Shown piece after piece: positions 1 through 64,000 of a stretch of DNA of 64,000 nucleotides (the first letter of the stretch is position 1; each line of letters begins with the position of its first letter). A program made the translations under genes and the position numbers. The notes beneath the pieces are model-generated. The model worked only from the letters and a program-made list of their open reading frames with translations. It was not told where the DNA came from and ran no database searches. Location of the stretch: contig NZ_CP147020.1 in assembly GCF_037126435.1 (NCBI RefSeq), forward strand, positions 2,965,293 through 3,029,292, read 5' to 3'. This DNA comes from Bernardetia sp. ABR2-2B. GTDB taxonomy: Bacteria > Bacteroidota > Bacteroidia > Cytophagales > Bernardetiaceae.

Positions 1-1835
1 ATGGCTGCAATTCCTACCAAATCTTCTGCTGTTGGGTTCGGAATCATTGTTGTATCTGCAAAGAAAATAGGACCTTTACGAGTAATCATCAAATAAATAC
101 CTGCTACTTTTCTATGGCTTTTATATGTTCCAACAACCTCCAAAGCAGGACGAATCGTATCTGAATATTTCCTAGAGAGACCTGAAATAAGTGCATCTGC
201 ATCTCCTTCTTCAAGCATCATTGCACCAAAGTAATTGCGTTCACGCATCGCTTTTTGAGCTTCATAATTATTAAAACCTCTACGCTTACGTTTTTGGAAA
301 AATGTATTTGCATATCTTTCTATCAACTCATTCGAATCTTCACTTCGTGGGTCAATGATAGTAACATCATCTAGTTCTAAATTATTCTCTTCTATCAATC
401 TTTTAATTCTACGTTTGTCTCCTAAAAGAATAGGCTCTGCAATTCCGTCATCTTTTACAATCTGTGCAGCCATCAAAATTTTGGCATTATCAGCTTCTGC
501 AAAAACAACACGTTGAGGGTCTTGTTTTGCCATACTTACCAACCTGCGAATGATGCTTTGGTCTCTTCCCATTCTCTCCACAAGCTCACTTTCATATTTT
601 TCCCAATTCTTAATCGGATTTTTGGCTACTCCACTTTCCATAGCTGCACGAGCTACGGCAGGAGCAACTGTTGTGAGAAGGCGAGGGTCTAATGGTTTAG
701 GGATAATATAATCTCTACTAAATGAAATTGTCTGTTGATTATAAGCAATCTTGACAATATCAGGAACAGGTTCTTTGGCAAGTTGTGCTAACGCTTTTAC
801 GGCTGCTAGTTTCATTTGCTCATTGATTTCCGTAGCACGAACATCTAACGCACCTCTAAAAATAAACGGAAAACCAAGGACGTTATTTACTTGATTATTG
901 TAATCTGAACGCCCAGTCGCCATAATAATATCCTGACGAGTTTTCATGGCAAGTTCGTAATTAATCTCTGGGTCTGGGTTGGCAAGAGCAAAAACAATCG
1001 CATCTTTAGCCATTGACAAGAGCATTTCGGCACTCATTACATCTGCTGTTGAAAGTCCCATAAAAACATCAGCACCTTTGAGAGCATCTTCTAATGTATG
1101 TGCATCTGTATTTGTTGCAAATATTTTTTTACTCTCGCTTAGGTTTTCTCTGTCTGTACGAATTACTCCTTTACTATCACAAACGATAATATTCTCACGA
1201 GTTACGCCCAAATCAACAAATATTTTCAGACATGAAATAGCTGAAGCACCTGCACCCGAAACGACTACTTTTATTTTATCAATATCTTTTTGAACCAGTT
1301 CTAATGAGTTTAATAGAGCAGCACCTGTTATAATTGCTGTTCCATGTTGGTCATCATGCATAATCGGAATATTGAGTTCTTCCTTCAAACGCTGTTCGAT
1401 TTCGAAACACTCTGGAGCTTTAATATCTTCTAGATTTATTCCTCCAAAAGTAGGTTCTAATGCCTTGACGACGGTAATAAATTCTTCTACATTTTTTGTG
1501 TTTACTTCCAAATCAAAAACATCTATTCCTGCAAAAATTTTGAAGAGAACGCCTTTTCCTTCCATTACAGGTTTTGAGGCTTCGGGTCCTAGATTTCCCA
1601 AACCCAAAACGGCTGTTCCGTCCGAAATAACGGCAACTAAATTTCCTTTTGCTGTATATTTATAAACATTTTCAATATCTTTTGCAATTTCTTTACATGG
1701 TTCTGCAACCCCTGGAGAATAGGCTAACGCCAAATCTCGTTGTGTTTTTGTGGCAGTTGTTGGTATTACTTCTATTTTCCCTGGTTTGCCTTCGAAGTGG
1801 TAATCTAAGGCTTCCTGTTTTCTTATTTTGCTCAT
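1..1835 (-). CDS. maeB: NADP-dependent malic enzyme, MaeB type (3' end outside window)
   Basis: Oxidatively decarboxylates malate to pyruvate with NADP in the cytoplasm, supplying NADPH and pyruvate. The reading frame is open from an ATG at 1835 to the window edge, about 611 codons. The N-terminus reads MSKIRKQEALDYHFEGKPGK, followed by the malic-enzyme motif YSPGVAEPC (residues 39-47, with the catalytic Tyr). Further on are ISDGTAVLGLGNLGP, then MHDDQHGTAII (metal-binding Asp pair) and the nucleotide-binding turn VVSGAGASAI. The part nearest the window edge belongs to the phosphotransacetylase-like C-terminal domain that marks the long MaeB form (usually about 750 residues), so roughly the last 140 residues lie outside. 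No stop codon is visible because the gene runs off the left end. No operon partner is seen: the next gene upstream is divergent. Confidence 0.93.
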   Translation of the reverse strand, partial: MSKIRKQEALDYHFEGKPGKIEVIPTTATKTQRDLALAYSPGVAEPCKEIAKDIENVYKYTAKGNLVAVISDGTAVLGLGNLGPEASKPVMEGKGVLFKIFAGIDVFDLEVNTKNVEEFITVVKALEPTFGGINLEDIKAPECFEIEQRLKEELNIPIMHDDQHGTAIITGAALLNSLELVQKDIDKIKVVVSGAGASAISCLKIFVDLGVTRENIIVCDSKGVIRTDRENLSESKKIFATNTDAHTLEDALKGADVFMGLSTADVMSAEMLLSMAKDAIVFALANPDPEINYELAMKTRQDIIMATGRSDYNNQVNNVLGFPFIFRGALDVRATEINEQMKLAAVKALAQLAKEPVPDIVKIAYNQQTISFSRDYIIPKPLDPRLLTTVAPAVARAAMESGVAKNPIKNWEKYESELVERMGRDQSIIRRLVSMAKQDPQRVVFAEADNAKILMAAQIVKDDGIAEPILLGDKRRIKRLIEENNLELDDVTIIDPRSEDSNELIERYANTFFQKRKRRGFNNYEAQKAMRERNYFGAMMLEEGDADALISGLSRKYSDTIRPALEVVGTYKSHRKVAGIYLMITRKGPIFFADTTMIPNPTAEDLVGIAA

Positions 1836-1982
1836 AAAAAATGTGTTTGTATGTGTAAGTTTGTAAATTCTGGTTTTATAACTGAAAGTTAATCAATTTA
1901 TATCAATCTACTAAAAATGGTTTAGAAATAGAATATAAACGGATTAAGTTTGTTAGAATATACTTTTAATTTTTTTAGAGTT

Positions 1983-2600
1983 ATGGACAAGAGACAACGA
2001 AGGATATTAAAGATAAAAAATAAAGATAAGAAGAGGAACACTTCTTCTGAATCAAACGATGTTTTAAAAATGATAAAAACAAAAAGAGTAGTGTTAGATT
2101 CATTTATGGATTACTTTACTCATTATGCTTTTACTCTCATCTTTGCAATATTTCCTCTTATGATAATAGTTTTTTCTTTGAAGGGCTTTACATTTAAGTG
2201 GGATTCTTTTTTGTTGTTTATCATTTCACTTTCTTTGTTTGGAGTAGCTTTTTTTATGCAGTATCACAGATTGAGATTTAAGCAAGTATCAACCACTATC
2301 TCTCTTGAAGATTTACATAAAATCATAAAAGAAACAGCAGTAGAACTAGATTGGCAAACAAGTTTAGTTGGAAAAGGTGCATTTGCAAGTACAAGACCTT
2401 CCTTTTGGTCAGGAAGTTGGGGAGAAGAAATAAAGATTTTTATAGATAAAAAAAATAATCAAGTGCTAGTAAATAGTATTTGTAGGCTAGATATGCGAAG
2501 TTCTGTATTTGCTGCTGGAAGAAACAGAAGAAACGAACAACGCCTAATAAGAAAGATAAAAGAATATGAAAAAGACAAATCCCAAACTACAAAAAAGTAA
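1983..2600 (+). CDS. Hypothetical two-pass inner-membrane protein
   Basis: I do not recognise this family. The product is about 205 residues. A very basic N-terminus (residues 1-40, many Lys/Arg) is followed by two hydrophobic segments at roughly 48-70 and 78-97, then a soluble domain of about 105 residues with FWSGSWGEEIKIFIDKKN and a basic tail. The start is placed at the ATG at 1983. A TTG 33 bases upstream (1950) would add eleven residues, but ATG gives the usual start codon and a cleaner positively charged N-terminus. It stands alone, divergent from the malic enzyme and convergent with the LON-domain gene; only 30 bases separate the two stop codons. The short hydrophobic hairpin plus soluble C-domain suggests a membrane-anchored cytoplasmic domain, but no function can be assigned. 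Confidence 0.7.
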   Translation: MDKRQRRILKIKNKDKKRNTSSESNDVLKMIKTKRVVLDSFMDYFTHYAFTLIFAIFPLMIIVFSLKGFTFKWDSFLLFIISLSLFGVAFFMQYHRLRFKQVSTTISLEDLHKIIKETAVELDWQTSLVGKGAFASTRPSFWSGSWGEEIKIFIDKKNNQVLVNSICRLDMRSSVFAAGRNRRNEQRLIRKIKEYEKDKSQTTKK

Positions 2601-2630
2601 TTTAGGATTTGAGGAGGTTTTAGAAGGAAA

Positions 2631-3254
2631 TCAAAAATTGAGTTCATCAAAATTTTTAAAGTGTCCATTCATTTTTATTCTATCTTTTGTCCGTTCGACT
2701 TCTCTGATAATGGGAATGATATTTTCTAAATGTTTTGTGATAAGCTCTAACCGTTCGGCTTCATCTGTCATTCCAAGCAATTCGTATTCTTGCTCTAATG
2801 AAAGTCCGATTTTATGAGCAATCTTAAAAGACAAAAATTCTGTTTCTGTTGGCACGTCTGTTTTTGCTTTTACGAGTTGCCAAAGCTCTGTTATCTGAGT
2901 AATGACTTTTTCTTTATCCAAAAAAGTAGCAGTATCAGTATGAGTAATTCTTTCAATTTCTCCTCCTGCATAGAGTTTGTTAGGGGCAGGATTGGAATAA
3001 GTAAGAACCTTAAAAGCACCCACACACTTTGTTTTGATGTCCATTCTTCCATCTGGATGACGACGAGCAATTTCTATAAGTTCTACTTCTGCGCCATAAT
3101 CTTGCAGTTTTTCATTCAAAAAGGGAGGAATGCCGAAAGTTTGTTTGTTTTCTATACAATCCAAAATCAGTTGCCTGTAACGAGGCTCAAAGACATGTAA
3201 ATTAAGGGGTTCGTTTGGAAAAACGATTAAACTAAGAGGAAAGAGAGGTAACAT
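2631..3254 (-). CDS. LON peptidase N-terminal (substrate-binding) domain protein
   Basis: A 207-residue protein made only of the LON N-terminal substrate-recognition domain. The start MLPLFPLSLIVFPNEPLNLH and the following HVFEPRYRQLI are the standard opening of this family, with LPLFPL and the FEPRYR loop. No AAA+ ATPase or Ser-Lys protease part follows, so it is a stand-alone LON-N protein and not a protease. Such proteins are common in Bacteroidota; their role is uncertain, perhaps binding unfolded segments, as cereblon-like relatives do in eukaryotes. The ATG at 3254 leaves no upstream extension worth considering. It is a single gene with a 240-base AT-rich leader that contains a small tandem repeat. 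Confidence 0.85.
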   Translation of the reverse strand: MLPLFPLSLIVFPNEPLNLHVFEPRYRQLILDCIENKQTFGIPPFLNEKLQDYGAEVELIEIARRHPDGRMDIKTKCVGAFKVLTYSNPAPNKLYAGGEIERITHTDTATFLDKEKVITQITELWQLVKAKTDVPTETEFLSFKIAHKIGLSLEQEYELLGMTDEAERLELITKHLENIIPIIREVERTKDRIKMNGHFKNFDELNF

Positions 3255-3340
3255 TATTTTTTCTATCTAGTGAATACAAAACGTTTATATTAATGCTATT
3301 TCAATAGCTATTTTAGATTGTAGTTAAGTGATTTTCTAAT

Positions 3341-3379
3341 AAATCATTTTATCAAATCATTTTATCAAATCATTTTATT
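3341..3379. repeat. Three tandem copies of a 13-bp unit
   Basis: AAATCATTTTATC is repeated head to tail three times (third copy ends in TT). It lies between the divergently placed LON-domain gene and the end of the PDZ gene. Such a short AT-rich array could vary in copy number by slippage. No gene-related role is visible. Confidence 0.85.
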
Positions 3380-3493
3380 GAGTCAATAATGCATTTACTC
3401 ATCAAGACCACTAAAATATATACATCTATTCAAAAAAATAATTATTATTACCTAAGCTCTTTTTATGGTCTTTTGTTTAGAAAAAAAATGTCT

Positions 3494-4651
3494 CTACTCT
3501 ATTTCTTTTTTTAATCTTGATATTACTCTCAAAATATCATCTTTAGATTCTATCCAAAAGATACTTTTATTATTCATTATCAAATTATATTCTTTCAAAT
3601 TCAAAATGGCTTTTTGGGAGTAAGTAGAATCAAAAAAAGAAAGCTCTGGAAAAAGCAAAAGCAAACTATCAGCCTTTTGGTTTTTGATCTTTTGTAAGTC
3701 AGCAGGTAGTTTTTCTATAAAAATCCTTTGAAAGCTAATTTCTGTATTATCTTTTTTATGAATCAATGAATCTGAATTAGCTTGAAATAAATTTTCCAGA
3801 GCCACAAAAGACGAAGAACCCAAAGCCACTAAATAGATTTTTTCTTGATTGATAGAACCCTGTTTTTTTATTTTTTCTAAAGCTGCATCAATACTTTTTT
3901 GTTCGTCCTCAAACCTCCATTCATCAAGGTTTCCCTTACTATCTCCCACTCCTTTTTTTTCTATTCTCAATGTTGCAAAACCATTTTTGGTAAGTTTTTC
4001 TATCCAGTCATAAAATTTATAGTTATTCTTTTTGGTTCTATGTTTTATATATAATTCTTTTTCGATAGACTCGTTAGACGCTGAATTGAGAATAATAACT
4101 AATGGAAATTGAGTTATTTCTTGATTAGATTCACTTTCTGTTCCTCTAGGAAAAGTAAAAATAGTTCGTAGGCTTGTTTGATTATTATTTTGACTTGAAT
4201 CCATAATTTCGATTTGGTCATACATTGTTTCGAAATAAAAATTACTTTCTCTAGGCAAAAATTGAAGAACTAAAGACGTATTTCTGACGGTATCATTTCT
4301 GACAAAAAATAGATTCAATGTATCATTTCCTCCTTTTGTTTTGATAAAATCTTGAAGTTCTTTTAGGTTGCTAAAATGAGTAGAATCAACAGCAATGATT
4401 ACGTCTTTTTCTTCTAAACCTGCTCTGTCTGCTGCCGAATTAGGAAAGACTTTATAAATAATCACTCCTTTTTCAGCTTTCATTTTATAAGCCACACGAA
4501 CAGCATTTGTAAGTGTTCCTAGCTCTGCTCCAACGAAAGCACTTCTATCCAAAACTTTGCTTTCCAAAGCAAAAGAAGAAGAGTCAGATTGGGCTAAAAC
4601 TAAAGAAGAAAAAGAATAACTTATCACAAGAAGAAAGAGTATAAGACGCAT
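3494..4651 (-). CDS. Exported PDZ-domain protein with alpha/beta-hydrolase-like C-terminal half
   Basis: The 385-residue product begins with a signal peptide (hydrophobic residues 3-20 ending ...SLVLAQ). A PDZ domain follows at about residues 35-110, with KGVIIYKVFPNSAADRAGLE and the typical DVIIAVDSTHFSNL strand. The C-terminal half (about 170-385) resembles an alpha/beta hydrolase of the dienelactone-hydrolase/peptidase S9 kind: FATLRIEKKGVGDSKG is the usual segment before the nucleophile. The expected G-x-S-x-G nucleophile elbow appears only as LVALGSSSFVAL, which departs from the consensus, so catalysis is uncertain. It is likely periplasmic. Known relatives join PDZ and hydrolase parts, but the substrate cannot be read from the sequence. 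Single gene, divergent from accD. Confidence 0.7.
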   Translation of the reverse strand: MRLILFLLVISYSFSSLVLAQSDSSSFALESKVLDRSAFVGAELGTLTNAVRVAYKMKAEKGVIIYKVFPNSAADRAGLEEKDVIIAVDSTHFSNLKELQDFIKTKGGNDTLNLFFVRNDTVRNTSLVLQFLPRESNFYFETMYDQIEIMDSSQNNNQTSLRTIFTFPRGTESESNQEITQFPLVIILNSASNESIEKELYIKHRTKKNNYKFYDWIEKLTKNGFATLRIEKKGVGDSKGNLDEWRFEDEQKSIDAALEKIKKQGSINQEKIYLVALGSSSFVALENLFQANSDSLIHKKDNTEISFQRIFIEKLPADLQKIKNQKADSLLLLFPELSFFDSTYSQKAILNLKEYNLIMNNKSIFWIESKDDILRVISRLKKEIE

Positions 4652-4742
4652 AAAAATTAAAATCAGTAAGGTAATTTTTTGATTATAGGAAAGTAAATTT
4701 AAGATATATTTTCTAAGGATTTATTTTTGAAATAGAATTGTT

Positions 4743-4750
4743 TAACTTTG
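4743..4750 (+). promoter_or_regulatory. Candidate -7 element of the accD promoter
   Basis: TAACTTTG fits the Bacteroidota -7 consensus TAnnTTTG and lies 45 bases before the accD ATG, which would put the transcript start near 4757. No well-spaced TTG -33 element is obvious, so this is tentative. Confidence 0.35.
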
Positions 4751-4795
4751 CCTTTCGATTCTCTGCAATCTTTCAACTAAACAATACTCTTTATT

Positions 4796-5692
4796 ATGTC
4801 TTGGTTTCATCGAAAAGATAAAAATATTACCACGCCTACTAATGAAAAGCGTGATTCTCCAAATATGTGGTTCAAAACACCGAGTGGAACAATTATTCTC
4901 AAAAAAGAACTACGAGATAATAATTGGGTTTGTCCAGACGATAATCATCATTTGACTATTACTCCGACACAATATTTTGAGATTTTATTTGATGAGGGCA
5001 AGTACACAGAGATAAATACAAATCTTACTCCACTTAATCCACTCAATTTTAAGGATACCAAAACCTACGAACAGCGTATTGGTGAAGCTAATGCAAAATC
5101 GGGTGTCAATGAAGCTGCTCAATCTGCTTACGGTAAGATGAACGGAATTGATTTTATGGTAACTGCTATGAATTTTAAATACATTGGAGGTTCGATGGGT
5201 GCTGTTGTGGGAGAAAAAATTGCTCGTTCGGCTGATTATTGCCTTGAAAATAATATTCCTTTGATGGTCATTTCGCAATCAGGTGGCGCACGTATGATGG
5301 AAGCTGGTTTTTCATTGATGCAAATGGCAAAAACCTCTGCTAAGTTAGCTTTGCTTTCTGAAGCCAAAATTCCTTATATCTCTCTTCTTACTAACCCAAC
5401 CACAGGAGGAGTAACGGCAAGTTTTGCGATGTTAGGAGATTTTAATATTGCCGAGCCTAATGCACTTATTGGTTTTGCAGGCCCTAGAGTAATCCGTGAG
5501 ACTATCGGAAAAGACCTTCCTAAAGGTTTCCAAACATCAGAGTTTGTACAAGAACACGGTTTTTTAGATTTTATTGTAGATAGAAGAGAACTCAAGAAAA
5601 AATTAACTTCACTTTTAAAAATGGTTTGGGTTAATCCGAAGAAAGAAACTCCAAAAGCTGTAAAAAAGACAACAAGAAAGGCTAAGAAGTAA
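4796..5692 (+). CDS. accD: Acetyl-CoA carboxylase carboxyltransferase subunit beta with degenerate zinc ribbon
   Basis: Beta subunit of the carboxyltransferase half of acetyl-CoA carboxylase, which with AccA moves the carboxyl group from biotin to acetyl-CoA to make malonyl-CoA, the first step of fatty acid synthesis. The product has 298 residues. The crotonase-like core is intact: YIGGSMGAVVGEKI, VISQSGGARMMEAGFSLMQM, LTNPTTGGVTASFA and the C-terminal GPRVIRETI. The N-terminal zinc ribbon is abnormal. The family pattern C-P-x-C ... C-P-x-C is here Thr28, Gly31, Cys46 and Asp49, so only one of four ligands survives, although flanking residues (MWFK, ELRDNNWV, YFEILFDEG) still align. The C-terminus carries a Lys-rich tail. 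accA is not in the window, as usual for this phylum. Confidence 0.95.
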   Translation: MSWFHRKDKNITTPTNEKRDSPNMWFKTPSGTIILKKELRDNNWVCPDDNHHLTITPTQYFEILFDEGKYTEINTNLTPLNPLNFKDTKTYEQRIGEANAKSGVNEAAQSAYGKMNGIDFMVTAMNFKYIGGSMGAVVGEKIARSADYCLENNIPLMVISQSGGARMMEAGFSLMQMAKTSAKLALLSEAKIPYISLLTNPTTGGVTASFAMLGDFNIAEPNALIGFAGPRVIRETIGKDLPKGFQTSEFVQEHGFLDFIVDRRELKKKLTSLLKMVWVNPKKETPKAVKKTTRKAKK

Positions 5693-5778
5693 GAAATAAT
5701 TGATGTTGAAAAGGAGAATAAGAAATTTAAGAGATAGTAAGGATTATCTGATTTTTTAGTTCTATAAAAATATGTGAT

Positions 5779-6484
5779 ATGAAAAAAATAACATATTTAG
5801 TTTTATTAACTCTAATTGGCTGTACATCGAAAACCAATAAGACAGAAAATATAAAAAAAATTGAAATAGATTCAATAAAGCCAGTTATTCAAATAGTTGA
5901 TACAGTTATACAAGAACGTTTTATTGATTTTCCAATTCCAAAGCTTGATTCTATTTTTAAATTTTCTACGAGTTCAGGAATGGTTGCTAATTCTCCATCT
6001 AAAAAATTTTATAATCCAAATGACTCAGGAATATTTGTTTTTTATATACTCAATTATAGAAAAGCATAATAAAATGGGATATTTAACAACTCATACTTAT
6101 AGAAAACCAAAATATGGTTGGTCAGAAACTGACAAAGATCAAACATTTATCCTTTTGCGCTTAGAAGAACTTCCCATTAGAAGACAAAAAGCTATAACAA
6201 TTAAACAGAAAGTAGAAATGGAAAAAGCTATAAGAGTTGGACAGCAAATAGAAATAGGAATGTCTGTTGAAAATTTAAAAAATGAATTAGCAAATCCAAT
6301 TTATATAGAAGATTCAAGTTTTGTATTTTTAGGAAAAAATAAAATTATTGGGAGGTTTGAAGTCAAAAATAATAAAGTCAAATCAATAACTTATGGACGT
6401 TTTCATTTGAATGACTCAATTTTTGATTTAGATAGCATTGCTTTGAGAAGTGTAATAGAGGAAAAGTTAGAGGGGGTAAAGTAA
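5779..6484 (+). pseudogene. Small lipoprotein gene split by a frameshift
   Basis: The first part (5779-6069) starts MKKITYLVLLTLIGCTSK, a lipoprotein signal with lipobox Cys15, and ends prematurely after GIFVFYILNYRKA. The same coding sense continues in the next frame: dropping one T from the T6 run at 6038-6043 joins ...NDSGIFVF to IYSIIEKHNKMGYL and reads on to the stop at 6482-6484, a protein of about 235 residues. The downstream part contains IRVGQQIEIGMSVENLKNEL, which resembles the 'G-M-x-x-x-E-L' helix of small outer-membrane-assembly (SmpA/OmlA-like) or SH3-like lipoproteins. A real mutation, homopolymer slippage or a sequencing error would all look the same. The downstream ATG at 6074 could start a truncated protein, but it would lack a signal peptide. 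Confidence 0.6.
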
Positions 6485-6519
6485 TTGTTACTATTTTTTG
6501 AAATGGATAACAAAAACAA

Positions 6520-6566
6520 AAAACCACTCAGAAAAAATCAATTCTTGATTCTCTAAGTGGTTTTAT
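6520..6566. terminator. Hairpin terminator between convergent genes
   Basis: AAACCACT-c-AGA ... TCT-c-TAAGTGGTTTT forms a stem with T tracts on both strands. It lies between the split lipoprotein gene and the acyl-CoA dehydrogenase gene, whose ends face each other. Confidence 0.6.
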
Positions 6567-6601
6567 ATTTAAAACTTTACCGTTGCTCGTGTCCCTTCGC
6601 C

Positions 6602-6625
6602 GTTGTTGGTGTCCCCACCAACGAC
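6602..6625. repeat. Short palindrome of the GTTGTTGGTGTC family
   Basis: A 24-bp palindrome with arms GTTGTTGGTG and CACCAACGAC just past the stop of the acyl-CoA dehydrogenase gene. A near-identical copy lies in the other orientation at 56823-56846, and the same GGTGTC core is found inside the larger elements at 7952, 9140, 19770 and 44147. Confidence 0.7.
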
Positions 6626-6637
6626 ATATTTACCTAA

Positions 6638-7906
6638 TTAAGCAAAAGCAGGAATACCTGTAATTTCTCTTCCTAGGATAAGCAAATGAATATCGTGTGT
6701 TCCTTCATAAGTCAAGACAGACTCAAGGTTTGCCATGTGGCGCATCACTGGGTATTCTCCTGTGATTCCCATTCCACCCAAAATCTGACGAGCTTCTCTA
6801 GCAATATTGATAGCAATCTCTACATTGTTGCGTTTTGCCATCGAAATTTGTGCTGTTGTTGCTTTGCCTTCGTTCATTAGTGAACCTAATCTCCAACTAA
6901 GAAGCTGTGCTTTAGTGATTTCGGTAAGCATTTCAGCTAGTTTTTTCTGAATTAATTGGAAAGAAGCAATTGGCTTATCAAACTGAATACGCTCTCCAGC
7001 ATAACGACGAGCTGTATCATAACAATCCATTGCAGCACCCAAAGCACCCCAAGAAATACCATAACGAGCAGAGTCCAAACACATCATTGGTGCGCCCAAA
7101 CCATCTTTATTTGGTAAAATATTTTCTTTAGGGATTTTTACATTATCAAAAACAAGTTCGCCTGTTACACTTGCACGAAGCGACCATTTGTCTTTAATGA
7201 CTGGCGCAGAAAAACCTTCCATTCCTTTTTCTACAATTACTCCCTTTATGCGTCCTTCTTCATTTTTTGCCCAAACAACAGCAACATCAGCTTCAGGAGA
7301 ATTTGTAATCCACATTTTAGCTCCATTCAAAAGATAATGGTCGCCCATATCTTTGATATTTGTAAGCATTCCAGAAGGATTCGAACCGTGATTTGGTTCT
7401 GTCAGACCAAAACAGCCTAGCCATTCGCCAGTTGCTAATTTTGGTAAATATTTTTTGCGTTGCTCTTCATTTCCAAACTTATAAATCGGATACATAACAA
7501 GCGAAGACTGCACAGAAGCCATCGAACGCATACCCGAATCGCCACGCTCTACTTCTTGCATAATCAAACCATAGGAAATATAATCCATTCCTCCTCCTCC
7601 ATATTCTTCTGGAATAGAAGGACCAAAACAGCCCATTTCGCCAAATTTAGGAACTAACCAATTAGGGAAAATATGCTTATCTGCACACTCTTCAATAATT
7701 GGGGAAATATCTTGTTTGATAAATTCACGAACCGAATCACGAATCAATTTTTGCTCTTCTGTAAGGAGTGAATCTAAAGCATAAAAATCAGGAGAAACAA
7801 ACTGGTCGTTTACATTTTTTGGTGTGATGCTAGACTTTTCAGACGGTTTGTATTGTCCGTTTGTTCCGTTGTTATGGGTTTTATTATTTTCAAGTGTTGT
7901 GTTCAT
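6638..7906 (-). CDS. Acyl-CoA dehydrogenase, glutaryl-CoA dehydrogenase type
   Basis: FAD enzyme of 422 residues that introduces an alpha,beta double bond into an acyl-CoA. Motifs match the glutaryl-CoA dehydrogenase branch: GCFGLTEPNHGSNPSGM (substrate/FAD loop), AKMWITNSPEADVAVVWAK, LRASVTGELVFDNV, RQILGGMGITGEYPVMRH, and YEGTHDIHLLILGR near the C-terminus with the likely catalytic Glu at about 401. In glutaryl-CoA dehydrogenases this Glu also supports decarboxylation to crotonyl-CoA in lysine and tryptophan breakdown, so that substrate is plausible but not proven. The start is set at the ATG at 7906 (MNTTLENN). A longer frame reaches 8068 but runs through a mobile repeat (7952-8037) and gives nonsense residues. 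A candidate -7 element (minus strand TATTTTTG, 8066-8073) would put that repeat in the 5' leader. Confidence 0.9.
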   Translation of the reverse strand: MNTTLENNKTHNNGTNGQYKPSEKSSITPKNVNDQFVSPDFYALDSLLTEEQKLIRDSVREFIKQDISPIIEECADKHIFPNWLVPKFGEMGCFGPSIPEEYGGGGMDYISYGLIMQEVERGDSGMRSMASVQSSLVMYPIYKFGNEEQRKKYLPKLATGEWLGCFGLTEPNHGSNPSGMLTNIKDMGDHYLLNGAKMWITNSPEADVAVVWAKNEEGRIKGVIVEKGMEGFSAPVIKDKWSLRASVTGELVFDNVKIPKENILPNKDGLGAPMMCLDSARYGISWGALGAAMDCYDTARRYAGERIQFDKPIASFQLIQKKLAEMLTEITKAQLLSWRLGSLMNEGKATTAQISMAKRNNVEIAINIAREARQILGGMGITGEYPVMRHMANLESVLTYEGTHDIHLLILGREITGIPAFA

Positions 7907-7951
7907 TTTTTTTATTTTATAATTTTTGAATTGATTTCTTGTTTTCATTAC

Positions 7952-8037
7952 AAAGTTGTTTGAAAAATAACACAGCCTTTGTTGGTGTTTTAGCGAAGCG
8001 ACACCAATAAACACATCATCTATTCTTAAACAACTTT
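7952..8037. mobile_element. MITE family 1, copy C (internally deleted)
   Basis: 86-bp element with ends AAAGTTGTTT and AAACAACTTT, flanked on both sides by the direct repeat TAC. The inner part GTTGGTGTTTTAGCGAAGCG matches copies A (19770) and B (44147). The long central hairpin of those copies is missing, so this is a shorter derivative. It lies between the probable promoter and the start codon of the acyl-CoA dehydrogenase gene. Confidence 0.75.
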
Positions 8038-8175
8038 TACGACAGCTTGGAAGCTTACATTTTTGCAAAAATACATATTTCTTTATGAAAATTATGTTTT
8101 GTAAAGATAATATTTTGTTGAATAAAAGAGTTTAATTAATTGAAATTCAGTTTGTTATATTTAATTAATCGTCTT

Positions 8176-9060
8176 TTATTCTCTATTACTGACAATTTCT
8201 CCCAAAATAGCTAGTAGTTCTATTAATTCAGGTATTTTTTCGCCTTGTGCTGCGTGTTCGAAAGACTGCATTAAATTATGAATCATTCTTCGAAGAATAG
8301 CTAAGTTATCGCAAGGAGCATAAAAAACTTCATTTTGAGGTAATTTTAGCTGTTTTAGATAATTATCAATGTCTTGTTTCGAAAAAATAACACCTCTATT
8401 AAAAACATTTATATAAAAATCTAACTCTTCACTCTTATAAATCAAGACGAATAAATTAGGAAGATTTACTCCAAAAATAGGAAGTTTTAGTTTTTGAGCT
8501 ATCAACATATAAACAGTTGCTAAACTAAGAGGATTTCCTTTTTTTGATTCTAAAACTTGATTTATCATCGAATTATTAACCGAATGAAAGTTATTAACAT
8601 TAGCTTTGAAAGACAATTTTTCGAAAAAAATACTATTTAATCTTCTTACTTGGTCAATCGGATGTTCTACATTCTGAAAAGCAACCCACGTTTCGAAATA
8701 TAATTGTTCTATTTTTACTTGTAGCTCCTCAAAACTTAAATCTGGATATTGATAAGTCGCCAAAATCCATAATCCTTTCAATAAATCATCTTGCTCTTGT
8801 TGATACCATTTTCGTAATTTTTCCTTTAAAATACCAAATTGTAAAGTATGTAAAATATTTTCTATTCGCCCTTGCAATTTCGAATTAAAACTACTCGTCC
8901 AAGAATCCTCCAAAAGTGGAATAATAGATTGACCGATAGATAAAATCTTATTTTCTACGTGTTCTAAAATCTGTATATCGTCATCTTCTAAAAGAGAAAT
9001 TAAGGCCTTTAATTCTTTTTCATCTAAGTTGTTTCCTATATTTTTGTTGTTTTCTTGCAT
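8176..9060 (-). CDS. SirB1 / transglutaminase-like domain protein
   Basis: The 294-residue product carries the SirB1 (Transglut_core2) signature KGNPLSLATVYMLIAQKL followed by PIFGVNLPNLFVLIYK, at about residues 172-210. The N-terminal 90 residues are helical and resemble a HEAT-like repeat (ALISLLEDDDIQILEHVENK). Proteins of this fold keep the overall shape of transglutaminases but usually lack the catalytic Cys, and here Asn-Pro stands where a nucleophile might be. The biochemical role is unknown. No signal peptide is present, so the protein is cytoplasmic. It stands alone, with its promoter region overlapping the mobile repeat cluster at 9140-9308. Confidence 0.75.
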   Translation of the reverse strand: MQENNKNIGNNLDEKELKALISLLEDDDIQILEHVENKILSIGQSIIPLLEDSWTSSFNSKLQGRIENILHTLQFGILKEKLRKWYQQEQDDLLKGLWILATYQYPDLSFEELQVKIEQLYFETWVAFQNVEHPIDQVRRLNSIFFEKLSFKANVNNFHSVNNSMINQVLESKKGNPLSLATVYMLIAQKLKLPIFGVNLPNLFVLIYKSEELDFYINVFNRGVIFSKQDIDNYLKQLKLPQNEVFYAPCDNLAILRRMIHNLMQSFEHAAQGEKIPELIELLAILGEIVSNRE

Positions 9061-9139
9061 AGAGTGTCATTTTCTTCGTTATATTTCAAGAGATGCCATA
9101 AATTAAATAACCTACCAAATTTTATTTTGTTATCGTTTT

Positions 9140-9308
9140 ATGGTTATTGGTGTCGCTATCGCTAAAACACCAACAACGGCATAAATAGGTCAGTCCTAAA
9201 GGACAGCGTATAGTAACTAAAAACATCGGAAAGATTGACTACAAACGGCTTGCTCTGCGAGACTGACCTACCTAAAAATAAGAATAATGGCTATTCTTAA
9301 ATAACTTC
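9140..9308. mobile_element. MITE family 1 remnant (copy D) interrupted by a family 2 element
   Basis: The left part has the family 1 core (TTGGTGT at 9147-9153 with inverted ACACCAA at 9167-9173, then CAACGGCATAA). The right end ATTCTTAAATAACTTC (9293-9308) matches the family 1 terminus with one change. A complete family 2 element (9186-9270) sits between them. No left terminus was found. It occupies the region between the SirB1-like gene and the Omp85 gene and abuts the latter's start codon. Confidence 0.6.
9186..9270. mobile_element. Family 2 palindromic element, copy 1
   Basis: 85 bp with perfect 8-bp inverted ends TAGGTCAG / CTGACCTA and the shared inner segment GACTACAAACGG. Copies 2 and 3 are at 35862-35950 and 49602-49689. 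This copy is inserted in a family 1 remnant. Confidence 0.75.
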
Positions 9309-9311
9309 TAT

Positions 9312-11189
9312 ATGAATATTCATTTTACTGGTTTGAAATTTTATAGCATCATTCAATTATTTATTTTTTTGATATTGGTTTTTGGTGCAAAAAAAGCAGT
9401 TGCTCAAATTGAAATTAGCGTTTCTTATCAAAATTCCTTTGAAAAAAAATTGCCTAACATAACCATTCCAAAAACCTTAAAATCATTCACAGAACTAAAT
9501 CAAGTAAGCGTTTCTTTACTTCAAAATCTTCATAATGAAGGGTACTGGAAGGCAAAGTTACTGCCTTTTGTGATTGATAGCCTTACTACGTCAAATAATA
9601 AATCAAATACTAAAAAAATAGAGTTTATAATTGACTTAGGAAAAAGAGCTTTTTGGAAAGAATTAAATACTAATTCGATTTCTAGTTCTATAAAAAAGAA
9701 TGTCATTTCAGATTTTGAGAAGAAGGATTTCTTGAAAAAACTCTCAAAAAATAATACTGATGTTGCTGTAATAAGTCAAGATATAAAAAAATTGCAACAA
9801 GCCATTCTTACTTATGCTGAAAATAATGGTTATCCGATGGCAAGAACAAGTTTGGATAGCGCACAAATTGAGGAAACTCAAAAACGTCTTTATCTTTCTG
9901 CAAATCTTACCTATCAAAGTGGCTCTTTTATTCAGTTTGATTCATTAATTATTGATGGAGATGCAAAAATAAAGAAAGATTTTCTGATGAATTATATTCA
10001 TATTCAAAAGGGAAAAACCTATCAAGAAAATTCTGTCAAAAATGCAATTCGGTTGCTCAAAACAATGCCTTATTTGAAACTAAATGGCAAACCAAAGGTA
10101 GAGTTTAAATATGATAGAGCTTATTTGAGGCTTCCGTTGAAACGAGTAAAAAGCAGTCAGTTTGATGGGGTAATTGGATTTTTACCTAAAAATCAATCAT
10201 CAGCAGGTTCTCAAAATTCAAGTGGTTCTAATTTACTTCTGACAGGACAAGTAAAACTAAACCTCACAAATCCGTTTGGAGCAGGAAAAACAATTGCTTT
10301 TGAGTGGCAAAGAATCCGTCCAGAATCTCAAACTTTATACGCAAATTACCAACACCCAAACTTTCTAAAAACAAACCTTGAAGTAGGTGGAACATTCAAT
10401 TTTGTCAAAGAAGATTCTACATTTAGCATCGTCGAAAGGCGTGGAAATATAGCTTATCCGAGTGCAAAATTAGGCAAAATAGGCTTTTTTACTTCTCTCT
10501 TAACAACTACAAGAACAGGAATTATCAAAAATGCAGATACAGCAAATGTTCCGACAGCAGACAGTCGTTTTTGGCATTATGGAATTTCGCATTCTTATAC
10601 TACTTTAGATGATGTTTATTTTCCACGAAAAGGTTTTCAAATTACTACCGAAATATCGACAGGAAATAAAACTTTTACTGATTCACTTAGCAGAAGCAGA
10701 ATATCAGACACGCAAAACCCAAATGCAGAAGATGACTTTAAAAGTCCACAGTTGAAGTTTATGACAGAAATGAATCTCTTTTTCAAAATAACTAAATTAT
10801 CTTCTCTTCGGCTCAAAACGCAGGTTCAGTTTATAGAAAGTAAAAATCTATTCTTGAATGAGCTTTTGAGAGTTGGAGGTTTACAGAACCTTCGTGGCTT
10901 TGACCCAAATAGTTTTTTTGTTTCTAGGTATGGTCTTTTGGGGGCAGAGTGGCGTTTTTATTTCGAAGAGCGTTCTTATTTGATGGCTTTTGCTGAACAA
11001 GCTGTTGTTCGGGCGCATAGTCGTCGTAACGAAGTTTATCTTGACTTGCCTACTTCAGCAGGAGCAGGAATTAGTTTTGCAACAAAAACGGGTGTTTTCT
11101 ATTTTATTTATGCAATGGGAAATTCGAAGACACAGGCTATTTCAGTTATTAACTCGAAAATCCATTTTGGTTTGATTAGCCAGTTTTAG
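9312..11189 (+). CDS. Omp85/BamA-family outer-membrane protein (TamA-like)
   Basis: A 625-residue outer-membrane protein. A signal peptide (residues 1-31, ending KKAVAQ) is followed by a periplasmic part with at least one clear POTRA domain (about 210-275: FDSLIIDGDAKIKKDFLMNY ... GKTYQENSVKNAIRLLKTMPYL). A C-terminal 16-strand-type barrel (about 290-625) ends in an aromatic C-terminus (ISQF). The conserved family motif is visible as LRGFDPNSFFVSRYGLLGAE, with the RGF tripeptide that enters the barrel. The length is shorter than BamA (about 800) and closer to TamA or other accessory Omp85 proteins, so it more likely helps insert or secrete particular outer-membrane proteins. No tamB partner is next to it. 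Confidence 0.85.
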   Translation: MNIHFTGLKFYSIIQLFIFLILVFGAKKAVAQIEISVSYQNSFEKKLPNITIPKTLKSFTELNQVSVSLLQNLHNEGYWKAKLLPFVIDSLTTSNNKSNTKKIEFIIDLGKRAFWKELNTNSISSSIKKNVISDFEKKDFLKKLSKNNTDVAVISQDIKKLQQAILTYAENNGYPMARTSLDSAQIEETQKRLYLSANLTYQSGSFIQFDSLIIDGDAKIKKDFLMNYIHIQKGKTYQENSVKNAIRLLKTMPYLKLNGKPKVEFKYDRAYLRLPLKRVKSSQFDGVIGFLPKNQSSAGSQNSSGSNLLLTGQVKLNLTNPFGAGKTIAFEWQRIRPESQTLYANYQHPNFLKTNLEVGGTFNFVKEDSTFSIVERRGNIAYPSAKLGKIGFFTSLLTTTRTGIIKNADTANVPTADSRFWHYGISHSYTTLDDVYFPRKGFQITTEISTGNKTFTDSLSRSRISDTQNPNAEDDFKSPQLKFMTEMNLFFKITKLSSLRLKTQVQFIESKNLFLNELLRVGGLQNLRGFDPNSFFVSRYGLLGAEWRFYFEERSYLMAFAEQAVVRAHSRRNEVYLDLPTSAGAGISFATKTGVFYFIYAMGNSKTQAISVINSKIHFGLISQF

Positions 11190-11200
11190 AAAATCAAATA

Positions 11201-11243
11201 AAAAAAAACAGATAATCAATCAAATTGACTACCTGCTTTTTTT
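11201..11243. terminator. Terminator shared by convergent genes
   Basis: On the minus strand a 12-bp stem (CAGGTAGTCAAT / ATTGATTATCTG, with G-U pairs) and a 3-base loop is followed by eight T. The plus strand also ends in T7. It separates the Omp85 and M28 genes. Confidence 0.65.
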
Positions 11244-11337
11244 GGACGATATTAGTTATTCAAAAGTACGAAAAAGTTCTTTAAACTGATAATGTAAATT
11301 ATATGGCTTTCTAGTCTTTATCGTCAATACAAAGAAA

Positions 11338-12381
11338 CTACTTCACTTTATTTTCCTCATTATAAATCACGTGTGTTACTGTTTGTCCGACAGCTTTTAG
11401 CGTTTCTTTTCCAATTACATCCATATTATCATCGTGAGTATGCCAGTAAGCACCAAAATAACCTTTCCCTGCTGTTGAATATTCTATAATATCAATCATC
11501 GGAATTTGAGCCAATTGATTGACATAAACGTGGTCATCTGTAATGGCAGGAGCTTCTTGAAAAGGAAAAAAACCTCCATAACCAATTCGGTGTGCCATAT
11601 TCCAAACATTTTGTACAACAGAAGGCGCAGTTTGCATAGAATAACCTTCTTGAGCAAATTTTGCATTTTTTGCACCTGCCATATCTAACAAAATTCCATA
11701 ATAAGCTGTATAATTTTGAGGCATTTTGTTCCTCCCCCAATATTGTGAACCCAAACAATATGAATCTTGTGTATTATTTCCATAATCTTCCAAGTCAAAG
11801 AAAATCAAGTCAATTCCTACTTGTGGTTGTTCTGCTGAAACTGATAATGTACGAGCAATCTCTAACAAAATTCCTACTCCACTTCCTCCATCATTTGCCC
11901 CCAAAATAGGCTCATCTGTGCGTTCGTCGTCTTGGTCTGCAAACGGACGAGTATCCCAATGGGCAGCTAATAAAATACGTTTTTTTATTTCTGGATTGAA
12001 TGAAGCCATAATATTACGACCAGAAAGGGTTTTGCCATCAAAAGAAGTAGCTGTAAAGTTCTGAATTTGAACACTTATTTTATCAAAGCTTTTGAGTTTA
12101 TTGATTATATAATCTCCTGCTTTTTGGTGAGCTTCACTATTTGGAAAACGTGCTCCAAAAGCTACTTGTTCTTCTATGAAATGATAAGCAGAATCTTGAT
12201 TGAAGGCAGGAACAGGCAAAAGTGGTTTTTCTTGAACTGTATTTGTATTCGTTATAGGCTTTTCAGTAGTGGAAGTTCCATTACAAGAAACAAAACTCAA
12301 ACTTCCAACTCCAATTCCGATTAGCGTTAGTGAGAGAAATATAAAATAACGGAGTAACTGAAAATAGTTGGGAGAAGACAT
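11338..12381 (-). CDS. M28-family zinc peptidase lipoprotein (glutaminyl cyclotransferase-like)
   Basis: The 347-residue product has a signal with lipobox LSFVSC (Cys33), so it is probably an envelope lipoprotein. The zinc-exopeptidase fold is clear: LLAAHWDTRPFADQ (His141), LGANDGGSGVGILLEIART (Asp164), DLIFFDLEDYG (acidic residues near 198), ITDDHVYVNQLAQIPMID and YWHTHDDNMDVI near the C-terminus. These match M28 aminopeptidases and the related glutaminyl-peptide cyclotransferases. The two cannot be separated by eye, and the short HWDTRPFADQD loop and EDYG segment favour the cyclase-like group. The start chosen is the ATG at 12381, because an upstream in-frame ATG at 12417 would add a poorly fitting segment before the signal peptide. 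Confidence 0.88.
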   Translation of the reverse strand: MSSPNYFQLLRYFIFLSLTLIGIGVGSLSFVSCNGTSTTEKPITNTNTVQEKPLLPVPAFNQDSAYHFIEEQVAFGARFPNSEAHQKAGDYIINKLKSFDKISVQIQNFTATSFDGKTLSGRNIMASFNPEIKKRILLAAHWDTRPFADQDDERTDEPILGANDGGSGVGILLEIARTLSVSAEQPQVGIDLIFFDLEDYGNNTQDSYCLGSQYWGRNKMPQNYTAYYGILLDMAGAKNAKFAQEGYSMQTAPSVVQNVWNMAHRIGYGGFFPFQEAPAITDDHVYVNQLAQIPMIDIIEYSTAGKGYFGAYWHTHDDNMDVIGKETLKAVGQTVTHVIYNEENKVK

Positions 12382-12463
12382 AAAACTATATTTTTGATAG
12401 AATAAAAGACAAAACAAAGATTAAAGATAGCCATTTTTGATAAATTTCTTTCAGAAAAGAGCA

Positions 12464-12497
12464 TAAAAAAAGCCATACAACAAAATTGTATGGCTTT
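12464..12497 (-). terminator. Terminator of the tRNA operon
   Basis: On the minus strand AGCCATACAA, a 5-base loop and TTGTATGGCT form a perfect 10-bp stem followed by a T-run, directly after the last tRNA-Lys. Confidence 0.85.
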
Positions 12498-12510
12498 CAT
12501 AGCTTAATAG

Positions 12511-12583
12511 TGATCCCGCTGGGGTTCGAACCCAGGACCCCAACATTAAAAGTGTTGTGCTCTACCAGCTGAGCTACGGAATC
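12511..12583 (-). tRNA. tRNA-Lys (anticodon UUU), second copy in the operon
   Basis: 73-base cloverleaf: acceptor GATTCCG pairs with CGGGATC, D-arm AGCTCAGCTGGTAGAGC, anticodon loop CTTTTAA reading UUU, T-arm GGGTTCGAACCC, discriminator A. CCA is not encoded. It is identical in sequence to the copy at 12752-12824. Confidence 0.97.
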
Positions 12584-12618
12584 AAAATAAATATCAACTT
12601 AATTACTAAATCTTTACG

Positions 12619-12701
12619 TGCTCACGGAGCGATTCGAACGCTCACACACATAGTGCACCACCCCCTCAAGATGGCGTGTCTACCAATTCCACCACGTGAG
12701 C
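12619..12701 (-). tRNA. tRNA-Leu (anticodon GAG)
   Basis: 83-base class II tRNA: acceptor GCTCACG / CGTGAGC, anticodon stem CCATC / GGTGG (via G-U) with loop TTGAGGG reading GAG, a variable arm, and T-arm GAGCGTTCGAATCGCTC. It decodes CUC/CUU. It lies between two identical tRNA-Lys genes. Confidence 0.95.
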
Positions 12702-12751
12702 AAAAAATAATTTTATTCTCAATAAAAAAATAAAATAACTTTTTACGATAG

Positions 12752-12824
12752 TGATCCCGCTGGGGTTCGAACCCAGGACCCCAACATTAAAAGTGTTGTG
12801 CTCTACCAGCTGAGCTACGGAATC
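12752..12824 (-). tRNA. tRNA-Lys (anticodon UUU), first copy in the operon
   Basis: The same 73-base sequence as the copy at 12511-12583, promoter-proximal in the Lys-Leu-Lys operon. The duplication may raise lysine tRNA supply in an AT-rich genome in which AAA is the main Lys codon. Confidence 0.97.
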
Positions 12825-13061
12825 AAATTTGCAAATCTTCTATTGAATTCTAAAATGATAAATTTTACATTAGAAAAATGAAGTTTCTTTAACTATCTAA
12901 GTGCAAAACGGCTTGAAATTATAAATAGTTCAAAATATCATAAAACTATTTTTAAACTGATTTATTTCAACCTATATTTGTTCTTAAATTATCTCAAAAA
13001 CCATTTAAAATTTATACCTAAAGTTCAAAAAAAATGAGAGGCGTTTCCCTCAAATGCGTTG

Positions 13062-13091
13062 CAAAGGTAATACAATAATTTTATGATGCAA
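13062..13091 (-). promoter_or_regulatory. Promoter of the tRNA operon
   Basis: On the minus strand TTG (13089-13091) is separated by 19 bases from TACCTTTG (13062-13069), a full match to the Bacteroidota -33/-7 pattern. The predicted start near 13055 gives a leader of about 230 bases before the first tRNA. The promoter overlaps the start codon of the divergent TPR gene. Confidence 0.55.
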
Positions 13092-13853
13092 AACAATAAC
13101 ACGAAAAAAATCAAAAGTATTCAATTTTTCTCAAAAGGTATTTTTATTTTTTGTCTTTTAGTAGGATTTATTAGTATTCCTTTTAGAAGTCAAGCTCAAA
13201 ATGATAAATACCTAAAGCAAGGTGATTCTTTGTTTAATTCTGGAGCTTATGTAGAAGCTCTCCTACTCTATGAACATTTATTGACTAAAGGAAAAGAGTT
13301 TAGTCCTCAAATGCTTTTGAGAATGGCTTTTGTAGAGGAAAGTAAAAATAATTATCCTAAGGCACTTTATTATCTCAATCTACATTACAGAATTAGTCCT
13401 GACAAACAAGTATTGAGAAAACTAGAAGAACTTGCTCAAATACATCAGTTAGAAGGGTATCAATATACTGACAAGATTTATTTTCTATCACTCTATGATT
13501 CGTACCGTTGGCATATTATTTCATTTTTTGGAATTATTATTTTGGGTATGGCAATTTGGCTCATTAGTAGAGTGCGACAGGAAAGAACTATTGTACCTCC
13601 TTTAGCTGTTGGTTTTTCTTTTGTTGTTATTTTGCTGTTGCTACATAATTTTGCTACACAACGTACTTTAGGCATCATTCAGAATGATTATACTTCATTT
13701 GTGGAAAGTCCATCGGCTGCTTCTCCTGTTTTGAAAGTAGTTAAGAAAGGAAGTCGTTATCAAATCTTAGATAAAAAAGATTCTTGGTATAAAGTAACAA
13801 TAGATAATCAGACTGGTTATGTACGCCAACACAATACATTGATAGTTCAGTAA
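13083..13853 (+). CDS. TPR and SH3-domain membrane protein (BatE-like)
   Basis: 256 residues: an N-terminal signal or anchor (about 15-38), a TPR-like helical region (about 42-125, KYLKQGDSLFNSGAYVEALL ... NYPKALYYLNLHYRISPD), two transmembrane helices at about 143-162 and 171-188, then a bacterial SH3 domain (about 205-256: SPVLKVVKKGSRYQILDKKD, WYKVTIDNQTGYVRQH). This order is that of BatE-type proteins of Bacteroidota aerotolerance operons, but the rest of a bat operon (MoxR ATPase, vWA proteins) is absent, so it may simply share the architecture. It follows a divergent tRNA promoter. The FMN reductase gene begins 56 bases downstream and could be co-transcribed. Confidence 0.75.
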   Translation: MMQNNNTKKIKSIQFFSKGIFIFCLLVGFISIPFRSQAQNDKYLKQGDSLFNSGAYVEALLLYEHLLTKGKEFSPQMLLRMAFVEESKNNYPKALYYLNLHYRISPDKQVLRKLEELAQIHQLEGYQYTDKIYFLSLYDSYRWHIISFFGIIILGMAIWLISRVRQERTIVPPLAVGFSFVVILLLLHNFATQRTLGIIQNDYTSFVESPSAASPVLKVVKKGSRYQILDKKDSWYKVTIDNQTGYVRQHNTLIVQ

Positions 13854-13909
13854 AATGAATAAGCAAAACAATGAATTAAAAAAAATCACATCAAATAATC
13901 AAAAAATAA

Positions 13910-14446
13910 ATGATAACTATTATCTCTGGAACAAATAGAAAAGACTCTGTAACGTATCAAATGGCACTTTTATATCAAAGAAAATTAAAAGACAAAAATG
14001 TTCATGCTGATATAATTGATCTCAAAGAACTTCCTCACGATTTTACATTTTCAGCTCTTTATGAAAACACAGGAAAAAGCGAAGGCTTCAACAGACTTAT
14101 TTCTCCTTTAAAAGATTCTACCAAACTCATCGTTGTTACTCCAGAGTATAACGGTTCTTTTCCAGGGGTTATTAAGTCATTTTTAGATGGATTAGAGTTT
14201 CCAAATGGTGTGAAAAATAAAATGGTTGCTTTAGTTGGACTTTCTTCGGGTTCGCAGGGTGCTGTTTTGGCAACAAGTCATTTGGCTGATATTTTTGGTT
14301 ACTTGGGAGCAACTATTTTGCCTCTACGTGCTAGAATGCCATTTATAGACAAACATTTCCAAAATGGAGAAGTCGTTAATGATAATGAGTATGCAAAATA
14401 TAATGATTTGATAGATTTACAGATTACTAATATTCTTGCTTTCTAA
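13910..14446 (+). CDS. NADPH-dependent FMN reductase family protein
   Basis: A 178-residue flavodoxin-like oxidoreductase that uses NAD(P)H to reduce FMN or small substrates such as quinones or chromate. The FMN phosphate loop is SGTNRKDS (residues 5-12), and the family motif VVTPEYNGSFPGVIKSFLDG is intact at about 75-95. GLSSGSQGA follows, contacting the flavin. No signal peptide is seen; the protein is cytoplasmic. Length and motifs match the SsuE/ArsH/chromate-reductase branch. The 56-base distance to the TPR gene suggests possible co-transcription. The gene is followed by an element with inverted ends at 14499. Confidence 0.9.
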   Translation: MITIISGTNRKDSVTYQMALLYQRKLKDKNVHADIIDLKELPHDFTFSALYENTGKSEGFNRLISPLKDSTKLIVVTPEYNGSFPGVIKSFLDGLEFPNGVKNKMVALVGLSSGSQGAVLATSHLADIFGYLGATILPLRARMPFIDKHFQNGEVVNDNEYAKYNDLIDLQITNILAF

Positions 14447-14498
14447 AAACAGGATAATGTATAACAGACTTCCTATTTTTTTGATAATATAATTCTCT

Positions 14499-14644
14499 AT
14501 ACTACTAGACATTTTACCCTTTGACCTCCCCCAGCCCCTCCCAAGGAGGGGAGAAAAGCCTATTCAAAATCCCTCCTTGGGAGGGATTGCTTACAGCGAG
14601 GGCTTCGCCATTTAGGGAGGTAAAGTATTTTTATCTAGTAGTAT
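14499..14644. mobile_element. MITE-like element with 11-bp inverted ends
   Basis: 146 bp bounded by ATACTACTAGA and TCTAGTAGTAT (perfect inverted 11-mers). Inside, CCTCCCAAGGAGGGGAG and CCCTCCTTGGGAGGG form a strong GC-rich hairpin, unlike the AT-rich surroundings. No coding capacity. Only one copy is in the window. Confidence 0.6.
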
Positions 14645-14691
14645 GATAACTTCTTTTTTCGAATAGACTGAGAGGTCTGTTGTATGTTTTA

Positions 14692-15480
14692 ATGCTTATG
14701 CAAAAATTACTTTTTACTTTTTTTTACTCTTTGTCTCTACTTTTTATTTGTACTAATTTGTCATTTGGGCAGGTAGTAAAAGTAAAGAAAAACAAAACTA
14801 TTTCGCATTGGCAGCATCGTTTTACACTTGCTTTGGGAGCAGGAGAAGAGCTTGGTGCTGGTTCTTTGGGCTATGCAGCTATGTATGGCTTTGGAGAGTC
14901 GCAGCGTTTTCGTATTGGCTTAGGAGTTAGGTTGAACCTTGCCTTAGGAATTACTGATAGTGTTCCTTACTGTTCTAAAAAGTATGAAGATGAGTTGGGC
15001 AATTCATATAAAGATTCTCTTCTAGTAGAAGAGCCGTTTTTAGGAAGTGCTAATTTAGGCTTTTATATGAGCTATGATATTAATGATAGGTGGGAAATTG
15101 GAGCAAGTACCGATTTGGTAGGTTTTGGTTTTGGAAATAAAAAAAATGCTTTTCTTATTAATTCCTTAACTAGAGATACGCTTTCTACGGAGGCAGAGGT
15201 TCGTTCTTTAGTTCAACTTCCTAAAGTTAGAGGAACACTTAATAATGAGTTTTTTGTAGGTTATAAATTCAATCCTCGTTGGCGTTTGCGTGTAGGAGTT
15301 CAATATCTTCTGACAGAATATTTGACACCTGAAAAGTTCTTTAATGATAATGATGAGTATAGAAATAATGCAATTTTAGGTTTTATTGGAATTACATTTA
15401 CGCCTTTTAATAATGATGCTGTGAATTGTCCAAAATTCAAAAAAGAAAAAATTCATTATTTGAAAGAAGGAGAAATGTAG
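14692..15480 (+). CDS. Outer-membrane beta-barrel protein, paralogue of 34955-35761
   Basis: About 262 residues. The signal peptide ends ...NLSFGQ, followed by alternating strands typical of an 8- to 10-strand outer-membrane barrel (FTLALGAGEELGAGSLGYAA, RWEIGASTDLVGFGFG, RWRLRVGVQYLLTEYL). It shares layout and several segments with the protein at 34955-35761 (GLGVRL/GYGLRL, LGFY/LGLYTDY, GTLNNEF/GTLNSEFWIGY, YLLTEY/YLFTEYTT), so the two are diverged duplicates. A TTG 12 bases upstream (14680) is a possible longer start, but the ATGs at 14692 or 14698 precede the signal better. No function is known. It is convergent with the next lipoprotein gene through a shared terminator. Confidence 0.72.
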   Translation: MLMQKLLFTFFYSLSLLFICTNLSFGQVVKVKKNKTISHWQHRFTLALGAGEELGAGSLGYAAMYGFGESQRFRIGLGVRLNLALGITDSVPYCSKKYEDELGNSYKDSLLVEEPFLGSANLGFYMSYDINDRWEIGASTDLVGFGFGNKKNAFLINSLTRDTLSTEAEVRSLVQLPKVRGTLNNEFFVGYKFNPRWRLRVGVQYLLTEYLTPEKFFNDNDEYRNNAILGFIGITFTPFNNDAVNCPKFKKEKIHYLKEGEM

Positions 15481-15520
15481 AAAAACTGGTTCAAGTGATT
15501 GGGCTTGAACCAGAATAAAA
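15481..15520. terminator. Bidirectional terminator
   Basis: CTGGTTCAAG (15486-15495) and CTTGAACCAG (15504-15513) form a perfect 10-bp stem. A5 lies on the left (T5 for the minus transcript) and an AT-rich tail on the right. It is shared by two convergent genes. Confidence 0.8.
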
Positions 15521-15525
15521 TATTT

Positions 15526-16347
15526 TTACAAAATCTCTTCTGCTATTTTCTTAGCAACATCAATGTTTTCCTGACGCTCATCACTAATATAAACTTCTAT
15601 ACTAACCATTTTATCTCCTGACAAAATCATAAGTGTATTATCAAAACCCAACGGATTCCAATAGGCAGCATCTCCAACTCCTTCGACGACGACTAATTCA
15701 TCTCTAAGTTTAGTAAGCATTTTTCGTGTACTTTCTCCAGATATACTTGCAGCTTTTTCTTTTCCACCTAAAGCTTCAATTTGCTCTGGCTTCATACGTT
15801 CTAATGCCATTTCTCCTGCTTGTTTGGCTCTTTTTTCTATTTCCTCATCTGTAATATCTGTGTTTTTGGGAACAAAATTTTCAGATTTTCCTTTAAATGG
15901 TTCGATAGAAATAGCAACATTATAATCTGTGGACATCTCTTTGATATTCATTTTTTTGTTTCCTCCAGATCTAGCAGCATCTAGCATTTGACTAATTGCT
16001 TCATCTTCCTTTTCTTTTGCGTTTGGCTTTTTCCAAGAATAAACACAACGAGCTGCTCGTGGATATTTTCCATCTTCATACTCTACAAACTGCTTTTCTA
16101 TCGTGGTGTTAATGGCAATATGACTTTTGAGTAATTCTTCTGTAAGCAAATCACAAGGTTGCTTTTCAAACTCTAATACTTTAGAGGAGCTAGAAGACAA
16201 GCTAACAACTTCTTCTTCCGTATTAGAAACAGAGTTTTCTGTTGAAGTATCTTGTGTGTTTTCTATTGTACTTTTATTTCCACAACTTGAAAATGAAAAA
16301 GTTAGAAGAGTTAAAAACACGATTGAATTGAATGAGAGTAATTGCAT
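15526..16347 (-). CDS. Hypothetical lipoprotein
   Basis: A 273-residue lipoprotein with signal ending FSFSSCGNKS. I do not recognise the family. After the lipobox comes a Ser/Glu-rich linker, then LEFEKQPCDLLTEELLKSHI, which resembles the opening of DUF3558-like or other small solute-binding-like lipoproteins, with a second Cys in AARCVYSWKKPNA that could pair with it. The middle is helical and charged. The end contains VVVEGVGDAAYWNP and MLTKLRDELV, which again resemble the 'GVGDAA' segment of such domains. The start at 16347 places the signal peptide correctly; an upstream ATG at 16410 is ignored. Single gene between convergent and co-directional neighbours. Confidence 0.7.
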   Translation of the reverse strand: MQLLSFNSIVFLTLLTFSFSSCGNKSTIENTQDTSTENSVSNTEEEVVSLSSSSSKVLEFEKQPCDLLTEELLKSHIAINTTIEKQFVEYEDGKYPRAARCVYSWKKPNAKEKEDEAISQMLDAARSGGNKKMNIKEMSTDYNVAISIEPFKGKSENFVPKNTDITDEEIEKRAKQAGEMALERMKPEQIEALGGKEKAASISGESTRKMLTKLRDELVVVEGVGDAAYWNPLGFDNTLMILSGDKMVSIEVYISDERQENIDVAKKIAEEIL

Positions 16348-16490
16348 AATATTTTTTTTGAGTGAATTTGTAATTTGGCTATAAAAATAACTATCTATTT
16401 CTACAAACAAAATTTATATCTTGAAAAGGTCATTTATTAAAAAAATAGCAGTAAGTTGTTGAAGTAACTACTATTTTTTTTAATAAATTA

Positions 16491-18128
16491 TTACCTCCTC
16501 ACATAAAATTGATACGAATAGGTAATCGTTTTTGATTCTCCTTTAGCTAGTTTCAACTCCCACGTAACATCATTTACAGGATTGATAGCATAATAATTTG
16601 GACGTTTTTTTGTTTCCCATTCTGAATCTGTTTTGAGCATTTCGCCAGTAATGGTACGGCTTACTTTCAGATTTATTTCTTTGTTTTTGTAATTCTTGAC
16701 TTCAATCGTTGCTGTTGCCGTAACCAAATCATAAACAATTTTTTTCTGTTTAATATTGGTTTCTCTTGCAGTTTCTTGCTCATTGTCTTTTACCATAATA
16801 TCAGGCGCAACTGTTAGACGAAGCATCGTTTTTGAGGTTTTGGCTGTATATTTTAGCATATCTTGACTCAAAACTTGTGGGTCTGATGTTTTACTTACCG
16901 TTCCTTCTTTTGTTTTTCTAGGCTGTGTAACCATTGCTGTTCCTGTTGTCCAAGGAAAATCAGTTGTGTTTTTGAGTTCTAATGAGTGGTAAACATCATT
17001 TCTTTGTTCACTATCTTTTTTATAGACCACATTATAACCGTTATTTTGAGCTAATTCTACTTCATAGATATGTTTATAATCTACTTCTTCGTTAAAAAGT
17101 GAATACAAAGCTCGTCCACCTTTTGGAAGCGAAACACCTTTTTTAGTATAAAAAAATAAATCTTCTTGCGACCCAGTTTCTATATCATCGGTATCTCCTC
17201 CACCTCCATACAAATCCAAATCCATTGACTCATAAGCTCCTATGCTTTGCGTAGTTATCATATTTGACATAGAATTTCTTCTTATAGGATTCAAATCTGC
17301 ATTGCCAAAAGAACCATTAAGCTGATTCAAAAATGACTCTAAACTCTGACTAGAAACAAAAGGAGAAACCAGCCTATCATATTTGAAATTTGGAACACCT
17401 ACCACCAAACTAAGTGTAGCATCTTTAATGTCTTCAGCATCATTTACTAGTTCAGCACGCAGCACAATTTGTGCTTTTTTATCATCTTTCAAATGAACTA
17501 AATAAGAAGGTAACCAACCAATTCCACGTTGCAAATATGCCATTTCTACATTTTCTTGACCTGTTGCTTTATCAATTTCTACTTCAATGATTCGCTGTTT
17601 TTCAATAGAGGAATACTCTGTATTTGGTTTTTGAGAAAAAGAAAGTAATTTTATTTCATTTGAAGAAACGACCATAAAGCCTACTTTTGGCTTTGTAGTT
17701 TCCAAAAAAATCATTCCTGTTTGCAGATTTGTATCTTGAATTTTGCCACTTATTTCTGAATTATCTTTCAAAGTTATTTCTACATTTTTTCCAATATTTC
17801 CATAAAGCATTTCAGAAATATCTATTGACTTTTTACTTTCAGTTTTTTCTTCACTCTCATAGCTTTTTAGACTGCTGATAGGTTTTCCGTTAGTATAAAA
17901 CCAAAATGTCCCAAAAAGAGCTTGAGGTAAAGATTTGATAATAAACTTTCCTTTCTGTTCTCCCTCTTTTTCGGCTTTTAGTGTCATTGGATTAAAGAAA
18001 AAACCTGTTCCATTCTTAAAAACAGCTACTCGTTGTTCTTTGTCATTATTTGTTTGAGAAAATACTGTCATAAACATAGAGGAAATAAAGAAAAGTAAAA
18101 AACTTAGAAAAATTGATTTTTGATACAT
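16491..18128 (-). CDS. DUF4139-family exported protein
   Basis: 545 residues with a signal peptide (1-24, ...TVFSQ). The C-terminal two thirds match the DUF4139 family: VEMAYLQRGIGWLPSYLVHL, GGRALYSLFNEEVDYKHIYE, LELKNTTDFPWTTGTAMV and VKNYKNKEINLKVSRTITGE, ending in an Ig-like beta region (ETKKRPNYYAINPVNDVTWE). DUF4139 proteins are periplasmic or surface beta-sandwich proteins of unknown role; relatives were once linked to mucoidy inhibition. The N-terminal portion is shorter than in MuiA-type relatives and lacks their coiled coil. Single gene; the 140-base gap to the next lipoprotein could allow co-transcription. Confidence 0.75.
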   Translation of the reverse strand: MYQKSIFLSFLLFFISSMFMTVFSQTNNDKEQRVAVFKNGTGFFFNPMTLKAEKEGEQKGKFIIKSLPQALFGTFWFYTNGKPISSLKSYESEEKTESKKSIDISEMLYGNIGKNVEITLKDNSEISGKIQDTNLQTGMIFLETTKPKVGFMVVSSNEIKLLSFSQKPNTEYSSIEKQRIIEVEIDKATGQENVEMAYLQRGIGWLPSYLVHLKDDKKAQIVLRAELVNDAEDIKDATLSLVVGVPNFKYDRLVSPFVSSQSLESFLNQLNGSFGNADLNPIRRNSMSNMITTQSIGAYESMDLDLYGGGGDTDDIETGSQEDLFFYTKKGVSLPKGGRALYSLFNEEVDYKHIYEVELAQNNGYNVVYKKDSEQRNDVYHSLELKNTTDFPWTTGTAMVTQPRKTKEGTVSKTSDPQVLSQDMLKYTAKTSKTMLRLTVAPDIMVKDNEQETARETNIKQKKIVYDLVTATATIEVKNYKNKEINLKVSRTITGEMLKTDSEWETKKRPNYYAINPVNDVTWELKLAKGESKTITYSYQFYVRR

Positions 18129-18354
18129 AGTAAATTTGGGTTAGGTTGAAAAAATAGATTTTAAAAAAGGATGCTTGATTCAATCAATTTACATAAAAAA
18201 ATAATAAGATTTTGGCATTTGTAAGGTTTGTAGCTTCTGTTGAGCTTAAATAAACAAAATCAGATTTTATTTGTAGTTTTAAGAACACTTTTGTTTTAAA
18301 ATTAAAATAGCAACTGACTATTCAAGTTATTATTTAGTATAGATTTTTGTAAAA

Positions 18355-19629
18355 ATGACAGCCGAAGATTTTACTCAACACGATATAGTTACCAACCTTA
18401 TCAAACAACTCAAAAAAAAAGGCGTTCATCATAAGATATTTTCTGATATTTTGGATGATGAAGGCTATCAATATGTAGATTTGGTGCAAGAAGGAGGAGG
18501 TGTTTTGGGAATTGCCTTGATTGGTTATGTACACGTTTTGGAGCAAATGGGCATTCGTTTTTTGGGGTATGCAGGAACTTCCGTAGGAGCAATAAATACA
18601 ATTTATATGGCTGCTTTAGGTGACCGAACCAAGCTCAAAACGGATAAAATGATAGAACTCATTGCTAACAAAAACTTTATTGATTTTATTGATGGCGATG
18701 AAAATGCACGAGAGTTTGCCATTGCAATTAGTGAAAACGAAGGCGAAATTCATTGGAGCAAACTTATTTGGAGAGGAGTAAAAGCATTTAGTAAGCTCTG
18801 GGAAGAGTGGGGACTAAACCCTGGAACTCATTTTTATTATTGGTTTACTGAAGCTCTAGGAAAAGAAGGAGTCTATACCTCAAGACATTTAGAAAAAGCT
18901 GTTACAGACTTACCCAAATCATTACGTATCCGAAAGGGCGTAAATCACACAATTGAAGGAGTAAAAGCAACTATTTCTATTATTGCTACTGACATTACAA
19001 CGGAGTCAAAAGTTATTTTTCCTTCTATGCGTTCGCTTTATTGGAAGAATAGTCATTTAATTAATCCAACCAATTTTGTACGTGCTTCGATGTCTATTCC
19101 TTTCTTTTTTACGCCTTTTAAGGTCGTAGATATTCCAGATGGAAAAAGAGCTAAAGCAAATTGGAAAAATACGGTGGGTTATAGAGGGGATGTTCCGAAA
19201 GAAGTTTTTTTTGTTGATGGTGGAATTATTTCTAATTTCCCTGCTGATGTTTTCCATAAATCCCATGTTCCACGCCTTCCTTCTTTTGGTGTAAAACTAG
19301 GAACAGAAAGACATCAACCTAACAAAGTTACTAATCCATTTATTTTTACACAGTCTATTGTAGAGTCTATGAGGCAGATTGCAGATTATAATTTCATTCT
19401 TCGAAATCCAGACTATCGCCAACTTATTACTTGGATAGACATCGGAAATCATAATTGGATAGATTTTCAACTTTCTGATGAAGATAAGTTAGACCTTTTT
19501 GTTCGTGGTGCAAAAGCAGCAGCTTATTTCCTAAAAACTTTTGACTGGCAGAAATATAAAGATACTCGGGCAGCAAGAAGTCCATATACTATGCTTCCAC
19601 CAAAAGATGATTTTAGTATTCCTTCTTGA
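18355..19629 (+). CDS. Patatin-like phospholipase
   Basis: A 424-residue lipid acyl hydrolase. The oxyanion glycine turn VQEGGGVLGIALIGY (from about residue 44), the nucleophile elbow GTSVGAIN (Ser76) and the catalytic Asp in VDGGIISNFP (Asp288) complete the Ser-Asp dyad of the patatin family. The spacing of about 210 residues between Ser and Asp is at the long end of the family. No signal peptide or barrel is seen, so it is probably cytoplasmic or membrane-associated, acting in phospholipid turnover. Single gene, followed by a MITE copy before hemA. Whether it acts on phospholipid or neutral lipid cannot be told. Confidence 0.9.
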   Translation: MTAEDFTQHDIVTNLIKQLKKKGVHHKIFSDILDDEGYQYVDLVQEGGGVLGIALIGYVHVLEQMGIRFLGYAGTSVGAINTIYMAALGDRTKLKTDKMIELIANKNFIDFIDGDENAREFAIAISENEGEIHWSKLIWRGVKAFSKLWEEWGLNPGTHFYYWFTEALGKEGVYTSRHLEKAVTDLPKSLRIRKGVNHTIEGVKATISIIATDITTESKVIFPSMRSLYWKNSHLINPTNFVRASMSIPFFFTPFKVVDIPDGKRAKANWKNTVGYRGDVPKEVFFVDGGIISNFPADVFHKSHVPRLPSFGVKLGTERHQPNKVTNPFIFTQSIVESMRQIADYNFILRNPDYRQLITWIDIGNHNWIDFQLSDEDKLDLFVRGAKAAAYFLKTFDWQKYKDTRAARSPYTMLPPKDDFSIPS

Positions 19630-19769
19630 TTTGTTTTGAGTGTTAGCTGACAGTATTGAAGTATTTAAGAATTGTAAGTCAATGAAACTTTCACTAATTT
19701 TTCCTTAGAACTAAGTGTCTGAATTAAAGTTAATATTTCGATGTAACAACAACAAAGTAATCTATCATA

Positions 19770-19910
19770 GAAGTTGTTTAAGAATGTGAATTTTTCCGTA
19801 GAATTGGGTTTGCAAATCCAATTCTACGGAAAAATAACCCAGCCTTTGTTGGTGTTTTAGCGTAGCGACACCAACAAATAAACGTACAAAACCTATTCTT
19901 AAACAACTTC
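19770..19910. mobile_element. MITE family 1, copy A
   Basis: 141 bp with perfect 16-bp inverted ends GAAGTTGTTTAAGAAT / ATTCTTAAACAACTTC, flanked by ATA on both sides. It contains a perfect-looking hairpin at about 19791-19834 (arms TTTTTCCGTAGAATTGG and its complement) and the GTTGGTGTTTTAGCG palindrome. It is the reverse orientation of copy B at 44147. No open reading frame of note. Confidence 0.85.
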
Positions 19911-19998
19911 ATAGTTTTGATGATATTACCTATTTTAAAATAGTTAAGCAAATTATTTATATTTATTCTAAATAAGCTACAAAAAGAACAAATGATTT

Positions 19999-20027
19999 TT
20001 GTTATAGTTTTTTGCGTAGTAATTTTG
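19999..20027 (+). promoter_or_regulatory. hemA promoter
   Basis: TTG (19999-20001), an 18-base spacer and TAATTTTG (20020-20027) match the Bacteroidota -33/-7 pattern. The expected transcript start near 20034 lies 20 bases before the chosen ATG at 20054, which supports that start over the upstream ATG at 20012. Confidence 0.55.
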
Positions 20028-20053
20028 TAGATATTATAAAAATCATACTTACT

Positions 20054-21364
20054 ATGCAACTCATTTTCAAGGCTTTAACCATAAATTATAAAACTGCTCC
20101 CGTAGAGATACGTGAGAAACTTTCTTTGAATGAATCAGAGTGTCAGAGCTTCTTACAAAAGGCTTCTGATATGTTTGCTTTGAGTGAACTCTTTGTACTT
20201 TCTACTTGTAATAGAACTGAAATTTATTATAGTGTATCAGAAAATAATACCATAAATATACCTAAAAGCTGTCCTTTCTCTTCTAAACCTATTTCAGAAC
20301 AGCTTATTTCTTTATTAATTACACAAAAAGGTCTTTCAGAATCAGAAACTTATTTCCCTTATTTCAAAAAAATTGAAGAGCATAAAGAAGCTATAAAACA
20401 TCTTTTTTCGGTTTCGATGGGACTAGAATCACAAGTAATTGGAGATATTCAGATTAGTAATCAAGTAAAAAAAGCCTATCAGTATAGTGCAGATTTGAAC
20501 CTTGCAAGTCCGTTTCTACACCGTCTTTTACATACTATCTTTTACACAAATAAGCGTGTAGCGCAAGAAACTAGTTTTAGAGACGGAGCAGCTTCAGTTT
20601 CGTATGCAGCAGCAGAAATGACTTCTGAACTTGCTCAAACAGTTATTCAGCCCAAAATTTTGGTTATTGGAGTAGGAGAAATTGGAGGAGATGTAGTCAG
20701 AAATTTAGATGCAGATGATTATCATACCGTAACAGTAATGAACCGTACTTATGAAAAGGCTCAAGAGTTTGCAAACGCAGAAGGATTTCAAGTAGCTAAA
20801 ATAGAAAACTTAAAAGAAGAGATAAGAAAAGCAGATGTTATAATTTGTTCTGTTGCTGCTAATAAGCCTATCCTAACAAGAGAGTTAGTAGAAGAGGTAC
20901 AGGATGTTCGTTTCAAATATTTCATCGATTTATCTGTACCTAGAAGTATTGAGCCAGAAGTAGAACAGATACCTCATGTTAGTGTATTTAATATTGACCA
21001 AATTCAAAATCGTACGGCGGAGGTTATAGAACGTAGAAAATCAGCTATTCCGTATGTACAATCCATAGTTGATGAAGCTATTGAAGGCTTTGAGGATTGG
21101 AGCAAAGAAATGATTGTCTCACCTACTATCAACAGACTAAAAAATGCGTTAGAGCAAATTCGAAAAGAAGAAATAAATCGTCATTTAAAAAACTTAGATG
21201 ATGATGAAATAAAGAAAATAGAAAAGATAACAAAAGGAATGATGCAAAAAATAATTAAGCTTCCTGTTATTCAACTCAAGGCAGCCTGTAAACGTGGAGA
21301 AGCCGAAACCTTAGTAGATGTATTGAATGATTTGTTTAATTTAGAGCAAGACGAAAAAGTATAA
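20054..21364 (+). CDS. hemA: Glutamyl-tRNA reductase
   Basis: Reduces glutamyl-tRNA(Glu) to glutamate-1-semialdehyde with NADPH, the first committed step of C5-pathway haem synthesis. The product has 436 residues, normal for the family. The catalytic segment VLSTCNRTEIY has the nucleophile Cys52, followed by GLESQVIGDIQI, the Rossmann motif LVIGVGEIGGDVV, and the C-terminal dimerisation helices (AIPYVQSIVDEAIEGFEDW). The start at 20054 (MQLIFKALTINYKTAPVEIR) is chosen because it gives the standard N-terminus and lies just after the promoter at 19999-20027; an in-frame ATG at 20012 would lie upstream of the expected transcript start. No other hem gene is adjacent. Confidence 0.97.
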   Translation: MQLIFKALTINYKTAPVEIREKLSLNESECQSFLQKASDMFALSELFVLSTCNRTEIYYSVSENNTINIPKSCPFSSKPISEQLISLLITQKGLSESETYFPYFKKIEEHKEAIKHLFSVSMGLESQVIGDIQISNQVKKAYQYSADLNLASPFLHRLLHTIFYTNKRVAQETSFRDGAASVSYAAAEMTSELAQTVIQPKILVIGVGEIGGDVVRNLDADDYHTVTVMNRTYEKAQEFANAEGFQVAKIENLKEEIRKADVIICSVAANKPILTRELVEEVQDVRFKYFIDLSVPRSIEPEVEQIPHVSVFNIDQIQNRTAEVIERRKSAIPYVQSIVDEAIEGFEDWSKEMIVSPTINRLKNALEQIRKEEINRHLKNLDDDEIKKIEKITKGMMQKIIKLPVIQLKAACKRGEAETLVDVLNDLFNLEQDEKV

Positions 21365-21481
21365 TTCTTTGTTTTGATTAATGATTTATTAAAAAAAAGC
21401 TATTTTATTTGTTATTCGTTAAACAATTTTATCATAACTGTGTTCGTTACTACGGACGGTAATAGTTTTTCATAAGTGCAT

Positions 21482-21520
21482 AAAAAAACCTATATTCTTT
21501 GAATGTAGGTTTTTTATTTT
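21482..21520 (+). terminator. Hairpin with flanking A/T tracts after hemA
   Basis: A7-CCTA-T-ATTC, a 4-base loop and GAATGTAGG-T6 form an intrinsic terminator about 120 bases after the hemA stop. Confidence 0.7.
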
Positions 21521-21801
21521 TTAAAAAAATAGTTCAAACAAGGACATTCAAATTAGTCCTTATCTAATTTAAGTATTTACTCTTCTATATATTAGGAATG
21601 ATACACTAAAAGAGCCTTTTAAGATTAGTTTGAACAGAAAAAGAAAAAAAGAGACTAGAAGTAGAAGTAATCAATTCTAAAAATCAATGCTATGGTAATT
21701 TATTTTGCTATGGTTACCTTATAGTTATTAACTAAGTAAAAAAGAAATTCGTATTTTTGATAAAATCATTTACCTTCATTCATTTCTCATTGTAATAAAA
21801 A
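21521..21801. other. Intergenic stretch between the hemA terminator and the zinc hydrolase gene
   Basis: AT-rich sequence of about 280 bases. I see no reading frame with coding character, no tRNA and no strong hairpin. It presumably contains the promoter of the gene at 21802. Confidence 0.5.
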
Positions 21802-22788
21802 ATGAAAAAAATATTTTTTTCCCTTCTCTTTTGTATTTTTTGTATCTCCAATGCCTACTCTTGGGGGTTTTATGGACACCGTATTATTAACAGAATGGCA
21901 GTCTATACACTTCCACCAGAAATGTTTGGATTTTATAAAGCCAACATTCAATATATTACCGAAAATGCTGTCAATCCAGACCGTCGTAGGTATGCTGTTG
22001 AGGGAGAAGCTCCTCGTCATTATTTAGATATGGATATTTATGGAGATAGTGCATGGCTAAAACTACCTCATCGTTGGAAAGATGCTGTCGAAAAATATTC
22101 AGAAGATACCTTGATGGCATACGGAATTGTGCCTTGGACGGTAGAGCAGTTTCGTTGGAAGCTCACAAATGCCATGGAACGAGGAGATGCAGATGCAATC
22201 ATTCGTCTTTCGGCAGATTTGGGACATTATATTGGAGACTCTCATGTTCCTCTTCATTCTACTGAAAATTATAACGGACAGCTTTCAGGACAGTATGGAA
22301 TACACGGTTTTTGGGAATCTCGTTTACCCGAACTTTATGCCATGCAATATGATTTTTTTGTAGGAAAAGCAGAATATGTAGATAACACACAAGAACGAGC
22401 GTGGGAAGCTATTATAGGTTCTCATATTGCACTAGATTCTGTTCTTCGTTTTGAAAAGCAACTCACTAAGCAAATGGGCGACGACCAAAAATGGAGTTAC
22501 GAAACTCGTGGTAGAAACACACAAAAACTCTATTCAAGACCTTTTTCAAAGGCATATCACGATATGCTCAATGGGCAAGTAGAACGCAGAATGAAACAAT
22601 CTATCAAAACAGTAGGCGATTTTTGGCTTACCTGTTGGATAGATGCAGGACAACCCGATTTGAACAAGCTTTTACTATCGAAGGAAGAACAAGAAAAGCT
22701 AGATAAAGAAATGAAAGAATTAGAACCCTCGGAAGGACAATCTGCACCTACTTTGCCCGAAAAACCTAGAGAACATGAAGGGCATTAA
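21802..22788 (+). CDS. Exported S1/P1 nuclease / zinc phospholipase C-fold hydrolase
   Basis: A 328-residue secreted protein. The signal peptide is cleaved after AYS, leaving Trp21 as the mature N-terminus (WGFYGHRIIN). A free N-terminal Trp binding zinc is the hallmark of S1/P1 nucleases and bacterial phospholipase C. Further zinc ligands are seen in HYLDMDIYGD, LGHYIGDSHVPLHSTENYN (His/Asp set) and YGIHGFWESRL. The trinuclear site therefore looks complete. Substrate choice (nucleic acid or phospholipid) is not decided by these motifs; Bacteroidota homologues are often listed only as zinc-dependent phospholipase C family. The last 40 residues are a charged tail (KEEQEKLDKEMKELEPSEGQ). Confidence 0.88.
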   Translation: MKKIFFSLLFCIFCISNAYSWGFYGHRIINRMAVYTLPPEMFGFYKANIQYITENAVNPDRRRYAVEGEAPRHYLDMDIYGDSAWLKLPHRWKDAVEKYSEDTLMAYGIVPWTVEQFRWKLTNAMERGDADAIIRLSADLGHYIGDSHVPLHSTENYNGQLSGQYGIHGFWESRLPELYAMQYDFFVGKAEYVDNTQERAWEAIIGSHIALDSVLRFEKQLTKQMGDDQKWSYETRGRNTQKLYSRPFSKAYHDMLNGQVERRMKQSIKTVGDFWLTCWIDAGQPDLNKLLLSKEEQEKLDKEMKELEPSEGQSAPTLPEKPREHEGH

Positions 22789-22813
22789 ATTTTTGATTCT
22801 AATTGTAGGTTGA

Positions 22814-23209
22814 TTACCAAAATATATTTTTCTTGTATATTTTTTTTCGTTTATTTCGTAAACCATATTTTCGCCACTTATTTTCAAAATCAACTGATTT
22901 GCCATTTATGTCTGTAATTGATAGTATTTTTCTGTTGATTATATTATTTTGCTTACGCCTTCTGAAGCAATTATAAGGAAATCTATCTGTAACTCTCCAA
23001 TTTATTTTATGTCTTAATATTCCATTTTCATCTGTCTGTATAGTATCTTTTTTGATTATAAAAAAACTATTAGCAATAGGCTTTTTAGTCACTTCATCTA
23101 TCATCAAAAAAGATATTTCGTAATACCCTCCCACACCTTTCGAATATCCTTTTGAAGAAAAAGAAATTAGAAAAATAGTAAAAAGAAGTTTTAGAAGGTA
23201 GGTTTTCAT
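22814..23209 (-). CDS. Small exported protein with carboxypeptidase-regulatory-like strand pattern
   Basis: 131 residues with an N-terminal signal (MKTYLLKLLFTIFLISFSSK). The next part, FLMIDEVTKKPIANSFFIIK ... DTIQTDENGILRHKI, resembles the opening of CarboxypepD_reg-like beta sandwiches, in which a 'T-K-K-P-I-x-N' turn and 'T-D-E-N-G' turn recur. The C-terminal half is very basic (RRRKQNNIINRK, RNKRKKIYKKN). I do not recognise the protein. Only 25 bases separate its stop from that of the convergent zinc hydrolase gene, and no terminator is visible between them. Confidence 0.55.
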   Translation of the reverse strand: MKTYLLKLLFTIFLISFSSKGYSKGVGGYYEISFLMIDEVTKKPIANSFFIIKKDTIQTDENGILRHKINWRVTDRFPYNCFRRRKQNNIINRKILSITDINGKSVDFENKWRKYGLRNKRKKIYKKNIFW

Positions 23210-23387
23210 ACGTTTATTTTTTTAAATTATGCAAAAACATTCACAATTTTCTGTAAATGCAAATTCAACATAAATTCAAAGTGAGTTATTTTTCGTTATT
23301 TTGCAAACTAATTCTTTAAAGTCATTATATATAATTCGCCGTTGTGGTTTTTTTTATCCATAACTATTCAATATTAATTTTATTCTA

Positions 23388-24083
23388 ATGAATAGGCTGT
23401 TTCTCTCATTATTAACTAAGCAAAAAACAATTTTAGCAGTAGTATTCTGTATTTTTTGCTGTTTATTTTTAAATTTCTCTAGTTTCGGACAAGACACAAA
23501 AACGGACTCTTTAACTACTATCAAAGTAGATTCTAGTTCACAGATAATCATTAAAGAAACGGTAAAAGACTCTACAAAAGTAGTTGAAAAACTAGATATA
23601 GAATTAGAACCTAAGTTCAAACTTAGTCCTCCTACTCGTGCTGCGCTTCTTTCGGCTGCACTTCCAGGGGCTGGGCAATATTACAACAAAAAAGCTTGGG
23701 CGATAAAACTACCTTTGGTTTATGTTGCTATTGCTGTCCCTGCTTATTTGTCGATTCAAAATCATGCAAATTACCGTATTTATAGAGAAAACTATTTGTA
23801 TATGAATGATGAAAACCCAGCAACAAAACCGTATGAATCTTTCGAAAATCGTTCGCCTGACCAAGTACAACGTCAGCGAGATAGCTATCGTAGAGATAGA
23901 GATTTTTATATGATTATTACTGGACTTATGTATCTGCTCAATATTGGAGAAGCTACTACAACAGCACATTTCAATAACTTTGATATTGATGATGATATTT
24001 CTTTCAAATTTAAACCTCAAATGGAAAGTATTGGAACAAATGGAGATACATTAGGTGGAGTTTCTTTGGTAATGACGTTTTAG
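23388..24083 (+). CDS. DUF5683 membrane-associated protein
   Basis: 231 residues. A signal or anchor at about 12-35 is followed by a low-complexity Thr/Ser/Val stretch and then the DUF5683 core RAALLSAALPGAGQYYNKKA, LPLVYVAIAVPAYLSIQNHA and a further hydrophobic helix (YMIITGLMYLLNIGEATTTA). The P-G-A-G-Q-x-Y motif recurs in envelope proteins of this phylum. In many Bacteroidota it lies between parB and dapB-lepB; here dapB and lepB follow in the same order and strand, which supports the assignment. The role is unknown. Confidence 0.8.
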   Translation: MNRLFLSLLTKQKTILAVVFCIFCCLFLNFSSFGQDTKTDSLTTIKVDSSSQIIIKETVKDSTKVVEKLDIELEPKFKLSPPTRAALLSAALPGAGQYYNKKAWAIKLPLVYVAIAVPAYLSIQNHANYRIYRENYLYMNDENPATKPYESFENRSPDQVQRQRDSYRRDRDFYMIITGLMYLLNIGEATTTAHFNNFDIDDDISFKFKPQMESIGTNGDTLGGVSLVMTF

Positions 24084-24165
24084 GAGGAAATGGGAAAGTA
24101 GGAATAGAAATACAAATTATACACTTAAAGTTATTCTGTAATTGTTTATTTCATTTGAAATTAAC

Positions 24166-24193
24166 TTATTACTGGTAACTTATTACTGGTAAC
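24166..24193. repeat. Two direct copies of TTATTACTGGTAAC
   Basis: A 14-bp unit repeated twice just before dapB. The same ACTGGTAACT word recurs in the long inverted repeat at 26390-26584 between lepB and rfbA. Confidence 0.8.
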
Positions 24194-24199
24194 TGATTT

Positions 24200-24964
24200 A
24201 TGAAAATTGCATTATTAGGCTACGGCAAAATGGGAAAAGAAATTGAAAAAATCGCACTCCAAAAAGGGCATTCTATTTCCTTCAAAATCGATAGAGAAAA
24301 CAAAAGTGAGTTAGAAAAACTATCTCTTCAAAATACAGATGTAGTGATTGAATTTACTTCGCCTCAAAGTGCTTTTGAAAACGTAAAACTCTGCTTAGAA
24401 AAAGGAATTTCAGTAGTTTGTGGTTCGACAGGCTGGAATGAGAAAAAACAAGAAATTGAAAAAATGGTTTTAAGTAATACTGGTTCTGAAAAGTTGGCTT
24501 TCTTTTGGGCTTCTAACTTTAGTGTTGGTGTAAATATTTTCTTAGAAATCAATGCTTTTGCAGCCAAATTAATGCAAAATTATACTCATTATGATTTAGA
24601 TATTACAGAAATTCATCATACAGAAAAAAAAGATGCTCCAAGTGGAACAGCTATTACTATTGCAGATACGATTTTAGAAAACTACGATTCCAAGCAAAAT
24701 TGGCAATTAGTAGAAAAAAAGAGTACGCAAAATAATAGTAGTGATAATACTATAAATGCAACTACTATTCCTATCTTTGCAGAAAGGAAAGAAGATGTAA
24801 AAGGAACTCATACAACAGCTTACTCTTCAAATGAAGATGAGATTCTGCTTACACATAACGCCTATTCAAGAGAAGGATTTGCCAAAGGAGCTGTTTTGGC
24901 AGCAGAGTTTTTACAGAATAAAAAAGGAGTTTTTGGAATGAAAGATTTATTAAAAATAGATTAA
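24200..24964 (+). CDS. dapB: 4-hydroxy-tetrahydrodipicolinate reductase
   Basis: Reduces the dehydrated 4-hydroxy-tetrahydrodipicolinate product of DapA with NAD(P)H, in lysine and diaminopimelate synthesis for peptidoglycan. 254 residues. The dinucleotide turn is LLGYGKMGKEI (Gly7, Gly9, Gly12). The signature EIHHTEKKDAPSGTAITIAD carries the catalytic His-His pair and Lys and the substrate-binding GT. The C-terminal ends with the expected LTHNAYSREGFAKGAVLAAE and GVFGMKDLL. It is a complete and ordinary copy, with lepB 143 bases downstream in the same direction. Confidence 0.96.
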   Translation: MKIALLGYGKMGKEIEKIALQKGHSISFKIDRENKSELEKLSLQNTDVVIEFTSPQSAFENVKLCLEKGISVVCGSTGWNEKKQEIEKMVLSNTGSEKLAFFWASNFSVGVNIFLEINAFAAKLMQNYTHYDLDITEIHHTEKKDAPSGTAITIADTILENYDSKQNWQLVEKKSTQNNSSDNTINATTIPIFAERKEDVKGTHTTAYSSNEDEILLTHNAYSREGFAKGAVLAAEFLQNKKGVFGMKDLLKID

Positions 24965-25107
24965 TCATAGGAAAATCATGTAATAATTATCCGTTCTCAA
25001 CTACCAATTCTATATCTAATACTTTAAAATTTTTGTTTTTAGAAAGTTATAACAGATTTATTTCTTAGTCTGTTTGAAAATAGATACATATAATTAAAAT
25101 ATAAATT

Positions 25108-26385
25108 ATGGCATTTTTCAAAAAAAATCAAGTAGAAGAAGAGTCTAAAGAAAAGACACCTAAAAAGAAAAAAAGTGCAGCTAGAGAGTGGTTTGATTCA
25201 ATTCTTTTTGCTGTCATTGCAGCAAGTTTGATTCGTTGGCTTCTGTTTGAACCTTTTCAAATTCCTACCTCTTCGATGGAAAACTCACTTTTGGTAGGCG
25301 ATTTTCTTTTCGTAAGCAAGATTCATTACGGAGCAAGAACTACCAAAACTCCTCTTCAAGTTCCTCTCACACATCAAAAAATTTGGGGAACAGATTCCGT
25401 AAAATCTTATTTAGATTGGATTCAGTTACCACAATTTCGTTTACCTGGTTTTTCTGATATTGAGCGTAATGATGTTATCGTTTTTAACTATCCAGCCGAA
25501 GAGCAGCACCCAAGCGATTTGAGAACAAATTATATCAAACGCTGCGTAGCCATTGCAGGTGATGAGATTGAAATAAAAGACAGAGTAATTTATGTAAATG
25601 GAAATGCAACAGATTTTCCAGCTCAATCACAACACAAGTATTTAGTAATTGCTTCCGAACTTTTAAAGGCAGAAACATTTTATGACCTTGGAATTCCGAT
25701 AGATAATCAAACAGGAGCTGTACAGCCCACTCCATACAACTATAATCAATATAATAATTTGAGAGCATCTATGAATGCACTACTTGAAAACGGAAGTTCT
25801 ACTTTTGAGGGAGCAGAAGAATATAGAGGAAAAGATGTATTTCCTTATGTTATGGACTTGAGCGAAGAAGAAGTTGAGAAATTAAAAAAATATCCGAAGC
25901 TATTTTTAGATGTGATTGTGAGTGTAGATGCACAAGATGATTTGTTCCCTAGCAATAGAAATTACATTGATTGGGATATAAAAAAAACAGGAGCAGACGA
26001 GTCTGATTTTGATTGGAAACTAGATAATTTTGGTTCTTTGAAAGTTCCAAATGAAGGATGGAAAATGCCAGTAACTCCTCAAAACTTAGCTTTATACGGA
26101 AAGTATATAAAAGATTATGAAGGAAATGAAAATGTAGAAATTTCGAATGGAAAACTCAAAATTGATGGAAATGAGCTTTCAGAATATGTTTTTAAGCAGA
26201 ATTATTATTTTATGATGGGAGATAATCGTCATTCATCAGCTGATTCTCGTTTTTGGGGATTTGTTCCTGAAGACCATATTGTAGGAAAAGCAACACTGGT
26301 ATTTATGTCTATTGACCCAGATTTTAATAAAGGTGGTTTTTTTAGTCGTATGCGTTGGGATAGAGCTTTTACGATTATAGAATAA
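25108..26385 (+). CDS. lepB: Signal peptidase I
   Basis: Inner-membrane Ser-Lys protease that removes signal peptides from exported proteins. 425 residues. A charged cytoplasmic N-terminus (KEKTPKKKKSAAREW) leads into one membrane helix (about 30-50). The catalytic box PTSSMENSLLVGDFLFVSK has Ser56. Lys144 lies in NYIKRCVAIAGDEIEIK, and the last conserved box is FMMGDNRHSSADSRFWGFVP near residue 370. About 200 residues separate the Lys box and the last box, a long insertion typical of Bacteroidota LepB compared with the 324-residue E. coli enzyme. Position after dapB matches the usual gene order. Confidence 0.95.
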   Translation: MAFFKKNQVEEESKEKTPKKKKSAAREWFDSILFAVIAASLIRWLLFEPFQIPTSSMENSLLVGDFLFVSKIHYGARTTKTPLQVPLTHQKIWGTDSVKSYLDWIQLPQFRLPGFSDIERNDVIVFNYPAEEQHPSDLRTNYIKRCVAIAGDEIEIKDRVIYVNGNATDFPAQSQHKYLVIASELLKAETFYDLGIPIDNQTGAVQPTPYNYNQYNNLRASMNALLENGSSTFEGAEEYRGKDVFPYVMDLSEEEVEKLKKYPKLFLDVIVSVDAQDDLFPSNRNYIDWDIKKTGADESDFDWKLDNFGSLKVPNEGWKMPVTPQNLALYGKYIKDYEGNENVEISNGKLKIDGNELSEYVFKQNYYFMMGDNRHSSADSRFWGFVPEDHIVGKATLVFMSIDPDFNKGGFFSRMRWDRAFTIIE

Positions 26386-26389
26386 CACA

Positions 26390-26584
26390 AATCAGTGAAC
26401 AGTTATCAGTAAACAGTTACCAGTTAAATACAAATTTCATTTTGGTAAAATTTATTGAAAACTAAGTAATTGTATTTAATAGTTTTTTTAATTTAATAAC
26501 AGATTACTACATCATAGTTATTCTTCATTATTTAAGAAATTTTGAAATTAACTGATCACTGGTAACTATTTACTGGTAACTGAT
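26390..26584. repeat. Long inverted repeat between lepB and rfbA
   Basis: Left arm (26391-26425) with ATCAGTGAACAGTTATCAGT and AAACAGTTACCAGTT; right arm (26546-26584) is an imperfect reverse complement containing ACTGATCACTGGTAACT and TTTACTGGTAACTGAT. About 120 bp of AT-rich sequence lie between. The arms also share ACTGGTAAC with the direct repeats before dapB. Could be a decayed mobile element; no reading frame. Confidence 0.55.
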
Positions 26585-26589
26585 ATAAT

Positions 26590-27471
26590 ATGAAAGGAAT
26601 TATTTTAGCAGGAGGTTCAGGCACACGTTTGCACCCTCTTACGCTCGTAATGAGCAAACAACTTTTGCCTGTTTATGACAAACCGATGATTTATTATCCT
26701 CTTTCGGTTTTGATGCAAGCAGGAATTAAAGATATTTTAATCATCACAACGCCACATGACAACCCTAATTTTGTCAATCTTTTGGGAGATGGTTCGCAAT
26801 ATGGCTGTAACTTCGAATATGCTATTCAAGAAGTTCCGAACGGACTTGCACAAGCCTTCGTAATTGGAGAAGAGTTTATTGGAGATGATAGTGTTGCTCT
26901 TATTTTGGGTGATAATATTTTCTATGGAACAGGCTTACAAGATACTTTAAAGAAAAGCCAAAATCCAGAAGGAGGAATTGTCTTTGCTTATCATGTAGCC
27001 GACCCAGAACGCTATGGAGTAGTTGAGTTTGATACAACTAAAAAAGCCATCTCAATTGAAGAGAAACCACTAAAACCAAAATCAAACTTTGCAGTACCAG
27101 GACTTTATTTTTATGATAATGATGTCATAGAAATTGCCAAAACCTTAGAGCCTTCTGCAAGAGGAGAATACGAAATTACAGATATTAATAAACATTATTT
27201 AGAAAAAGGCAAACTCTCTGTTGAGATAATGGATAGAGGAACAGCTTGGCTAGATACTGGAACTTTTCGTTCTCTTATGCAAGCAGGACAGTTTGTAGAA
27301 GTAATTGAAGCAAGGCAAGATTTGAAAATTGGTTGTATAGAAGAAATTGCTTACAAAGAAGGTTTTATTTCTGCCGAAAAACTAGAAGAACTTGCCAAAC
27401 CATTGGTAAAAAGTGGTTACGGCTCATACCTTTTGAAGATTTTGGCGCAAGAAAAAGAATTTGCAAAATAG
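26590..27471 (+). CDS. rfbA: Glucose-1-phosphate thymidylyltransferase
   Basis: Joins dTTP and glucose-1-phosphate to give dTDP-glucose, first step to dTDP-rhamnose and other deoxysugars of lipopolysaccharide. 293 residues, the family's normal size. The nucleotide-binding signature [20 protein letters not shown] is intact, followed by [27 protein letters not shown] (metal-binding Asp), [16 protein letters not shown] and the sugar site [11 protein letters not shown]. rfbB, rfbC and rfbD are not adjacent, so the dTDP-sugar genes are scattered or lie elsewhere. It is followed by its own terminator. Confidence 0.95.
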
Positions 27472-27483
27472 TAGTATTTTTTA

Positions 27484-27514
27484 GCCCACGAATTTATTCG
27501 TGGGTTTTATTTTT
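27484..27514 (+). terminator. rfbA terminator
   Basis: CCCACGAA, loop TTTA, TTCGTGGG and a T-rich tail, 13 bases after the rfbA stop. Confidence 0.9.
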
Positions 27515-27549
27515 AGAAATTTTGTATTTCCATTAATCACTAATCACTA

Positions 27550-29838
27550 TTAGATTTCAACCCCAATCACAGTAATATCATCTCGTTGGGGAGTGTCTTG
27601 TTGATGTGAATCCAACATTTTCATCAGCTCAACATACTGCTCTTCCATAGGCAAATGAAGAATTTTTTGTAGTGTCTCCTCAAATTTCCTTGAGCCTATT
27701 TTTTTACCTTCTGCATTAGGCTGGTCTATTAGTCCATCGCTAGTAAGATAAAGTTTTGCTCCTTTTTGAAGCTGTATTTTTTCACAAACAAATGGTTTAT
27801 GCTTCTTTTTTATTCCTCCAATAGATTTTCGTGTTCCTTGTAGAGACTGCAAAGTATTATCTTTATCAGCATAATACAAAGGACGTTTTGCTCCTGTAAA
27901 ATATACAATTCGGTCTTTCTCATTTGTTTCTTCAACAATAGACAAAGCTACGTCCATTCCATCGGCATTTGCTTTTTCTTCTTGTCGTAATGCCTTCTGA
28001 ATTTTTTGATGTAGAGATTCCAATATTTTATCAGAATCGTATGTATTTTTTAAGTGTACAATCTCATTGAATAAGATAATTCCAATTACAGACATAAAAG
28101 CCCCCGGAACGCCATGTCCTGTACAATCTACGGCAGCAATAATTTTTTTAGTAACCTCTCCACGCTGCAACTCAATAGGCGAACGACGAGGAAGAATAGA
28201 AGGAGCAGCCGTTTGGATGGTCGCTGTCCAATAAAAATCTCCACTTACAATATCTTTAGGACGAAAAATAACAAAATGCTTTTCGAAGGTTTGATATAAT
28301 GTCTCATCAGAAGGCAAAATAGCTTGTTGAATTTTTTCAGCATAACGAATCGAATCCGTCATTTTCTTGTGTTGATGTGAGATTTCATCAGCTTGTGATT
28401 GCAGTTGTTCGCTTTGAGACAGAATTTCTACTTGTTTCTCTTCTAAAAGAATCGTTTTTTCAGTCAAATCATTGGTTCTTTCAACTACTTTTTCTTCTAA
28501 TTCTTTATTTTTTGCTTCAATAAGTGCTTGTTTTTCTCGTTCCTGTTTGAGTTTATTATGAATAAGCTGTTTTCTAGTTTGATTAAATGTGGCAGCCAAA
28601 CCATACGAAAAAAGAGCCATTTGGAGTGTAATACTCGCCAAAACAACCGTTTCTAAATACCTTGTTGCATCAATAAAAAGCAGAAGTTCTAAAGAATAAA
28701 TTGTGATAGCAATGACAAAAAATGAGTTTGCCCAAAGAAAGTATTTTACATTTTTATGTCCTTCATTATATGTCTTAAAACCTGCAAAAAGCAATGAAAT
28801 CAGGGCAAGAGGTAAAATAATAGTTGTTAATACTCTTCCCAAATGCCAAAAACGCAAGAAGTACAAAACTGTAATCCCCAAAGTAACATACACCAAAAAC
28901 TGAATAAAACGATGCCAACGAGGCGAAAAGATAATAGTTTTGAGATGGTCTTTTCCAAACATCAGCAATGCAAAGACGGACAAAATTCCACTAAAAAGTC
29001 GTATGCCAACATCAAGACGAGGATATTCCATCAAAAAGAGTTCTCCAAGCTGCCCAATATTACTGAATATGTAAAGAAAAACTAAGAAATTATAGACAAC
29101 ATAAAACAAATACTGCCTATCTCTAAGGGCAATAAAAACAAGTAAATTGTAGATAAGCATTACCCAGATAGCTCCATAAAAAAAGTTATGAAAACTACGA
29201 GCCGTTAGAAATTCTTTTTCATAACCATCTAGCGTATAGGCTGTAAACCAACGGCGAAGAGAATAACGTGTGTCTTGCTCCGAGAGTTTGGTGCTGCTAT
29301 GCAAACGAAAATAAAATGTTTTGGTACTTAGTGCTGGAATTTCCAAAGCAGAAACCGATATACCTCCTCTTTTTACACTTCTTTCAGAACGAGGAATAAG
29401 AGAACCTCCTATTTGTGTAGAAAAAATGCCTTCTGTTTCCTCCATAAAAAGTGTTACCGAATCTATAAAACCAGTCGGTACAAGCAACTTTTGGGTAGAA
29501 TAATGAGGATTTTTGATAGAAAGACGTAGCCAATAAGTTGGCACCTCTTCTGTAATTTCGTGAAGTTGATAAGGCGAAAAATTATATGGATTGAGTGCTT
29601 CAAATGTATAACTATTGTTTATATCCTTAAAAACATCAAAATAATTATCCAACTCATACTCTTCTTTCAATGAATCCAAAACAAGCAAACGCTCTTCATT
29701 GACGTTCTTTAAAAAGGGTTGGGCAAACGAAAAATTAAAGAAAGAAGCAGAAAACACAAAAGTCATCAAGACAAAACCAAGTAAATTGACTTTAATATTC
29801 AGATTAGGTTTATATTTTTTTGCTCTTATTTTTTTCAT
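27550..29838 (-). CDS. 7TMR-DISM sensor with SpoIIE-type PP2C phosphatase domain
   Basis: 762-residue membrane signalling protein. A signal peptide (about 15-39) leads to an extracellular 7TMR-DISM ligand-binding beta domain (about 45-200, with PTYWLRLSIKNP). Seven membrane helices follow (about 215-415, FYGAIWVMLIYNLLVFIALR and onward). A coiled coil (about 420-500, rich in Glu/Lys, LEEKVVERTNDLTEKTILLE) joins them to a C-terminal PP2C phosphatase domain (about 510-762) with FRPKDIVSGDFYWTATI, AAVDCTGHGVPGAFMSVIG, YLTSDGLIDQPNAEGKK and PQRDDITVIGVEI, the metal-binding Asp residues included. Such proteins dephosphorylate anti-anti-sigma-type partners in response to outside signals. No partner kinase is adjacent; the STAS-like gene at 40027 is too distant to pair with it. 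Confidence 0.9.
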   Translation of the reverse strand: MKKIRAKKYKPNLNIKVNLLGFVLMTFVFSASFFNFSFAQPFLKNVNEERLLVLDSLKEEYELDNYFDVFKDINNSYTFEALNPYNFSPYQLHEITEEVPTYWLRLSIKNPHYSTQKLLVPTGFIDSVTLFMEETEGIFSTQIGGSLIPRSERSVKRGGISVSALEIPALSTKTFYFRLHSSTKLSEQDTRYSLRRWFTAYTLDGYEKEFLTARSFHNFFYGAIWVMLIYNLLVFIALRDRQYLFYVVYNFLVFLYIFSNIGQLGELFLMEYPRLDVGIRLFSGILSVFALLMFGKDHLKTIIFSPRWHRFIQFLVYVTLGITVLYFLRFWHLGRVLTTIILPLALISLLFAGFKTYNEGHKNVKYFLWANSFFVIAITIYSLELLLFIDATRYLETVVLASITLQMALFSYGLAATFNQTRKQLIHNKLKQEREKQALIEAKNKELEEKVVERTNDLTEKTILLEEKQVEILSQSEQLQSQADEISHQHKKMTDSIRYAEKIQQAILPSDETLYQTFEKHFVIFRPKDIVSGDFYWTATIQTAAPSILPRRSPIELQRGEVTKKIIAAVDCTGHGVPGAFMSVIGIILFNEIVHLKNTYDSDKILESLHQKIQKALRQEEKANADGMDVALSIVEETNEKDRIVYFTGAKRPLYYADKDNTLQSLQGTRKSIGGIKKKHKPFVCEKIQLQKGAKLYLTSDGLIDQPNAEGKKIGSRKFEETLQKILHLPMEEQYVELMKMLDSHQQDTPQRDDITVIGVEI

Positions 29839-29880
29839 CTGTAAGGGAAAACATTAGCTTTTGGGGTTCTTCTATGCAAA

Positions 29881-30183
29881 TTACATGATTTTAGTGGGGA
29901 ATGAAAGATTAAAATGTTTTAGATGAAAACAATACTTGTGTACATAGTTAATTTTGCGAACTCTCTCTTGATCCTTAGACTTCTCGTAGTTTTCTTTAGT
30001 TTTTTTCCAATCAACAAATAAAAATACATTTACACTTCTGTCAGAATCGTAAACTTCTCCTGTGTTCTCTATACCCTTCAATAGAATAATACTTTTTGTT
30101 TTGGAAAATAGTCTTGATAAGAAAAATTACCTTGGCTATGAACAGTAGAACTAAACACGACTGAAAAGATAAATACATTTTTT
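29881..30183 (-). pseudogene. Remnant of a small exported-protein gene
   Basis: On the minus strand two overlapping frames together read like one small exported protein. The upstream frame gives KNVFIFSVVFSSTVHSQ, the core and cleavage site of a signal peptide, then GNFSYQDYFPKQKVLFY and a stop. The next frame continues LKGIENTGEVYDSDRSVNVF LFVDWKKTKENYEK and ends at 29881. No ATG precedes the signal part in frame, so the start codon also seems lost. A single-base change near 30080 plus a damaged start would explain this. The family is not recognised. The alternative is chance reading frames. Confidence 0.4.
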
Positions 30184-30217
30184 TATTTTACGTCTGTGTG
30201 TTGTTAAAATTTTACTC

Positions 30218-30257
30218 AAAAAAAACCCTAAGAATCTTCAAAGAATCTTAGGGTTTA
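30218..30257 (-). terminator. Terminator of the phosphosugar mutase gene
   Basis: On the minus strand CCCTAAGATTCTT, a short loop and AAGAATCTTAGGG (long perfect stem) followed by T8. Confidence 0.9.
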
Positions 30258-30265
30258 AATTTTAT

Positions 30266-32014
30266 TTAATTAATCCCCAAATCAGTAATCTGTTTTTGAA
30301 TTTTTTCTTGAAGCTCTTTTTTTACTTTTTCATAATTCTCTGTTTTGTCTAAATTATCTTTTACAGAAAAATAGAATTTTATTTTTGGTTCTGTTCCCGA
30401 TGGTCGCATACTTATTTTACTTCCATCTTCTATATAAAAAGCAAGTACATTTGATTTTGGCAAATCAGTTTCCATCGGCTTAGAAGTTCCTTTCTGCACC
30501 TCTAAAATAGTTTGATTTTGATAATCATAGACAGATAATAAATTACTTCCTGCTAGTTTTTTCGGAGGGTTTTCTCTAAATGTTTTCATCATTTCTTCTA
30601 TCTGCGCTGCGCCTTGTTGTCCTTTTTTGGTTATAGAAACTAACTCTTCTAGATAAAAACCGTATTCTTTGTAAATCTCAATCAGCCATTCGAAAAGAGA
30701 AAAACCTTTGTCTTTTGCATAGGCTGCCAAAAGCGCAATACTTGCACACGAAGCAACTCCATCTTTATCACGAACTTCATCGCCAATTAAATAACCGTAA
30801 CTTTCCTCTCCTCCCAAAATAAATTCTTCATTTGGGTTTTCTTGTTTTTTATGCTCAATAAGCGCAGCAATATGTTTGAAACCAGTCAGCGTATCATAAA
30901 TATTGACACCATATTTTTGAGTGATTTCCTTGATTAGCTCTGTCGTTACGATAGTTTTGATGACCATCTGATTGCCATTGAGCTTGTCAGCATTTTTCCA
31001 CACTTCCAAATTATAGGCTACCAATAAAGCAAGTGTTTGATTTCCATTCATCAAAACATATTCTCCTTCCTTATTTTTTACTGCAATTCCTACACGGTCA
31101 GCATCTGGGTCGGTTGCCATCACAACATCGGCATCTACTTCTTTTGCTTTTTTGAGAGCTAAAGTCATTGCTTCGGCTTCTTCTGGGTTTGGGTAAACTA
31201 CTGTCGGAAAGTTTCCGTCTGCTAAAGCCTGTTCTTCTACTACGTGTATATTTTCAAATCTCAATTTTCTCAATGCCTTTGGCACAAGTGTAATTCCTGT
31301 TCCGTGAATTGGTGTATAAACGATTGATAAATCTTTTTGACGTTGTACAACCTCTCTTGTCTTTTTATCAGCTAGAGGTTCTAAGATTTGATACAAATAC
31401 TCTTTATCAATCCCTTCTCCTATATTTGCTACCAAGCTTTCATTGCGTTCAAATTTTATTTCATCTACACTTTTTATTGCCTGTACTTCTGCAATAATAT
31501 TTTTGTCGTGAGGAGTAACTACTTGCCCACCATCTTCCCAATAGGCTTTATAACCGTTGTATTCCTTCGGATTATGAGAAGCTGTCAGGACAACACCACT
31601 CTTGCAACCCAAATGGCGAATCGTAAAAGAAAGCTCTGGAGTAGGACGCATCGCTGTAAATAAAAATACCTTTATTCCATTTGCAGAAAAAACATCAGCC
31701 ACAACATTTGCAAATTCAGGCGAATTATTACGGCTATCATAAGCAACAGCAACTTTTATTTCTTTTTCGTTTGGAAATGATTTTTTGAGATAATTTGAAA
31801 GTCCTTGTGTAGCTGCACCAACTGTATAACGATTTACTCGGTTTGTGCCAACGCCCATAAGTCCACGAAGTCCACCTGTTCCAAATTCTAAATCTTTATA
31901 GAAAGCATCTGTAAGGTCAGTTTCAGATAATTTTTTGATGGCTTCTTTTGTTTCATTGTCATAGTTTCCTTCTAACCAATGATTTACTTTTTGTTGAATT
32001 GTTGATTCTAGCAT
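30266..32014 (-). CDS. Phosphoglucomutase / phosphomannomutase family enzyme
   Basis: 582-residue phospho-sugar mutase interconverting hexose-1- and hexose-6-phosphates (or, in this subgroup, pentose phosphates). The phosphoserine loop is VVLTASHNPKEYNGYK (Ser146). The metal-binding loop is ATDPDADRVGIAV, the sugar-binding loop GGEESYGYLIGD, and the phosphate-binding loop RPSGTEPKIKFYFS. All four active-site loops are intact. FGTGGLRGLMGVGTNRVNRY near the N-terminus identifies the long 'PGM2-like' subgroup. The start at 32014 (MLESTIQQKV) is preferred over an in-frame ATG at 32092, which would add 26 unrelated residues. It has a strong terminator downstream. Confidence 0.92.
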   Translation of the reverse strand: MLESTIQQKVNHWLEGNYDNETKEAIKKLSETDLTDAFYKDLEFGTGGLRGLMGVGTNRVNRYTVGAATQGLSNYLKKSFPNEKEIKVAVAYDSRNNSPEFANVVADVFSANGIKVFLFTAMRPTPELSFTIRHLGCKSGVVLTASHNPKEYNGYKAYWEDGGQVVTPHDKNIIAEVQAIKSVDEIKFERNESLVANIGEGIDKEYLYQILEPLADKKTREVVQRQKDLSIVYTPIHGTGITLVPKALRKLRFENIHVVEEQALADGNFPTVVYPNPEEAEAMTLALKKAKEVDADVVMATDPDADRVGIAVKNKEGEYVLMNGNQTLALLVAYNLEVWKNADKLNGNQMVIKTIVTTELIKEITQKYGVNIYDTLTGFKHIAALIEHKKQENPNEEFILGGEESYGYLIGDEVRDKDGVASCASIALLAAYAKDKGFSLFEWLIEIYKEYGFYLEELVSITKKGQQGAAQIEEMMKTFRENPPKKLAGSNLLSVYDYQNQTILEVQKGTSKPMETDLPKSNVLAFYIEDGSKISMRPSGTEPKIKFYFSVKDNLDKTENYEKVKKELQEKIQKQITDLGIN

Positions 32015-32019
32015 AGTTA

Positions 32020-32060
32020 TTTTGTGTGTCGCTCGTGAAGACACAAGCAACGGAGAGTTT
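32020..32060. repeat. Short palindrome related to the GTTGTTGGTGTC family
   Basis: GTGTGTCGCTCGTGAAGACA and CACAAGCAACGG form an imperfect inverted repeat just upstream of the mutase start codon, in its leader. A weaker relative of the palindromes at 6602 and 56823. Confidence 0.4.
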
Positions 32061-32136
32061 TGTTTTAAAATGTCATTTATTAATAATCTCAAAAATACAG
32101 AAATGAATTTTGATTTTTTAGGTTTGTAGAGTTGCT

Positions 32137-33519
32137 TTATAATTCAGGTATATATGACACACTATCCACTTTTATTTGTTTCAAAATTCTTTGTTGAAAA
32201 ATGGGTTTCAGAGTATTTTTCACTAATAGATGTCCCTCTGAATTCCAATGTCCATCACCTTTTATAAAATACTTTTCTTCAACCTGTTTATAAGTCATTG
32301 TCTTCAACTTCTCTTCAAACACAGGAAATAAATTCAATAAAGGAATATTGTTTTTTTGAGAAAAACTTGTCCAGATTTTTAATTGTCTATCATAGTTAGT
32401 AATCATACTATTCCAAGGATAGACAGCTATACTTAGTTTAATATTTTTTTCTTTACAAATCTCTACCAACGATTGCATGTGTTGTTCAGATAATTTTACT
32501 CCTTCCTTTCCCCAATCTTGATAAACTTCGTCATCATCTAACCAAGCTAATCTATTATTGATATAAAACATCTTCTCATCTGCATTCTGATTCGTAAAAA
32601 ACTTCTTATAAGTATTAGAAATTAGTCGGAGTAATAAAGAATGGTTTCTGTATATATCAAAAATAGAATTATCAGTTATTATTTTGTAACGATAATAATC
32701 TACTGTGCCTGATTTGGGTATATGTATATTGGTACAATTGGGTTGAAAATCTTTATAATGTAATTCATCTTGAATATCAGACGCATCTATAAAAACCCAC
32801 AGGTAATCAATTTTAATATTTTCCACTTCTGTATAATACTTTATTTTATTGTAATAAATAAGTGGGGAGTATGACATACAGCCAGCATTCCAAATTTCTA
32901 TTTCTTTGTTGTTTGAAAACTCTTTTCGTATTCGTCCAAAAAAGGTGTTTTCATACCTAACCCCTACTCCTTCTGTAAATGAATCGCCTATAAAAACAAC
33001 CTGTTTTTTATTTAAATTTTGTTTTACTTCAAACACAGCAGAATCGATAAAACCAAAAGAGTTAGTATAAAAAGGATATTTTATATCTCCCCAAAGAGCT
33101 TCTGTGGCTGTGTTTTGTAAAAGACCATGATGAAAACATGGGTGTTGAACTCTATAATAACTTTCTTTACTTACTCGTTCTAACTCTCTTTCATCAAAAA
33201 AAGCAAAACCAATTAAATCTATACACAAGATGAAGAATAGAATAATACATACAAAAACACTTTTCGAATTTCGTTTTAAAAACTCTTCAGAAGTAGAAGC
33301 GAAATTTCCCCTCAACCTTCTTATCACCTCAAAAACCCAAACTAAGGAAAATAGTATAAAAAATAATTGTACAAATCCTACAAAAACATAAGCATCTAAA
33401 AATGTAATTCTTCCATCTCCGTCACCTATCATTAAGTCAATACTATATTGTATTATCCAAAGTAGAGCAGCAAGAAGTAAGAAAGATAAGCTAGGATTTA
33501 ATTTTCTGAACATTATCAT
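32137..33519 (-). CDS. Membrane-anchored SGNH/GDSL-type hydrolase
   Basis: 460 residues. Three hydrophobic helices in the first 120 residues (about 10-30, 45-65, 88-110) anchor a periplasmic SGNH hydrolase domain. Block I is VVFIGDSFTEGVGVRYENTF with the nucleophile Ser, an Asn-Ala-Gly segment (IEIWNAGCMSYSP) serves as block II/III, and the C-terminal GDGHWNSEGHLLVKNTL supplies the catalytic Asp/His pair. This layout resembles enzymes that add or remove O-acetyl groups on surface polysaccharides. The substrate is not readable. ATG at 33519 or 33513 are both possible. It lies upstream of the mutase gene on the same strand, 122 bases apart. Confidence 0.8.
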   Translation of the reverse strand: MIMFRKLNPSLSFLLLAALLWIIQYSIDLMIGDGDGRITFLDAYVFVGFVQLFFILFSLVWVFEVIRRLRGNFASTSEEFLKRNSKSVFVCIILFFILCIDLIGFAFFDERELERVSKESYYRVQHPCFHHGLLQNTATEALWGDIKYPFYTNSFGFIDSAVFEVKQNLNKKQVVFIGDSFTEGVGVRYENTFFGRIRKEFSNNKEIEIWNAGCMSYSPLIYYNKIKYYTEVENIKIDYLWVFIDASDIQDELHYKDFQPNCTNIHIPKSGTVDYYRYKIITDNSIFDIYRNHSLLLRLISNTYKKFFTNQNADEKMFYINNRLAWLDDDEVYQDWGKEGVKLSEQHMQSLVEICKEKNIKLSIAVYPWNSMITNYDRQLKIWTSFSQKNNIPLLNLFPVFEEKLKTMTYKQVEEKYFIKGDGHWNSEGHLLVKNTLKPIFQQRILKQIKVDSVSYIPEL

Positions 33520-33582
33520 AATTCGTTTAGTGAACTATTAGTTTTAGTTTATACCTCAAAAATACAGAAATGAATTTTGATT

Positions 33583-34632
33583 TTAATTCTCATAATCCAA
33601 AATCTTACGAGTTTCTGTTTCTCTAGTCTTGACAGGAATCACAAAACGAAGCGAGAAAGCATGACGATTCAGATTTGCAATTATTTTATTAAGTCCTTGT
33701 GAAGCAAATAAAAATTGATACGAATAAGTTAGATGTAAAGCATTTCCAATTTTACCTGCACTACCGTTTCCAAATAAATCTCTGGGCGAAACTCCCATCA
33801 AAATACGTACACCAGGGTTTATTTTATCGCCATCTGTATGGATAGTAGCAGCACCTCCCAAAGCAACCCAAGATTGTGTCCAGCCTGTAAGAGCAAGTCC
33901 ATAATAATTATTCCAAGGGGAAATTTGAATAGAATCAATTGTTCCTAATGAGTTTTCTCTAAGCTCGTATTCCTCTTTAAAAGAAGTATTAAAAGGTGCA
34001 ATTTCTCCAGAAAGCGAAACAGCAAAAAATGTTTTTTTCCAGTTCCATTTTGCTTTAGCAATTCCAATTTCTAGCACAGGACTTTTGTAAAAATGAACTC
34101 CTCCAACAATTCCCCAACCTACAGTTTCTTTGAAAAGAGAACGAGAATCATAAAACTGACTAACATCACTTGCTTTACACTCTGCATAAACTTCTAAATA
34201 GGTATTTCGTTGAGTAATGTCCAAAATCGCCATACTATCGAAGCTACTTTTAGAATTTGGTTGTGAAGAAACACCATAAATTTCATATCTTCTAAGCACT
34301 TTACCATTAGTTTTTTTCAAAACAAATGTAGAATCATTTTCAGTTTGCCATGTTCCTTTTTCTGTTCTATCAAAGGCAGAAAAATTATAACTGTTATCTT
34401 CTTTTAGTTCTAAAAATTCCTTTTCACAATCTCTAACACTAAAGAGTGTGTCTGATTCATCAATATAAACTTCTATATAATGAGCCAACCCCCATTTTTT
34501 ACCTATAATATTTTTCATTTTATTCTCTAGCTTTCCTGTTGTTTTATTGGTGGTATCTTGAGCAGCCACAAAGGAAAAAGAATAACTAATTAGTATAAAA
34601 ACAGCAAAAAATAAAGTGAATTTAATTTTCAT
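33583..34632 (-). CDS. Exported protein with lipocalin-like and outer-membrane barrel parts
   Basis: 349 residues with a signal peptide (1-24, ...FVAAQ). The N-terminal domain (about 40-130) resembles Bacteroidota lipocalin-like stress domains: GKKWGLAHYIEVYIDE, LELKEDNSYNFSAFDRTEKG, TWQTENDSTFVLKKTNGKVL. The rest (about 160-340) shows amphipathic strands typical of an outer-membrane barrel. I do not recognise a named family. The last residues (KTRETETRKILDYEN) are charged rather than ending in an aromatic residue, unusual for barrels. Single gene, 63 bases upstream of the SGNH hydrolase gene on the same strand and possibly co-transcribed. Confidence 0.6.
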   Translation of the reverse strand: MKIKFTLFFAVFILISYSFSFVAAQDTTNKTTGKLENKMKNIIGKKWGLAHYIEVYIDESDTLFSVRDCEKEFLELKEDNSYNFSAFDRTEKGTWQTENDSTFVLKKTNGKVLRRYEIYGVSSQPNSKSSFDSMAILDITQRNTYLEVYAECKASDVSQFYDSRSLFKETVGWGIVGGVHFYKSPVLEIGIAKAKWNWKKTFFAVSLSGEIAPFNTSFKEEYELRENSLGTIDSIQISPWNNYYGLALTGWTQSWVALGGAATIHTDGDKINPGVRILMGVSPRDLFGNGSAGKIGNALHLTYSYQFLFASQGLNKIIANLNRHAFSLRFVIPVKTRETETRKILDYEN

Positions 34633-34954
34633 TTCTTAAATAATAAAGGCAGATTGAACAAATAGAAAAAGTAAAGATTTAATACAGCAAAAATACTACT
34701 CTAATTTAGAATCTGCTCAAAAATTAGAATCTTTCTTTTCTCATTTTATGTAAAACATTACTTTTTCGGAAAAAATCATCTAATAAAAAAATCGAAAGCA
34801 TCAAAAATTCATAAAAAAAACTACTTTAATAACACTTTAGTCTTCTCTATCGTTAGAGAAAAATAGTATTGAGGTATTCTATAAATATCTATATTCATTT
34901 TTTGGGGAAAGCATCAAATTATTTTTTATTTCTATTATTTTTCAATGTCTTATT
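34633..34954. other. Intergenic stretch between divergent barrel genes
   Basis: 322 bases, very AT-rich. I see no gene, RNA or strong hairpin. It must hold the two divergent promoters; no clear TTG/TAnnTTTG pair stood out. Confidence 0.5.
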
Positions 34955-35761
34955 ATGAAATTAACGTATTCGATAAAAAAAATCTTTCTTACAGGTGTTA
35001 GTCTTTGTTTTTTAGGAGCTTCTAGTTCTCTTATAGCTCAAAACACGACCAACTCTTTTTCTACATCAACTACTGACTTTTCAAATTCTATTATTCAAAA
35101 CTCTTCTTTTACTAATTTTTCTTTGAAAGATGGAAAAGAAACAGATATGGATATTTCTCCATGGGAAAAACGAATTGGTATTACAGGAGCTTTTGGAGAA
35201 GGTGCAACAAGTATGACTTTAGGGTTTTCTCATCTCTATGGATTGGGTTCGTCTCGCCGTTTTAAGGTGGGATATGGTCTTCGTTTGTCTTCTTTCTTTG
35301 GTTCGGATAGAGAGTTTACGGCAGCTCCACCAGATTTAGCTTCTGAAGAAAACCCTCAATCTTTCTTTGTAGAGAACAGCCAAACTAATGCAATCAATTT
35401 AGGGCTTTATACTGATTATTCTATTACAGAAAATGTTCTTATTGGTTTTAATATTGATGTAGTAGGGCTTAGTTTTGGAGGAGAAAAAGATGGAATTGTT
35501 GTAGAGCCCCTAGTAGGTATCGCAGTTCCTGATACAGCAAAACCAACAGGTTTTAATTTACTTTTAGTAGGAGATAATGATTTGGGAACACTTAATTCTG
35601 AATTTTGGATTGGCTATAGAATCGCTTCAAATGTAATGGTAAGAGGAGCATTTTCATACCTTTTCACAGAATATACAACGGACGGACAGTATGAAGATGA
35701 TAACGACCGTTTTAGATACAAAGCTGCACAAGGAGCTTTAGGAGTGAGTTATACTTTTTAA
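34955..35761 (+). CDS. Outer-membrane beta-barrel protein, paralogue of 14692-15480
   Basis: 268 residues: signal peptide (1-28, ...SSLIAQ), a Ser/Thr/Asn-rich linker to about residue 70, then a barrel of amphipathic strands with GITGAFGEGATSMTLGFSHL, FKVGYGLRLSSFFG, NLGLYTDYSITENVLIGFNI, LGTLNSEFWIGYRI and a final LGVSYTF ending in the aromatic Phe that barrel-insertion machinery recognises. It aligns along its length with the product at 14692-15480. The long linker is unique to this copy. Function unknown. Its own terminator follows. Confidence 0.72.
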   Translation: MKLTYSIKKIFLTGVSLCFLGASSSLIAQNTTNSFSTSTTDFSNSIIQNSSFTNFSLKDGKETDMDISPWEKRIGITGAFGEGATSMTLGFSHLYGLGSSRRFKVGYGLRLSSFFGSDREFTAAPPDLASEENPQSFFVENSQTNAINLGLYTDYSITENVLIGFNIDVVGLSFGGEKDGIVVEPLVGIAVPDTAKPTGFNLLLVGDNDLGTLNSEFWIGYRIASNVMVRGAFSYLFTEYTTDGQYEDDNDRFRYKAAQGALGVSYTF

Positions 35762-35801
35762 AGTTTAGTTTCGCAGTCCTTCCTTATAAATAAATAAAAA
35801 T

Positions 35802-35834
35802 ACCCTTTATTTTTAAAATAGAGGGTGTTTTTTT
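35802..35834 (+). terminator. Terminator after the barrel gene
   Basis: ACCCTTTATTTT / AAAATAGAGGGT stem followed by T7, 40 bases beyond the stop. Confidence 0.7.
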
Positions 35835-35861
35835 GCATACTGCTAGAAATTTTTCAAATAA

Positions 35862-35950
35862 ATAGGTCAGTTCCAAAGGGCAGACTGTTTGTTGAAACTA
35901 AAAATAGAAGAAATAGACTACAAACGGTCTGCTCTACGAGGCTGACCTAT
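35862..35950. mobile_element. Family 2 palindromic element, copy 2
   Basis: 89 bp with perfect 9-bp inverted ends ATAGGTCAG / CTGACCTAT. Interior shares GACTACAAACGGTCTGCTCT with the other copies. It lies between the barrel gene's terminator and the stop of the leucine-rich-repeat gene. Confidence 0.75.
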
Positions 35951-35994
35951 ACTTATATGCTATTTTTTTGTATGAATAGGAATATTTTCAACTC

Positions 35995-37485
35995 TTAATA
36001 ATCATCTCCTTCACCTTCCTCCTCTTCTATTTTTTGTTGTAATGGCGTTCCTTTGATGTACAGTTTTTTAAGATTTTGCCTTTTAAGCTGTTCGGCAACT
36101 TCCATAGTTTCTAATTTTGTGTCTATCAAAACAAGTGTTTCTAGCTTTTTACAAGTTGCGATAGGAGTAAGGTCTTGAACTTCTGTTTTCTGAGCATCTA
36201 AAACTTTCAAATTTGGCTTATTTTCTAATCCCTCTAAAGATTTTATTTGTGTTTCTCCACAAAACAGTTTTTCTAGTTTTACTAATTCAGAAAGAGGTTT
36301 TAGAGTTTTTACTTGTGTTTGATAAACGTACAAATCTTTTAGATTAACTAAATTTTCAATTTCTTTCAATGAATTCAACTCTGTTTCTCCTGCTTCTAAA
36401 AGCTCTAATTTTGTAGAATTTTTGAGAGAAGAAATACTTTTTATTTTGGTTTTATTCAGAAATACTTTTTTCAGATGAAATAAATCTTCTAAAGCATCAA
36501 TTTTTTCTACTCCAGTTTCCGAAATAGACAAAATTTCTAAATTCTTAGCATTTTTGAGTGGTTCAATATCTATTACTTTGCTATCATTTAATTGAACTTC
36601 AGTAAGCTGGGTCATTTTAGAAAGTGCAGAAATATCACTTACTTTTGTATTTCCCAAGCCAATTACACGCAGATTAACAAGGTTTTTTAGAGAAGAAATG
36701 TCTTCCACTTGTGTCCAGTTTAGATATAACTCTTCCAAACCAACCAGTTTTGATAAAGGAGAAAGATTACTTATAGGAGTTCGCCACGCCAAAATTGTCT
36801 TTAAGTTTTTTAGGTTGGATAAAGCAGAAAAATCTTTAATTCCCGTTGCTGTAAAACTTACCTTTTCTAAGTTTTCAAGATTTTTGAGCGCAGAAATATC
36901 TTTTACTTTTGTATAAGCCAAGTACAGACGCTCCAAACTAGTAACAGAACTTAAAGGCGAAATATCAGTAACTCCAGTTGCAGAAAGAGATAGTTTTTTG
37001 AGGTTTTTGAGAGAAGAAAGTGAAGCTACCGAAGTAATTCCTGCACATTTTTGCACCCAAATTTCTTCTAACTTTTCTAGCTTTGAGACAGGAGAAAGGT
37101 CTGAAAGAAGCGTTCTTTCGGCATCTATTTTACGCAAGTTTTTGGCATTCTTTAGTGGTTCTAAAGAACTTACAGGACAGTATGAAAAATTAACTTCCTC
37201 CAAAAAGGGCAAATCTTTCAAAGGATTAATATCTAAAATAAGTTTGTTGTAATAATCCTTATTCCCTGCACAATCTATTTTTTTGAGGTTATAGATTTTC
37301 TCTAAGTTTTGAGCTGTCGGAATGCTGTCTATTTCGTGATTATATCTAAAATAGAGTTGCCAACCTTCTTCCAAATTGTTCCACCATTTTTGATTGATGT
37401 TGTTTTCAGAATTTGTTTGAGCGAAAGAAGAAATAGAAATAAATAATAAAACAGAGAATAGAACAAGAAAACGAAGGGTTGTCAT
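35995..37485 (-). CDS. Exported leucine-rich-repeat protein
   Basis: 496 residues. After a signal peptide (1-22, ...SSFAQ) almost the whole chain from about residue 60 to 480 is a leucine-rich-repeat solenoid of roughly 18 copies of a 22-residue unit, pattern L-x-x-L-x-x-L-x-L-x-x-T-x-V-x-D-I-S-x-L, e.g. NLKKLSLSATGVTDISPLSS and SLERLYLAYTKVKDISALKN. Repeats with 'D-I-S-x-L' and 22 residues are the SDS22/internalin type, which usually bind proteins at the cell surface. There is no recognisable sorting or secretion (Por) domain; the C-terminus is acidic (EEEEGEGDDY). The partner cannot be predicted. Single gene. Confidence 0.88.
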   Translation of the reverse strand: MTTLRFLVLFSVLLFISISSFAQTNSENNINQKWWNNLEEGWQLYFRYNHEIDSIPTAQNLEKIYNLKKIDCAGNKDYYNKLILDINPLKDLPFLEEVNFSYCPVSSLEPLKNAKNLRKIDAERTLLSDLSPVSKLEKLEEIWVQKCAGITSVASLSSLKNLKKLSLSATGVTDISPLSSVTSLERLYLAYTKVKDISALKNLENLEKVSFTATGIKDFSALSNLKNLKTILAWRTPISNLSPLSKLVGLEELYLNWTQVEDISSLKNLVNLRVIGLGNTKVSDISALSKMTQLTEVQLNDSKVIDIEPLKNAKNLEILSISETGVEKIDALEDLFHLKKVFLNKTKIKSISSLKNSTKLELLEAGETELNSLKEIENLVNLKDLYVYQTQVKTLKPLSELVKLEKLFCGETQIKSLEGLENKPNLKVLDAQKTEVQDLTPIATCKKLETLVLIDTKLETMEVAEQLKRQNLKKLYIKGTPLQQKIEEEEGEGDDY

Positions 37486-37510
37486 AGATTTTTTTTAGAA
37501 ATTTAATACT

Positions 37511-37533
37511 CGTTGACGGTTCAGACCTCAACG
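37511..37533. repeat. Small palindrome before the LRR gene
   Basis: CGTTGA and TCAACG arms around GGTTCAGACC, in the leader of the LRR gene. It resembles the GTTGTTGGTGTC family in its ends but is too diverged to be sure. Confidence 0.4.
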
Positions 37534-37686
37534 ACGGTTGTTTGAACAAAATATAAAAGAGTAACGACAAAAATTTAATTTTGATATACTTTTACTTTCT
37601 TACAAATAGAAAATTGATGCCAAAAAATTGATTGCCCATTCTAAAACTTCCCCATTTCCCAAATCCTATTTCCCATTATCTAAATT

Positions 37687-38955
37687 TTAAGAAATCACAA
37701 AAGGTTGAGGAGAGAAACAAAGGATAAAAATAATAAAAGTAATCACACCCAAAATCATTCTATTTTTATCTAATGGCTTAACTTCATTTTGAGTAGGTGG
37801 ATGAGAAAGTCCTAAAACTCTTCCCAAAAGAAAACCAAACGCCAACCAACCATAATAACCTTTTGCTTCTGGAAAAAAACTAACGACCAAAAACTGAAAA
37901 GCATAAATTCCTAAAGCAAAGACAACAGCGTTAATCGGTTTTTCGGTGTTTTTGAGGAAAATAATAAACAAGAAAAACAGATAAAAAATACTATACAGTG
38001 CAATATCTTCAATAGGGTCTTGAGGAGAAATAAGTCCCAAACCTGCATAGGTTAAAAATAGCGTAAACATTGCCATTGATATTTTCTTATGCCATTTTTT
38101 GCCAAACATAGCATACAAAACATGTCCACCATCAAGCTGACCGATTGGCATAAGGTTCAGAGCCGTAAAAAACAAAGCTAAATAACCTGCTAAAAGAAAA
38201 GGATAATGGAAAATCTCTCTATTATTGGGAACCCATTCTGGGTTTGGAGCGACATAATTTTTGAAGAATTCAAATAAAAGATTTGTTCCCAGTTCCATAT
38301 TTGCGCCTTCTGGAATAGATTTATAGACCTGTGAAGCATAATCCAAACCATACTTTTGCCACGATGGATGCGCTACTTCAATGACATATTCAGGCGCAGG
38401 AAGATTCAAAAAACCATAGAAAAGAACCCCCAAGGCAATCACAAAACCAGCCAAAGGACCTGCTACCCCCACATCAAAAAGCGACTTTTGAGAAGTAAAA
38501 GGAGATTCTATTTTAATAAATGCGCCCATCGTTCCGATAGTAGAAGGCATTCCCAAAAAGCCAAGCCACATTGGAATATAGAAAGGCAAAGAAGCACGGA
38601 TATTATGATATTTAGCAGCAAAATAATGACCGAATTCATGAACTGTCAAGATGCCTAAAAAGGGAATAGAGTAAGCCAAACCAGCTACAAAACCTTCAAT
38701 GCCAAGCCCACCACTTCCCAAACCTGCAAAACCATCTTTATCAAACAAAAGTGCTACAAAACTTTTCTCTCCAAAAATCCATTCTGCACCAGCAAAGGTT
38801 GTCGCAAAAAAGGTAATTACGAAAAGCAATATATGTAGCCAATACTTTGGTTTTTTCTTTTTATAAATAACTTCCTCATACAAAAATGGATTAGAAGCAT
38901 TATTATTATCATCTAAAGAAGGATAGGTAGGTAACTGTTCGTTTTGCTCGTGCAT
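37687..38955 (-). CDS. Site-2-protease-like M50 membrane metallopeptidase
   Basis: 422-residue multi-pass protein with about eight hydrophobic helices. The zinc motif HEFGH (His106, Glu107, His110) lies in GILTVHEFGHYFAAKYHNIR, and the third ligand motif is LNLMPIGQLDGGHVLYAMFG. Together these are the M50 intramembrane protease signature. The next segments LGFLGMPSTIGTMGAFIKIE and FDVGVAGPLAGFVIALG are the standard family loops. No PDZ domain is seen, unlike RseP, so the protein belongs to the compact group found in Cytophagales. It may cleave membrane-bound regulators. Single gene. Confidence 0.92.
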   Translation of the reverse strand: MHEQNEQLPTYPSLDDNNNASNPFLYEEVIYKKKKPKYWLHILLFVITFFATTFAGAEWIFGEKSFVALLFDKDGFAGLGSGGLGIEGFVAGLAYSIPFLGILTVHEFGHYFAAKYHNIRASLPFYIPMWLGFLGMPSTIGTMGAFIKIESPFTSQKSLFDVGVAGPLAGFVIALGVLFYGFLNLPAPEYVIEVAHPSWQKYGLDYASQVYKSIPEGANMELGTNLLFEFFKNYVAPNPEWVPNNREIFHYPFLLAGYLALFFTALNLMPIGQLDGGHVLYAMFGKKWHKKISMAMFTLFLTYAGLGLISPQDPIEDIALYSIFYLFFLFIIFLKNTEKPINAVVFALGIYAFQFLVVSFFPEAKGYYGWLAFGFLLGRVLGLSHPPTQNEVKPLDKNRMILGVITFIIFILCFSPQPFVIS

Positions 38956-39157
38956 TTTTTATTATACTTTTTATAAGTCTATCTCGTAATTATTTTATAC
39001 CTTGTTTGTGTCTTAAAAATAGTGGCTTTATCAGAAAAGATATAGGCTGCAAAAATAATACTTTTCTCAACCATTTATTGAAAGCCATTCAAAATAAGTA
39101 AAACTAAGTGGTTTTTGAAATTCAATCAAGAAAAATAACTTAAAATAAGATTGAGAC

Positions 39158-39198
39158 TAAAAAATCACTACAAAATATAAATTTCGTAGTGATTTTTA
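39158..39198 (-). terminator. Ferritin terminator
   Basis: On the minus strand AATCACTACGAAATT and its near-complement flank a short loop with a T-run after the ferritin stop; both sides carry A/T tracts. Confidence 0.75.
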
Positions 39199-39221
39199 AA
39201 TAATTAGTTTTCTACTTTTGT

Positions 39222-39794
39222 CTAAGCTTCTTCTTCCATTCCCTCAGCTTCTTCTAATTCGGCTTCTAAATTTCCGATAGCTTGGTCGATAAGCCAAATG
39301 CCTTGTCCTTCTTCACCAATAATATCAAAAAGCTCCACAGCACGACGAGAAATAACCTCTTCTTCACGCTGCTCATTGACAAACCATTGCAGAAACTGAA
39401 AAGTAGCAAAATCTTTTGCCTTCAAACAAGCATCTACAAGCTCATTGATAGCTAAAGTTACTTCTATTTCATGCTTTAAAGCTGTTTCGAAAACTTCTTT
39501 TAGTTTATCAAAATCATAACGCATATTTTTTATTTCAGGCGCAAGTGCATGTCCACCAGCATTATTTAGATAATTAAAAAATTTCATCATATGCATACGC
39601 TCTTCTTCTGCGTGGTTATAAAGGTATTTAGCCGAATTGACATAACCTTCCTTATCACACCAAGAAGCAGCAGCCAAATATGCCCACGAAGAACGTGCTT
39701 CTAATTGAATCTGCTTATTAATAAGGTCTTGCATTTCTTGTGTAACTGATGTTTTCATCGTTACGAAAGTTTTCTGAACTCCATTTTTTGACAT
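39222..39794 (-). CDS. Ferritin (non-haem iron storage)
   Basis: Oxidises Fe(II) and stores it as ferric mineral inside a 24-subunit shell. 190 residues if started at the ATG at 39794 (MSKNGVQKTF); MKTSVTQEM at 39758 is an equally possible start (about 178 residues) with less extra sequence. Ferroxidase residues are seen as QLEARSSWAY (Glu32), HAEEERMHMMKF (Glu65, His68), the helix KHEIEVTLAINELVDA and LQWFVNEQREEE (Gln and Glu). The C-terminal helix is unusually acidic (EAELEEAEGMEEEA). The gene is preceded by 180 bases before the STAS-like gene on the other strand. No Dps or bacterioferritin haem-binding Met is apparent. Confidence 0.95.
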   Translation of the reverse strand: MSKNGVQKTFVTMKTSVTQEMQDLINKQIQLEARSSWAYLAAASWCDKEGYVNSAKYLYNHAEEERMHMMKFFNYLNNAGGHALAPEIKNMRYDFDKLKEVFETALKHEIEVTLAINELVDACLKAKDFATFQFLQWFVNEQREEEVISRRAVELFDIIGEEGQGIWLIDQAIGNLEAELEEAEGMEEEA

Positions 39795-40026
39795 AATATT
39801 TATTTTTAGTTTTTTATAATTCATAAATTTGAAAGTAGGCAGCATAGTTGCTTTTCTTTCCTACTTTATCCTATAACGAAAGTAATTACATAAAGGATTT
39901 GTTTTTGAAAGGGATATATAAATATGGAATTAGAATTAGTCAAAATAAAAATATAGCTTTTTAAAGCAGCAGAAATGTTACTAACTTAGTCAGTCATTAT
40001 CAATCTAATTATTAAAACTTACTACT

Positions 40027-40437
40027 ATGTCAAAAGAATCGTTATACAAACAGCCGAATGTTGAAATTTCTCACGATACCATCAATTCAGCTATTTATAT
40101 TTACTGGAAAGGTTTTGTTATGTTAGATGACTTTAAAAAAGCGATGCGAAAAGCCTTAGGTTTTTATCAAGAAAAAAATGCTCTTCATTGGATTATTGAC
40201 CAAACTGAAAGACAAGCTGTACACCCAAAAGTAAACGAATGGGTATTAGAAGAATTTTATCCAAAACTTTTAGAAGTTGCTCAAAAAGATGCAAAGATGG
40301 CTGTTATTGTTCCTAAAGATGTTTTTGGTAATTTTAGTATGAAAAGCCAAACTGAGAGCCTGAACAAAAAATTTGAAGAGATGATTCCGTATCAGTATTT
40401 TCAGTCGTTTTCAGAAGTAACTAAGTGGCTTACCTAA
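40027..40437 (+). CDS. STAS/SpoIIAA-like cytoplasmic protein
   Basis: 136 residues of mixed alpha/beta sequence: NSAIYIYWKGFVMLDDFKKA, LHWIIDQTERQAVHPKVNEW, KMAVIVPKDVFGNFSM and FQSFSEVTKWLT. The pattern resembles STAS/SEC14-type domain proteins (SpoIIAA-like) widespread as stand-alone genes in Cytophagales. No phosphorylatable Ser in the usual STAS context is obvious, so a regulatory role is uncertain. It has no signal peptide. It is a single gene, followed by a small lipoprotein gene on the same strand 131 bases later. Confidence 0.65.
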   Translation: MSKESLYKQPNVEISHDTINSAIYIYWKGFVMLDDFKKAMRKALGFYQEKNALHWIIDQTERQAVHPKVNEWVLEEFYPKLLEVAQKDAKMAVIVPKDVFGNFSMKSQTESLNKKFEEMIPYQYFQSFSEVTKWLT

Positions 40438-40568
40438 CTGGATAAGAAATCATACTTTTCAAAACATTAGCCCTCTGACTTTGTTTGTATATTCGTAAAT
40501 CAAGTTGTTATCTTAGTAACTGATTTACTATTTTTTTAATCTTATATTTTTTAAACTGATTCAATCTT

Positions 40569-40946
40569 ATGAAAACGAACAAAGTTTTAATGTTTTTCGT
40601 ACTCGCCTTTATGGCAATTTCTTTTACTTCTTGTGATGAAGATGATGTAGTCAATTATGCAGATGACCTCCCTGGTACATATGAGAGTCTTGCAGGAGAA
40701 GTGAATGTAGAGGGTGCTATTAACGTAATTACAATCTCCAATAAAGATGATAGCGAAGTACTTACAAAAAACCTTGTTGTAGAAATTACAGACAAGGAAA
40801 CAGAAAGTAATGGAAGAGTGCGTTACTCCACTAATAATAATGATGTAGAAATTTATCGTAATGATGCTGTTATAACATTAACTATAACGAGTGCTGAGTA
40901 TGTGCAGAACATTACAAATATCTATGTGGGTACAAAAAGAGACTAA
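40569..40946 (+). CDS. Small hypothetical lipoprotein
   Basis: 125 residues with lipobox SFTSC (Cys22), followed by a strongly acidic spacer (DEDDVVNYADD). The rest is beta-rich: LPGTYESLAGEVNVEGAINV, NLVVEITDKETESNGRVRYS, NDAVITLTITS. The 'G-T-Y-x-x' segment after an acidic linker resembles the opening of lipocalin-like Bacteroidota lipoproteins. It likely sits on the periplasmic or outer face of a membrane. No known function. A strong terminator follows. Confidence 0.7.
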   Translation: MKTNKVLMFFVLAFMAISFTSCDEDDVVNYADDLPGTYESLAGEVNVEGAINVITISNKDDSEVLTKNLVVEITDKETESNGRVRYSTNNNDVEIYRNDAVITLTITSAEYVQNITNIYVGTKRD

Positions 40947-40980
40947 TTTTCTCTAAAACATATTACTTCAGATATATAGG

Positions 40981-41018
40981 AAAGCCTAGTAGTTTATAAA
41001 ACTGCTAGGCTTTTTTAT
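40981..41018 (+). terminator. Strong intrinsic terminator
   Basis: AAAGCCTAGTAGTTT, short loop, AAACTGCTAGGC and T6, 34 bases beyond the lipoprotein stop. Confidence 0.9.
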
Positions 41019-41044
41019 TTCATTAGATAGTAGGTTAAAAGGAT

Positions 41045-41052
41045 TACCTTTG
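41045..41052 (+). promoter_or_regulatory. Candidate -7 element for the BNR-repeat gene
   Basis: TACCTTTG fits the TAnnTTTG consensus and lies 120 bases before the start codon of the large downstream gene, just after a terminator. No exact TTG at the -33 distance is seen. Confidence 0.3.
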
Positions 41053-41172
41053 AGCATTCTGTTAAAAAAAAAGAAAAATCATGTTATTTGACTTTTCATT
41101 TTCCTAAGCAAAAAAATTGTTTGCAAATTGTATCTAAATCAAATACAGATTTAAAACCTTAATCAAACGAAC

Positions 41173-44115
41173 ATGACAAAATATTTTCTTACTCCTTTAC
41201 TGTTTATTCTGCTTTCTAATCTAGCTTTTTCTCAAAATGAACAGGCAGAGTTTACCACAGCAAAAGACCGTATCAATTCTCAAAACAAAATCAAAGCAGA
41301 AAACTCTTGGCTCAAAAACGTTCCTATCAAATCCATAGGACCTACTGTTATGAGTGGAAGAGTGGTTGATATTGAAGTAAATCCAAAGAATCCAACAGAG
41401 TTTTTGGCTGCTTTTGCTTCGGGTGGACTTTGGTATACCAACACAAACGGAACTTCTTTTACTCCTTTATTTCAAAACGAAAGAGTAATGTCTATTGGAG
41501 ATATTGCCGTTTCGTGGGAAGATTCTACAATTTGGATAGGAACAGGCGAAAATAACTCTTCTCGCTCATCGTATTCAGGTGATGGAATCTACGTTTCTTA
41601 CAACATGGGTAAAGACTGGGAACATAAAAGTGACACAGAATTAAATGAATCTCAACATATTGGTAGAATAATTTTACATCCGACTGATAAAAATACGCTT
41701 TGGGTAGCTGCGCTTGGTCATCTGTATTCCAAAAACAAGGAAAGAGGAATCTATAAAACAACTGACGGAGGAAAAACATGGAAAAAAACACTTTTCATAG
41801 ATGAAAACACAGGCACAGTTGATTTAATTATTGACCCAACAAATCCAAATATCCTTTATGCTGCTATGTGGCAAAGGCATAGAGCGGCTTGGAACTTTGA
41901 GGAATCTGGCGTAGGAAGTGGTGTTTATCGTTCTGATGATGGTGGCGAAAATTGGACAAAAGTAACTACAAATGAAAGTGGTTTTCCTGTTTCAGAAGGA
42001 ACTGGGAGAATTGGTCTGACAATTTCAAAGGCAAATCCAAATTGGATTTATGCTTGTTTGGATAATCAAGACAGAAAGCCGAAAGATGAAACGAAAAAAG
42101 AAGAGAAAAAGCCAACTCTTACAATGGATGCTATTTTGGCAATGAATAAAGAGCAGTTTTTGAAGGTTTCTGATGCAGAAATAACAGAGTATTTGAAAGA
42201 AAATCGTTTTCCAAAAAAATATACAGTCGAATTTGTGAAATCTCAAATCAAAGAAGGAAAGTTTGAACCAAAAGCATTAGTAGAGTTTTTGGGAGATGCA
42301 AATTCTCGTCTTTTTGATACGCCAGTAAAAGGATTGGAATTATATCTTTCAAAAGATAAGGGCAAAACATGGAAAAAAACACACGAGGGAAGCATCGACG
42401 AAGTTGTTTATTCGTATGGATATTATTTCGGACAAGTTAGAGTTTCTCAAAATAACCCAGAAAAACTCTACATTGTAGGTGTTCCTATCCTAACTAGCGA
42501 TAATGGGGGAAAGGATTGGAGAAGTATCAATCAAGACAACGTTCATGCAGACCATCACACATTATGGATTAATCCAAAACAAGAAGGACATTTGATAAAT
42601 GGAAACGACGGAGGAATAAATATTTCTTATAATGATGGCAAAACGTGGTCTAAACAAAATTCTATTCCAGTCGGTCAGTTTTATAGCGTGGCAACAGATA
42701 GAGCAGAACCATATAATGTCTATGGTGGTTTGCAAGATAACGGCGTTTGGACAGCTTCACATCAGTATGAGTATTCAGACTCTTGGCAGCAAGAAGGTTC
42801 TTATCCTTACAAACGACTTTTGGGTGGGGACGGAATGCAAGTAGAAATTGATTTTAGAGATAATAATACTGTTTTTACTTGTTATCAGTTTGGAAACTGT
42901 TATAAGATTGATAAAACGACTTTAGCATCTTCTTATATCACGCCTTCACACGAATTAGGACAAAAGCCTTTCCGCTTCAACTGGCAAACACCTTTACATC
43001 TTTCGAAGCATCAGCAAAATATTTTGTATATGGGTTCTAATTTCGTTCATCGTTCCTTTGACCAAGGCAAAACGTGGGAAACTATATCAAAAGATTTGAC
43101 AAGGGGAAGCAATCAAGAGGAAGCAAAAACAGGAGATGTAGCTTATAATACTTTGACTTCGATTGATGAATCTGCTTTGCGTTTTGGACTTTTATATACA
43201 GGTTCGGACGACGGAATGGTTCACATTAGTAAAGATGCTGGGTATAGCTGGGAGAATATTTCACAAAACTATCTCAAAGAATTTCCAAAGTATAAAGATT
43301 TTTGGGTAAGTCGTGTACAGGCTTCAAAACATAAAATGGAACGAGTGTATATCACTCTGAATGGCTACCGTTTTGATAATTTTGAATCAATTATTTTTGT
43401 TTCGAATGATTTTGGCAAGACGTGGACACGCATCGGAACAGATTTACCTTTAGAATCAGTAAACGTAATTAGAGAAGACTATAAAGAAGAAAATCTACTT
43501 TTTGTGGGAACAGATCATAACTTATACGCTTCTCTTGATGCAGGAAAATCATTTATGACTTTAGGCAAGGATTTCCCTCGTGTGGCAGTTCACGATTTAT
43601 CAGTTCAGCCTGTGGCAAATCATTTGGTTGTCGGAACGCACGGACGTTCGCTTTTTGTGGTGGATATTGCGCCTTTGCAAAGTCTTGTAAAAATAGATAA
43701 GGAAAAACCATTTTTCTTAGATAAAAACAAAATTATCTATAATAAAAACTGGGGAAAAAGTTATTGGAGTAAATGGTTTGGAAATTATGAGCCAAATGAA
43801 GAAGAACAGAAGTTTATCTTCTTTACACCTCAAAAATCAGATGTAGAACTTCGTATTCTTGATAAGAATAATAATATACTTCATTCTGAAAAAACAAAAA
43901 CTAACAAAGGCTTGAATTATTGGAATTATGATTTGACGATAGATGAAAAAGCAGCTAAAAAATTAGAAAAATCATTATCAGCAAAAGAAAAATCGTTTAG
44001 TATTTCAAAATCAGATAATAAAAAATATTATTTGCCTGTTTCTGATTACAAAGTGGTTTTGGTAGAAGATGGAAAAACTACTGAAATGCCTTTTGAAGTA
44101 GTAGAGAAAAGGTAA
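41173..44115 (+). CDS. Exported BNR/sortilin-like beta-propeller protein
   Basis: A 980-residue secreted protein with a signal peptide (1-20, ...LAFSQ). The bulk is made of BNR (Asp-box) repeats: S-x-D-x-G-x-T-W motifs such as KTTDGGKTWKKTLF, RSDDGGENWTKV, LSKDKGKTWKKTHE, SNDFGKTWTRIG and ASLDAGKSFMTLGKD. These form one or two beta-propellers as in the VPS10/sortilin group and bacterial glycoside-hydrolase-like proteins. A charged insert at about 295-375 (DETKKEEKKPTLTMDAILAM ...) interrupts the propeller, and a C-terminal FlgD/Ig-like part (about 880-980) ends the protein. Related proteins are numerous in this phylum and usually unassigned. No catalytic residues can be named. Confidence 0.85.
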   Translation: MTKYFLTPLLFILLSNLAFSQNEQAEFTTAKDRINSQNKIKAENSWLKNVPIKSIGPTVMSGRVVDIEVNPKNPTEFLAAFASGGLWYTNTNGTSFTPLFQNERVMSIGDIAVSWEDSTIWIGTGENNSSRSSYSGDGIYVSYNMGKDWEHKSDTELNESQHIGRIILHPTDKNTLWVAALGHLYSKNKERGIYKTTDGGKTWKKTLFIDENTGTVDLIIDPTNPNILYAAMWQRHRAAWNFEESGVGSGVYRSDDGGENWTKVTTNESGFPVSEGTGRIGLTISKANPNWIYACLDNQDRKPKDETKKEEKKPTLTMDAILAMNKEQFLKVSDAEITEYLKENRFPKKYTVEFVKSQIKEGKFEPKALVEFLGDANSRLFDTPVKGLELYLSKDKGKTWKKTHEGSIDEVVYSYGYYFGQVRVSQNNPEKLYIVGVPILTSDNGGKDWRSINQDNVHADHHTLWINPKQEGHLINGNDGGINISYNDGKTWSKQNSIPVGQFYSVATDRAEPYNVYGGLQDNGVWTASHQYEYSDSWQQEGSYPYKRLLGGDGMQVEIDFRDNNTVFTCYQFGNCYKIDKTTLASSYITPSHELGQKPFRFNWQTPLHLSKHQQNILYMGSNFVHRSFDQGKTWETISKDLTRGSNQEEAKTGDVAYNTLTSIDESALRFGLLYTGSDDGMVHISKDAGYSWENISQNYLKEFPKYKDFWVSRVQASKHKMERVYITLNGYRFDNFESIIFVSNDFGKTWTRIGTDLPLESVNVIREDYKEENLLFVGTDHNLYASLDAGKSFMTLGKDFPRVAVHDLSVQPVANHLVVGTHGRSLFVVDIAPLQSLVKIDKEKPFFLDKNKIIYNKNWGKSYWSKWFGNYEPNEEEQKFIFFTPQKSDVELRILDKNNNILHSEKTKTNKGLNYWNYDLTIDEKAAKKLEKSLSAKEKSFSISKSDNKKYYLPVSDYKVVLVEDGKTTEMPFEVVEKR

Positions 44116-44146
44116 AATTATATTTTTTATCAAAGTTATAAGCAAA

Positions 44147-44286
44147 GAAGTTGTTTAAGAATAGGTTTGTGCGTGTATTTGTTGGTGTCGCTTCGCTAAA
44201 ACACCAACAATGGCAGGGTTATTTTTCCTTAGAATTGGGTTTGCAAACCCAATTCTAAGGAAAAATCTATATTCTTAAACAACTTC
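44147..44286. mobile_element. MITE family 1, copy B
   Basis: 140 bp with perfect 16-bp inverted ends (GAAGTTGTTTAAGAAT and its complement), flanked by AAA on both sides. It is in reverse orientation to copy A and has the same central hairpin (AGAATTGGGTTTGC and complement) and GTTGGTGTCGCTTCGC core. It abuts the terminator of the lipoprotein gene at 44340. Confidence 0.85.
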
Positions 44287-44334
44287 AAAAAAAGACTTTT
44301 CTTCATTCAAAAAAATAAAGAAAAGTCTTTTTTT
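44287..44334 (-). terminator. Terminator of the first tandem lipoprotein gene
   Basis: A-rich run, AAAGACTTTTCTT, loop, AAGAAAAGTCTTT and T-run. It is nearly identical to the hairpin at 44837-44885 and so was duplicated with the gene. Confidence 0.85.
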
Positions 44335-44339
44335 ATACT

Positions 44340-44777
44340 TTATTTAGGTACTAATACAAAATGTAAGACAGATTCTGGTTTATTATCAGTAGCAGGTTTA
44401 TTATAAATAATAGTTAATTTATCGCCAAAAACCGTAAAATCAACTGTATTTTCATCAAAATTAGCTTGAGATGGTTTTTTATTATTATCTAACGACCAAT
44501 TTCCAGAAATACTTGGTGCAAAGCTAAACTCTAGTCCTCCTGTCGTAATCATATAAGTAGTAGGCTGATCATCATTTTGATTAAGTTTGAGAGTAAAACC
44601 ATCTATCTCAAAAATTGGATTATTATCTACTGTGAGAGTGCTAATTTTCCAAGATTTAGCAATTTTTTTTACTAATGATTTCTGTGGTTCAGGTGGTTCA
44701 ATAATGCAAGAAGATTTTACTATAAATAAAATGCAAAACAATACTAGTAATAGGAAAGAGTTACGAAATATGTCCAT
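44340..44777 (-). CDS. Small lipoprotein, tandem duplicate 2
   Basis: 145 residues with a hydrophobic signal and Cys24 as likely lipid site (VKSSCIIEPP). The mature part reads as a lipocalin-like or Bacteroidota beta domain: KSWKISTLTVDNNPIFEIDG, FTLKLNQNDDQPTTYMITTG and GNWSLDNNKKPSQANFDENT. It matches the neighbour at 44924-45367 along the whole chain, so the two arose by tandem duplication. Residue changes are spread evenly and both frames are intact, so both copies seem functional. Function unknown. Confidence 0.72.
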   Translation of the reverse strand: MDIFRNSFLLLVLFCILFIVKSSCIIEPPEPQKSLVKKIAKSWKISTLTVDNNPIFEIDGFTLKLNQNDDQPTTYMITTGGLEFSFAPSISGNWSLDNNKKPSQANFDENTVDFTVFGDKLTIIYNKPATDNKPESVLHFVLVPK

Positions 44778-44836
44778 ACTTTTTTACTCTTTAAAGGATG
44801 AAATAATAAATATATAAATTACAAAATAAATTTCAT

Positions 44837-44885
44837 AAAAAAAGACTTTTCCTTATTCAAAAAATAAAGAAAAGTCTTTTTTTAT
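44837..44885 (-). terminator. Terminator of the second tandem lipoprotein gene
   Basis: The same AAAGACTTTTCC / AAGAAAAGTCTTT stem and T-run as the hairpin at 44287-44334. Confidence 0.85.
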
Positions 44886-44923
44886 AATCTATTTTCCTAA
44901 GAATACATTAGGAAAAATTTAAA

Positions 44924-45367
44924 TTATCTAGGTACAAGAGTAAACTGTACAACTGGCTCTGGCTTACCTTCAGCAGCAGCTTCGTTGTAACGAATTACAA
45001 GTTGAGTAGCTGATGCACTTACCAAAGTAACAGTAGAACCACTAAAAACAATTGAAGTAGGGTTCTCATTATCTGGAGCTAACGACCAGTTACCAGAAGT
45101 ATTTGGTGCAAAGTTATAAGCCAAACCACCTGTACTGATGCTGTATGTAGTAGGAGCATCAGCATTTTGGTTTAAAGTAAGATTAAAACCATCAATGTCT
45201 TCAGTAATAGCATTACCATCTACTGTAAGTGCGCTGATTTTCCAAGGTTGAGAGATTTGAGCTACTAAAGAATCTACATCATCAGTATCGTCCTCACACG
45301 TACATTTTACTAGAAATAAAGAACAAAATAATACTACTAAAAGAAAAGGGTTACGAAATGCGTTCAT
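44924..45367 (-). CDS. Small lipoprotein, tandem duplicate 1
   Basis: 147 residues. The signal region ends LVKCTCEDDTDD, with Cys22 or Cys24 as lipid site, then an acidic spacer and the same domain as the neighbouring copy: QPWKISALTVDGNAITEDID, GFNLTLNQNADAPTTYSIST, GNWSLAPDNENPTSIVFSGS and the closing VVQFTLVPR. Shared words include WKIS-LTVD, LNQN-D-PTTY and GNWSL. It is upstream of the other copy in the direction of transcription, each copy having its own terminator, so the pair is probably two separate transcripts. Confidence 0.72.
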   Translation of the reverse strand: MNAFRNPFLLVVLFCSLFLVKCTCEDDTDDVDSLVAQISQPWKISALTVDGNAITEDIDGFNLTLNQNADAPTTYSISTGGLAYNFAPNTSGNWSLAPDNENPTSIVFSGSTVTLVSASATQLVIRYNEAAAEGKPEPVVQFTLVPR

Positions 45368-45595
45368 AAATTCAGGATTTAAGAGTTGAGATTGAGTTAA
45401 AATTTAAAATCAAATTTAAGTTAAGATTAAAGCAAAAGTTTAGTCATTAATTTTAATTTTCGATTATATATTTTTAATGACAATTTTCATTCAAAATTAA
45501 TAATCATTAAAGATAGTGCGAATTTTTGAATTTCTAAAAAAAAGCGAATGAAAAAAACAAAAAGTTGTTATAAATACATATATATTTTCACAAAT

Positions 45596-46264
45596 TTAAG
45601 GTTTTAAGTTCTGAATATCAATGATTTGCGAACAAAAATGATATTCAGATTCTTGATTTGATGCAATAATAAGTGTTTTTTTATTAATAATGGTATTCAT
45701 TTCTTGCAAATACCATTTACTATTTTGTTTATCAAGATTAGAAGTAGGTTCGTCTAAGAATACTATTTTGGCATCAGAATAAATAGCTAAAGCCAACTTT
45801 AGTTTTTGTTTCATTCCTGAAGAGAAAAAACGAATTGTTTTACTTCTCGTGTTAGAAAAACCTAACTTTTCGATTATTTCTTCTATCTCTATATCAAAAG
45901 ATTTAAAAGATTGATGAAATTTGAGCTGTTCTAAGAGTGTAAATTCTTCTATCAATTCGGTATAAGGAGCTGCCCAAGAAATATAAGACTGCCAATCTTC
46001 TTTTTGAATATTTTTTTTATTCGATTCAGCATTATCTTTAGCATCAAGAGAATAAATTAACTTTCCTTCTGATAAAGGCAAGTATCCAATAAGCGTTTTG
46101 ATAAGAGTTGATTTACCACTCCCATTATTCCCTACGATAGCTGTGGGTTCTTTGCTGCAAAAACGACAAGAAAGATTTCGAAAAATCCATTCTCTTTCGA
46201 ATCTTTTTCCCATATTTTGTGCAGAAATAGAAACAGCAGTTTCTTGTTTTGAAGAAGAAATCAA
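45596..46264 (-). CDS. ABC transporter ATP-binding protein (TTG start)
   Basis: 222-residue ATPase subunit. Walker A GNNGSGKST (residues 45-53), signature FFSSGMKQKLKLALA, Walker B KIVFLDEPTSNLD and a short H-loop region (LIIASNQESEYH) are visible; Asn replaces the usual His after the H-loop Ser. The start is a TTG at 46264; the first in-frame ATG (residue 18) would cut off the beta strand before the Walker A site (SISAQNMGKRFERE). No membrane subunit is adjacent, so the partner is encoded elsewhere. The short form and FRNLSCRFCSKEPTAIVGNN opening resemble CcmA-like heme-export or lipoprotein-release ATPases. It begins 11 bases after the rhodanese stop, so the two are an operon. Confidence 0.82.
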   Translation of the reverse strand: MISSSKQETAVSISAQNMGKRFEREWIFRNLSCRFCSKEPTAIVGNNGSGKSTLIKTLIGYLPLSEGKLIYSLDAKDNAESNKKNIQKEDWQSYISWAAPYTELIEEFTLLEQLKFHQSFKSFDIEIEEIIEKLGFSNTRSKTIRFFSSGMKQKLKLALAIYSDAKIVFLDEPTSNLDKQNSKWYLQEMNTIINKKTLIIASNQESEYHFCSQIIDIQNLKP

Positions 46265-46275
46265 AATACTTTTTT

Positions 46276-46575
46276 TTAAGATAACTTTTTATAACCATCT
46301 GCACCTTGTAAAAGATTCCTTACATTTTTGAAACCTTTAGAAAGCAAAAAGTTTTTAGCTGTTGCGCTTCGTCCTCCTGCTTTACAATGTACAATGACTT
46401 CTTTTTCTTTCCAGTCTTCCAACTCTTCTAGGCGTGTAGGAAGTTCTCCCAAAGGAATGAGTTTGCCGTCAAGATTATATTCATCATATTCAAACTCTTC
46501 TCTGACATCTAAAAGATGTATTTGTGTTCCTTCGTCTTTAAGAGTTTTTAGCTCTTGTGGTGTAATGTCGTTCAT
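46276..46575 (-). CDS. Single-domain rhodanese
   Basis: 99 residues, a lone rhodanese domain. The sulfur-accepting loop is IVHCKAGGRSATA (Cys64) and the opening LLDVREEFEYDEYNLDG is typical of the GlpE/PspE-like group. NLLQGADGYKKLS closes the domain. It moves sulfane sulfur between small thiols or proteins; its target is not known. It is the first gene of a two-gene unit with the ABC ATPase 11 bases downstream. Confidence 0.93.
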   Translation of the reverse strand: MNDITPQELKTLKDEGTQIHLLDVREEFEYDEYNLDGKLIPLGELPTRLEELEDWKEKEVIVHCKAGGRSATAKNFLLSKGFKNVRNLLQGADGYKKLS

Positions 46576-46691
46576 TTATATTATATAATAAATAATTTGA
46601 AATTGAATTCTATGCAAAGTTACATAATTCATAGGTTAATCGCACCTAATTTGAGTGTTTTGTAGTGAAAAGATACGTCTTTTACTAAAGG

Positions 46692-46811
46692 TTATCACGG
46701 TTATTTTTGTATAACAGTCTTCCAGACTGTTGGATAGGATAGGATAGGATAAAATACTACTTTTTATGTTCAGACGAGATGTCTGAACTACCTTAATACA
46801 AACCGTGATAA
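46692..46811. mobile_element. MITE-like element with 11-bp inverted ends and GGATA repeats
   Basis: 120 bp with perfect inverted ends TTATCACGGTT / AACCGTGATAA. Inside are two small palindromes (ACAGTCT-tcc-AGACTGT, and TTCAGAC...GTCTGAA) and four head-to-tail GGATA units at 46732-46751. No reading frame. The only copy in the window. Confidence 0.6.
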
Positions 46812-46995
46812 GGTTTACTATTCAATAAAAAAATGGAGAAAATATATTTCTCTGCAAATTTCAGAATTTCATCCTTAGGAGTAGAAATTAAATAAATTGA
46901 CACTTTTAATTATATAATTAACTAGTAGTCAAAAGCTTAATTCGTAATTCGTAATCTTTAATTCGTAATTGTTCCTTATTCTCTTTAGGTAAAAA
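46812..46995. other. Non-coding stretch with degenerate TTCGTAAT repeats
   Basis: AT-rich, no gene. At 46938-46970 TAATTCGTAATTCGTAATC and TTAATTCGTAATTG repeat the word AATTCGTAAT three times. The rest is unremarkable. Confidence 0.5.
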
Positions 46996-47037
46996 CAAAA
47001 AATCCAATGAAAATAATATTTCCATTGGATTTTTTGA
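46996..47037 (-). terminator. Terminator of the lipoprotein gene at 47053
   Basis: On the minus strand AATCCAATGGAAAT, loop, and its complement TTTTCATTGGATT followed by T-run. Confidence 0.85.
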
Positions 47038-47052
47038 AGTGAAAATTTTAGC

Positions 47053-47730
47053 TTAAAAAATTTCATCTTTCTTTAACCCTATAAATGTCATGACAGGATT
47101 TTTACAAACGATTGTACCTTTTATGGGAACTAGATTTTTACCGTCATGAGTTTCTGCTGTATTTTTTCCACCCATTGCATCTATCTCAAATTTTACTTCT
47201 TCATCAGAAAAAGAAACAACTTTAAGAGTTCCTGTTTTTACAACAGTTATTTCCATACCCATTGGGTTACTGTCAGTAGCTTCTCCAGTAGTAACTATTT
47301 GAAGTGTTGGTGCTACTTTACCTTCTTTTCCTACGTCTTCAAAATTGATTACCATTGACTCTTTCAATGCGCTTTTATCTCCAGAAATACCAAACTGTAT
47401 TGCATTTCCTTTTCCATCTTCTGTTTGAGCTGATAGCATACTAGCAATAAGAACATCCTTGCTTTCTTTACCATTAGAGGTAATTTGAAAAACGGGCTGC
47501 TTGATTTTATTACTCATACTTTCGCCATCTATAGTAAAATCTAACTGACCAGAAGAATTTTCAGCATTGCTCATGTTAGAAGTTTCGACATCTGTTCCCA
47601 TAGCAGCTCCAGCTAGTTCTTCAGCAATAGTTTCATTGATTTTGTCTTCTACATACTTTTTAGGATTACAAGAAACTAAAGTAAGAAAGAAAAGTGATAC
47701 AACCGAGTAGGTTAAAAATTGAGTTTTCAT
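47053..47730 (-). CDS. Hypothetical lipoprotein
   Basis: 225 residues, lipobox LTLVSC (Cys21), then CNPKKYVEDKINETIAEELA, a helical linker, and a beta-rich C-terminal domain (QLDFTIDGESMSNKIKQPVF ... NPMGMEITVVKTGTLKVVSF). The helical motif 'VEDKINETIAEE' after the lipid site recurs in Bacteroidota lipoproteins, but I do not recognise the family. Single gene with its own terminator, upstream of it in transcription the DUF4412 gene. Confidence 0.68.
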   Translation of the reverse strand: MKTQFLTYSVVSLFFLTLVSCNPKKYVEDKINETIAEELAGAAMGTDVETSNMSNAENSSGQLDFTIDGESMSNKIKQPVFQITSNGKESKDVLIASMLSAQTEDGKGNAIQFGISGDKSALKESMVINFEDVGKEGKVAPTLQIVTTGEATDSNPMGMEITVVKTGTLKVVSFSDEEVKFEIDAMGGKNTAETHDGKNLVPIKGTIVCKNPVMTFIGLKKDEIF

Positions 47731-47796
47731 TAGATTATTTTTTTAATAAATGAGTAGTTTATTTTTTGATTGCTCTGATAAAGTAATAGTAATTTA

Positions 47797-47835
47797 TAAA
47801 AAAAGTGAGCAAAAGTAAAACCTAAGCTCACTTTG
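47797..47835 (-). terminator. Terminator of the DUF4412 gene
   Basis: On the minus strand AAAGTGAGC, loop of about 15 bases, GCTCACTTT-like complement with T7. Confidence 0.65.
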
Positions 47836-47892
47836 ATACAAACTACTCTATCAGAAAGAGATAAATTTGGTGTTTTAGAGAGTATGAAATTT

Positions 47893-48900
47893 CTATTTCT
47901 TGTTTCCCATATTCATGAGTCCAGACATGTCCATTACTTTATAACCATTCATGTCAATGCTTGAATTTTGGTTTTCGTTTATTTCTGTAACAACCATTTT
48001 CATTTTTTCTCCTGTTTCCTTATTTACAGATTCCATTTCCATCGTAAACTCTAAAGGAACAGCCATCAATTGATTTTTCTCTTTCTTATCCTGCATAAAC
48101 ATACCTGCAAAAGCTTTGAACTGAGAAATTTTTACTTGTTTGGTTGTCCAAGAAGTAGCTTTCATTTCGTCATTTTCCATTATGGTTTCAGAACACGTAT
48201 AACCCAAAATATTTTTTGTACGCCCTGTACGAGTAATTTTGAGGTCTTTCATAGCCTCTTCAGGGTTTTGTTCTTGCTCTTGTGCCTGTTCATAATCTTC
48301 AATATTTGGTATTTTCATCGCAACTGCTTGATTTTGGTCTTCCATAATTGTAATCATGGCTTGTTGTGCGCCATCAACAATTATTTTTGCTTGTGGAGCT
48401 TTACTTTCTCCGTCTTTAGTAGCTTCAATCATTTCCATTGCCATGTAATTAGGGTCTGCAGAGTTATAATAACGCATAAACATATCACCATCTTTTTTTC
48501 CATTCTTTTTGTACATCTGTGTATGCATCATAAAATTAGAATTGAAATTATAGCTAGATTTTATATCTATTTTTTCGCCATTTCCTCCTCCTAAAAGATT
48601 ATCTAAAAAACCTGTATCTGCGTTTTGCTCTTGCACTTGTGTTGATTGATTCGAATTATTGTCAGAATCGGTATCGTTGTTTTCCTCTTCTTTCTTCTTC
48701 TTTTTCTTCTTGCGTTTGAAAAGCCCTTCAATGGCATCTAAACCTTCATCCAGCTTTCTATCGATTTTGTTATCAATACGATTATTTGTTTTGTTTTTTG
48801 CTTTCTGTTTTGTCCTTTCTACTGTTTGGTTTTGTGCCATTGCTTCAAGAGTAGCAAAAGAAAAAACACTTAGTAGAGCAATTAAAAAATAAGTTTTCAT
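47893..48900 (-). CDS. DUF4412-family exported protein
   Basis: 335 residues. The signal peptide ends MAQNQ at about residue 23. A basic, low-complexity linker follows (TKQKAKNKTNNRIDNKIDRK, then KKKKKKKEEENNDTDSDNNS). The C-terminal domain (about 115-325) fits DUF4412, with SYNFNSNFMMHTQMYKKNGK, MKIPNIEDYEQAQEQEQNPE, TRTGRTKNILGYTCSETIME and SWTTKQVKISQFKAFAGM; the 'G-Y-x-C' turn and 'W-T-x' pair are typical. Function unknown; family members are envelope proteins. Single gene. Confidence 0.78.
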   Translation of the reverse strand: MKTYFLIALLSVFSFATLEAMAQNQTVERTKQKAKNKTNNRIDNKIDRKLDEGLDAIEGLFKRKKKKKKKEEENNDTDSDNNSNQSTQVQEQNADTGFLDNLLGGGNGEKIDIKSSYNFNSNFMMHTQMYKKNGKKDGDMFMRYYNSADPNYMAMEMIEATKDGESKAPQAKIIVDGAQQAMITIMEDQNQAVAMKIPNIEDYEQAQEQEQNPEEAMKDLKITRTGRTKNILGYTCSETIMENDEMKATSWTTKQVKISQFKAFAGMFMQDKKEKNQLMAVPLEFTMEMESVNKETGEKMKMVVTEINENQNSSIDMNGYKVMDMSGLMNMGNKK

Positions 48901-49080
48901 GTTTAGTTTGTTTTAAAATTGATTAGAGTAGTAGTGATTTGAAATAAAAACAATAATTAAACCTAAATAAATACTTAGTCAATTAGTGCCTTCACTACTA
49001 CATACAAAAAACAACGTACAAACTAGCTCATAAAAACTTATTTTTTTTAGAAAATAGAATAAAAATTAAATCTTACTGAC

Positions 49081-49497
49081 TTAATATCTCTCCAAATAAA
49101 GTGTATCAAAGCCTGTAAATGAACTATCTCTGCGCTGCAAAACTAGATTTTTTGTATCAAGAGTTAATACTTTGAAAAACAAAGTATCTTCTTGCATTAA
49201 CGAATTAGAATAAGGCAAAAGTAATATAGAATCTTCAAATATCCAGTTTCGATAGGTTGCTTGTCCGTATTGTGTAGCTTGTCGGAACAAAAAAGTTGTG
49301 TCTTCTACATTAATAGTTATAGGAAACTTTTCTACAACAGAATCATCCACTCCATTCTTGCCAATTAAACGAACCAGTTTCCAATCTCCTTCAAATTTTT
49401 GGGCAAACTCATTATCTGTTTTTTCAGAACTACTCTGACAAGAGCATAAAAACATAAGTAAGATAGGAAAGAGTAAGGATAGCTTTATAATTTTCAT
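49081..49497 (-). CDS. Small hypothetical lipoprotein
   Basis: 138 residues starting at the ATG at 49497 (a longer start at 49530 is less likely). The lipid site is in MFLCSCQSSS (Cys20). The mature part has the pattern of lipocalin-like stress domains: KFEGDWKLVRLIGKNGVDDS, TFLFRQATQYGQATYRNWIF and TLDTKNLVLQRRDSSFTGFD. This short 'G-D-W-K-L' opening recurs in several unrelated small lipoproteins in the window. Function unknown. Confidence 0.65.
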   Translation of the reverse strand: MKIIKLSLLFPILLMFLCSCQSSSEKTDNEFAQKFEGDWKLVRLIGKNGVDDSVVEKFPITINVEDTTFLFRQATQYGQATYRNWIFEDSILLLPYSNSLMQEDTLFFKVLTLDTKNLVLQRRDSSFTGFDTLYLERY

Positions 49498-49601
49498 TTT
49501 GTTAGTGATTTTATTTTTTAATGATTTCAATTTATTTATTTTACAAAACTAAATACTTTATTATGGTAATGTCCATACCATTAAATATTTTTCAGATAGA
49601 C

Positions 49602-49689
49602 AGGTCAGCTACAAAGTACAAACTAACTAGTGAAACTAAAATAGAAGAAATAAAATGACTACAAACGGTCTATTCTACGAGACTGACCT
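49602..49689. mobile_element. Family 2 palindromic element, copy 3
   Basis: 88 bp, ends AGGTCAG / CTGACCT (7 bp), inner segment GACTACAAACGGTCTATTCT matching copies 1 and 2. It is the most diverged copy. Confidence 0.7.
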
Positions 49690-49878
49690 AATATTACAAT
49701 TATCAAAATATCTAGTAGCATGAAGAGAAATAGTAAATGAGAGCTAAAACATTGATAGATAATAATTTATACTTATCGAAAAAAATTGTTTCTAAAGAAT
49801 AAGATTTGTATTTTTTGGAATAAAAAAATGAAGTAACTTTAAGCCAAAATTTAAACACACCTAACCCACACGTTCGAT

Positions 49879-51315
49879 ATGACAGATAAAGATAAAGAAC
49901 ATTTAGACCAAGGCGCAAAATTTTATAAAGATGTCCTTGGCTCACTCAACAATGCAGCAGCTCTAACAAAGCATCCAAAAGGCTTATTAGAACAAATCAT
50001 TGTTCCGAATAGTGTCTATGAAATGAGTTTTCCTCTTCACTTAGATAACGGAGATTATCAAGTAATAAAGGCGTGGAGAGTTCAGCATTCACACCACAAA
50101 CTTCCAGTAAAAGGAGGTATTCGTTTTGCCGAAGCTGTAAATGCAGACGAAGTAAAAGCACTTGCAACACTTATGTCTTTTAAGTGTGCGCTCGTAAATG
50201 TTCCTTTTGGTGGAGCTAAAGGAGGAGTAAAAATTAATCCTAAGAAATATACTGCTCGTCAGTTAGAAACAATTACACGTCGTTATACGACAGAGCTTGT
50301 CAAAAAAGAAATGATAGGTCCTTCTATTGACGTTCCTGCACCAGATTATGGAACAGGAGCAAGAGAAATGGCTTGGATTGCTGATACGTATTCTCTTCTT
50401 CGTCCTGGAATTAATGCACTCGGCTGTGTAACAGGAAAGCCCCTTTCTATGCACGGAATACGTGGGCGTACGGAAGCAACAGGATTGGGAGTAATTTATG
50501 GTATTCGTGAAGCGATGAGTATTGCTGAAGATATGAAAGAGCTAGGTTTAGAAGCTGGATTGGCAGGAAAAACTGTTATTGTACAAGGTTTTGGTAATGT
50601 TGGTTATCATGCTGCTCTTTATGCACAACAAGAAGGAGCAATCATTGTCGGAATTGCTGAATATGAAGGTGGAGTATATAATAAAGATGGTTTTGATGTG
50701 GAAGATTTGTTCCGTCATCGTAAAGAAACAGGTTCTCTTATGGGTTATCCAAAGGCACAAGAAGTAAAGCCAAGTAATCAACTTATGGAGTTTGAATGTG
50801 ATGTTTTGATTCCTGCTGCATTAGAAAATCAAATTACGGAAGAAAATGCACCAAGAATAAAAGCTAAAGTAATTGGAGAAGGGGCAAACGGTCCTATAAC
50901 TAGAGAAGCAGAAGCAATTTTGTTAGGCAAAGGAAAAATGATTTTACCTGATTTTTACCTTAATGCTGGTGGTGTTACAGTTTCTTATTTGGAATGGCTC
51001 AAAAATCTTTCTCGTGTTTCTTTTGGTAAAATAACAAAACGTTATGACCAAATGGAAAATACTCGTATCATTCAGGCCATTGAAGGAGCAACAGGAAAAG
51101 GAGTAGGTGATGACCTTCGTAAAATGATTATGCGTGGTGCTGATGAGCGTGATTTAGTAAACTCTGCTTTAGAAGAAACAATGATTACTTCCTACCATCA
51201 AGTAAGAGAAACCTTTAAAAACTATAAAGACGTGCAAAGTTTGCGTAATGCAGCCTTCATTACTTCAATTGATAAAATTGCAATCGCTTATATGGAAGCT
51301 GGAATTTTTCCTTGA
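49879..51315 (+). CDS. gdhA: Glutamate dehydrogenase
   Basis: Interconverts glutamate and 2-oxoglutarate plus ammonia. 478 residues of the Glu/Leu/Phe/Val dehydrogenase family, in the short hexameric class. The substrate-binding KGGIRFAEAVNADEVKALAT and the catalytic lysine in VPFGGAKGGVKI (Lys114) are intact, as is the Rossmann segment KTVIVQGFGNVGYHAALYAQ. The long C-terminus (LRKMIMRGADERDLVNSALE) is normal. NAD or NADP use cannot be settled by eye. It is immediately followed by a terminator and the putative replication origin. Confidence 0.92.
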   Translation: MTDKDKEHLDQGAKFYKDVLGSLNNAAALTKHPKGLLEQIIVPNSVYEMSFPLHLDNGDYQVIKAWRVQHSHHKLPVKGGIRFAEAVNADEVKALATLMSFKCALVNVPFGGAKGGVKINPKKYTARQLETITRRYTTELVKKEMIGPSIDVPAPDYGTGAREMAWIADTYSLLRPGINALGCVTGKPLSMHGIRGRTEATGLGVIYGIREAMSIAEDMKELGLEAGLAGKTVIVQGFGNVGYHAALYAQQEGAIIVGIAEYEGGVYNKDGFDVEDLFRHRKETGSLMGYPKAQEVKPSNQLMEFECDVLIPAALENQITEENAPRIKAKVIGEGANGPITREAEAILLGKGKMILPDFYLNAGGVTVSYLEWLKNLSRVSFGKITKRYDQMENTRIIQAIEGATGKGVGDDLRKMIMRGADERDLVNSALEETMITSYHQVRETFKNYKDVQSLRNAAFITSIDKIAIAYMEAGIFP

Positions 51316-51395
51316 TTTAAGTCAAACAGTCAAAGTAAAAAACAACTCAAACTTTGCAAATCAAAGTATAAAGTTATTTTTTATAGAATTTATAC

Positions 51396-51430
51396 AAAAC
51401 CATTTCTTCTTAGGAGGGAATGGTTTTTTG
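51396..51430 (+). terminator. gdhA terminator
   Basis: AAACCATT-TC ... GG-GAATGGTTTTTT hairpin, 80 bases after the gdhA stop, directly before the DnaA-box cluster. Confidence 0.7.
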
Positions 51431-51457
51431 TTTGCTTTTAGCTCCAAAAACCAAATT

Positions 51458-52152
51458 TTATACACAATTTTTCGACTTATCCACATTTTGAATAAAGTTA
51501 TCCACATTGTTAGCCTTATTTTCTACTTTTTATCATTTTATTCTTTAAAAATCTAGACTTAACACGTTATTCACACAAGAAATCCAAATATAATTTGATA
51601 TTTATTTCACTTATCCACATTTTAACAAAAGTTATTAACAATTATATTTTTATTTCTAATTTTTTCGGTTGTAATTTCAAAAGGCTATTAAAATTTGCAG
51701 AGTTATCCACATATCAACATTATACTGTGGATAACTTTTTAGTTTTTAACTATTTCTCTTCCAAAAATTGCTAGTTATCCCCTTTTTGCACACTTATACA
51801 CAATTTGTGTGAATATGTGTGTATAAGCTCTACATCGATTGTGTGTAACTTATTGGTAACATTACTTACCAACAGGTGTGGATAACGTTACCAACAGTAA
51901 GTTTATGGTTATCAACAGCTTATCCACAATGTGAGTAAAAAGTGTCTATCAAATGTTGATAGTGTGGAAAAGTACATTAAAATATTGACAATCAACACTT
52001 TAAATTGTTTATAACTCTTAAAAAACTGTTGATAAACTTTATTTTTATGTGAATAACGTGTTGATAACTAGACTTATCCACTTATTAACACTATAATAGT
52101 AATAGTAAGGGTTTTTAAAGAGAGAATTTCTTATTATTTAGTGTGTGGAAAA
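51458..52152. other. oriC: Putative chromosomal replication origin (oriC) with a cluster of DnaA boxes
   Basis: No coding frame in about 980 bases between gdhA and a small lipoprotein gene. It contains at least twelve TTATNCACA boxes. Seven are exactly TTATCCACA: plus strand at 51477, 51498, 51611, 51703 and 51920; minus strand at 51726 and 51877. Variants are TTATACACA at 51458, 51794 and (minus) 51818, and TTATTCACA at 51567 and (minus) 52048. Further one-mismatch sites are TTATCCACT at 52074 and TTTTCCACA on the minus strand at 51963 and 52144. The flank 52090-52290 is very AT-rich and could be the unwinding element. DnaA binding at such clusters opens the duplex. dnaA is not in the window, which is not unusual outside Gammaproteobacteria. 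Confidence 0.8.
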
Positions 52153-52294
52153 GTTTTGATTTTGAGAAGAAAATTTTTTTTTGAAATGAATTTGAAAATT
52201 ATTTCATTTTTGTTTCTGATATAATTGCAGCAACTTATATTAAAGTTTCGTGGAGAAAGTAATAAATGTTATCAAACCTTAAAATTGTTTTTCT

Positions 52295-52762
52295 ATGCTG
52301 TACTATAAAATGATTTTGAATATTTTGATTCTCTTTTTGTGTACTAGTTGTTGTACTTGTAGTGATGATTGTAGTGGAGATGTTTCACCTTTTTATATAA
52401 GTGTAAAAGATAAAGTTACTGGAGAAGATGCTGTAATTAAATATAATATCAAAGAAGAAGAAGTTTTCTTGATAGATGATATGGGAAATAATATTGAACA
52501 ACTTATTTATATTACAAGAGACTCTTCTAATGCTTTTATTTCTTTATTTGTGAATGGATATGGTAGTTTTGAGAAAAAAGAAATTACTCTAAAACTAGAT
52601 ACTTTAGAAATAGGAAAATTCACTATTTCTACAAAGCCACGAAAAGAAAGCTATTGTTGTATTTCAAAAGAGTTAGATATTTTTGAACCTATTACACCTT
52701 CAATACAAATAACAAAAAGACCACAAGAACGCAGACAACCTTTTTATGAAGTTCAATTCTGA
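52295..52762 (+). CDS. Small cysteine-rich lipoprotein
   Basis: 155 residues. A hydrophobic signal leads to FLCTSCCTCSDDCSGDVSP, with a lipobox-like L-C-T-S-C and several more Cys. The rest is beta-rich (PFYISVKDKVTGEDAVIKYN, IKEEEVFLIDDMGNNIEQLI, EITLKLDTLEIGKFTISTKP), with KESYCCISKELD as a second Cys pair that could form disulfides. I do not recognise the family. An internal ATG at 52310 is an alternative start. It is the first gene to the right of the DnaA-box cluster. Confidence 0.65.
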   Translation: MLYYKMILNILILFLCTSCCTCSDDCSGDVSPFYISVKDKVTGEDAVIKYNIKEEEVFLIDDMGNNIEQLIYITRDSSNAFISLFVNGYGSFEKKEITLKLDTLEIGKFTISTKPRKESYCCISKELDIFEPITPSIQITKRPQERRQPFYEVQF

Positions 52763-52972
52763 TAAGAAACTATAGCATAGCATTCAAAAAAGTTCCATTT
52801 CGATAAAATTTTCTTTTATTCAGAATAGAAATAAATAAGAACAAAATATATAAATAATTGATAATTATGGAATTAATAAATAAGTAGTTGGGTTAAGAGG
52901 TAGTTAATTTAATCAAATAAAAATGAAAAAATTAGCTTCTAATTAAATCCTATCAACTTAACTATTATTATT

Positions 52973-53326
52973 ATGACTGCTTTATTTACCAAAAATCAGA
53001 AACTCCAAAATCAACCTAAATTCAGAACTACAAAAGAAGTTCTTGAAAATCTTTACTTCCAAAAAGCAAAGCATGAAAAACACTTCTTTGATTTTGAAAA
53101 AGAATTGGAAGGAATCCAGTTACGTATTTTGGAAATCAGAAACCATCAGAATCATCATAAAGAGAAAATTTTTGCTTTGGATAAAGAAATCCAAAAGCAT
53201 AACAAGAAGCAAAAGCCAGCAAAACAGAAATACAACTATACTAGCTTCTACGTTTTTGCAGGGCTTTTAATCGCTATTTTTATAGCTGCCTTGTATTTTC
53301 TTTTTACAGAATTTATAGCTATCTAA
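52973..53326 (+). CDS. Coiled-coil protein with one C-terminal membrane helix
   Basis: 117 residues. Residues 20-80 are a Lys/Glu-rich helix with coiled-coil character (HEKHFFDFEKELEGIQLRIL EIRNHQNHHKEKIF), followed by a basic linker (KEIQKHNKKQKPAKQKYNY) and one membrane helix at about 92-114 (FYVFAGLLIAIFIAALYFLF). The order suggests a tail-anchored inner-membrane protein with its coil in the cytoplasm. I do not recognise a family. It ends at a strong terminator. Confidence 0.6.
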   Translation: MTALFTKNQKLQNQPKFRTTKEVLENLYFQKAKHEKHFFDFEKELEGIQLRILEIRNHQNHHKEKIFALDKEIQKHNKKQKPAKQKYNYTSFYVFAGLLIAIFIAALYFLFTEFIAI

Positions 53327-53347
53327 ATTTTTAATTCTATAAATAAT

Positions 53348-53397
53348 AAAGCCTTACTCAATCCAAATTTTTGGTGTTGAGTAAGGCTTTTTTTTAT
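53348..53397 (+). terminator. Terminator after the coiled-coil gene
   Basis: AAAGCCTTACTCAA / TTGAGTAAGGCTTT with T8 at the right-hand end. The minus strand also ends in an A/T tract, so it may serve the ankyrin gene too. Confidence 0.85.
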
Positions 53398-53475
53398 AAG
53401 TTACATAATTATTTTACCTCTAAAAATCTATGCTAATTATGGCAGTTTTTGTAGGTCTGATTACAATAAATAGTC

Positions 53476-53769
53476 TCACTTTAGATATTGCTTTAATAGC
53501 TTTATTATATCTTTTTGTTTGTACTCTTTAGCAACACTTAATGCTGTATCATTACTAAAACCTGCTTTTAATACAGGATTTGCTTTGTTTTCTAATAGAA
53601 ATTTTACAATACTTATATGCCCAAATTGTACACTTTCAATTAAAGGTGTTGTTAAGAACTCTGGGTGTTGATAGTTTGGATTTACACCTGCTTTAATGTG
53701 GTATTCTACAAGCTCTAAATTTCCCTCTTGAGAAGCAATTAGCATTTCTTTCCAGTCTCCTGCTGACAT
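53476..53769 (-). CDS. Short ankyrin-repeat protein
   Basis: 97 residues comprising two to three ankyrin repeats: WKEMLIASQEGNLELVEYHI, KAGVNPNYQHPEFLTTPLIE (the TPL motif), and SVQFGHISIVKFLLENKANP. The last repeat is AGFSNDTALSVAKEYKQKDI. Short ankyrin proteins of this type usually mediate protein binding. No signal peptide is seen. It stands alone, with 510 bases between it and nrdA on the other strand. Confidence 0.85.
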   Translation of the reverse strand: MSAGDWKEMLIASQEGNLELVEYHIKAGVNPNYQHPEFLTTPLIESVQFGHISIVKFLLENKANPVLKAGFSNDTALSVAKEYKQKDIIKLLKQYLK

Positions 53770-54279
53770 AATTATATATTTTGTGAATACTGCTCTATAC
53801 TATTTAATTAAATGTTAAAATAATCATTTTAAATAAAAAATAAAAAGTCATTTCTCTTCATTAATAAATTATCATTCTTACTGCACTCTTTTTTCACTAA
53901 AAAAAGTTATTAACAAATTTCTATGTTAAATTTTTACTGGTTTTTGTCTTTGCAAATCAAAAGTTGTAAATTAATATTTGTCAGAAACTCGTAACAGAAA
54001 GCTATTTTTGTTATGAAATTTTCAATAGAATTGATTTTTATGCGTTTTGTTTGTAAGAACTATCTCAAAATCCTTTCTCAACAAAAGTAAATCTCTACTG
54101 TTAGCAGTTTAGTTTCTTTGATTAGATTGAATCTAAATAATTCAGTTCTTTGATAAAGATGCTTACCTTTGTTCCAAAATCCGATACCGTATTTTTAATT
54201 TATTTGTAACTGCTTTTGAATCAGTTAGAAAAAAATACGCACCACATCAAAATTAATTTATTCAAAACACTCAATATAT
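53770..54279. other. Leader region of nrdA
   Basis: 510 bases without a gene. Only TACCTTTG at 54165-54172 stands out as a -7 element for nrdA (see separate entry). I looked for NrdR boxes, cobalamin riboswitch features and hairpins and saw none I would support. Confidence 0.4.
54165..54172 (+). promoter_or_regulatory. Candidate -7 element of nrdA
   Basis: TACCTTTG, a match to TAnnTTTG, would start the transcript near 54179 with a leader of about 100 bases. There is no TTG at the normal distance, so support is weak. Confidence 0.3.
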
Positions 54280-56814
54280 ATGTACGTAATCAAGCGAGAC
54301 GGCAGGAAAGAAGAAGTGATTATGCAAAAAATCACAGCCAGAATAGAAAGGCTTTGTGATAATTTGGACACTCGTTATATCAAACCAACAGAAATTACTT
54401 ATAAAGTGTTGGCAGGACTTTACGATAATGTAACGACTATCGAATTAGACGAACTAGCAGCCGAAACAGCAGCTACAATGGCAACTGTTCATCCAGATTA
54501 TGCAATTTTGGCATCAAGAATTGCTATTTCAAATCTTCATAAAGAAACTAAAGACGCTTTTTCAGAGACTATCGAAGAGCTTTATAATTACGTAAATCCA
54601 AAAACGAACGAACCAGCAGGTTTGATTTCTGAAGAGGTAGTACAGGTAGTTCGTAAATATGCTCACGTTCTGAATCAAGCTATTGATTACGGTAGAGATT
54701 ATGAGTATGACTATTTTGGTTTCAAGACTTTAGAGCGTTCATACCTTTTGCGCCTTGATGGAAAAGTAACTGAACGTCCTCAACAAATGATTATGCGTGT
54801 TTCTGTTGGTATCCATGGTGCTGATATTGATGCAGCTATCAAAACCTATCATTTAATGTCTGAACGTTGGTTTACACACGCTACTCCAACACTTTTTAAT
54901 GCAGGAACTCCAAAACCTCAAATGTCTTCTTGTTTCTTACTAGAAGTTCAAGATGATAGTGTTGATGGAATTTATGACACGATAAAGCAATGTGCTAAGA
55001 TTTCTCAGTCTGCTGGTGGAATTGGTGTGAGCGTTCATAACGTACGTGCAACAGGTTCATATATTCGTGGTACGAATGGCTACTCAAACGGAATTGTTCC
55101 GATGCTAAAAGTATTCAATGATACTGCTCGTTATATTGACCAAGGAGGAAACAAGCGTAAAGGAGCATTTGCTGTTTATTTAGAACCTTGGCACGCTGAT
55201 GTTTTTGAGTTTTTAGACTTAAAGAAAAATCATGGTAAGGAAGAAGCTAGAGCAAGAGATTTATTTTATGCCTTATGGATTTCAGATTTGTTTATGAAAC
55301 GTGTGCAGGAGGATGGCGAATGGTCATTATTCTGTCCGAATGAAGCTAGAGGTTTGTCAGATTGTTTCGGAAAAGAATTTGAAGATTTATATACAAAATA
55401 CGAATTAGAAGGAAAAGCAAGAAAAACAATCAGAGCGCAAGAACTTTGGTTTGCTATCTTAGAAGCACAAATCGAAACGGGAACACCGTATATGCTTTAT
55501 AAAGACCACGCAAATGGTAAATCAAATCAGCAAAATTTAGGTACAATAAAATCTTCAAATCTTTGTACAGAAATTATGGAATATACTTCGCCTGATGAGG
55601 TAGCAGTTTGTAATTTGGCTTCTATTGCTCTTCCAAAATATGTAATGGCAAATGAAGAAGGCGTATTAGAATTTAATCATCAAGTTCTTTATGATGTAAC
55701 CTATCAAGCAACTATTAATTTAAACAGAATTATTGATAGAAATTATTATCCAATTGAAGAGGCTCGTCGTTCAAACTTCCGTCATCGTCCAATTGGACTT
55801 GGTGTGCAAGGTTTGGCTGATGCATTTATTATGCTTCGTATGCCTTTTGAATCAGAAGAAGCTGCAAAATTGAATAAAGAGATTTTCGAAACGATTTATT
55901 TTGCTGCCATGACGGCTTCTAAAGATTTAGCAATTACAGAAGGAGCTTACGAAACTTTCGAAGGTAGTCCGTTATCAAAAGGACAATTCCAATTTGATTT
56001 GTGGAAAGTAGATGAAGATTATCATTCTGGACGTTGGAACTGGGAAGAATTGCGTAACGAAGTAGTAAAACACGGAGCTAGAAATTCACTCTTACTTGCA
56101 CCAATGCCAACAGCTTCAACTTCTCAAATTTTGGGAAATAACGAGTGTTTTGAGCCTTATACTTCTAATATTTATGTTCGTCGTGTTCTTTCTGGTGAGT
56201 TTGTGGTAGTAAACAAACACCTTCTGAAAGATTTGATTGAGATTGATATGTGGGATGATGAAATGAAAAATGAACTTATTGCTGCCAATGGTTCAGTTCA
56301 AAATATCAAACGTATTCCTCAAGAACTGAAAGAAATTTACAAGACGGTTTGGGAAATTAGTCAGCGTACAATTATTGATATGTCAGCTGATAGAGGAGCT
56401 TATATTTGTCAGAGCCAAAGTTTGAATGTTCATATTCAGAATCCTACTTTCGGAAAACTAACTTCTATGCACTTCCACGCTTGGAAACGAGGCTTGAAAA
56501 CAGGAATGTATTATCTTCGTACGAAAGCTGCTGCTGATGCAATTAAGTTCACAGTAGATAAAGATGCGCTAGAAGTAGGAAAAGAAGCAGCTAAAAACAA
56601 TAAATTGAAGGCTGAAAAAATAATGGCTGATAGCAATGAAGAAATTTTGGCTATGGCTGAAAACGGTATGGATATGGAGGAACAATCAAATCTTGCACTT
56701 GCTAGAATCCATAAACGCCAAAACGGACAAGCACAAGAAGAGCAGCTAAAAGACGGACTAGGAGGAGCAGCATGTTCACTAGACGACGAAGATTGTTTGA
56801 CGTGTGGAAGTTAA
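54280..56814 (+). CDS. nrdA: Class Ia ribonucleoside-diphosphate reductase alpha subunit
   Basis: Reduces ribonucleoside diphosphates to deoxyribonucleotides for DNA replication. 844 residues. The N-terminus is an ATP-cone (about 1-95, [20 protein letters not shown]), the allosteric dATP/ATP site. Key residues are seen: Cys218 (MSSCFLLEV), the thiyl motif NLCTE (Cys429, Glu431), Cys444 in VAVCNLAS, and the Tyr pair at 744-745 (MYYLRT). The C-terminal tail ends [13 protein letters not shown], the swinging thiols that pass electrons from thioredoxin or glutaredoxin. The Tyr pair and tail show class Ia. nrdB is not adjacent in the window. Confidence 0.97.
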
Positions 56815-56822
56815 ATAATAAT

Positions 56823-56846
56823 GTTGTCGGTGGGGACACCAACAAC
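56823..56846. repeat. GTTGTTGGTGTC-family palindrome downstream of nrdA
   Basis: A 24-bp imperfect palindrome with GTTGTCGGTG and CACCAACAAC arms, the reverse complement (with two changes) of the palindrome at 6602-6625. It sits immediately after the nrdA stop and before its terminator. Confidence 0.7.
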
Positions 56847-56866
56847 GGCAAGTAAATGATAATAGT

Positions 56867-56907
56867 AAACCACCTAGAAAATTTATTTTTTTAGGTGGTT
56901 TTTTTAC
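56867..56907 (+). terminator. nrdA terminator
   Basis: AAACCACCTA, loop including TTTATTT, TAGGTGGTTTTTTT. Confidence 0.85.
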
Positions 56908-57518
56908 AAAATAGTATTTTTACATACAGAAAACTTCGGTCTTTTATAAATAAAATCCTTAAATTCAAAGGATTTGATATATAGTTTTTATTAGAATTAT
57001 CCTACTTAATTTTCACAATGGAAAAAAAGCTTTTCATTTTGGAAAGAAATCATCTATAAAAATAGAATCTAAAAAATTAAGAAAAACTTTTTTCTTAAAA
57101 AAAAGCAGCTCTATTCAATCAAATGAACCTTTTTTTGCTAATTCAGAAAAATAATTAGAAAATAGAGTAGAACTAATTCGGCTTGGCAAACAGATTGAAA
57201 TATAGATAATAACTTCTACAAAAAGATGTAGGAAGAAAAGTATTTACTCATCAAGATTTTTGTTTGTAGCTTTTAGCTATTTCATTTTTATCAAAGTCTT
57301 ATTTTTTGTGAGTGTTTGTTTTGGTTTCTTACTAAAATCATTTCAAACTAAAATCCTAAGAAAATCTAGAAAGAAAGCCGTTAGTTAGCGTTCTTCATTT
57401 ATAAAAAATGCAGAGCAAATTTTTAGCAACTGACAACTTTTATACTTTTTTTTAAAGAATAACCAAGTTATTTGATTTTCTGAACAGTTTAAGTAGTAAG
57501 TAAAGTAAGTAAGTGGAC
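56908..57518. other. Non-coding 0.6-kb stretch ending in an orphan terminator
   Basis: No reading frame with coding character was found on either strand. The right-hand end has an AAGT microsatellite (about 57492-57514) and leads into a terminator-like hairpin that follows no gene. An untranslated RNA somewhere in this stretch would explain the terminator, but no family or promoter could be recognised. Confidence 0.4.
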
Positions 57519-57553
57519 AAAAAAGACCTTTTCTATTTGGAAAAGGTTTTTTT
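57519..57553 (+). terminator. Terminator-like hairpin with no upstream gene
   Basis: ACCTTTTC, loop TATTTG, GAAAAGGT and T6, preceded by A6. It overlaps the possible longer (GTG) start of the SH3 gene, which is why that start was rejected. Could end a small RNA from 56908-57518, or act as an attenuator for the gene at 57627. Confidence 0.6.
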
Positions 57554-57626
57554 ATTCGATTTTTTTAACGAAACAGTTATTTTCATCGTACTGATTAAAA
57601 ATCCTTTAAAATTCAAATCAGTAAAA

Positions 57627-58439
57627 ATGAAAACCAATTATTTATTATCATTTCTTATAGTTTTTAGTTTTCTAGCATTGCCTAGCTTTTCTATTTCTAC
57701 AAATTTCATTTCAAAAACGAATAAAATAGAATCTGTAATAGAAGAAGACACATTCAATATTATGGCTTCTCACGGAATATTTTTGAGAGATAGCGCAAAC
57801 CTGACTTCTAAAAAACTGGCTAAACTTCCCTACGCTACCAAACTCATTTTCCTAAATCAAGATACCATTTCTGAAGAACTAATTATTCAAGAAACGAAAT
57901 ACTTTGAGATAAAAGGCAGAATGCAAAAGGTAAAAGTTATTAGTCAGATTGATAGCTTAAACGACTTAGAAGGCTATGTTTTTGATGGATATTTGACTAA
58001 GTTTCCTGTGCCTGAGTTGGATTATAAAGGGACAGTAGAAAATAATTACTTATCTGCTGATTTGAACTATTTGAAAAGTAATTTCAAAGAATCTGAAAAA
58101 TACGATATTGAAAAACGTGAGGATAATGAAGATTGGATTATCAAATGGAAGAAAAGATATGAGGAAAATATAATCTATGAGTATAATGAGTCTACGCCTG
58201 TTGAAGTACCTGTGCATAAAATAACGATTCCTAATCTATCCATAAGAGAAGCCTATTTTTTCTCAGTAGTATTGTTTTTTATTGAAAATAATGAGTACAA
58301 TGAAGGAAATGCAATAGTTTTTGATGAAAATAATAGTAGTTTTAAGATAGAGCCTAACTTAGAAGCAGGCTGTTTTTATTCTATCTATCAAAGTAATAAT
58401 AACGAAATAATAATTGAATATGAATGTTGGGGGTGTTAA
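57627..58439 (+). CDS. Exported SH3-domain protein
   Basis: 270 residues starting at the ATG at 57627, with a signal peptide to about residue 24. The first domain (about 42-125) is a bacterial SH3-like fold: NIMASHGIFLRDSANLTSKK LAKLPYATKLIFL, then KYFEIKGRMQKVKV and LNDLEGYVFDGYLTKFP, where the 'G-x-V-F-D-G-Y-L' strand is typical. The rest is a mixed region of unknown fold ending near EYECWGC. SH3 domains of this type bind peptidoglycan or metal-linked peptides. A GTG further upstream (57513) was not used because it runs through a terminator hairpin. Confidence 0.65.
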   Translation: MKTNYLLSFLIVFSFLALPSFSISTNFISKTNKIESVIEEDTFNIMASHGIFLRDSANLTSKKLAKLPYATKLIFLNQDTISEELIIQETKYFEIKGRMQKVKVISQIDSLNDLEGYVFDGYLTKFPVPELDYKGTVENNYLSADLNYLKSNFKESEKYDIEKREDNEDWIIKWKKRYEENIIYEYNESTPVEVPVHKITIPNLSIREAYFFSVVLFFIENNEYNEGNAIVFDENNSSFKIEPNLEAGCFYSIYQSNNNEIIIEYECWGC

Positions 58440-58451
58440 AAGCTTAAATAA

Positions 58452-58494
58452 CAAAAACAGCCTTATTTTATTGATAAAATAAGGCTGTTTTTGT
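58452..58494. terminator. Bidirectional terminator between the SH3 and RND genes
   Basis: AACAGCCTTATTTTAT, short loop, ATAAAATAAGGCTGTT, with A5 on the left and T-run on the right. It serves both convergent genes. Confidence 0.85.
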
Positions 58495-58542
58495 TTTCTA
58501 CCGTCTAGGAAAAAGCAAGCCATTTTCCCTACAAAATTCTAC

Positions 58543-61500
58543 TTATTCCATTTCCTTCATAATTTTCAAACGATTTACTTCACGGTTGGCAGGTTCTACT
58601 TCTTCCGAACTTGGGTAAGCTACTTCTCCTTTGTAGCCTTTCCACGTATGAACTACCCAACGTTTAGAATAAACAATCATTCTACGCATATCATTGACAA
58701 CAAGAATAATAACAGGGAAAATAAGCAGAATCAAGAATGTACCAAAACCAATTCCATACGCTACTGAAACAGCCATTGGAATCAAGAATTGAGCTTGAAA
58801 ACTCGTTTCCATAATAAGTGGTGCAAGTCCTGCCACAGTCGTAACTGTTGTAAGTAAAATCGCTCTAAAACGAGAAATCCCTGCATTATAAATCGCATCA
58901 GGCATTGTCATTCCTTCTTGAAGGTTGGAGTTAAATTTACTGACCAAAACCACAGCATCATTAATAATTACTCCTGAAAGTGCCAAAATCCCCCACAAAC
59001 TAAGCAACGAAACAGGTTTATCAGCAAAGAAATGACCAAAAACAGCACAAAACAGTCCTAAAGGAATCAAGCACATAACTAAAATAGACTGACTAAGCGA
59101 ACGGAAAGTAAGGGTAATCAAAAGAATAATCACAAAAAGCATAATCGGAAGTGCAAACTTCAAGGATTCTTGCGACTGACTACTACGCTGCTGCTGCCCT
59201 CCAAATTCGAAAGAAAGACTAGGATATTTACTTTTCATATCAATAAACGTCGTATTTTTTAGCTTTTCGATAATATCAACTGGCGAACCATTTGGGTCGG
59301 ATAATTCAGCTTCTACGGCAATTTCTCTTGAGCCATTGAAGTGTTTTATATCTACAATTCCTCTATCAATCGTATAAGAAGCAACTTCTGAAAGTGGAAT
59401 TTCCTTTCCATCTGCTGTTTTGATACGCATTGTTTCAAGTTGTCCTAAAGTCTCTCTACTCGCTTCTGGATAACGCACCCAAACACGGACTTCATCTGTT
59501 CCTTTTTGAAGGCGTTGTATTTCTTCTCCAAAAAAACCTTGTCGTATCTGCCCTGTAATATCTGCGTGTGTAAGTCCTAAAAAGTAGGCTTTTGGTTTGA
59601 GTTCTAGCTGTAACTCTCGCCTTCCCACTCTTTGGTTGTCAGTTATTTCTTTCAGACCTGCAAAGTTTTCTAGTTCTCGTTTGAGTTCTTCGGTAGCAGC
59701 ATCTAAGGCATCATTATTTTTGGATAACAAACGAACTGAAATAGGTTTTCCAAAACGATTTCTCCCTGCTACGGTAAACATTTCAGCTTCTGGAATCTTA
59801 CCTATTTTTTCCCTTACTCGTTTGGCAATATCATTACTGGTAATTTCTCTATCATCCATATCTAAAAGTGAAATAGAAACATTACCTGCATGTGAGCCAC
59901 GTTCACTACCATCTGATGTACTTCCTAAATTTCTAAACGTAAAATTGATAAAATCTTTTTCATCATTAAATTCTTTTTTGAGTTCGTCGTTTACGTCCCA
60001 CGTTGCTTTTTCGAAGCGTTCTAAATAGGAAATAACTTTTTCTTTTGGTGTTCCTGCCTTAAATGCAATATTTGCTTGAAAACTATCAAAAGGAATATTT
60101 GGAAAGAAAACTACTTTTATAAACTGTCCGTTTATCATTCCCAAAACAAGCATCACAAAGACAACTGGAACAAAAACATAGACATAACGAAAACGCAAAA
60201 CGTGAGCAAGTGCTTTTCCATAGACTTTATGACGTAGAAAATCAATTCCTTTGTTTAGATTTTCTCTCCACTTTCCTTCACTTTGAGTATCTGCCATATC
60301 TTTATGTGTGAGGTGCGAAGGCAAAACAAAAAAGGCTTCAATAAGCGAAACAGCCAAACAAAGCACTACAATCAAGCCCATTTCTTGAAGAAAATCAAAA
60401 CCTTCAATTCCGATAGCAATAGGCAAAAAGGCTACAATAGTAGTCAAGACAGACGTAAAAACAGAAGGCATCACTTCAAAAGTACCATCAACAGTAGCTC
60501 TCATAGGAGATTTTCCCATCTCAAAATGTGTAAAGATATTTTCTCCAATTACAATACCATCATCTACCAAAATACCAACTACGAGTATCATTCCAAAAAG
60601 AGAAATCATATTAATCGTAATTCCCATCAAGGCAGCAATAACAAACATTCCTGCAAACGAAATCGGAATACCAAGAGCCACCCAAAGCGACAAACGAAGA
60701 CTAAGAAAAAGCCCCAAACAAATCAGAACCAAAACAAGTCCCATGATTCCATTATCGATAAGCATTTGAAGGCGTTGAGAAAGCAAATCAAAGAAATCAA
60801 AAGAAACGACTAGTTCAACATCTGAATGTTTTTCGTTAAATTCTTCGACATACTTATTTGCATAAATCGAAATTTCTTCTAAATCTTCTTCTTTTAATTT
60901 GGTAAGTTCTAATGAAACAGCTCTTTCTCCATTGATATGTAATGAATTGGGAACATCTGCAAACTGCTGTTTTATGGTTGCAATATCTCTCAAACGAAGA
61001 TTGCTTCCATCGTCATTAGCACGAAGAACGATATTTCCAATTTTTTCAGCCATTTTTTCTTTGGCTCTCGAACGAATCAGAATTTCCTCTTCTTTAGACT
61101 TGATTGCTCCTGCCGAAATATCACGGTTATTGAGTCTAACGGCTGCTGCAATTTGGTCAAAACGCAAACCATAACGCAAAAGTGTAGCCTCTGGAACTTC
61201 AATAGAAATTTCTATATCTGGATAGCCACTAATATTAATTTGAGAAATAACGCCTGATGCAAGCATTTCATCTTCAATCTGTTCGGCATATTTTTTTAAT
61301 AAAAACAAGTCTAATTCCTTTCCTTCCTTTGCTCTCAAACCCAAATACATGGTTCTGCTTCGTGGCTTGACTTTGAAAACTAAAGGACGTTCTGCATTTG
61401 TGGGAAAAGAATTGATTCTATCCACAGCGTTTTTGACTTCTGCAAGAGCTTCGTCAGCATCCACTCCACGTTCTAATTGAACAATAATACTGGCGTTATT

Positions 61501-61764
61501 CTCAGAAGAAGTAGAAGTAATTTCTTTTATCCCTTCTATTCCCTTTAAAGATTCTTCAATTTTGATAGTAACTCCTTCTTCCATCTCTTGTGGAGAAGCC
61601 CCCGGCATTACTACACCCACCGAAATATTGGTAGGGTCAATTTCGGGAAAAAAGGAGCGTTTCATTACCCAACCGTAAGAGAGCGCACCAAAAATGACCA
61701 TCGTAAAAATAATGGCATTTGCCCAAATTGGATATTTTACAAAAAATTCGACAAGTTTTTTCAT
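58543..61764 (-). CDS. RND-family efflux permease (AcrB-like)
   Basis: 1073-residue inner-membrane pump subunit of the hydrophobe/amphiphile efflux-1 type: twelve membrane helices in two similar halves, each with a large periplasmic loop. The proton-relay Asp pair appears in GILVDDGIVIGENIFTHFEM (helix 4), and helix 10 shows GVIINDAVVLVSKFNSNLQE, where Asp replaces the Asn of AcrB. The starting helix VEFFVKYPIWANAIIFTMVI and the SVGVVMPGASPQEMEEGVTI segment are typical. It forms a tripartite pump with the adaptor encoded 36 bases upstream (61800-62963); the outer-membrane TolC-like partner is not in the window. Substrates (drugs, metals, lipids) cannot be told. Confidence 0.95.
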   Translation of the reverse strand: MKKLVEFFVKYPIWANAIIFTMVIFGALSYGWVMKRSFFPEIDPTNISVGVVMPGASPQEMEEGVTIKIEESLKGIEGIKEITSTSSENNASIIVQLERGVDADEALAEVKNAVDRINSFPTNAERPLVFKVKPRSRTMYLGLRAKEGKELDLFLLKKYAEQIEDEMLASGVISQINISGYPDIEISIEVPEATLLRYGLRFDQIAAAVRLNNRDISAGAIKSKEEEILIRSRAKEKMAEKIGNIVLRANDDGSNLRLRDIATIKQQFADVPNSLHINGERAVSLELTKLKEEDLEEISIYANKYVEEFNEKHSDVELVVSFDFFDLLSQRLQMLIDNGIMGLVLVLICLGLFLSLRLSLWVALGIPISFAGMFVIAALMGITINMISLFGMILVVGILVDDGIVIGENIFTHFEMGKSPMRATVDGTFEVMPSVFTSVLTTIVAFLPIAIGIEGFDFLQEMGLIVVLCLAVSLIEAFFVLPSHLTHKDMADTQSEGKWRENLNKGIDFLRHKVYGKALAHVLRFRYVYVFVPVVFVMLVLGMINGQFIKVVFFPNIPFDSFQANIAFKAGTPKEKVISYLERFEKATWDVNDELKKEFNDEKDFINFTFRNLGSTSDGSERGSHAGNVSISLLDMDDREITSNDIAKRVREKIGKIPEAEMFTVAGRNRFGKPISVRLLSKNNDALDAATEELKRELENFAGLKEITDNQRVGRRELQLELKPKAYFLGLTHADITGQIRQGFFGEEIQRLQKGTDEVRVWVRYPEASRETLGQLETMRIKTADGKEIPLSEVASYTIDRGIVDIKHFNGSREIAVEAELSDPNGSPVDIIEKLKNTTFIDMKSKYPSLSFEFGGQQQRSSQSQESLKFALPIMLFVIILLITLTFRSLSQSILVMCLIPLGLFCAVFGHFFADKPVSLLSLWGILALSGVIINDAVVLVSKFNSNLQEGMTMPDAIYNAGISRFRAILLTTVTTVAGLAPLIMETSFQAQFLIPMAVSVAYGIGFGTFLILLIFPVIILVVNDMRRMIVYSKRWVVHTWKGYKGEVAYPSSEEVEPANREVNRLKIMKEME

Positions 61765-61799
61765 GTTGTTTTACAGTTTAAATCCTAAGGGTTTGGTAA

Positions 61800-62963
61800 C
61801 TACTTTACGGATAATGTTTTTGATGTCTGACTAGACTTTTCTTCCTCCAAAACTTTTACAATCATTTCATTATAAGCATTTATTAAAGGTTCGGTTACTA
61901 CTTTTTCGCCTTCGTTTATGCCTGAAATAATTAGTGTTTCCTTATTTGATTTTTTGATTTGAACGGTTTGAAGATGCAGAATCGAATCATTTTTGACGGT
62001 ATAAACTTCATTATCATTAAAAACGGCTCTTCTTGGCACTTCAATAGCATCTTTGATTGTTCCTCCCTGCATAGTTGCACGTAGATACATTCCTGCATAA
62101 ACAGGATTTTCACCTTTTTGAATTTTGACATACACATCCAAAGACTGTGTTGCTGGATTTACAATATCGCCTATTCGTGCTATTTTACCTATCCATTTTT
62201 GGCTATCATCTTCGGTGGCTACGTTTACTTCTGTACCTGTTTTGAGCCAATGTACATCTCTAGTATCAACAGGAACTTTGAGCTCTAACTGACTATTTTG
62301 AGCTAAACGCAATACTTTACCATTAGGAGGAGCAACCGAACCATTTTGCAAATAGACTTCAGTAATTGAACCCGAAAAAGGTGCAGTTATTACATATTTA
62401 CTTAGTGTTGCTTCTTGTGCTTTAAGATTGTAATAGCTTGTCAAAATTCCTTTTGTAGCAAGAAATGTTTTTTCTTTTTCTGACTGGTAAGAAGGAAGTT
62501 TTGGTAATGGTTTTTCTACTTCCAAGTTGGCAAAATAATTACTCCAATCTTGATAACGACTTGAGTAATCGATTTTCATGTCAGGTAAAATCATTGCAAT
62601 TTCTCGCATAAAATTACTTTTCTGCGCTTGAAGTCCTAGCTCAAATGTTTCTTTGCCAAGGGTAAATAAAACTTGTCCTTTTCTGACAGACTGACCCACT
62701 TGAAGATGCACATTTTCACGAATTTTGCCTGAAACCTCAGCTACAATATCGACAGGCTGCTCTGATTCTACTCTACCGAACGTAATTATTTCAGCTTCGA
62801 TAGTAGAAGGATTTGCATTTTGTGTCTTGACAGCCATTTTTTGAGGTTTGGCTGTTCGTTTGGGAGGGTCTTTTTGCATACTTCCAAGCCATACGTAAAG
62901 ACCATAACCTCCACCTAAAAAAATAATTGCAGCAGCAAGAGAGAGTAAAACTTTGTTTTTCAT
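61800..62963 (-). CDS. RND efflux periplasmic adaptor (membrane fusion protein)
   Basis: 387 residues. An N-terminal membrane anchor or signal (about 5-25, VLLSLAAAIIFLGGGYGLYV) leads to a biotinyl-lipoyl-like beta domain (GRVESEQPVDIVAEVSGKIR, VGQSVRKGQVLFTLG), a short alpha-hairpin, and a beta-barrel part (KYVITAPFSGSITEVYLQNG, QKWIGKIARIGDIVNPATQS). This is the normal AcrA/HlyD order with a short hairpin as in heavy-metal or smaller pumps. It bridges the permease to an outer-membrane channel. Its stop lies 35 bases before the permease start, so the two form an operon. Confidence 0.93.
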   Translation of the reverse strand: MKNKVLLSLAAAIIFLGGGYGLYVWLGSMQKDPPKRTAKPQKMAVKTQNANPSTIEAEIITFGRVESEQPVDIVAEVSGKIRENVHLQVGQSVRKGQVLFTLGKETFELGLQAQKSNFMREIAMILPDMKIDYSSRYQDWSNYFANLEVEKPLPKLPSYQSEKEKTFLATKGILTSYYNLKAQEATLSKYVITAPFSGSITEVYLQNGSVAPPNGKVLRLAQNSQLELKVPVDTRDVHWLKTGTEVNVATEDDSQKWIGKIARIGDIVNPATQSLDVYVKIQKGENPVYAGMYLRATMQGGTIKDAIEVPRRAVFNDNEVYTVKNDSILHLQTVQIKKSNKETLIISGINEGEKVVTEPLINAYNEMIVKVLEEEKSSQTSKTLSVK

Positions 62964-63118
62964 AAAAAAATGAACAGTAGAATGTAAAAGTAGATTTGTG
63001 AGATAAAAATTAAAGACTAAAAAAATAAATTCTTCTCGTAACTACTTTATAACCAAAGGATAAGTGAGCTATGAAAATGAAAATATACTTAGTTTAATAA
63101 AATAAGTCGTCGAAGTGT

Positions 63119-63150
63119 TTGCAAAGTTACGGGCTATGTGTGTATATTTG
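63119..63150 (+). promoter_or_regulatory. tRNA-Val promoter
   Basis: TTG (63119-63121), spacer of 21 bases and TATATTTG (63143-63150). The expected start near 63157 gives a leader of about 40 bases before the tRNA. Confidence 0.5.
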
Positions 63151-63198
63151 CAGATAATTAACACTCTTTATTGTAAAGGTTGTTAAGACAAACAAAAA

Positions 63199-63273
63199 GG
63201 ACTATTAGCTCAGTTGGTTTAGAGCACTACCTCGACAAGGTAGGGGTCATTGGTTCGAATCCAATATGGTCCA
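63199..63273 (+). tRNA. tRNA-Val (anticodon GAC), with C at position 33
   Basis: 75-base cloverleaf: acceptor GGACTAT / ATGGTCC, D-arm AGCTCAGTTGGTTTAGAGC, anticodon stem CTACC / GGTAG around loop TCGACAA, T-arm TTGGTTCGAATCCAA, discriminator A. The anticodon is GAC if the loop is read with standard numbering, which leaves C instead of the nearly universal U at position 33. A reading of CGA (Ser) is excluded because the stem would not pair. CCA is not encoded. Confidence 0.85.
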
Positions 63274-63283
63274 CAAATTCTAT

Positions 63284-63321
63284 AAAAAAAGCTAGTAAAA
63301 TCATTTTTACTAGCTTTTTTT
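63284..63321 (+). terminator. tRNA-Val terminator
   Basis: A7-GCTAGTAAAA, loop TCAT, TTTTACTAGC-T7: a perfect long stem starting eleven bases after the tRNA. Confidence 0.95.
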
Positions 63322-63492
63322 ATTACTATTTTTTTAACTTCCTTAATTAAACTTTGGATTTCAAAGCTTAGTATCTTTTTGTTTTAAATAAATCAAACAA
63401 AACAAAAAATCCCTCCCTTCCACTTTCCTATCTTACAAAAAAATGACATATTGCATATGATTCTATTTCTAAACAAAAAATAAAGTAAATCT

Positions 63493-64000
63493 ATGTCTAA
63501 AGTCAGTTTTGGTAAGTGGGTGATTGTGTTGAGTTTGTTTTTGTCTTCTTGTGGAAGTAGCGATGTAGATTATGATAATGTAAATGATGTAATAGATAAT
63601 TGTATTTCTAGTGAGCCTGTAGAAAATGCTGATTTGATAGACCCTTGTACGGGTTGTAATAGAGATACGCTCAGAAACACGCCTAGCAAAAAAATAGATA
63701 ATCTGAATGTATATTTAGAAATTTCTGGAAGTATGAAAGGCTATATGCCCAAACAGACAGGCAGAAGCACAGGGTTTCAGAAACAAATGGCAAGTCTTTT
63801 TTCGTGGTTTGTAACCAGTACAGAAGCAAAAGGTAAAAAATTCTATGGCATAAAAGACGACCAAACAACATTAGAATTTGAATCAAAAGATGATGTAGCT
63901 TCAAAAATATCAAGAGCAGAGTTTGAGTTTGGAAAAACAACAACATTACCAGACTTGGTAGAAAAAATTATCAGAAAAAACGGACAAGAAGATGTTAGTG
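63493..64000 (+). CDS. Lipoprotein with a weak vWA-like motif (3' end outside window)
   Basis: The frame is open from the ATG at 63493 to the window edge (169 codons). The signal ends LSLFLSSCGSS with lipid site Cys20. A Cys-rich spacer (VIDNCISSEPV, DPCTGCNRDT) leads to NLNVYLEISGSMKGYMPKQT, which resembles the MIDAS strand of von Willebrand A domains (D-x-S-G-S-M), with Glu-Ile in place of the usual Asp-x. The segment after it, FQKQMASLFSWFVTSTEAKG, is helical as expected next in that fold. Half or more of the protein is likely missing. The vWA assignment is tentative and needs the rest of the gene. Confidence 0.7.
   Translation, partial: MSKVSFGKWVIVLSLFLSSCGSSDVDYDNVNDVIDNCISSEPVENADLIDPCTGCNRDTLRNTPSKKIDNLNVYLEISGSMKGYMPKQTGRSTGFQKQMASLFSWFVTSTEAKGKKFYGIKDDQTTLEFESKDDVASKISRAEFEFGKTTTLPDLVEKIIRKNGQEDVS

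Follow-up and report, generated by a model that had tools for sequence, protein, structure and literature searches.

Described origins and the Bernardetia locus

In the Bacteroidetes, an oriC located far from dnaA is stated to be common in a passage of PMC4755523, where the oriC predicted for chromosome I of Prevotella intermedia, like those of other Bacteroidetes in DoriC, is characterized by multiple DnaA boxes, a GC-skew transition and a large distance from dnaA. According to a passage of PMC5891637, the oriC of Cytophaga hutchinsonii, the chromosomal origin of a related bacterium, carries plasmids and served for oriC plasmids in the cited work of Xu et al. (2012). The basal unwinding system of Bacillus subtilis is described, in the relevant passage of PMC8287927, as DnaA-boxes plus DnaA-trios (3'-GAT-5') with a spacer of up to 16 bp.

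The locus presented here is very probably, at a rough probability of 0.94, the single chromosomal origin (oriC), of the ordinary DnaA type and situated far from dnaA. It shares the multiple boxes, the skew transition and the remote dnaA with the P. intermedia region, which is shorter (about 0.48 kb; passage of PMC4755523), and the likeness to this region and to the C. hutchinsonii oriC is one of description. The Bernardetia case is thus a new, well-supported example of an arrangement already reported for Bacteroidetes. The reading is based on the uniqueness of the box array, on its conservation, and on its coincidence with a switch in strand bias.

The window, i.e. the whole 64-kb stretch of DNA analysed, corresponds to C1:2,965,293-3,029,292 of a 5.38-Mb genome (99.5% complete), whose largest contig C1, with 5,299,216 bp, represents a Bernardetia-type chromosome of 5.30 Mb. 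Judging by gdhA, the closest named records belong to Bernardetia sp. (97% identity), an uncultured Cytophagales bacterium (96%) and Flexibacter sp. (92%). A reading made from the sequence alone had placed a box cluster in a coding-free, AT-rich stretch between gdhA and a small lipoprotein gene, with nrdA 2 kb away. Both named neighbours were confirmed by Pfam, the ribonucleotide reductase large chain (nrdA) being located at 54280, about 2 kb past the end of the cluster stretch. ORF reading of the gap between the end of gdhA at 51315 and the next ORF start at 52295 found no plausible gene, and GC content per 60 bp across the region is 0.15-0.37. A mechanical ORF at 51248-51556 was rejected as a gene, being out of frame and overlapping the end of gdhA. 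The right-hand ORF is a lipoprotein candidate by its signal-like start, and the 155-aa product has no Pfam match. The probable gdhA terminator would shield the origin from gdhA read-through. Between the small ORFs and nrdA, a short minus-strand ORF with ankyrin repeats occupies window positions 53476-53769.

Table 1. Position and basis of the features at the predicted origin and of the dnaA genes (window coordinates unless a genome and contig are given)
Feature	Position	Strand	Basis
gdhA, left neighbour	49879..51315	+	ORF reading; Pfam glutamate dehydrogenase
Probable gdhA terminator (CCATTTCTTC...GGAATGGTTTTTT)	51400..51430	+	Direct sequence reading; mostly kept across congeners
Predicted oriC, conserved gene-free element with DnaA-box array	51356..52190	.	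Alignment of 7 congeners
Core cluster, 12 TTATNCACA DnaA boxes (7 are TTATCCACA)	51458..52056	both	Box count
Two tandem TTATCCACA boxes (51477, 51498), left end	51477..51506	+	Invariant in 7 species
Inverted pair GTTATCCACA...TGTGGATAAC, centre	51702..51735	.	Kept in most congeners
Most conserved core: GATAACGTTACCAACA, TTATCAACA, TTATCCACAATGT	51881..51932	.	Congener alignment
Palindrome TATCAAATGTTGATA, invariant	51947..51961	.	Congener alignment
DnaA-trio-like run TTACTATTACTATTA with CCC before it; candidate for the unwinding start	52094..52108	-	Motif search
A+T-rich conserved right flank, candidate unwinding zone	52109..52190	.	Congener alignment
Small ORF (155 aa), right neighbour, differs across the genus	52295..52762	+	ORF reading
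dnaA	G000:C1:39802-40287; G001:C1:1116-1601; G004:C1:4670569-4671054

Box array and candidate opening site

The core cluster holds as many boxes as the sequence-only reading had counted (at least twelve in about 600 bp, seven of them exact, on both strands), with eight TTATNCACA matches on the plus strand and four on the minus strand. In the entire 64-kb window there are 14 such matches, while shuffled sequences averaged 3.1 and never exceeded 9. With up to one mismatch from TTATCCACA allowed, 18 sites were found in the 979 bp between 51316 and 52294, against 0.42 expected from 500 Markov simulations (maximum 4), and 19 in the remaining 63 kb of the window. Genome-wide, TTATCCACA occurs 75 times; seven of these copies lie inside 452 bp of the cluster, and elsewhere there are never more than two per 1 kb. 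The genome-wide uniqueness is based on TTATCCACA plus two spaced box patterns, TTATNCACA being present at no fewer than 100 places in the same genome. The cluster is the sole dense, gene-free DnaA-box cluster on the chromosome, and a denser one elsewhere, part of what had been named in advance as speaking against an origin, does not occur in the genome.

Within the array, plus-strand boxes prevail in the left part, and minus-strand boxes together with TTATCAACA variants in the right part. The inverted pair is the only one of its kind in about 1.9 Mb of sequence examined from the same genome (G000), and TTACTATTACTATTA is the only (YTA)5 run both in the window and in those 1.9 Mb; this unique pair and unique run fit with an oriC opened by DnaA. 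The trio-like run is retained in the congeners, as a four-unit run in G001. The invariant 16-mer GATAACGTTACCAACA (51881-51896) is likewise unique in the sequence examined, and it and the TATCAAATGTTGATA palindrome could possibly be recognized by some factor besides DnaA.

As in the basal unwinding system of B. subtilis, in the terms given in PMC8287927, there are five 3'-(G/A)AT-5' trios with a GGG/CCC step before them and boxes nearby, and the run agrees with DnaA-trios in both strand and form. Unlike in that system, the nearest co-oriented box (52144-52152, minus strand, upstream) is 36 bp from the run, compared with the published 0-16 bp. The published arrangement, with three or more trios no further than 16 bp from a DnaA box, gave no hit in the region under a scan with stricter scoring than in the publication (four trios or more, three of them YTA). 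This box reads TTTTCCACA here and TTATCCACA or TTATTCACA in most congeners. As the run lies beyond the published spacing, the unwinding site can only be inferred. Its likeliest position would be the right end, at about 52090-52190, comprising the trio-like run and the poly-A/T flank. Alternatively, opening could occur at about 51566-51665, left of centre, where the duplex is weakest within the region. Low duplex stability, at the 98.7-99.5th percentile in the window, was observed for the region, and weaker stretches also exist elsewhere in the window.

We infer DnaA binding, opening, helicase loading and bidirectional forks at this locus. DnaA, supplied from a gene 2.3 Mb away, would most likely nucleate on the consensus boxes, and the oligomer would then spread onto the weaker, near-consensus boxes and open the A+T-rich end of the element. 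Helicase loading would be followed by two forks, one moving towards nrdA and the other towards gdhA, which would meet roughly opposite, near C1:0.37 Mb. A more elaborate version, which we regard as unlikely, would have the trio run work at a distance of some 36 bp from the box that guides it, an extra origin factor bound to the palindrome and the 16-mer, and the low dosage of a dnaA gene near the terminus taking part in the control of initiation. With the origin placed at the array, the origin is fixed for a genus in which one or more complete records start their numbering at dnaA, and a reference point for growth-rate (peak-to-trough) estimates is obtained. The element also provides a ready sequence for Bernardetia oriC plasmids, and its invariant motifs are testable origin parts in a phylum of which few origins have been studied.

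Strand bias and alternative readings

Skew in the Bernardetia genome itself was sampled in 80 stretches, each of 20 kb (1.6 Mb in all), and in a contiguous local set of 19 more. The minimum of the sampled cumulative GC skew fell in the stretch at 3.05 Mb, no more than about 0.1 Mb from the cluster (3.017 Mb), in line with the check proposed beforehand. The same stretch held the minimum of the cumulative skew at 4-fold degenerate sites when the two gene strands were averaged. A two-breakpoint fit of the GC skew with a free terminus placed the origin broadly at 3.11 Mb, the middle half of the bootstrap values spanning 3.05-3.25 Mb, and none of 200 permutations was as strong; the 4-fold fit also gave 3.11 Mb and is weak when taken alone (17 of 200 permutations). 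When the chromosome was split at the cluster, with the terminus fixed opposite, the replichores differed in GC skew (p about 0.004) and in 4-fold skew (p about 0.005). Plateaus obtained with a symmetric terminus flank the cluster, at 3.27-3.98 Mb for the raw skew and at 2.35-3.10 Mb for the 4-fold skew. TA skew gave no signal, and dense local skew over 380 kb was too noisy to place the switch inside the window. In an independent complete, single-contig congener (G001; 40 sampled stretches), the optima of GC skew, 4-fold skew and gene orientation all fell at 2.00-2.33 Mb, with the homologous cluster at 2.059 Mb, and both skews exceeded all permutations (0 of 1000 as strong). Gene orientation at the cluster, considered alone, was non-significant in both genomes (p 0.13 in G000, 0.10 in G001). 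The switch in strand composition at the cluster is sharp in G001 and broad in G000, the skew being sampled in both.

The coincidence with this switch bears on a second possibility raised from the sequence alone, namely a locus of datA or DARS type, which titrates or reactivates DnaA and limits or resets initiation while replication starts elsewhere. A dense, gene-free box cluster distant from dnaA would suit such a locus. Against it, the datA of E. coli has few boxes and is located off the origin, any second cluster that could serve as the origin is missing here, and the array is not distinct from the strand-bias switch in two genomes, so that titration is not favoured and we consider it very unlikely. 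The suggestion of an oriC, by comparison, gained support, the only dense cluster in the genome being placed at the switch.

Outside Bacteroidetes, dnaA often adjoins oriC, and the numbering of the G001 record starts close to dnaA, which would agree with a true origin at or near that gene and with the array as a regulatory or relic element. The single-copy dnaA lies at C1:39.8-40.3 kb, 2.32 Mb from the cluster on the circle (C1 assumed circular), as expected from the earlier proposal that the origin is not beside it. Against an origin there, TTATNCACA is absent from 3.5 kb around dnaA (stretches L002 and L138) and from the first 20 kb of G001, and in G000 as well as in G001 the skew at dnaA has the opposite sign, which makes this reading extremely improbable. 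Some plasmid origins carry DnaA boxes as well, but that this is the origin of a mobile replicon, such as an integrated plasmid, is equally improbable, given the ordinary chromosomal neighbours (gdhA and nrdA, in an order common to part of the genus), the lack of a rep gene seen nearby and the retention of the array in three genera. The datA-like, dnaA-adjacent and plasmid-origin readings were rejected on cluster uniqueness, the strand-bias switch and the chromosomal neighbours.

Conservation and gene positions

The array is conserved among related species. It lies directly downstream of gdhA in 7 of 7 congeners including its own genome (in G006 through stretch L085), i.e. in all six other members of the genus, as had been suggested for checking. 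The alignable part of the gap spans about 830 bp in the seven and includes both boxes and other motifs that are invariant; past 52196 conservation collapses. The extent first given, 51458-52152, therefore contains the array, with 52152 as the last position of a TTTTCCACA variant site, but its limits are not those of the conserved element, which is longer (about 51356-52190). The right-hand neighbour genes vary among congeners while the array stays. Dense arrays are also present in two other genera, beside a RecN-like gene in G007, whose gdhA lies on that contig at a distance of 51 kb, and beside a CN-hydrolase gene in G008, which indicates that the array, not a neighbouring gene, persists. A pattern search revealed triple-box clusters of similar kind in 13 of 59 genomes of the order (control 0), and G009 and G010 had no triple-box match.

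The origin-like array of G008 (L117:6912-8067) holds about 33 TTATNCACA boxes, and its spacing pattern repeats three times, approximately every 212 bp, which suggests a tandem duplication inside the origin. Short tandem arrays of a unit of about 32 bp (TTATACACACRACGGTATATTTTTTTATGTAT), found at G001:C1:3446713-3446783 and G006:C45:5391-5526, mimic DnaA boxes off the origin.

Among the complete chromosomes, dnaA is located at 88% of the distance from the cluster to its antipode in G000, at 84% in G001 and at 96% in G004. Such a position near the predicted terminus is less usual and mildly noteworthy, although three related genomes do not suffice for a claim of selection. No dif site of the E. 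coli type was found with up to three mismatches allowed, and rRNA genes, which any bacterial genome should contain, were not found in these three chromosomes and were presumably missed. Under the proposed origin, the L2 ribosomal gene lies at some 72-78% of the distance to the antipode and is co-directional with replication in all three; rpoB runs with replication in G000 but head-on to it in G001 and G004. The rpoB genes (G000:C1:4325997-4327601, G001:C1:847094-848698 and G004:C1:3357861-3359465) are 1.2-1.3 Mb from the origin in each case, and their differing orientation at similar distance implies rearrangement.
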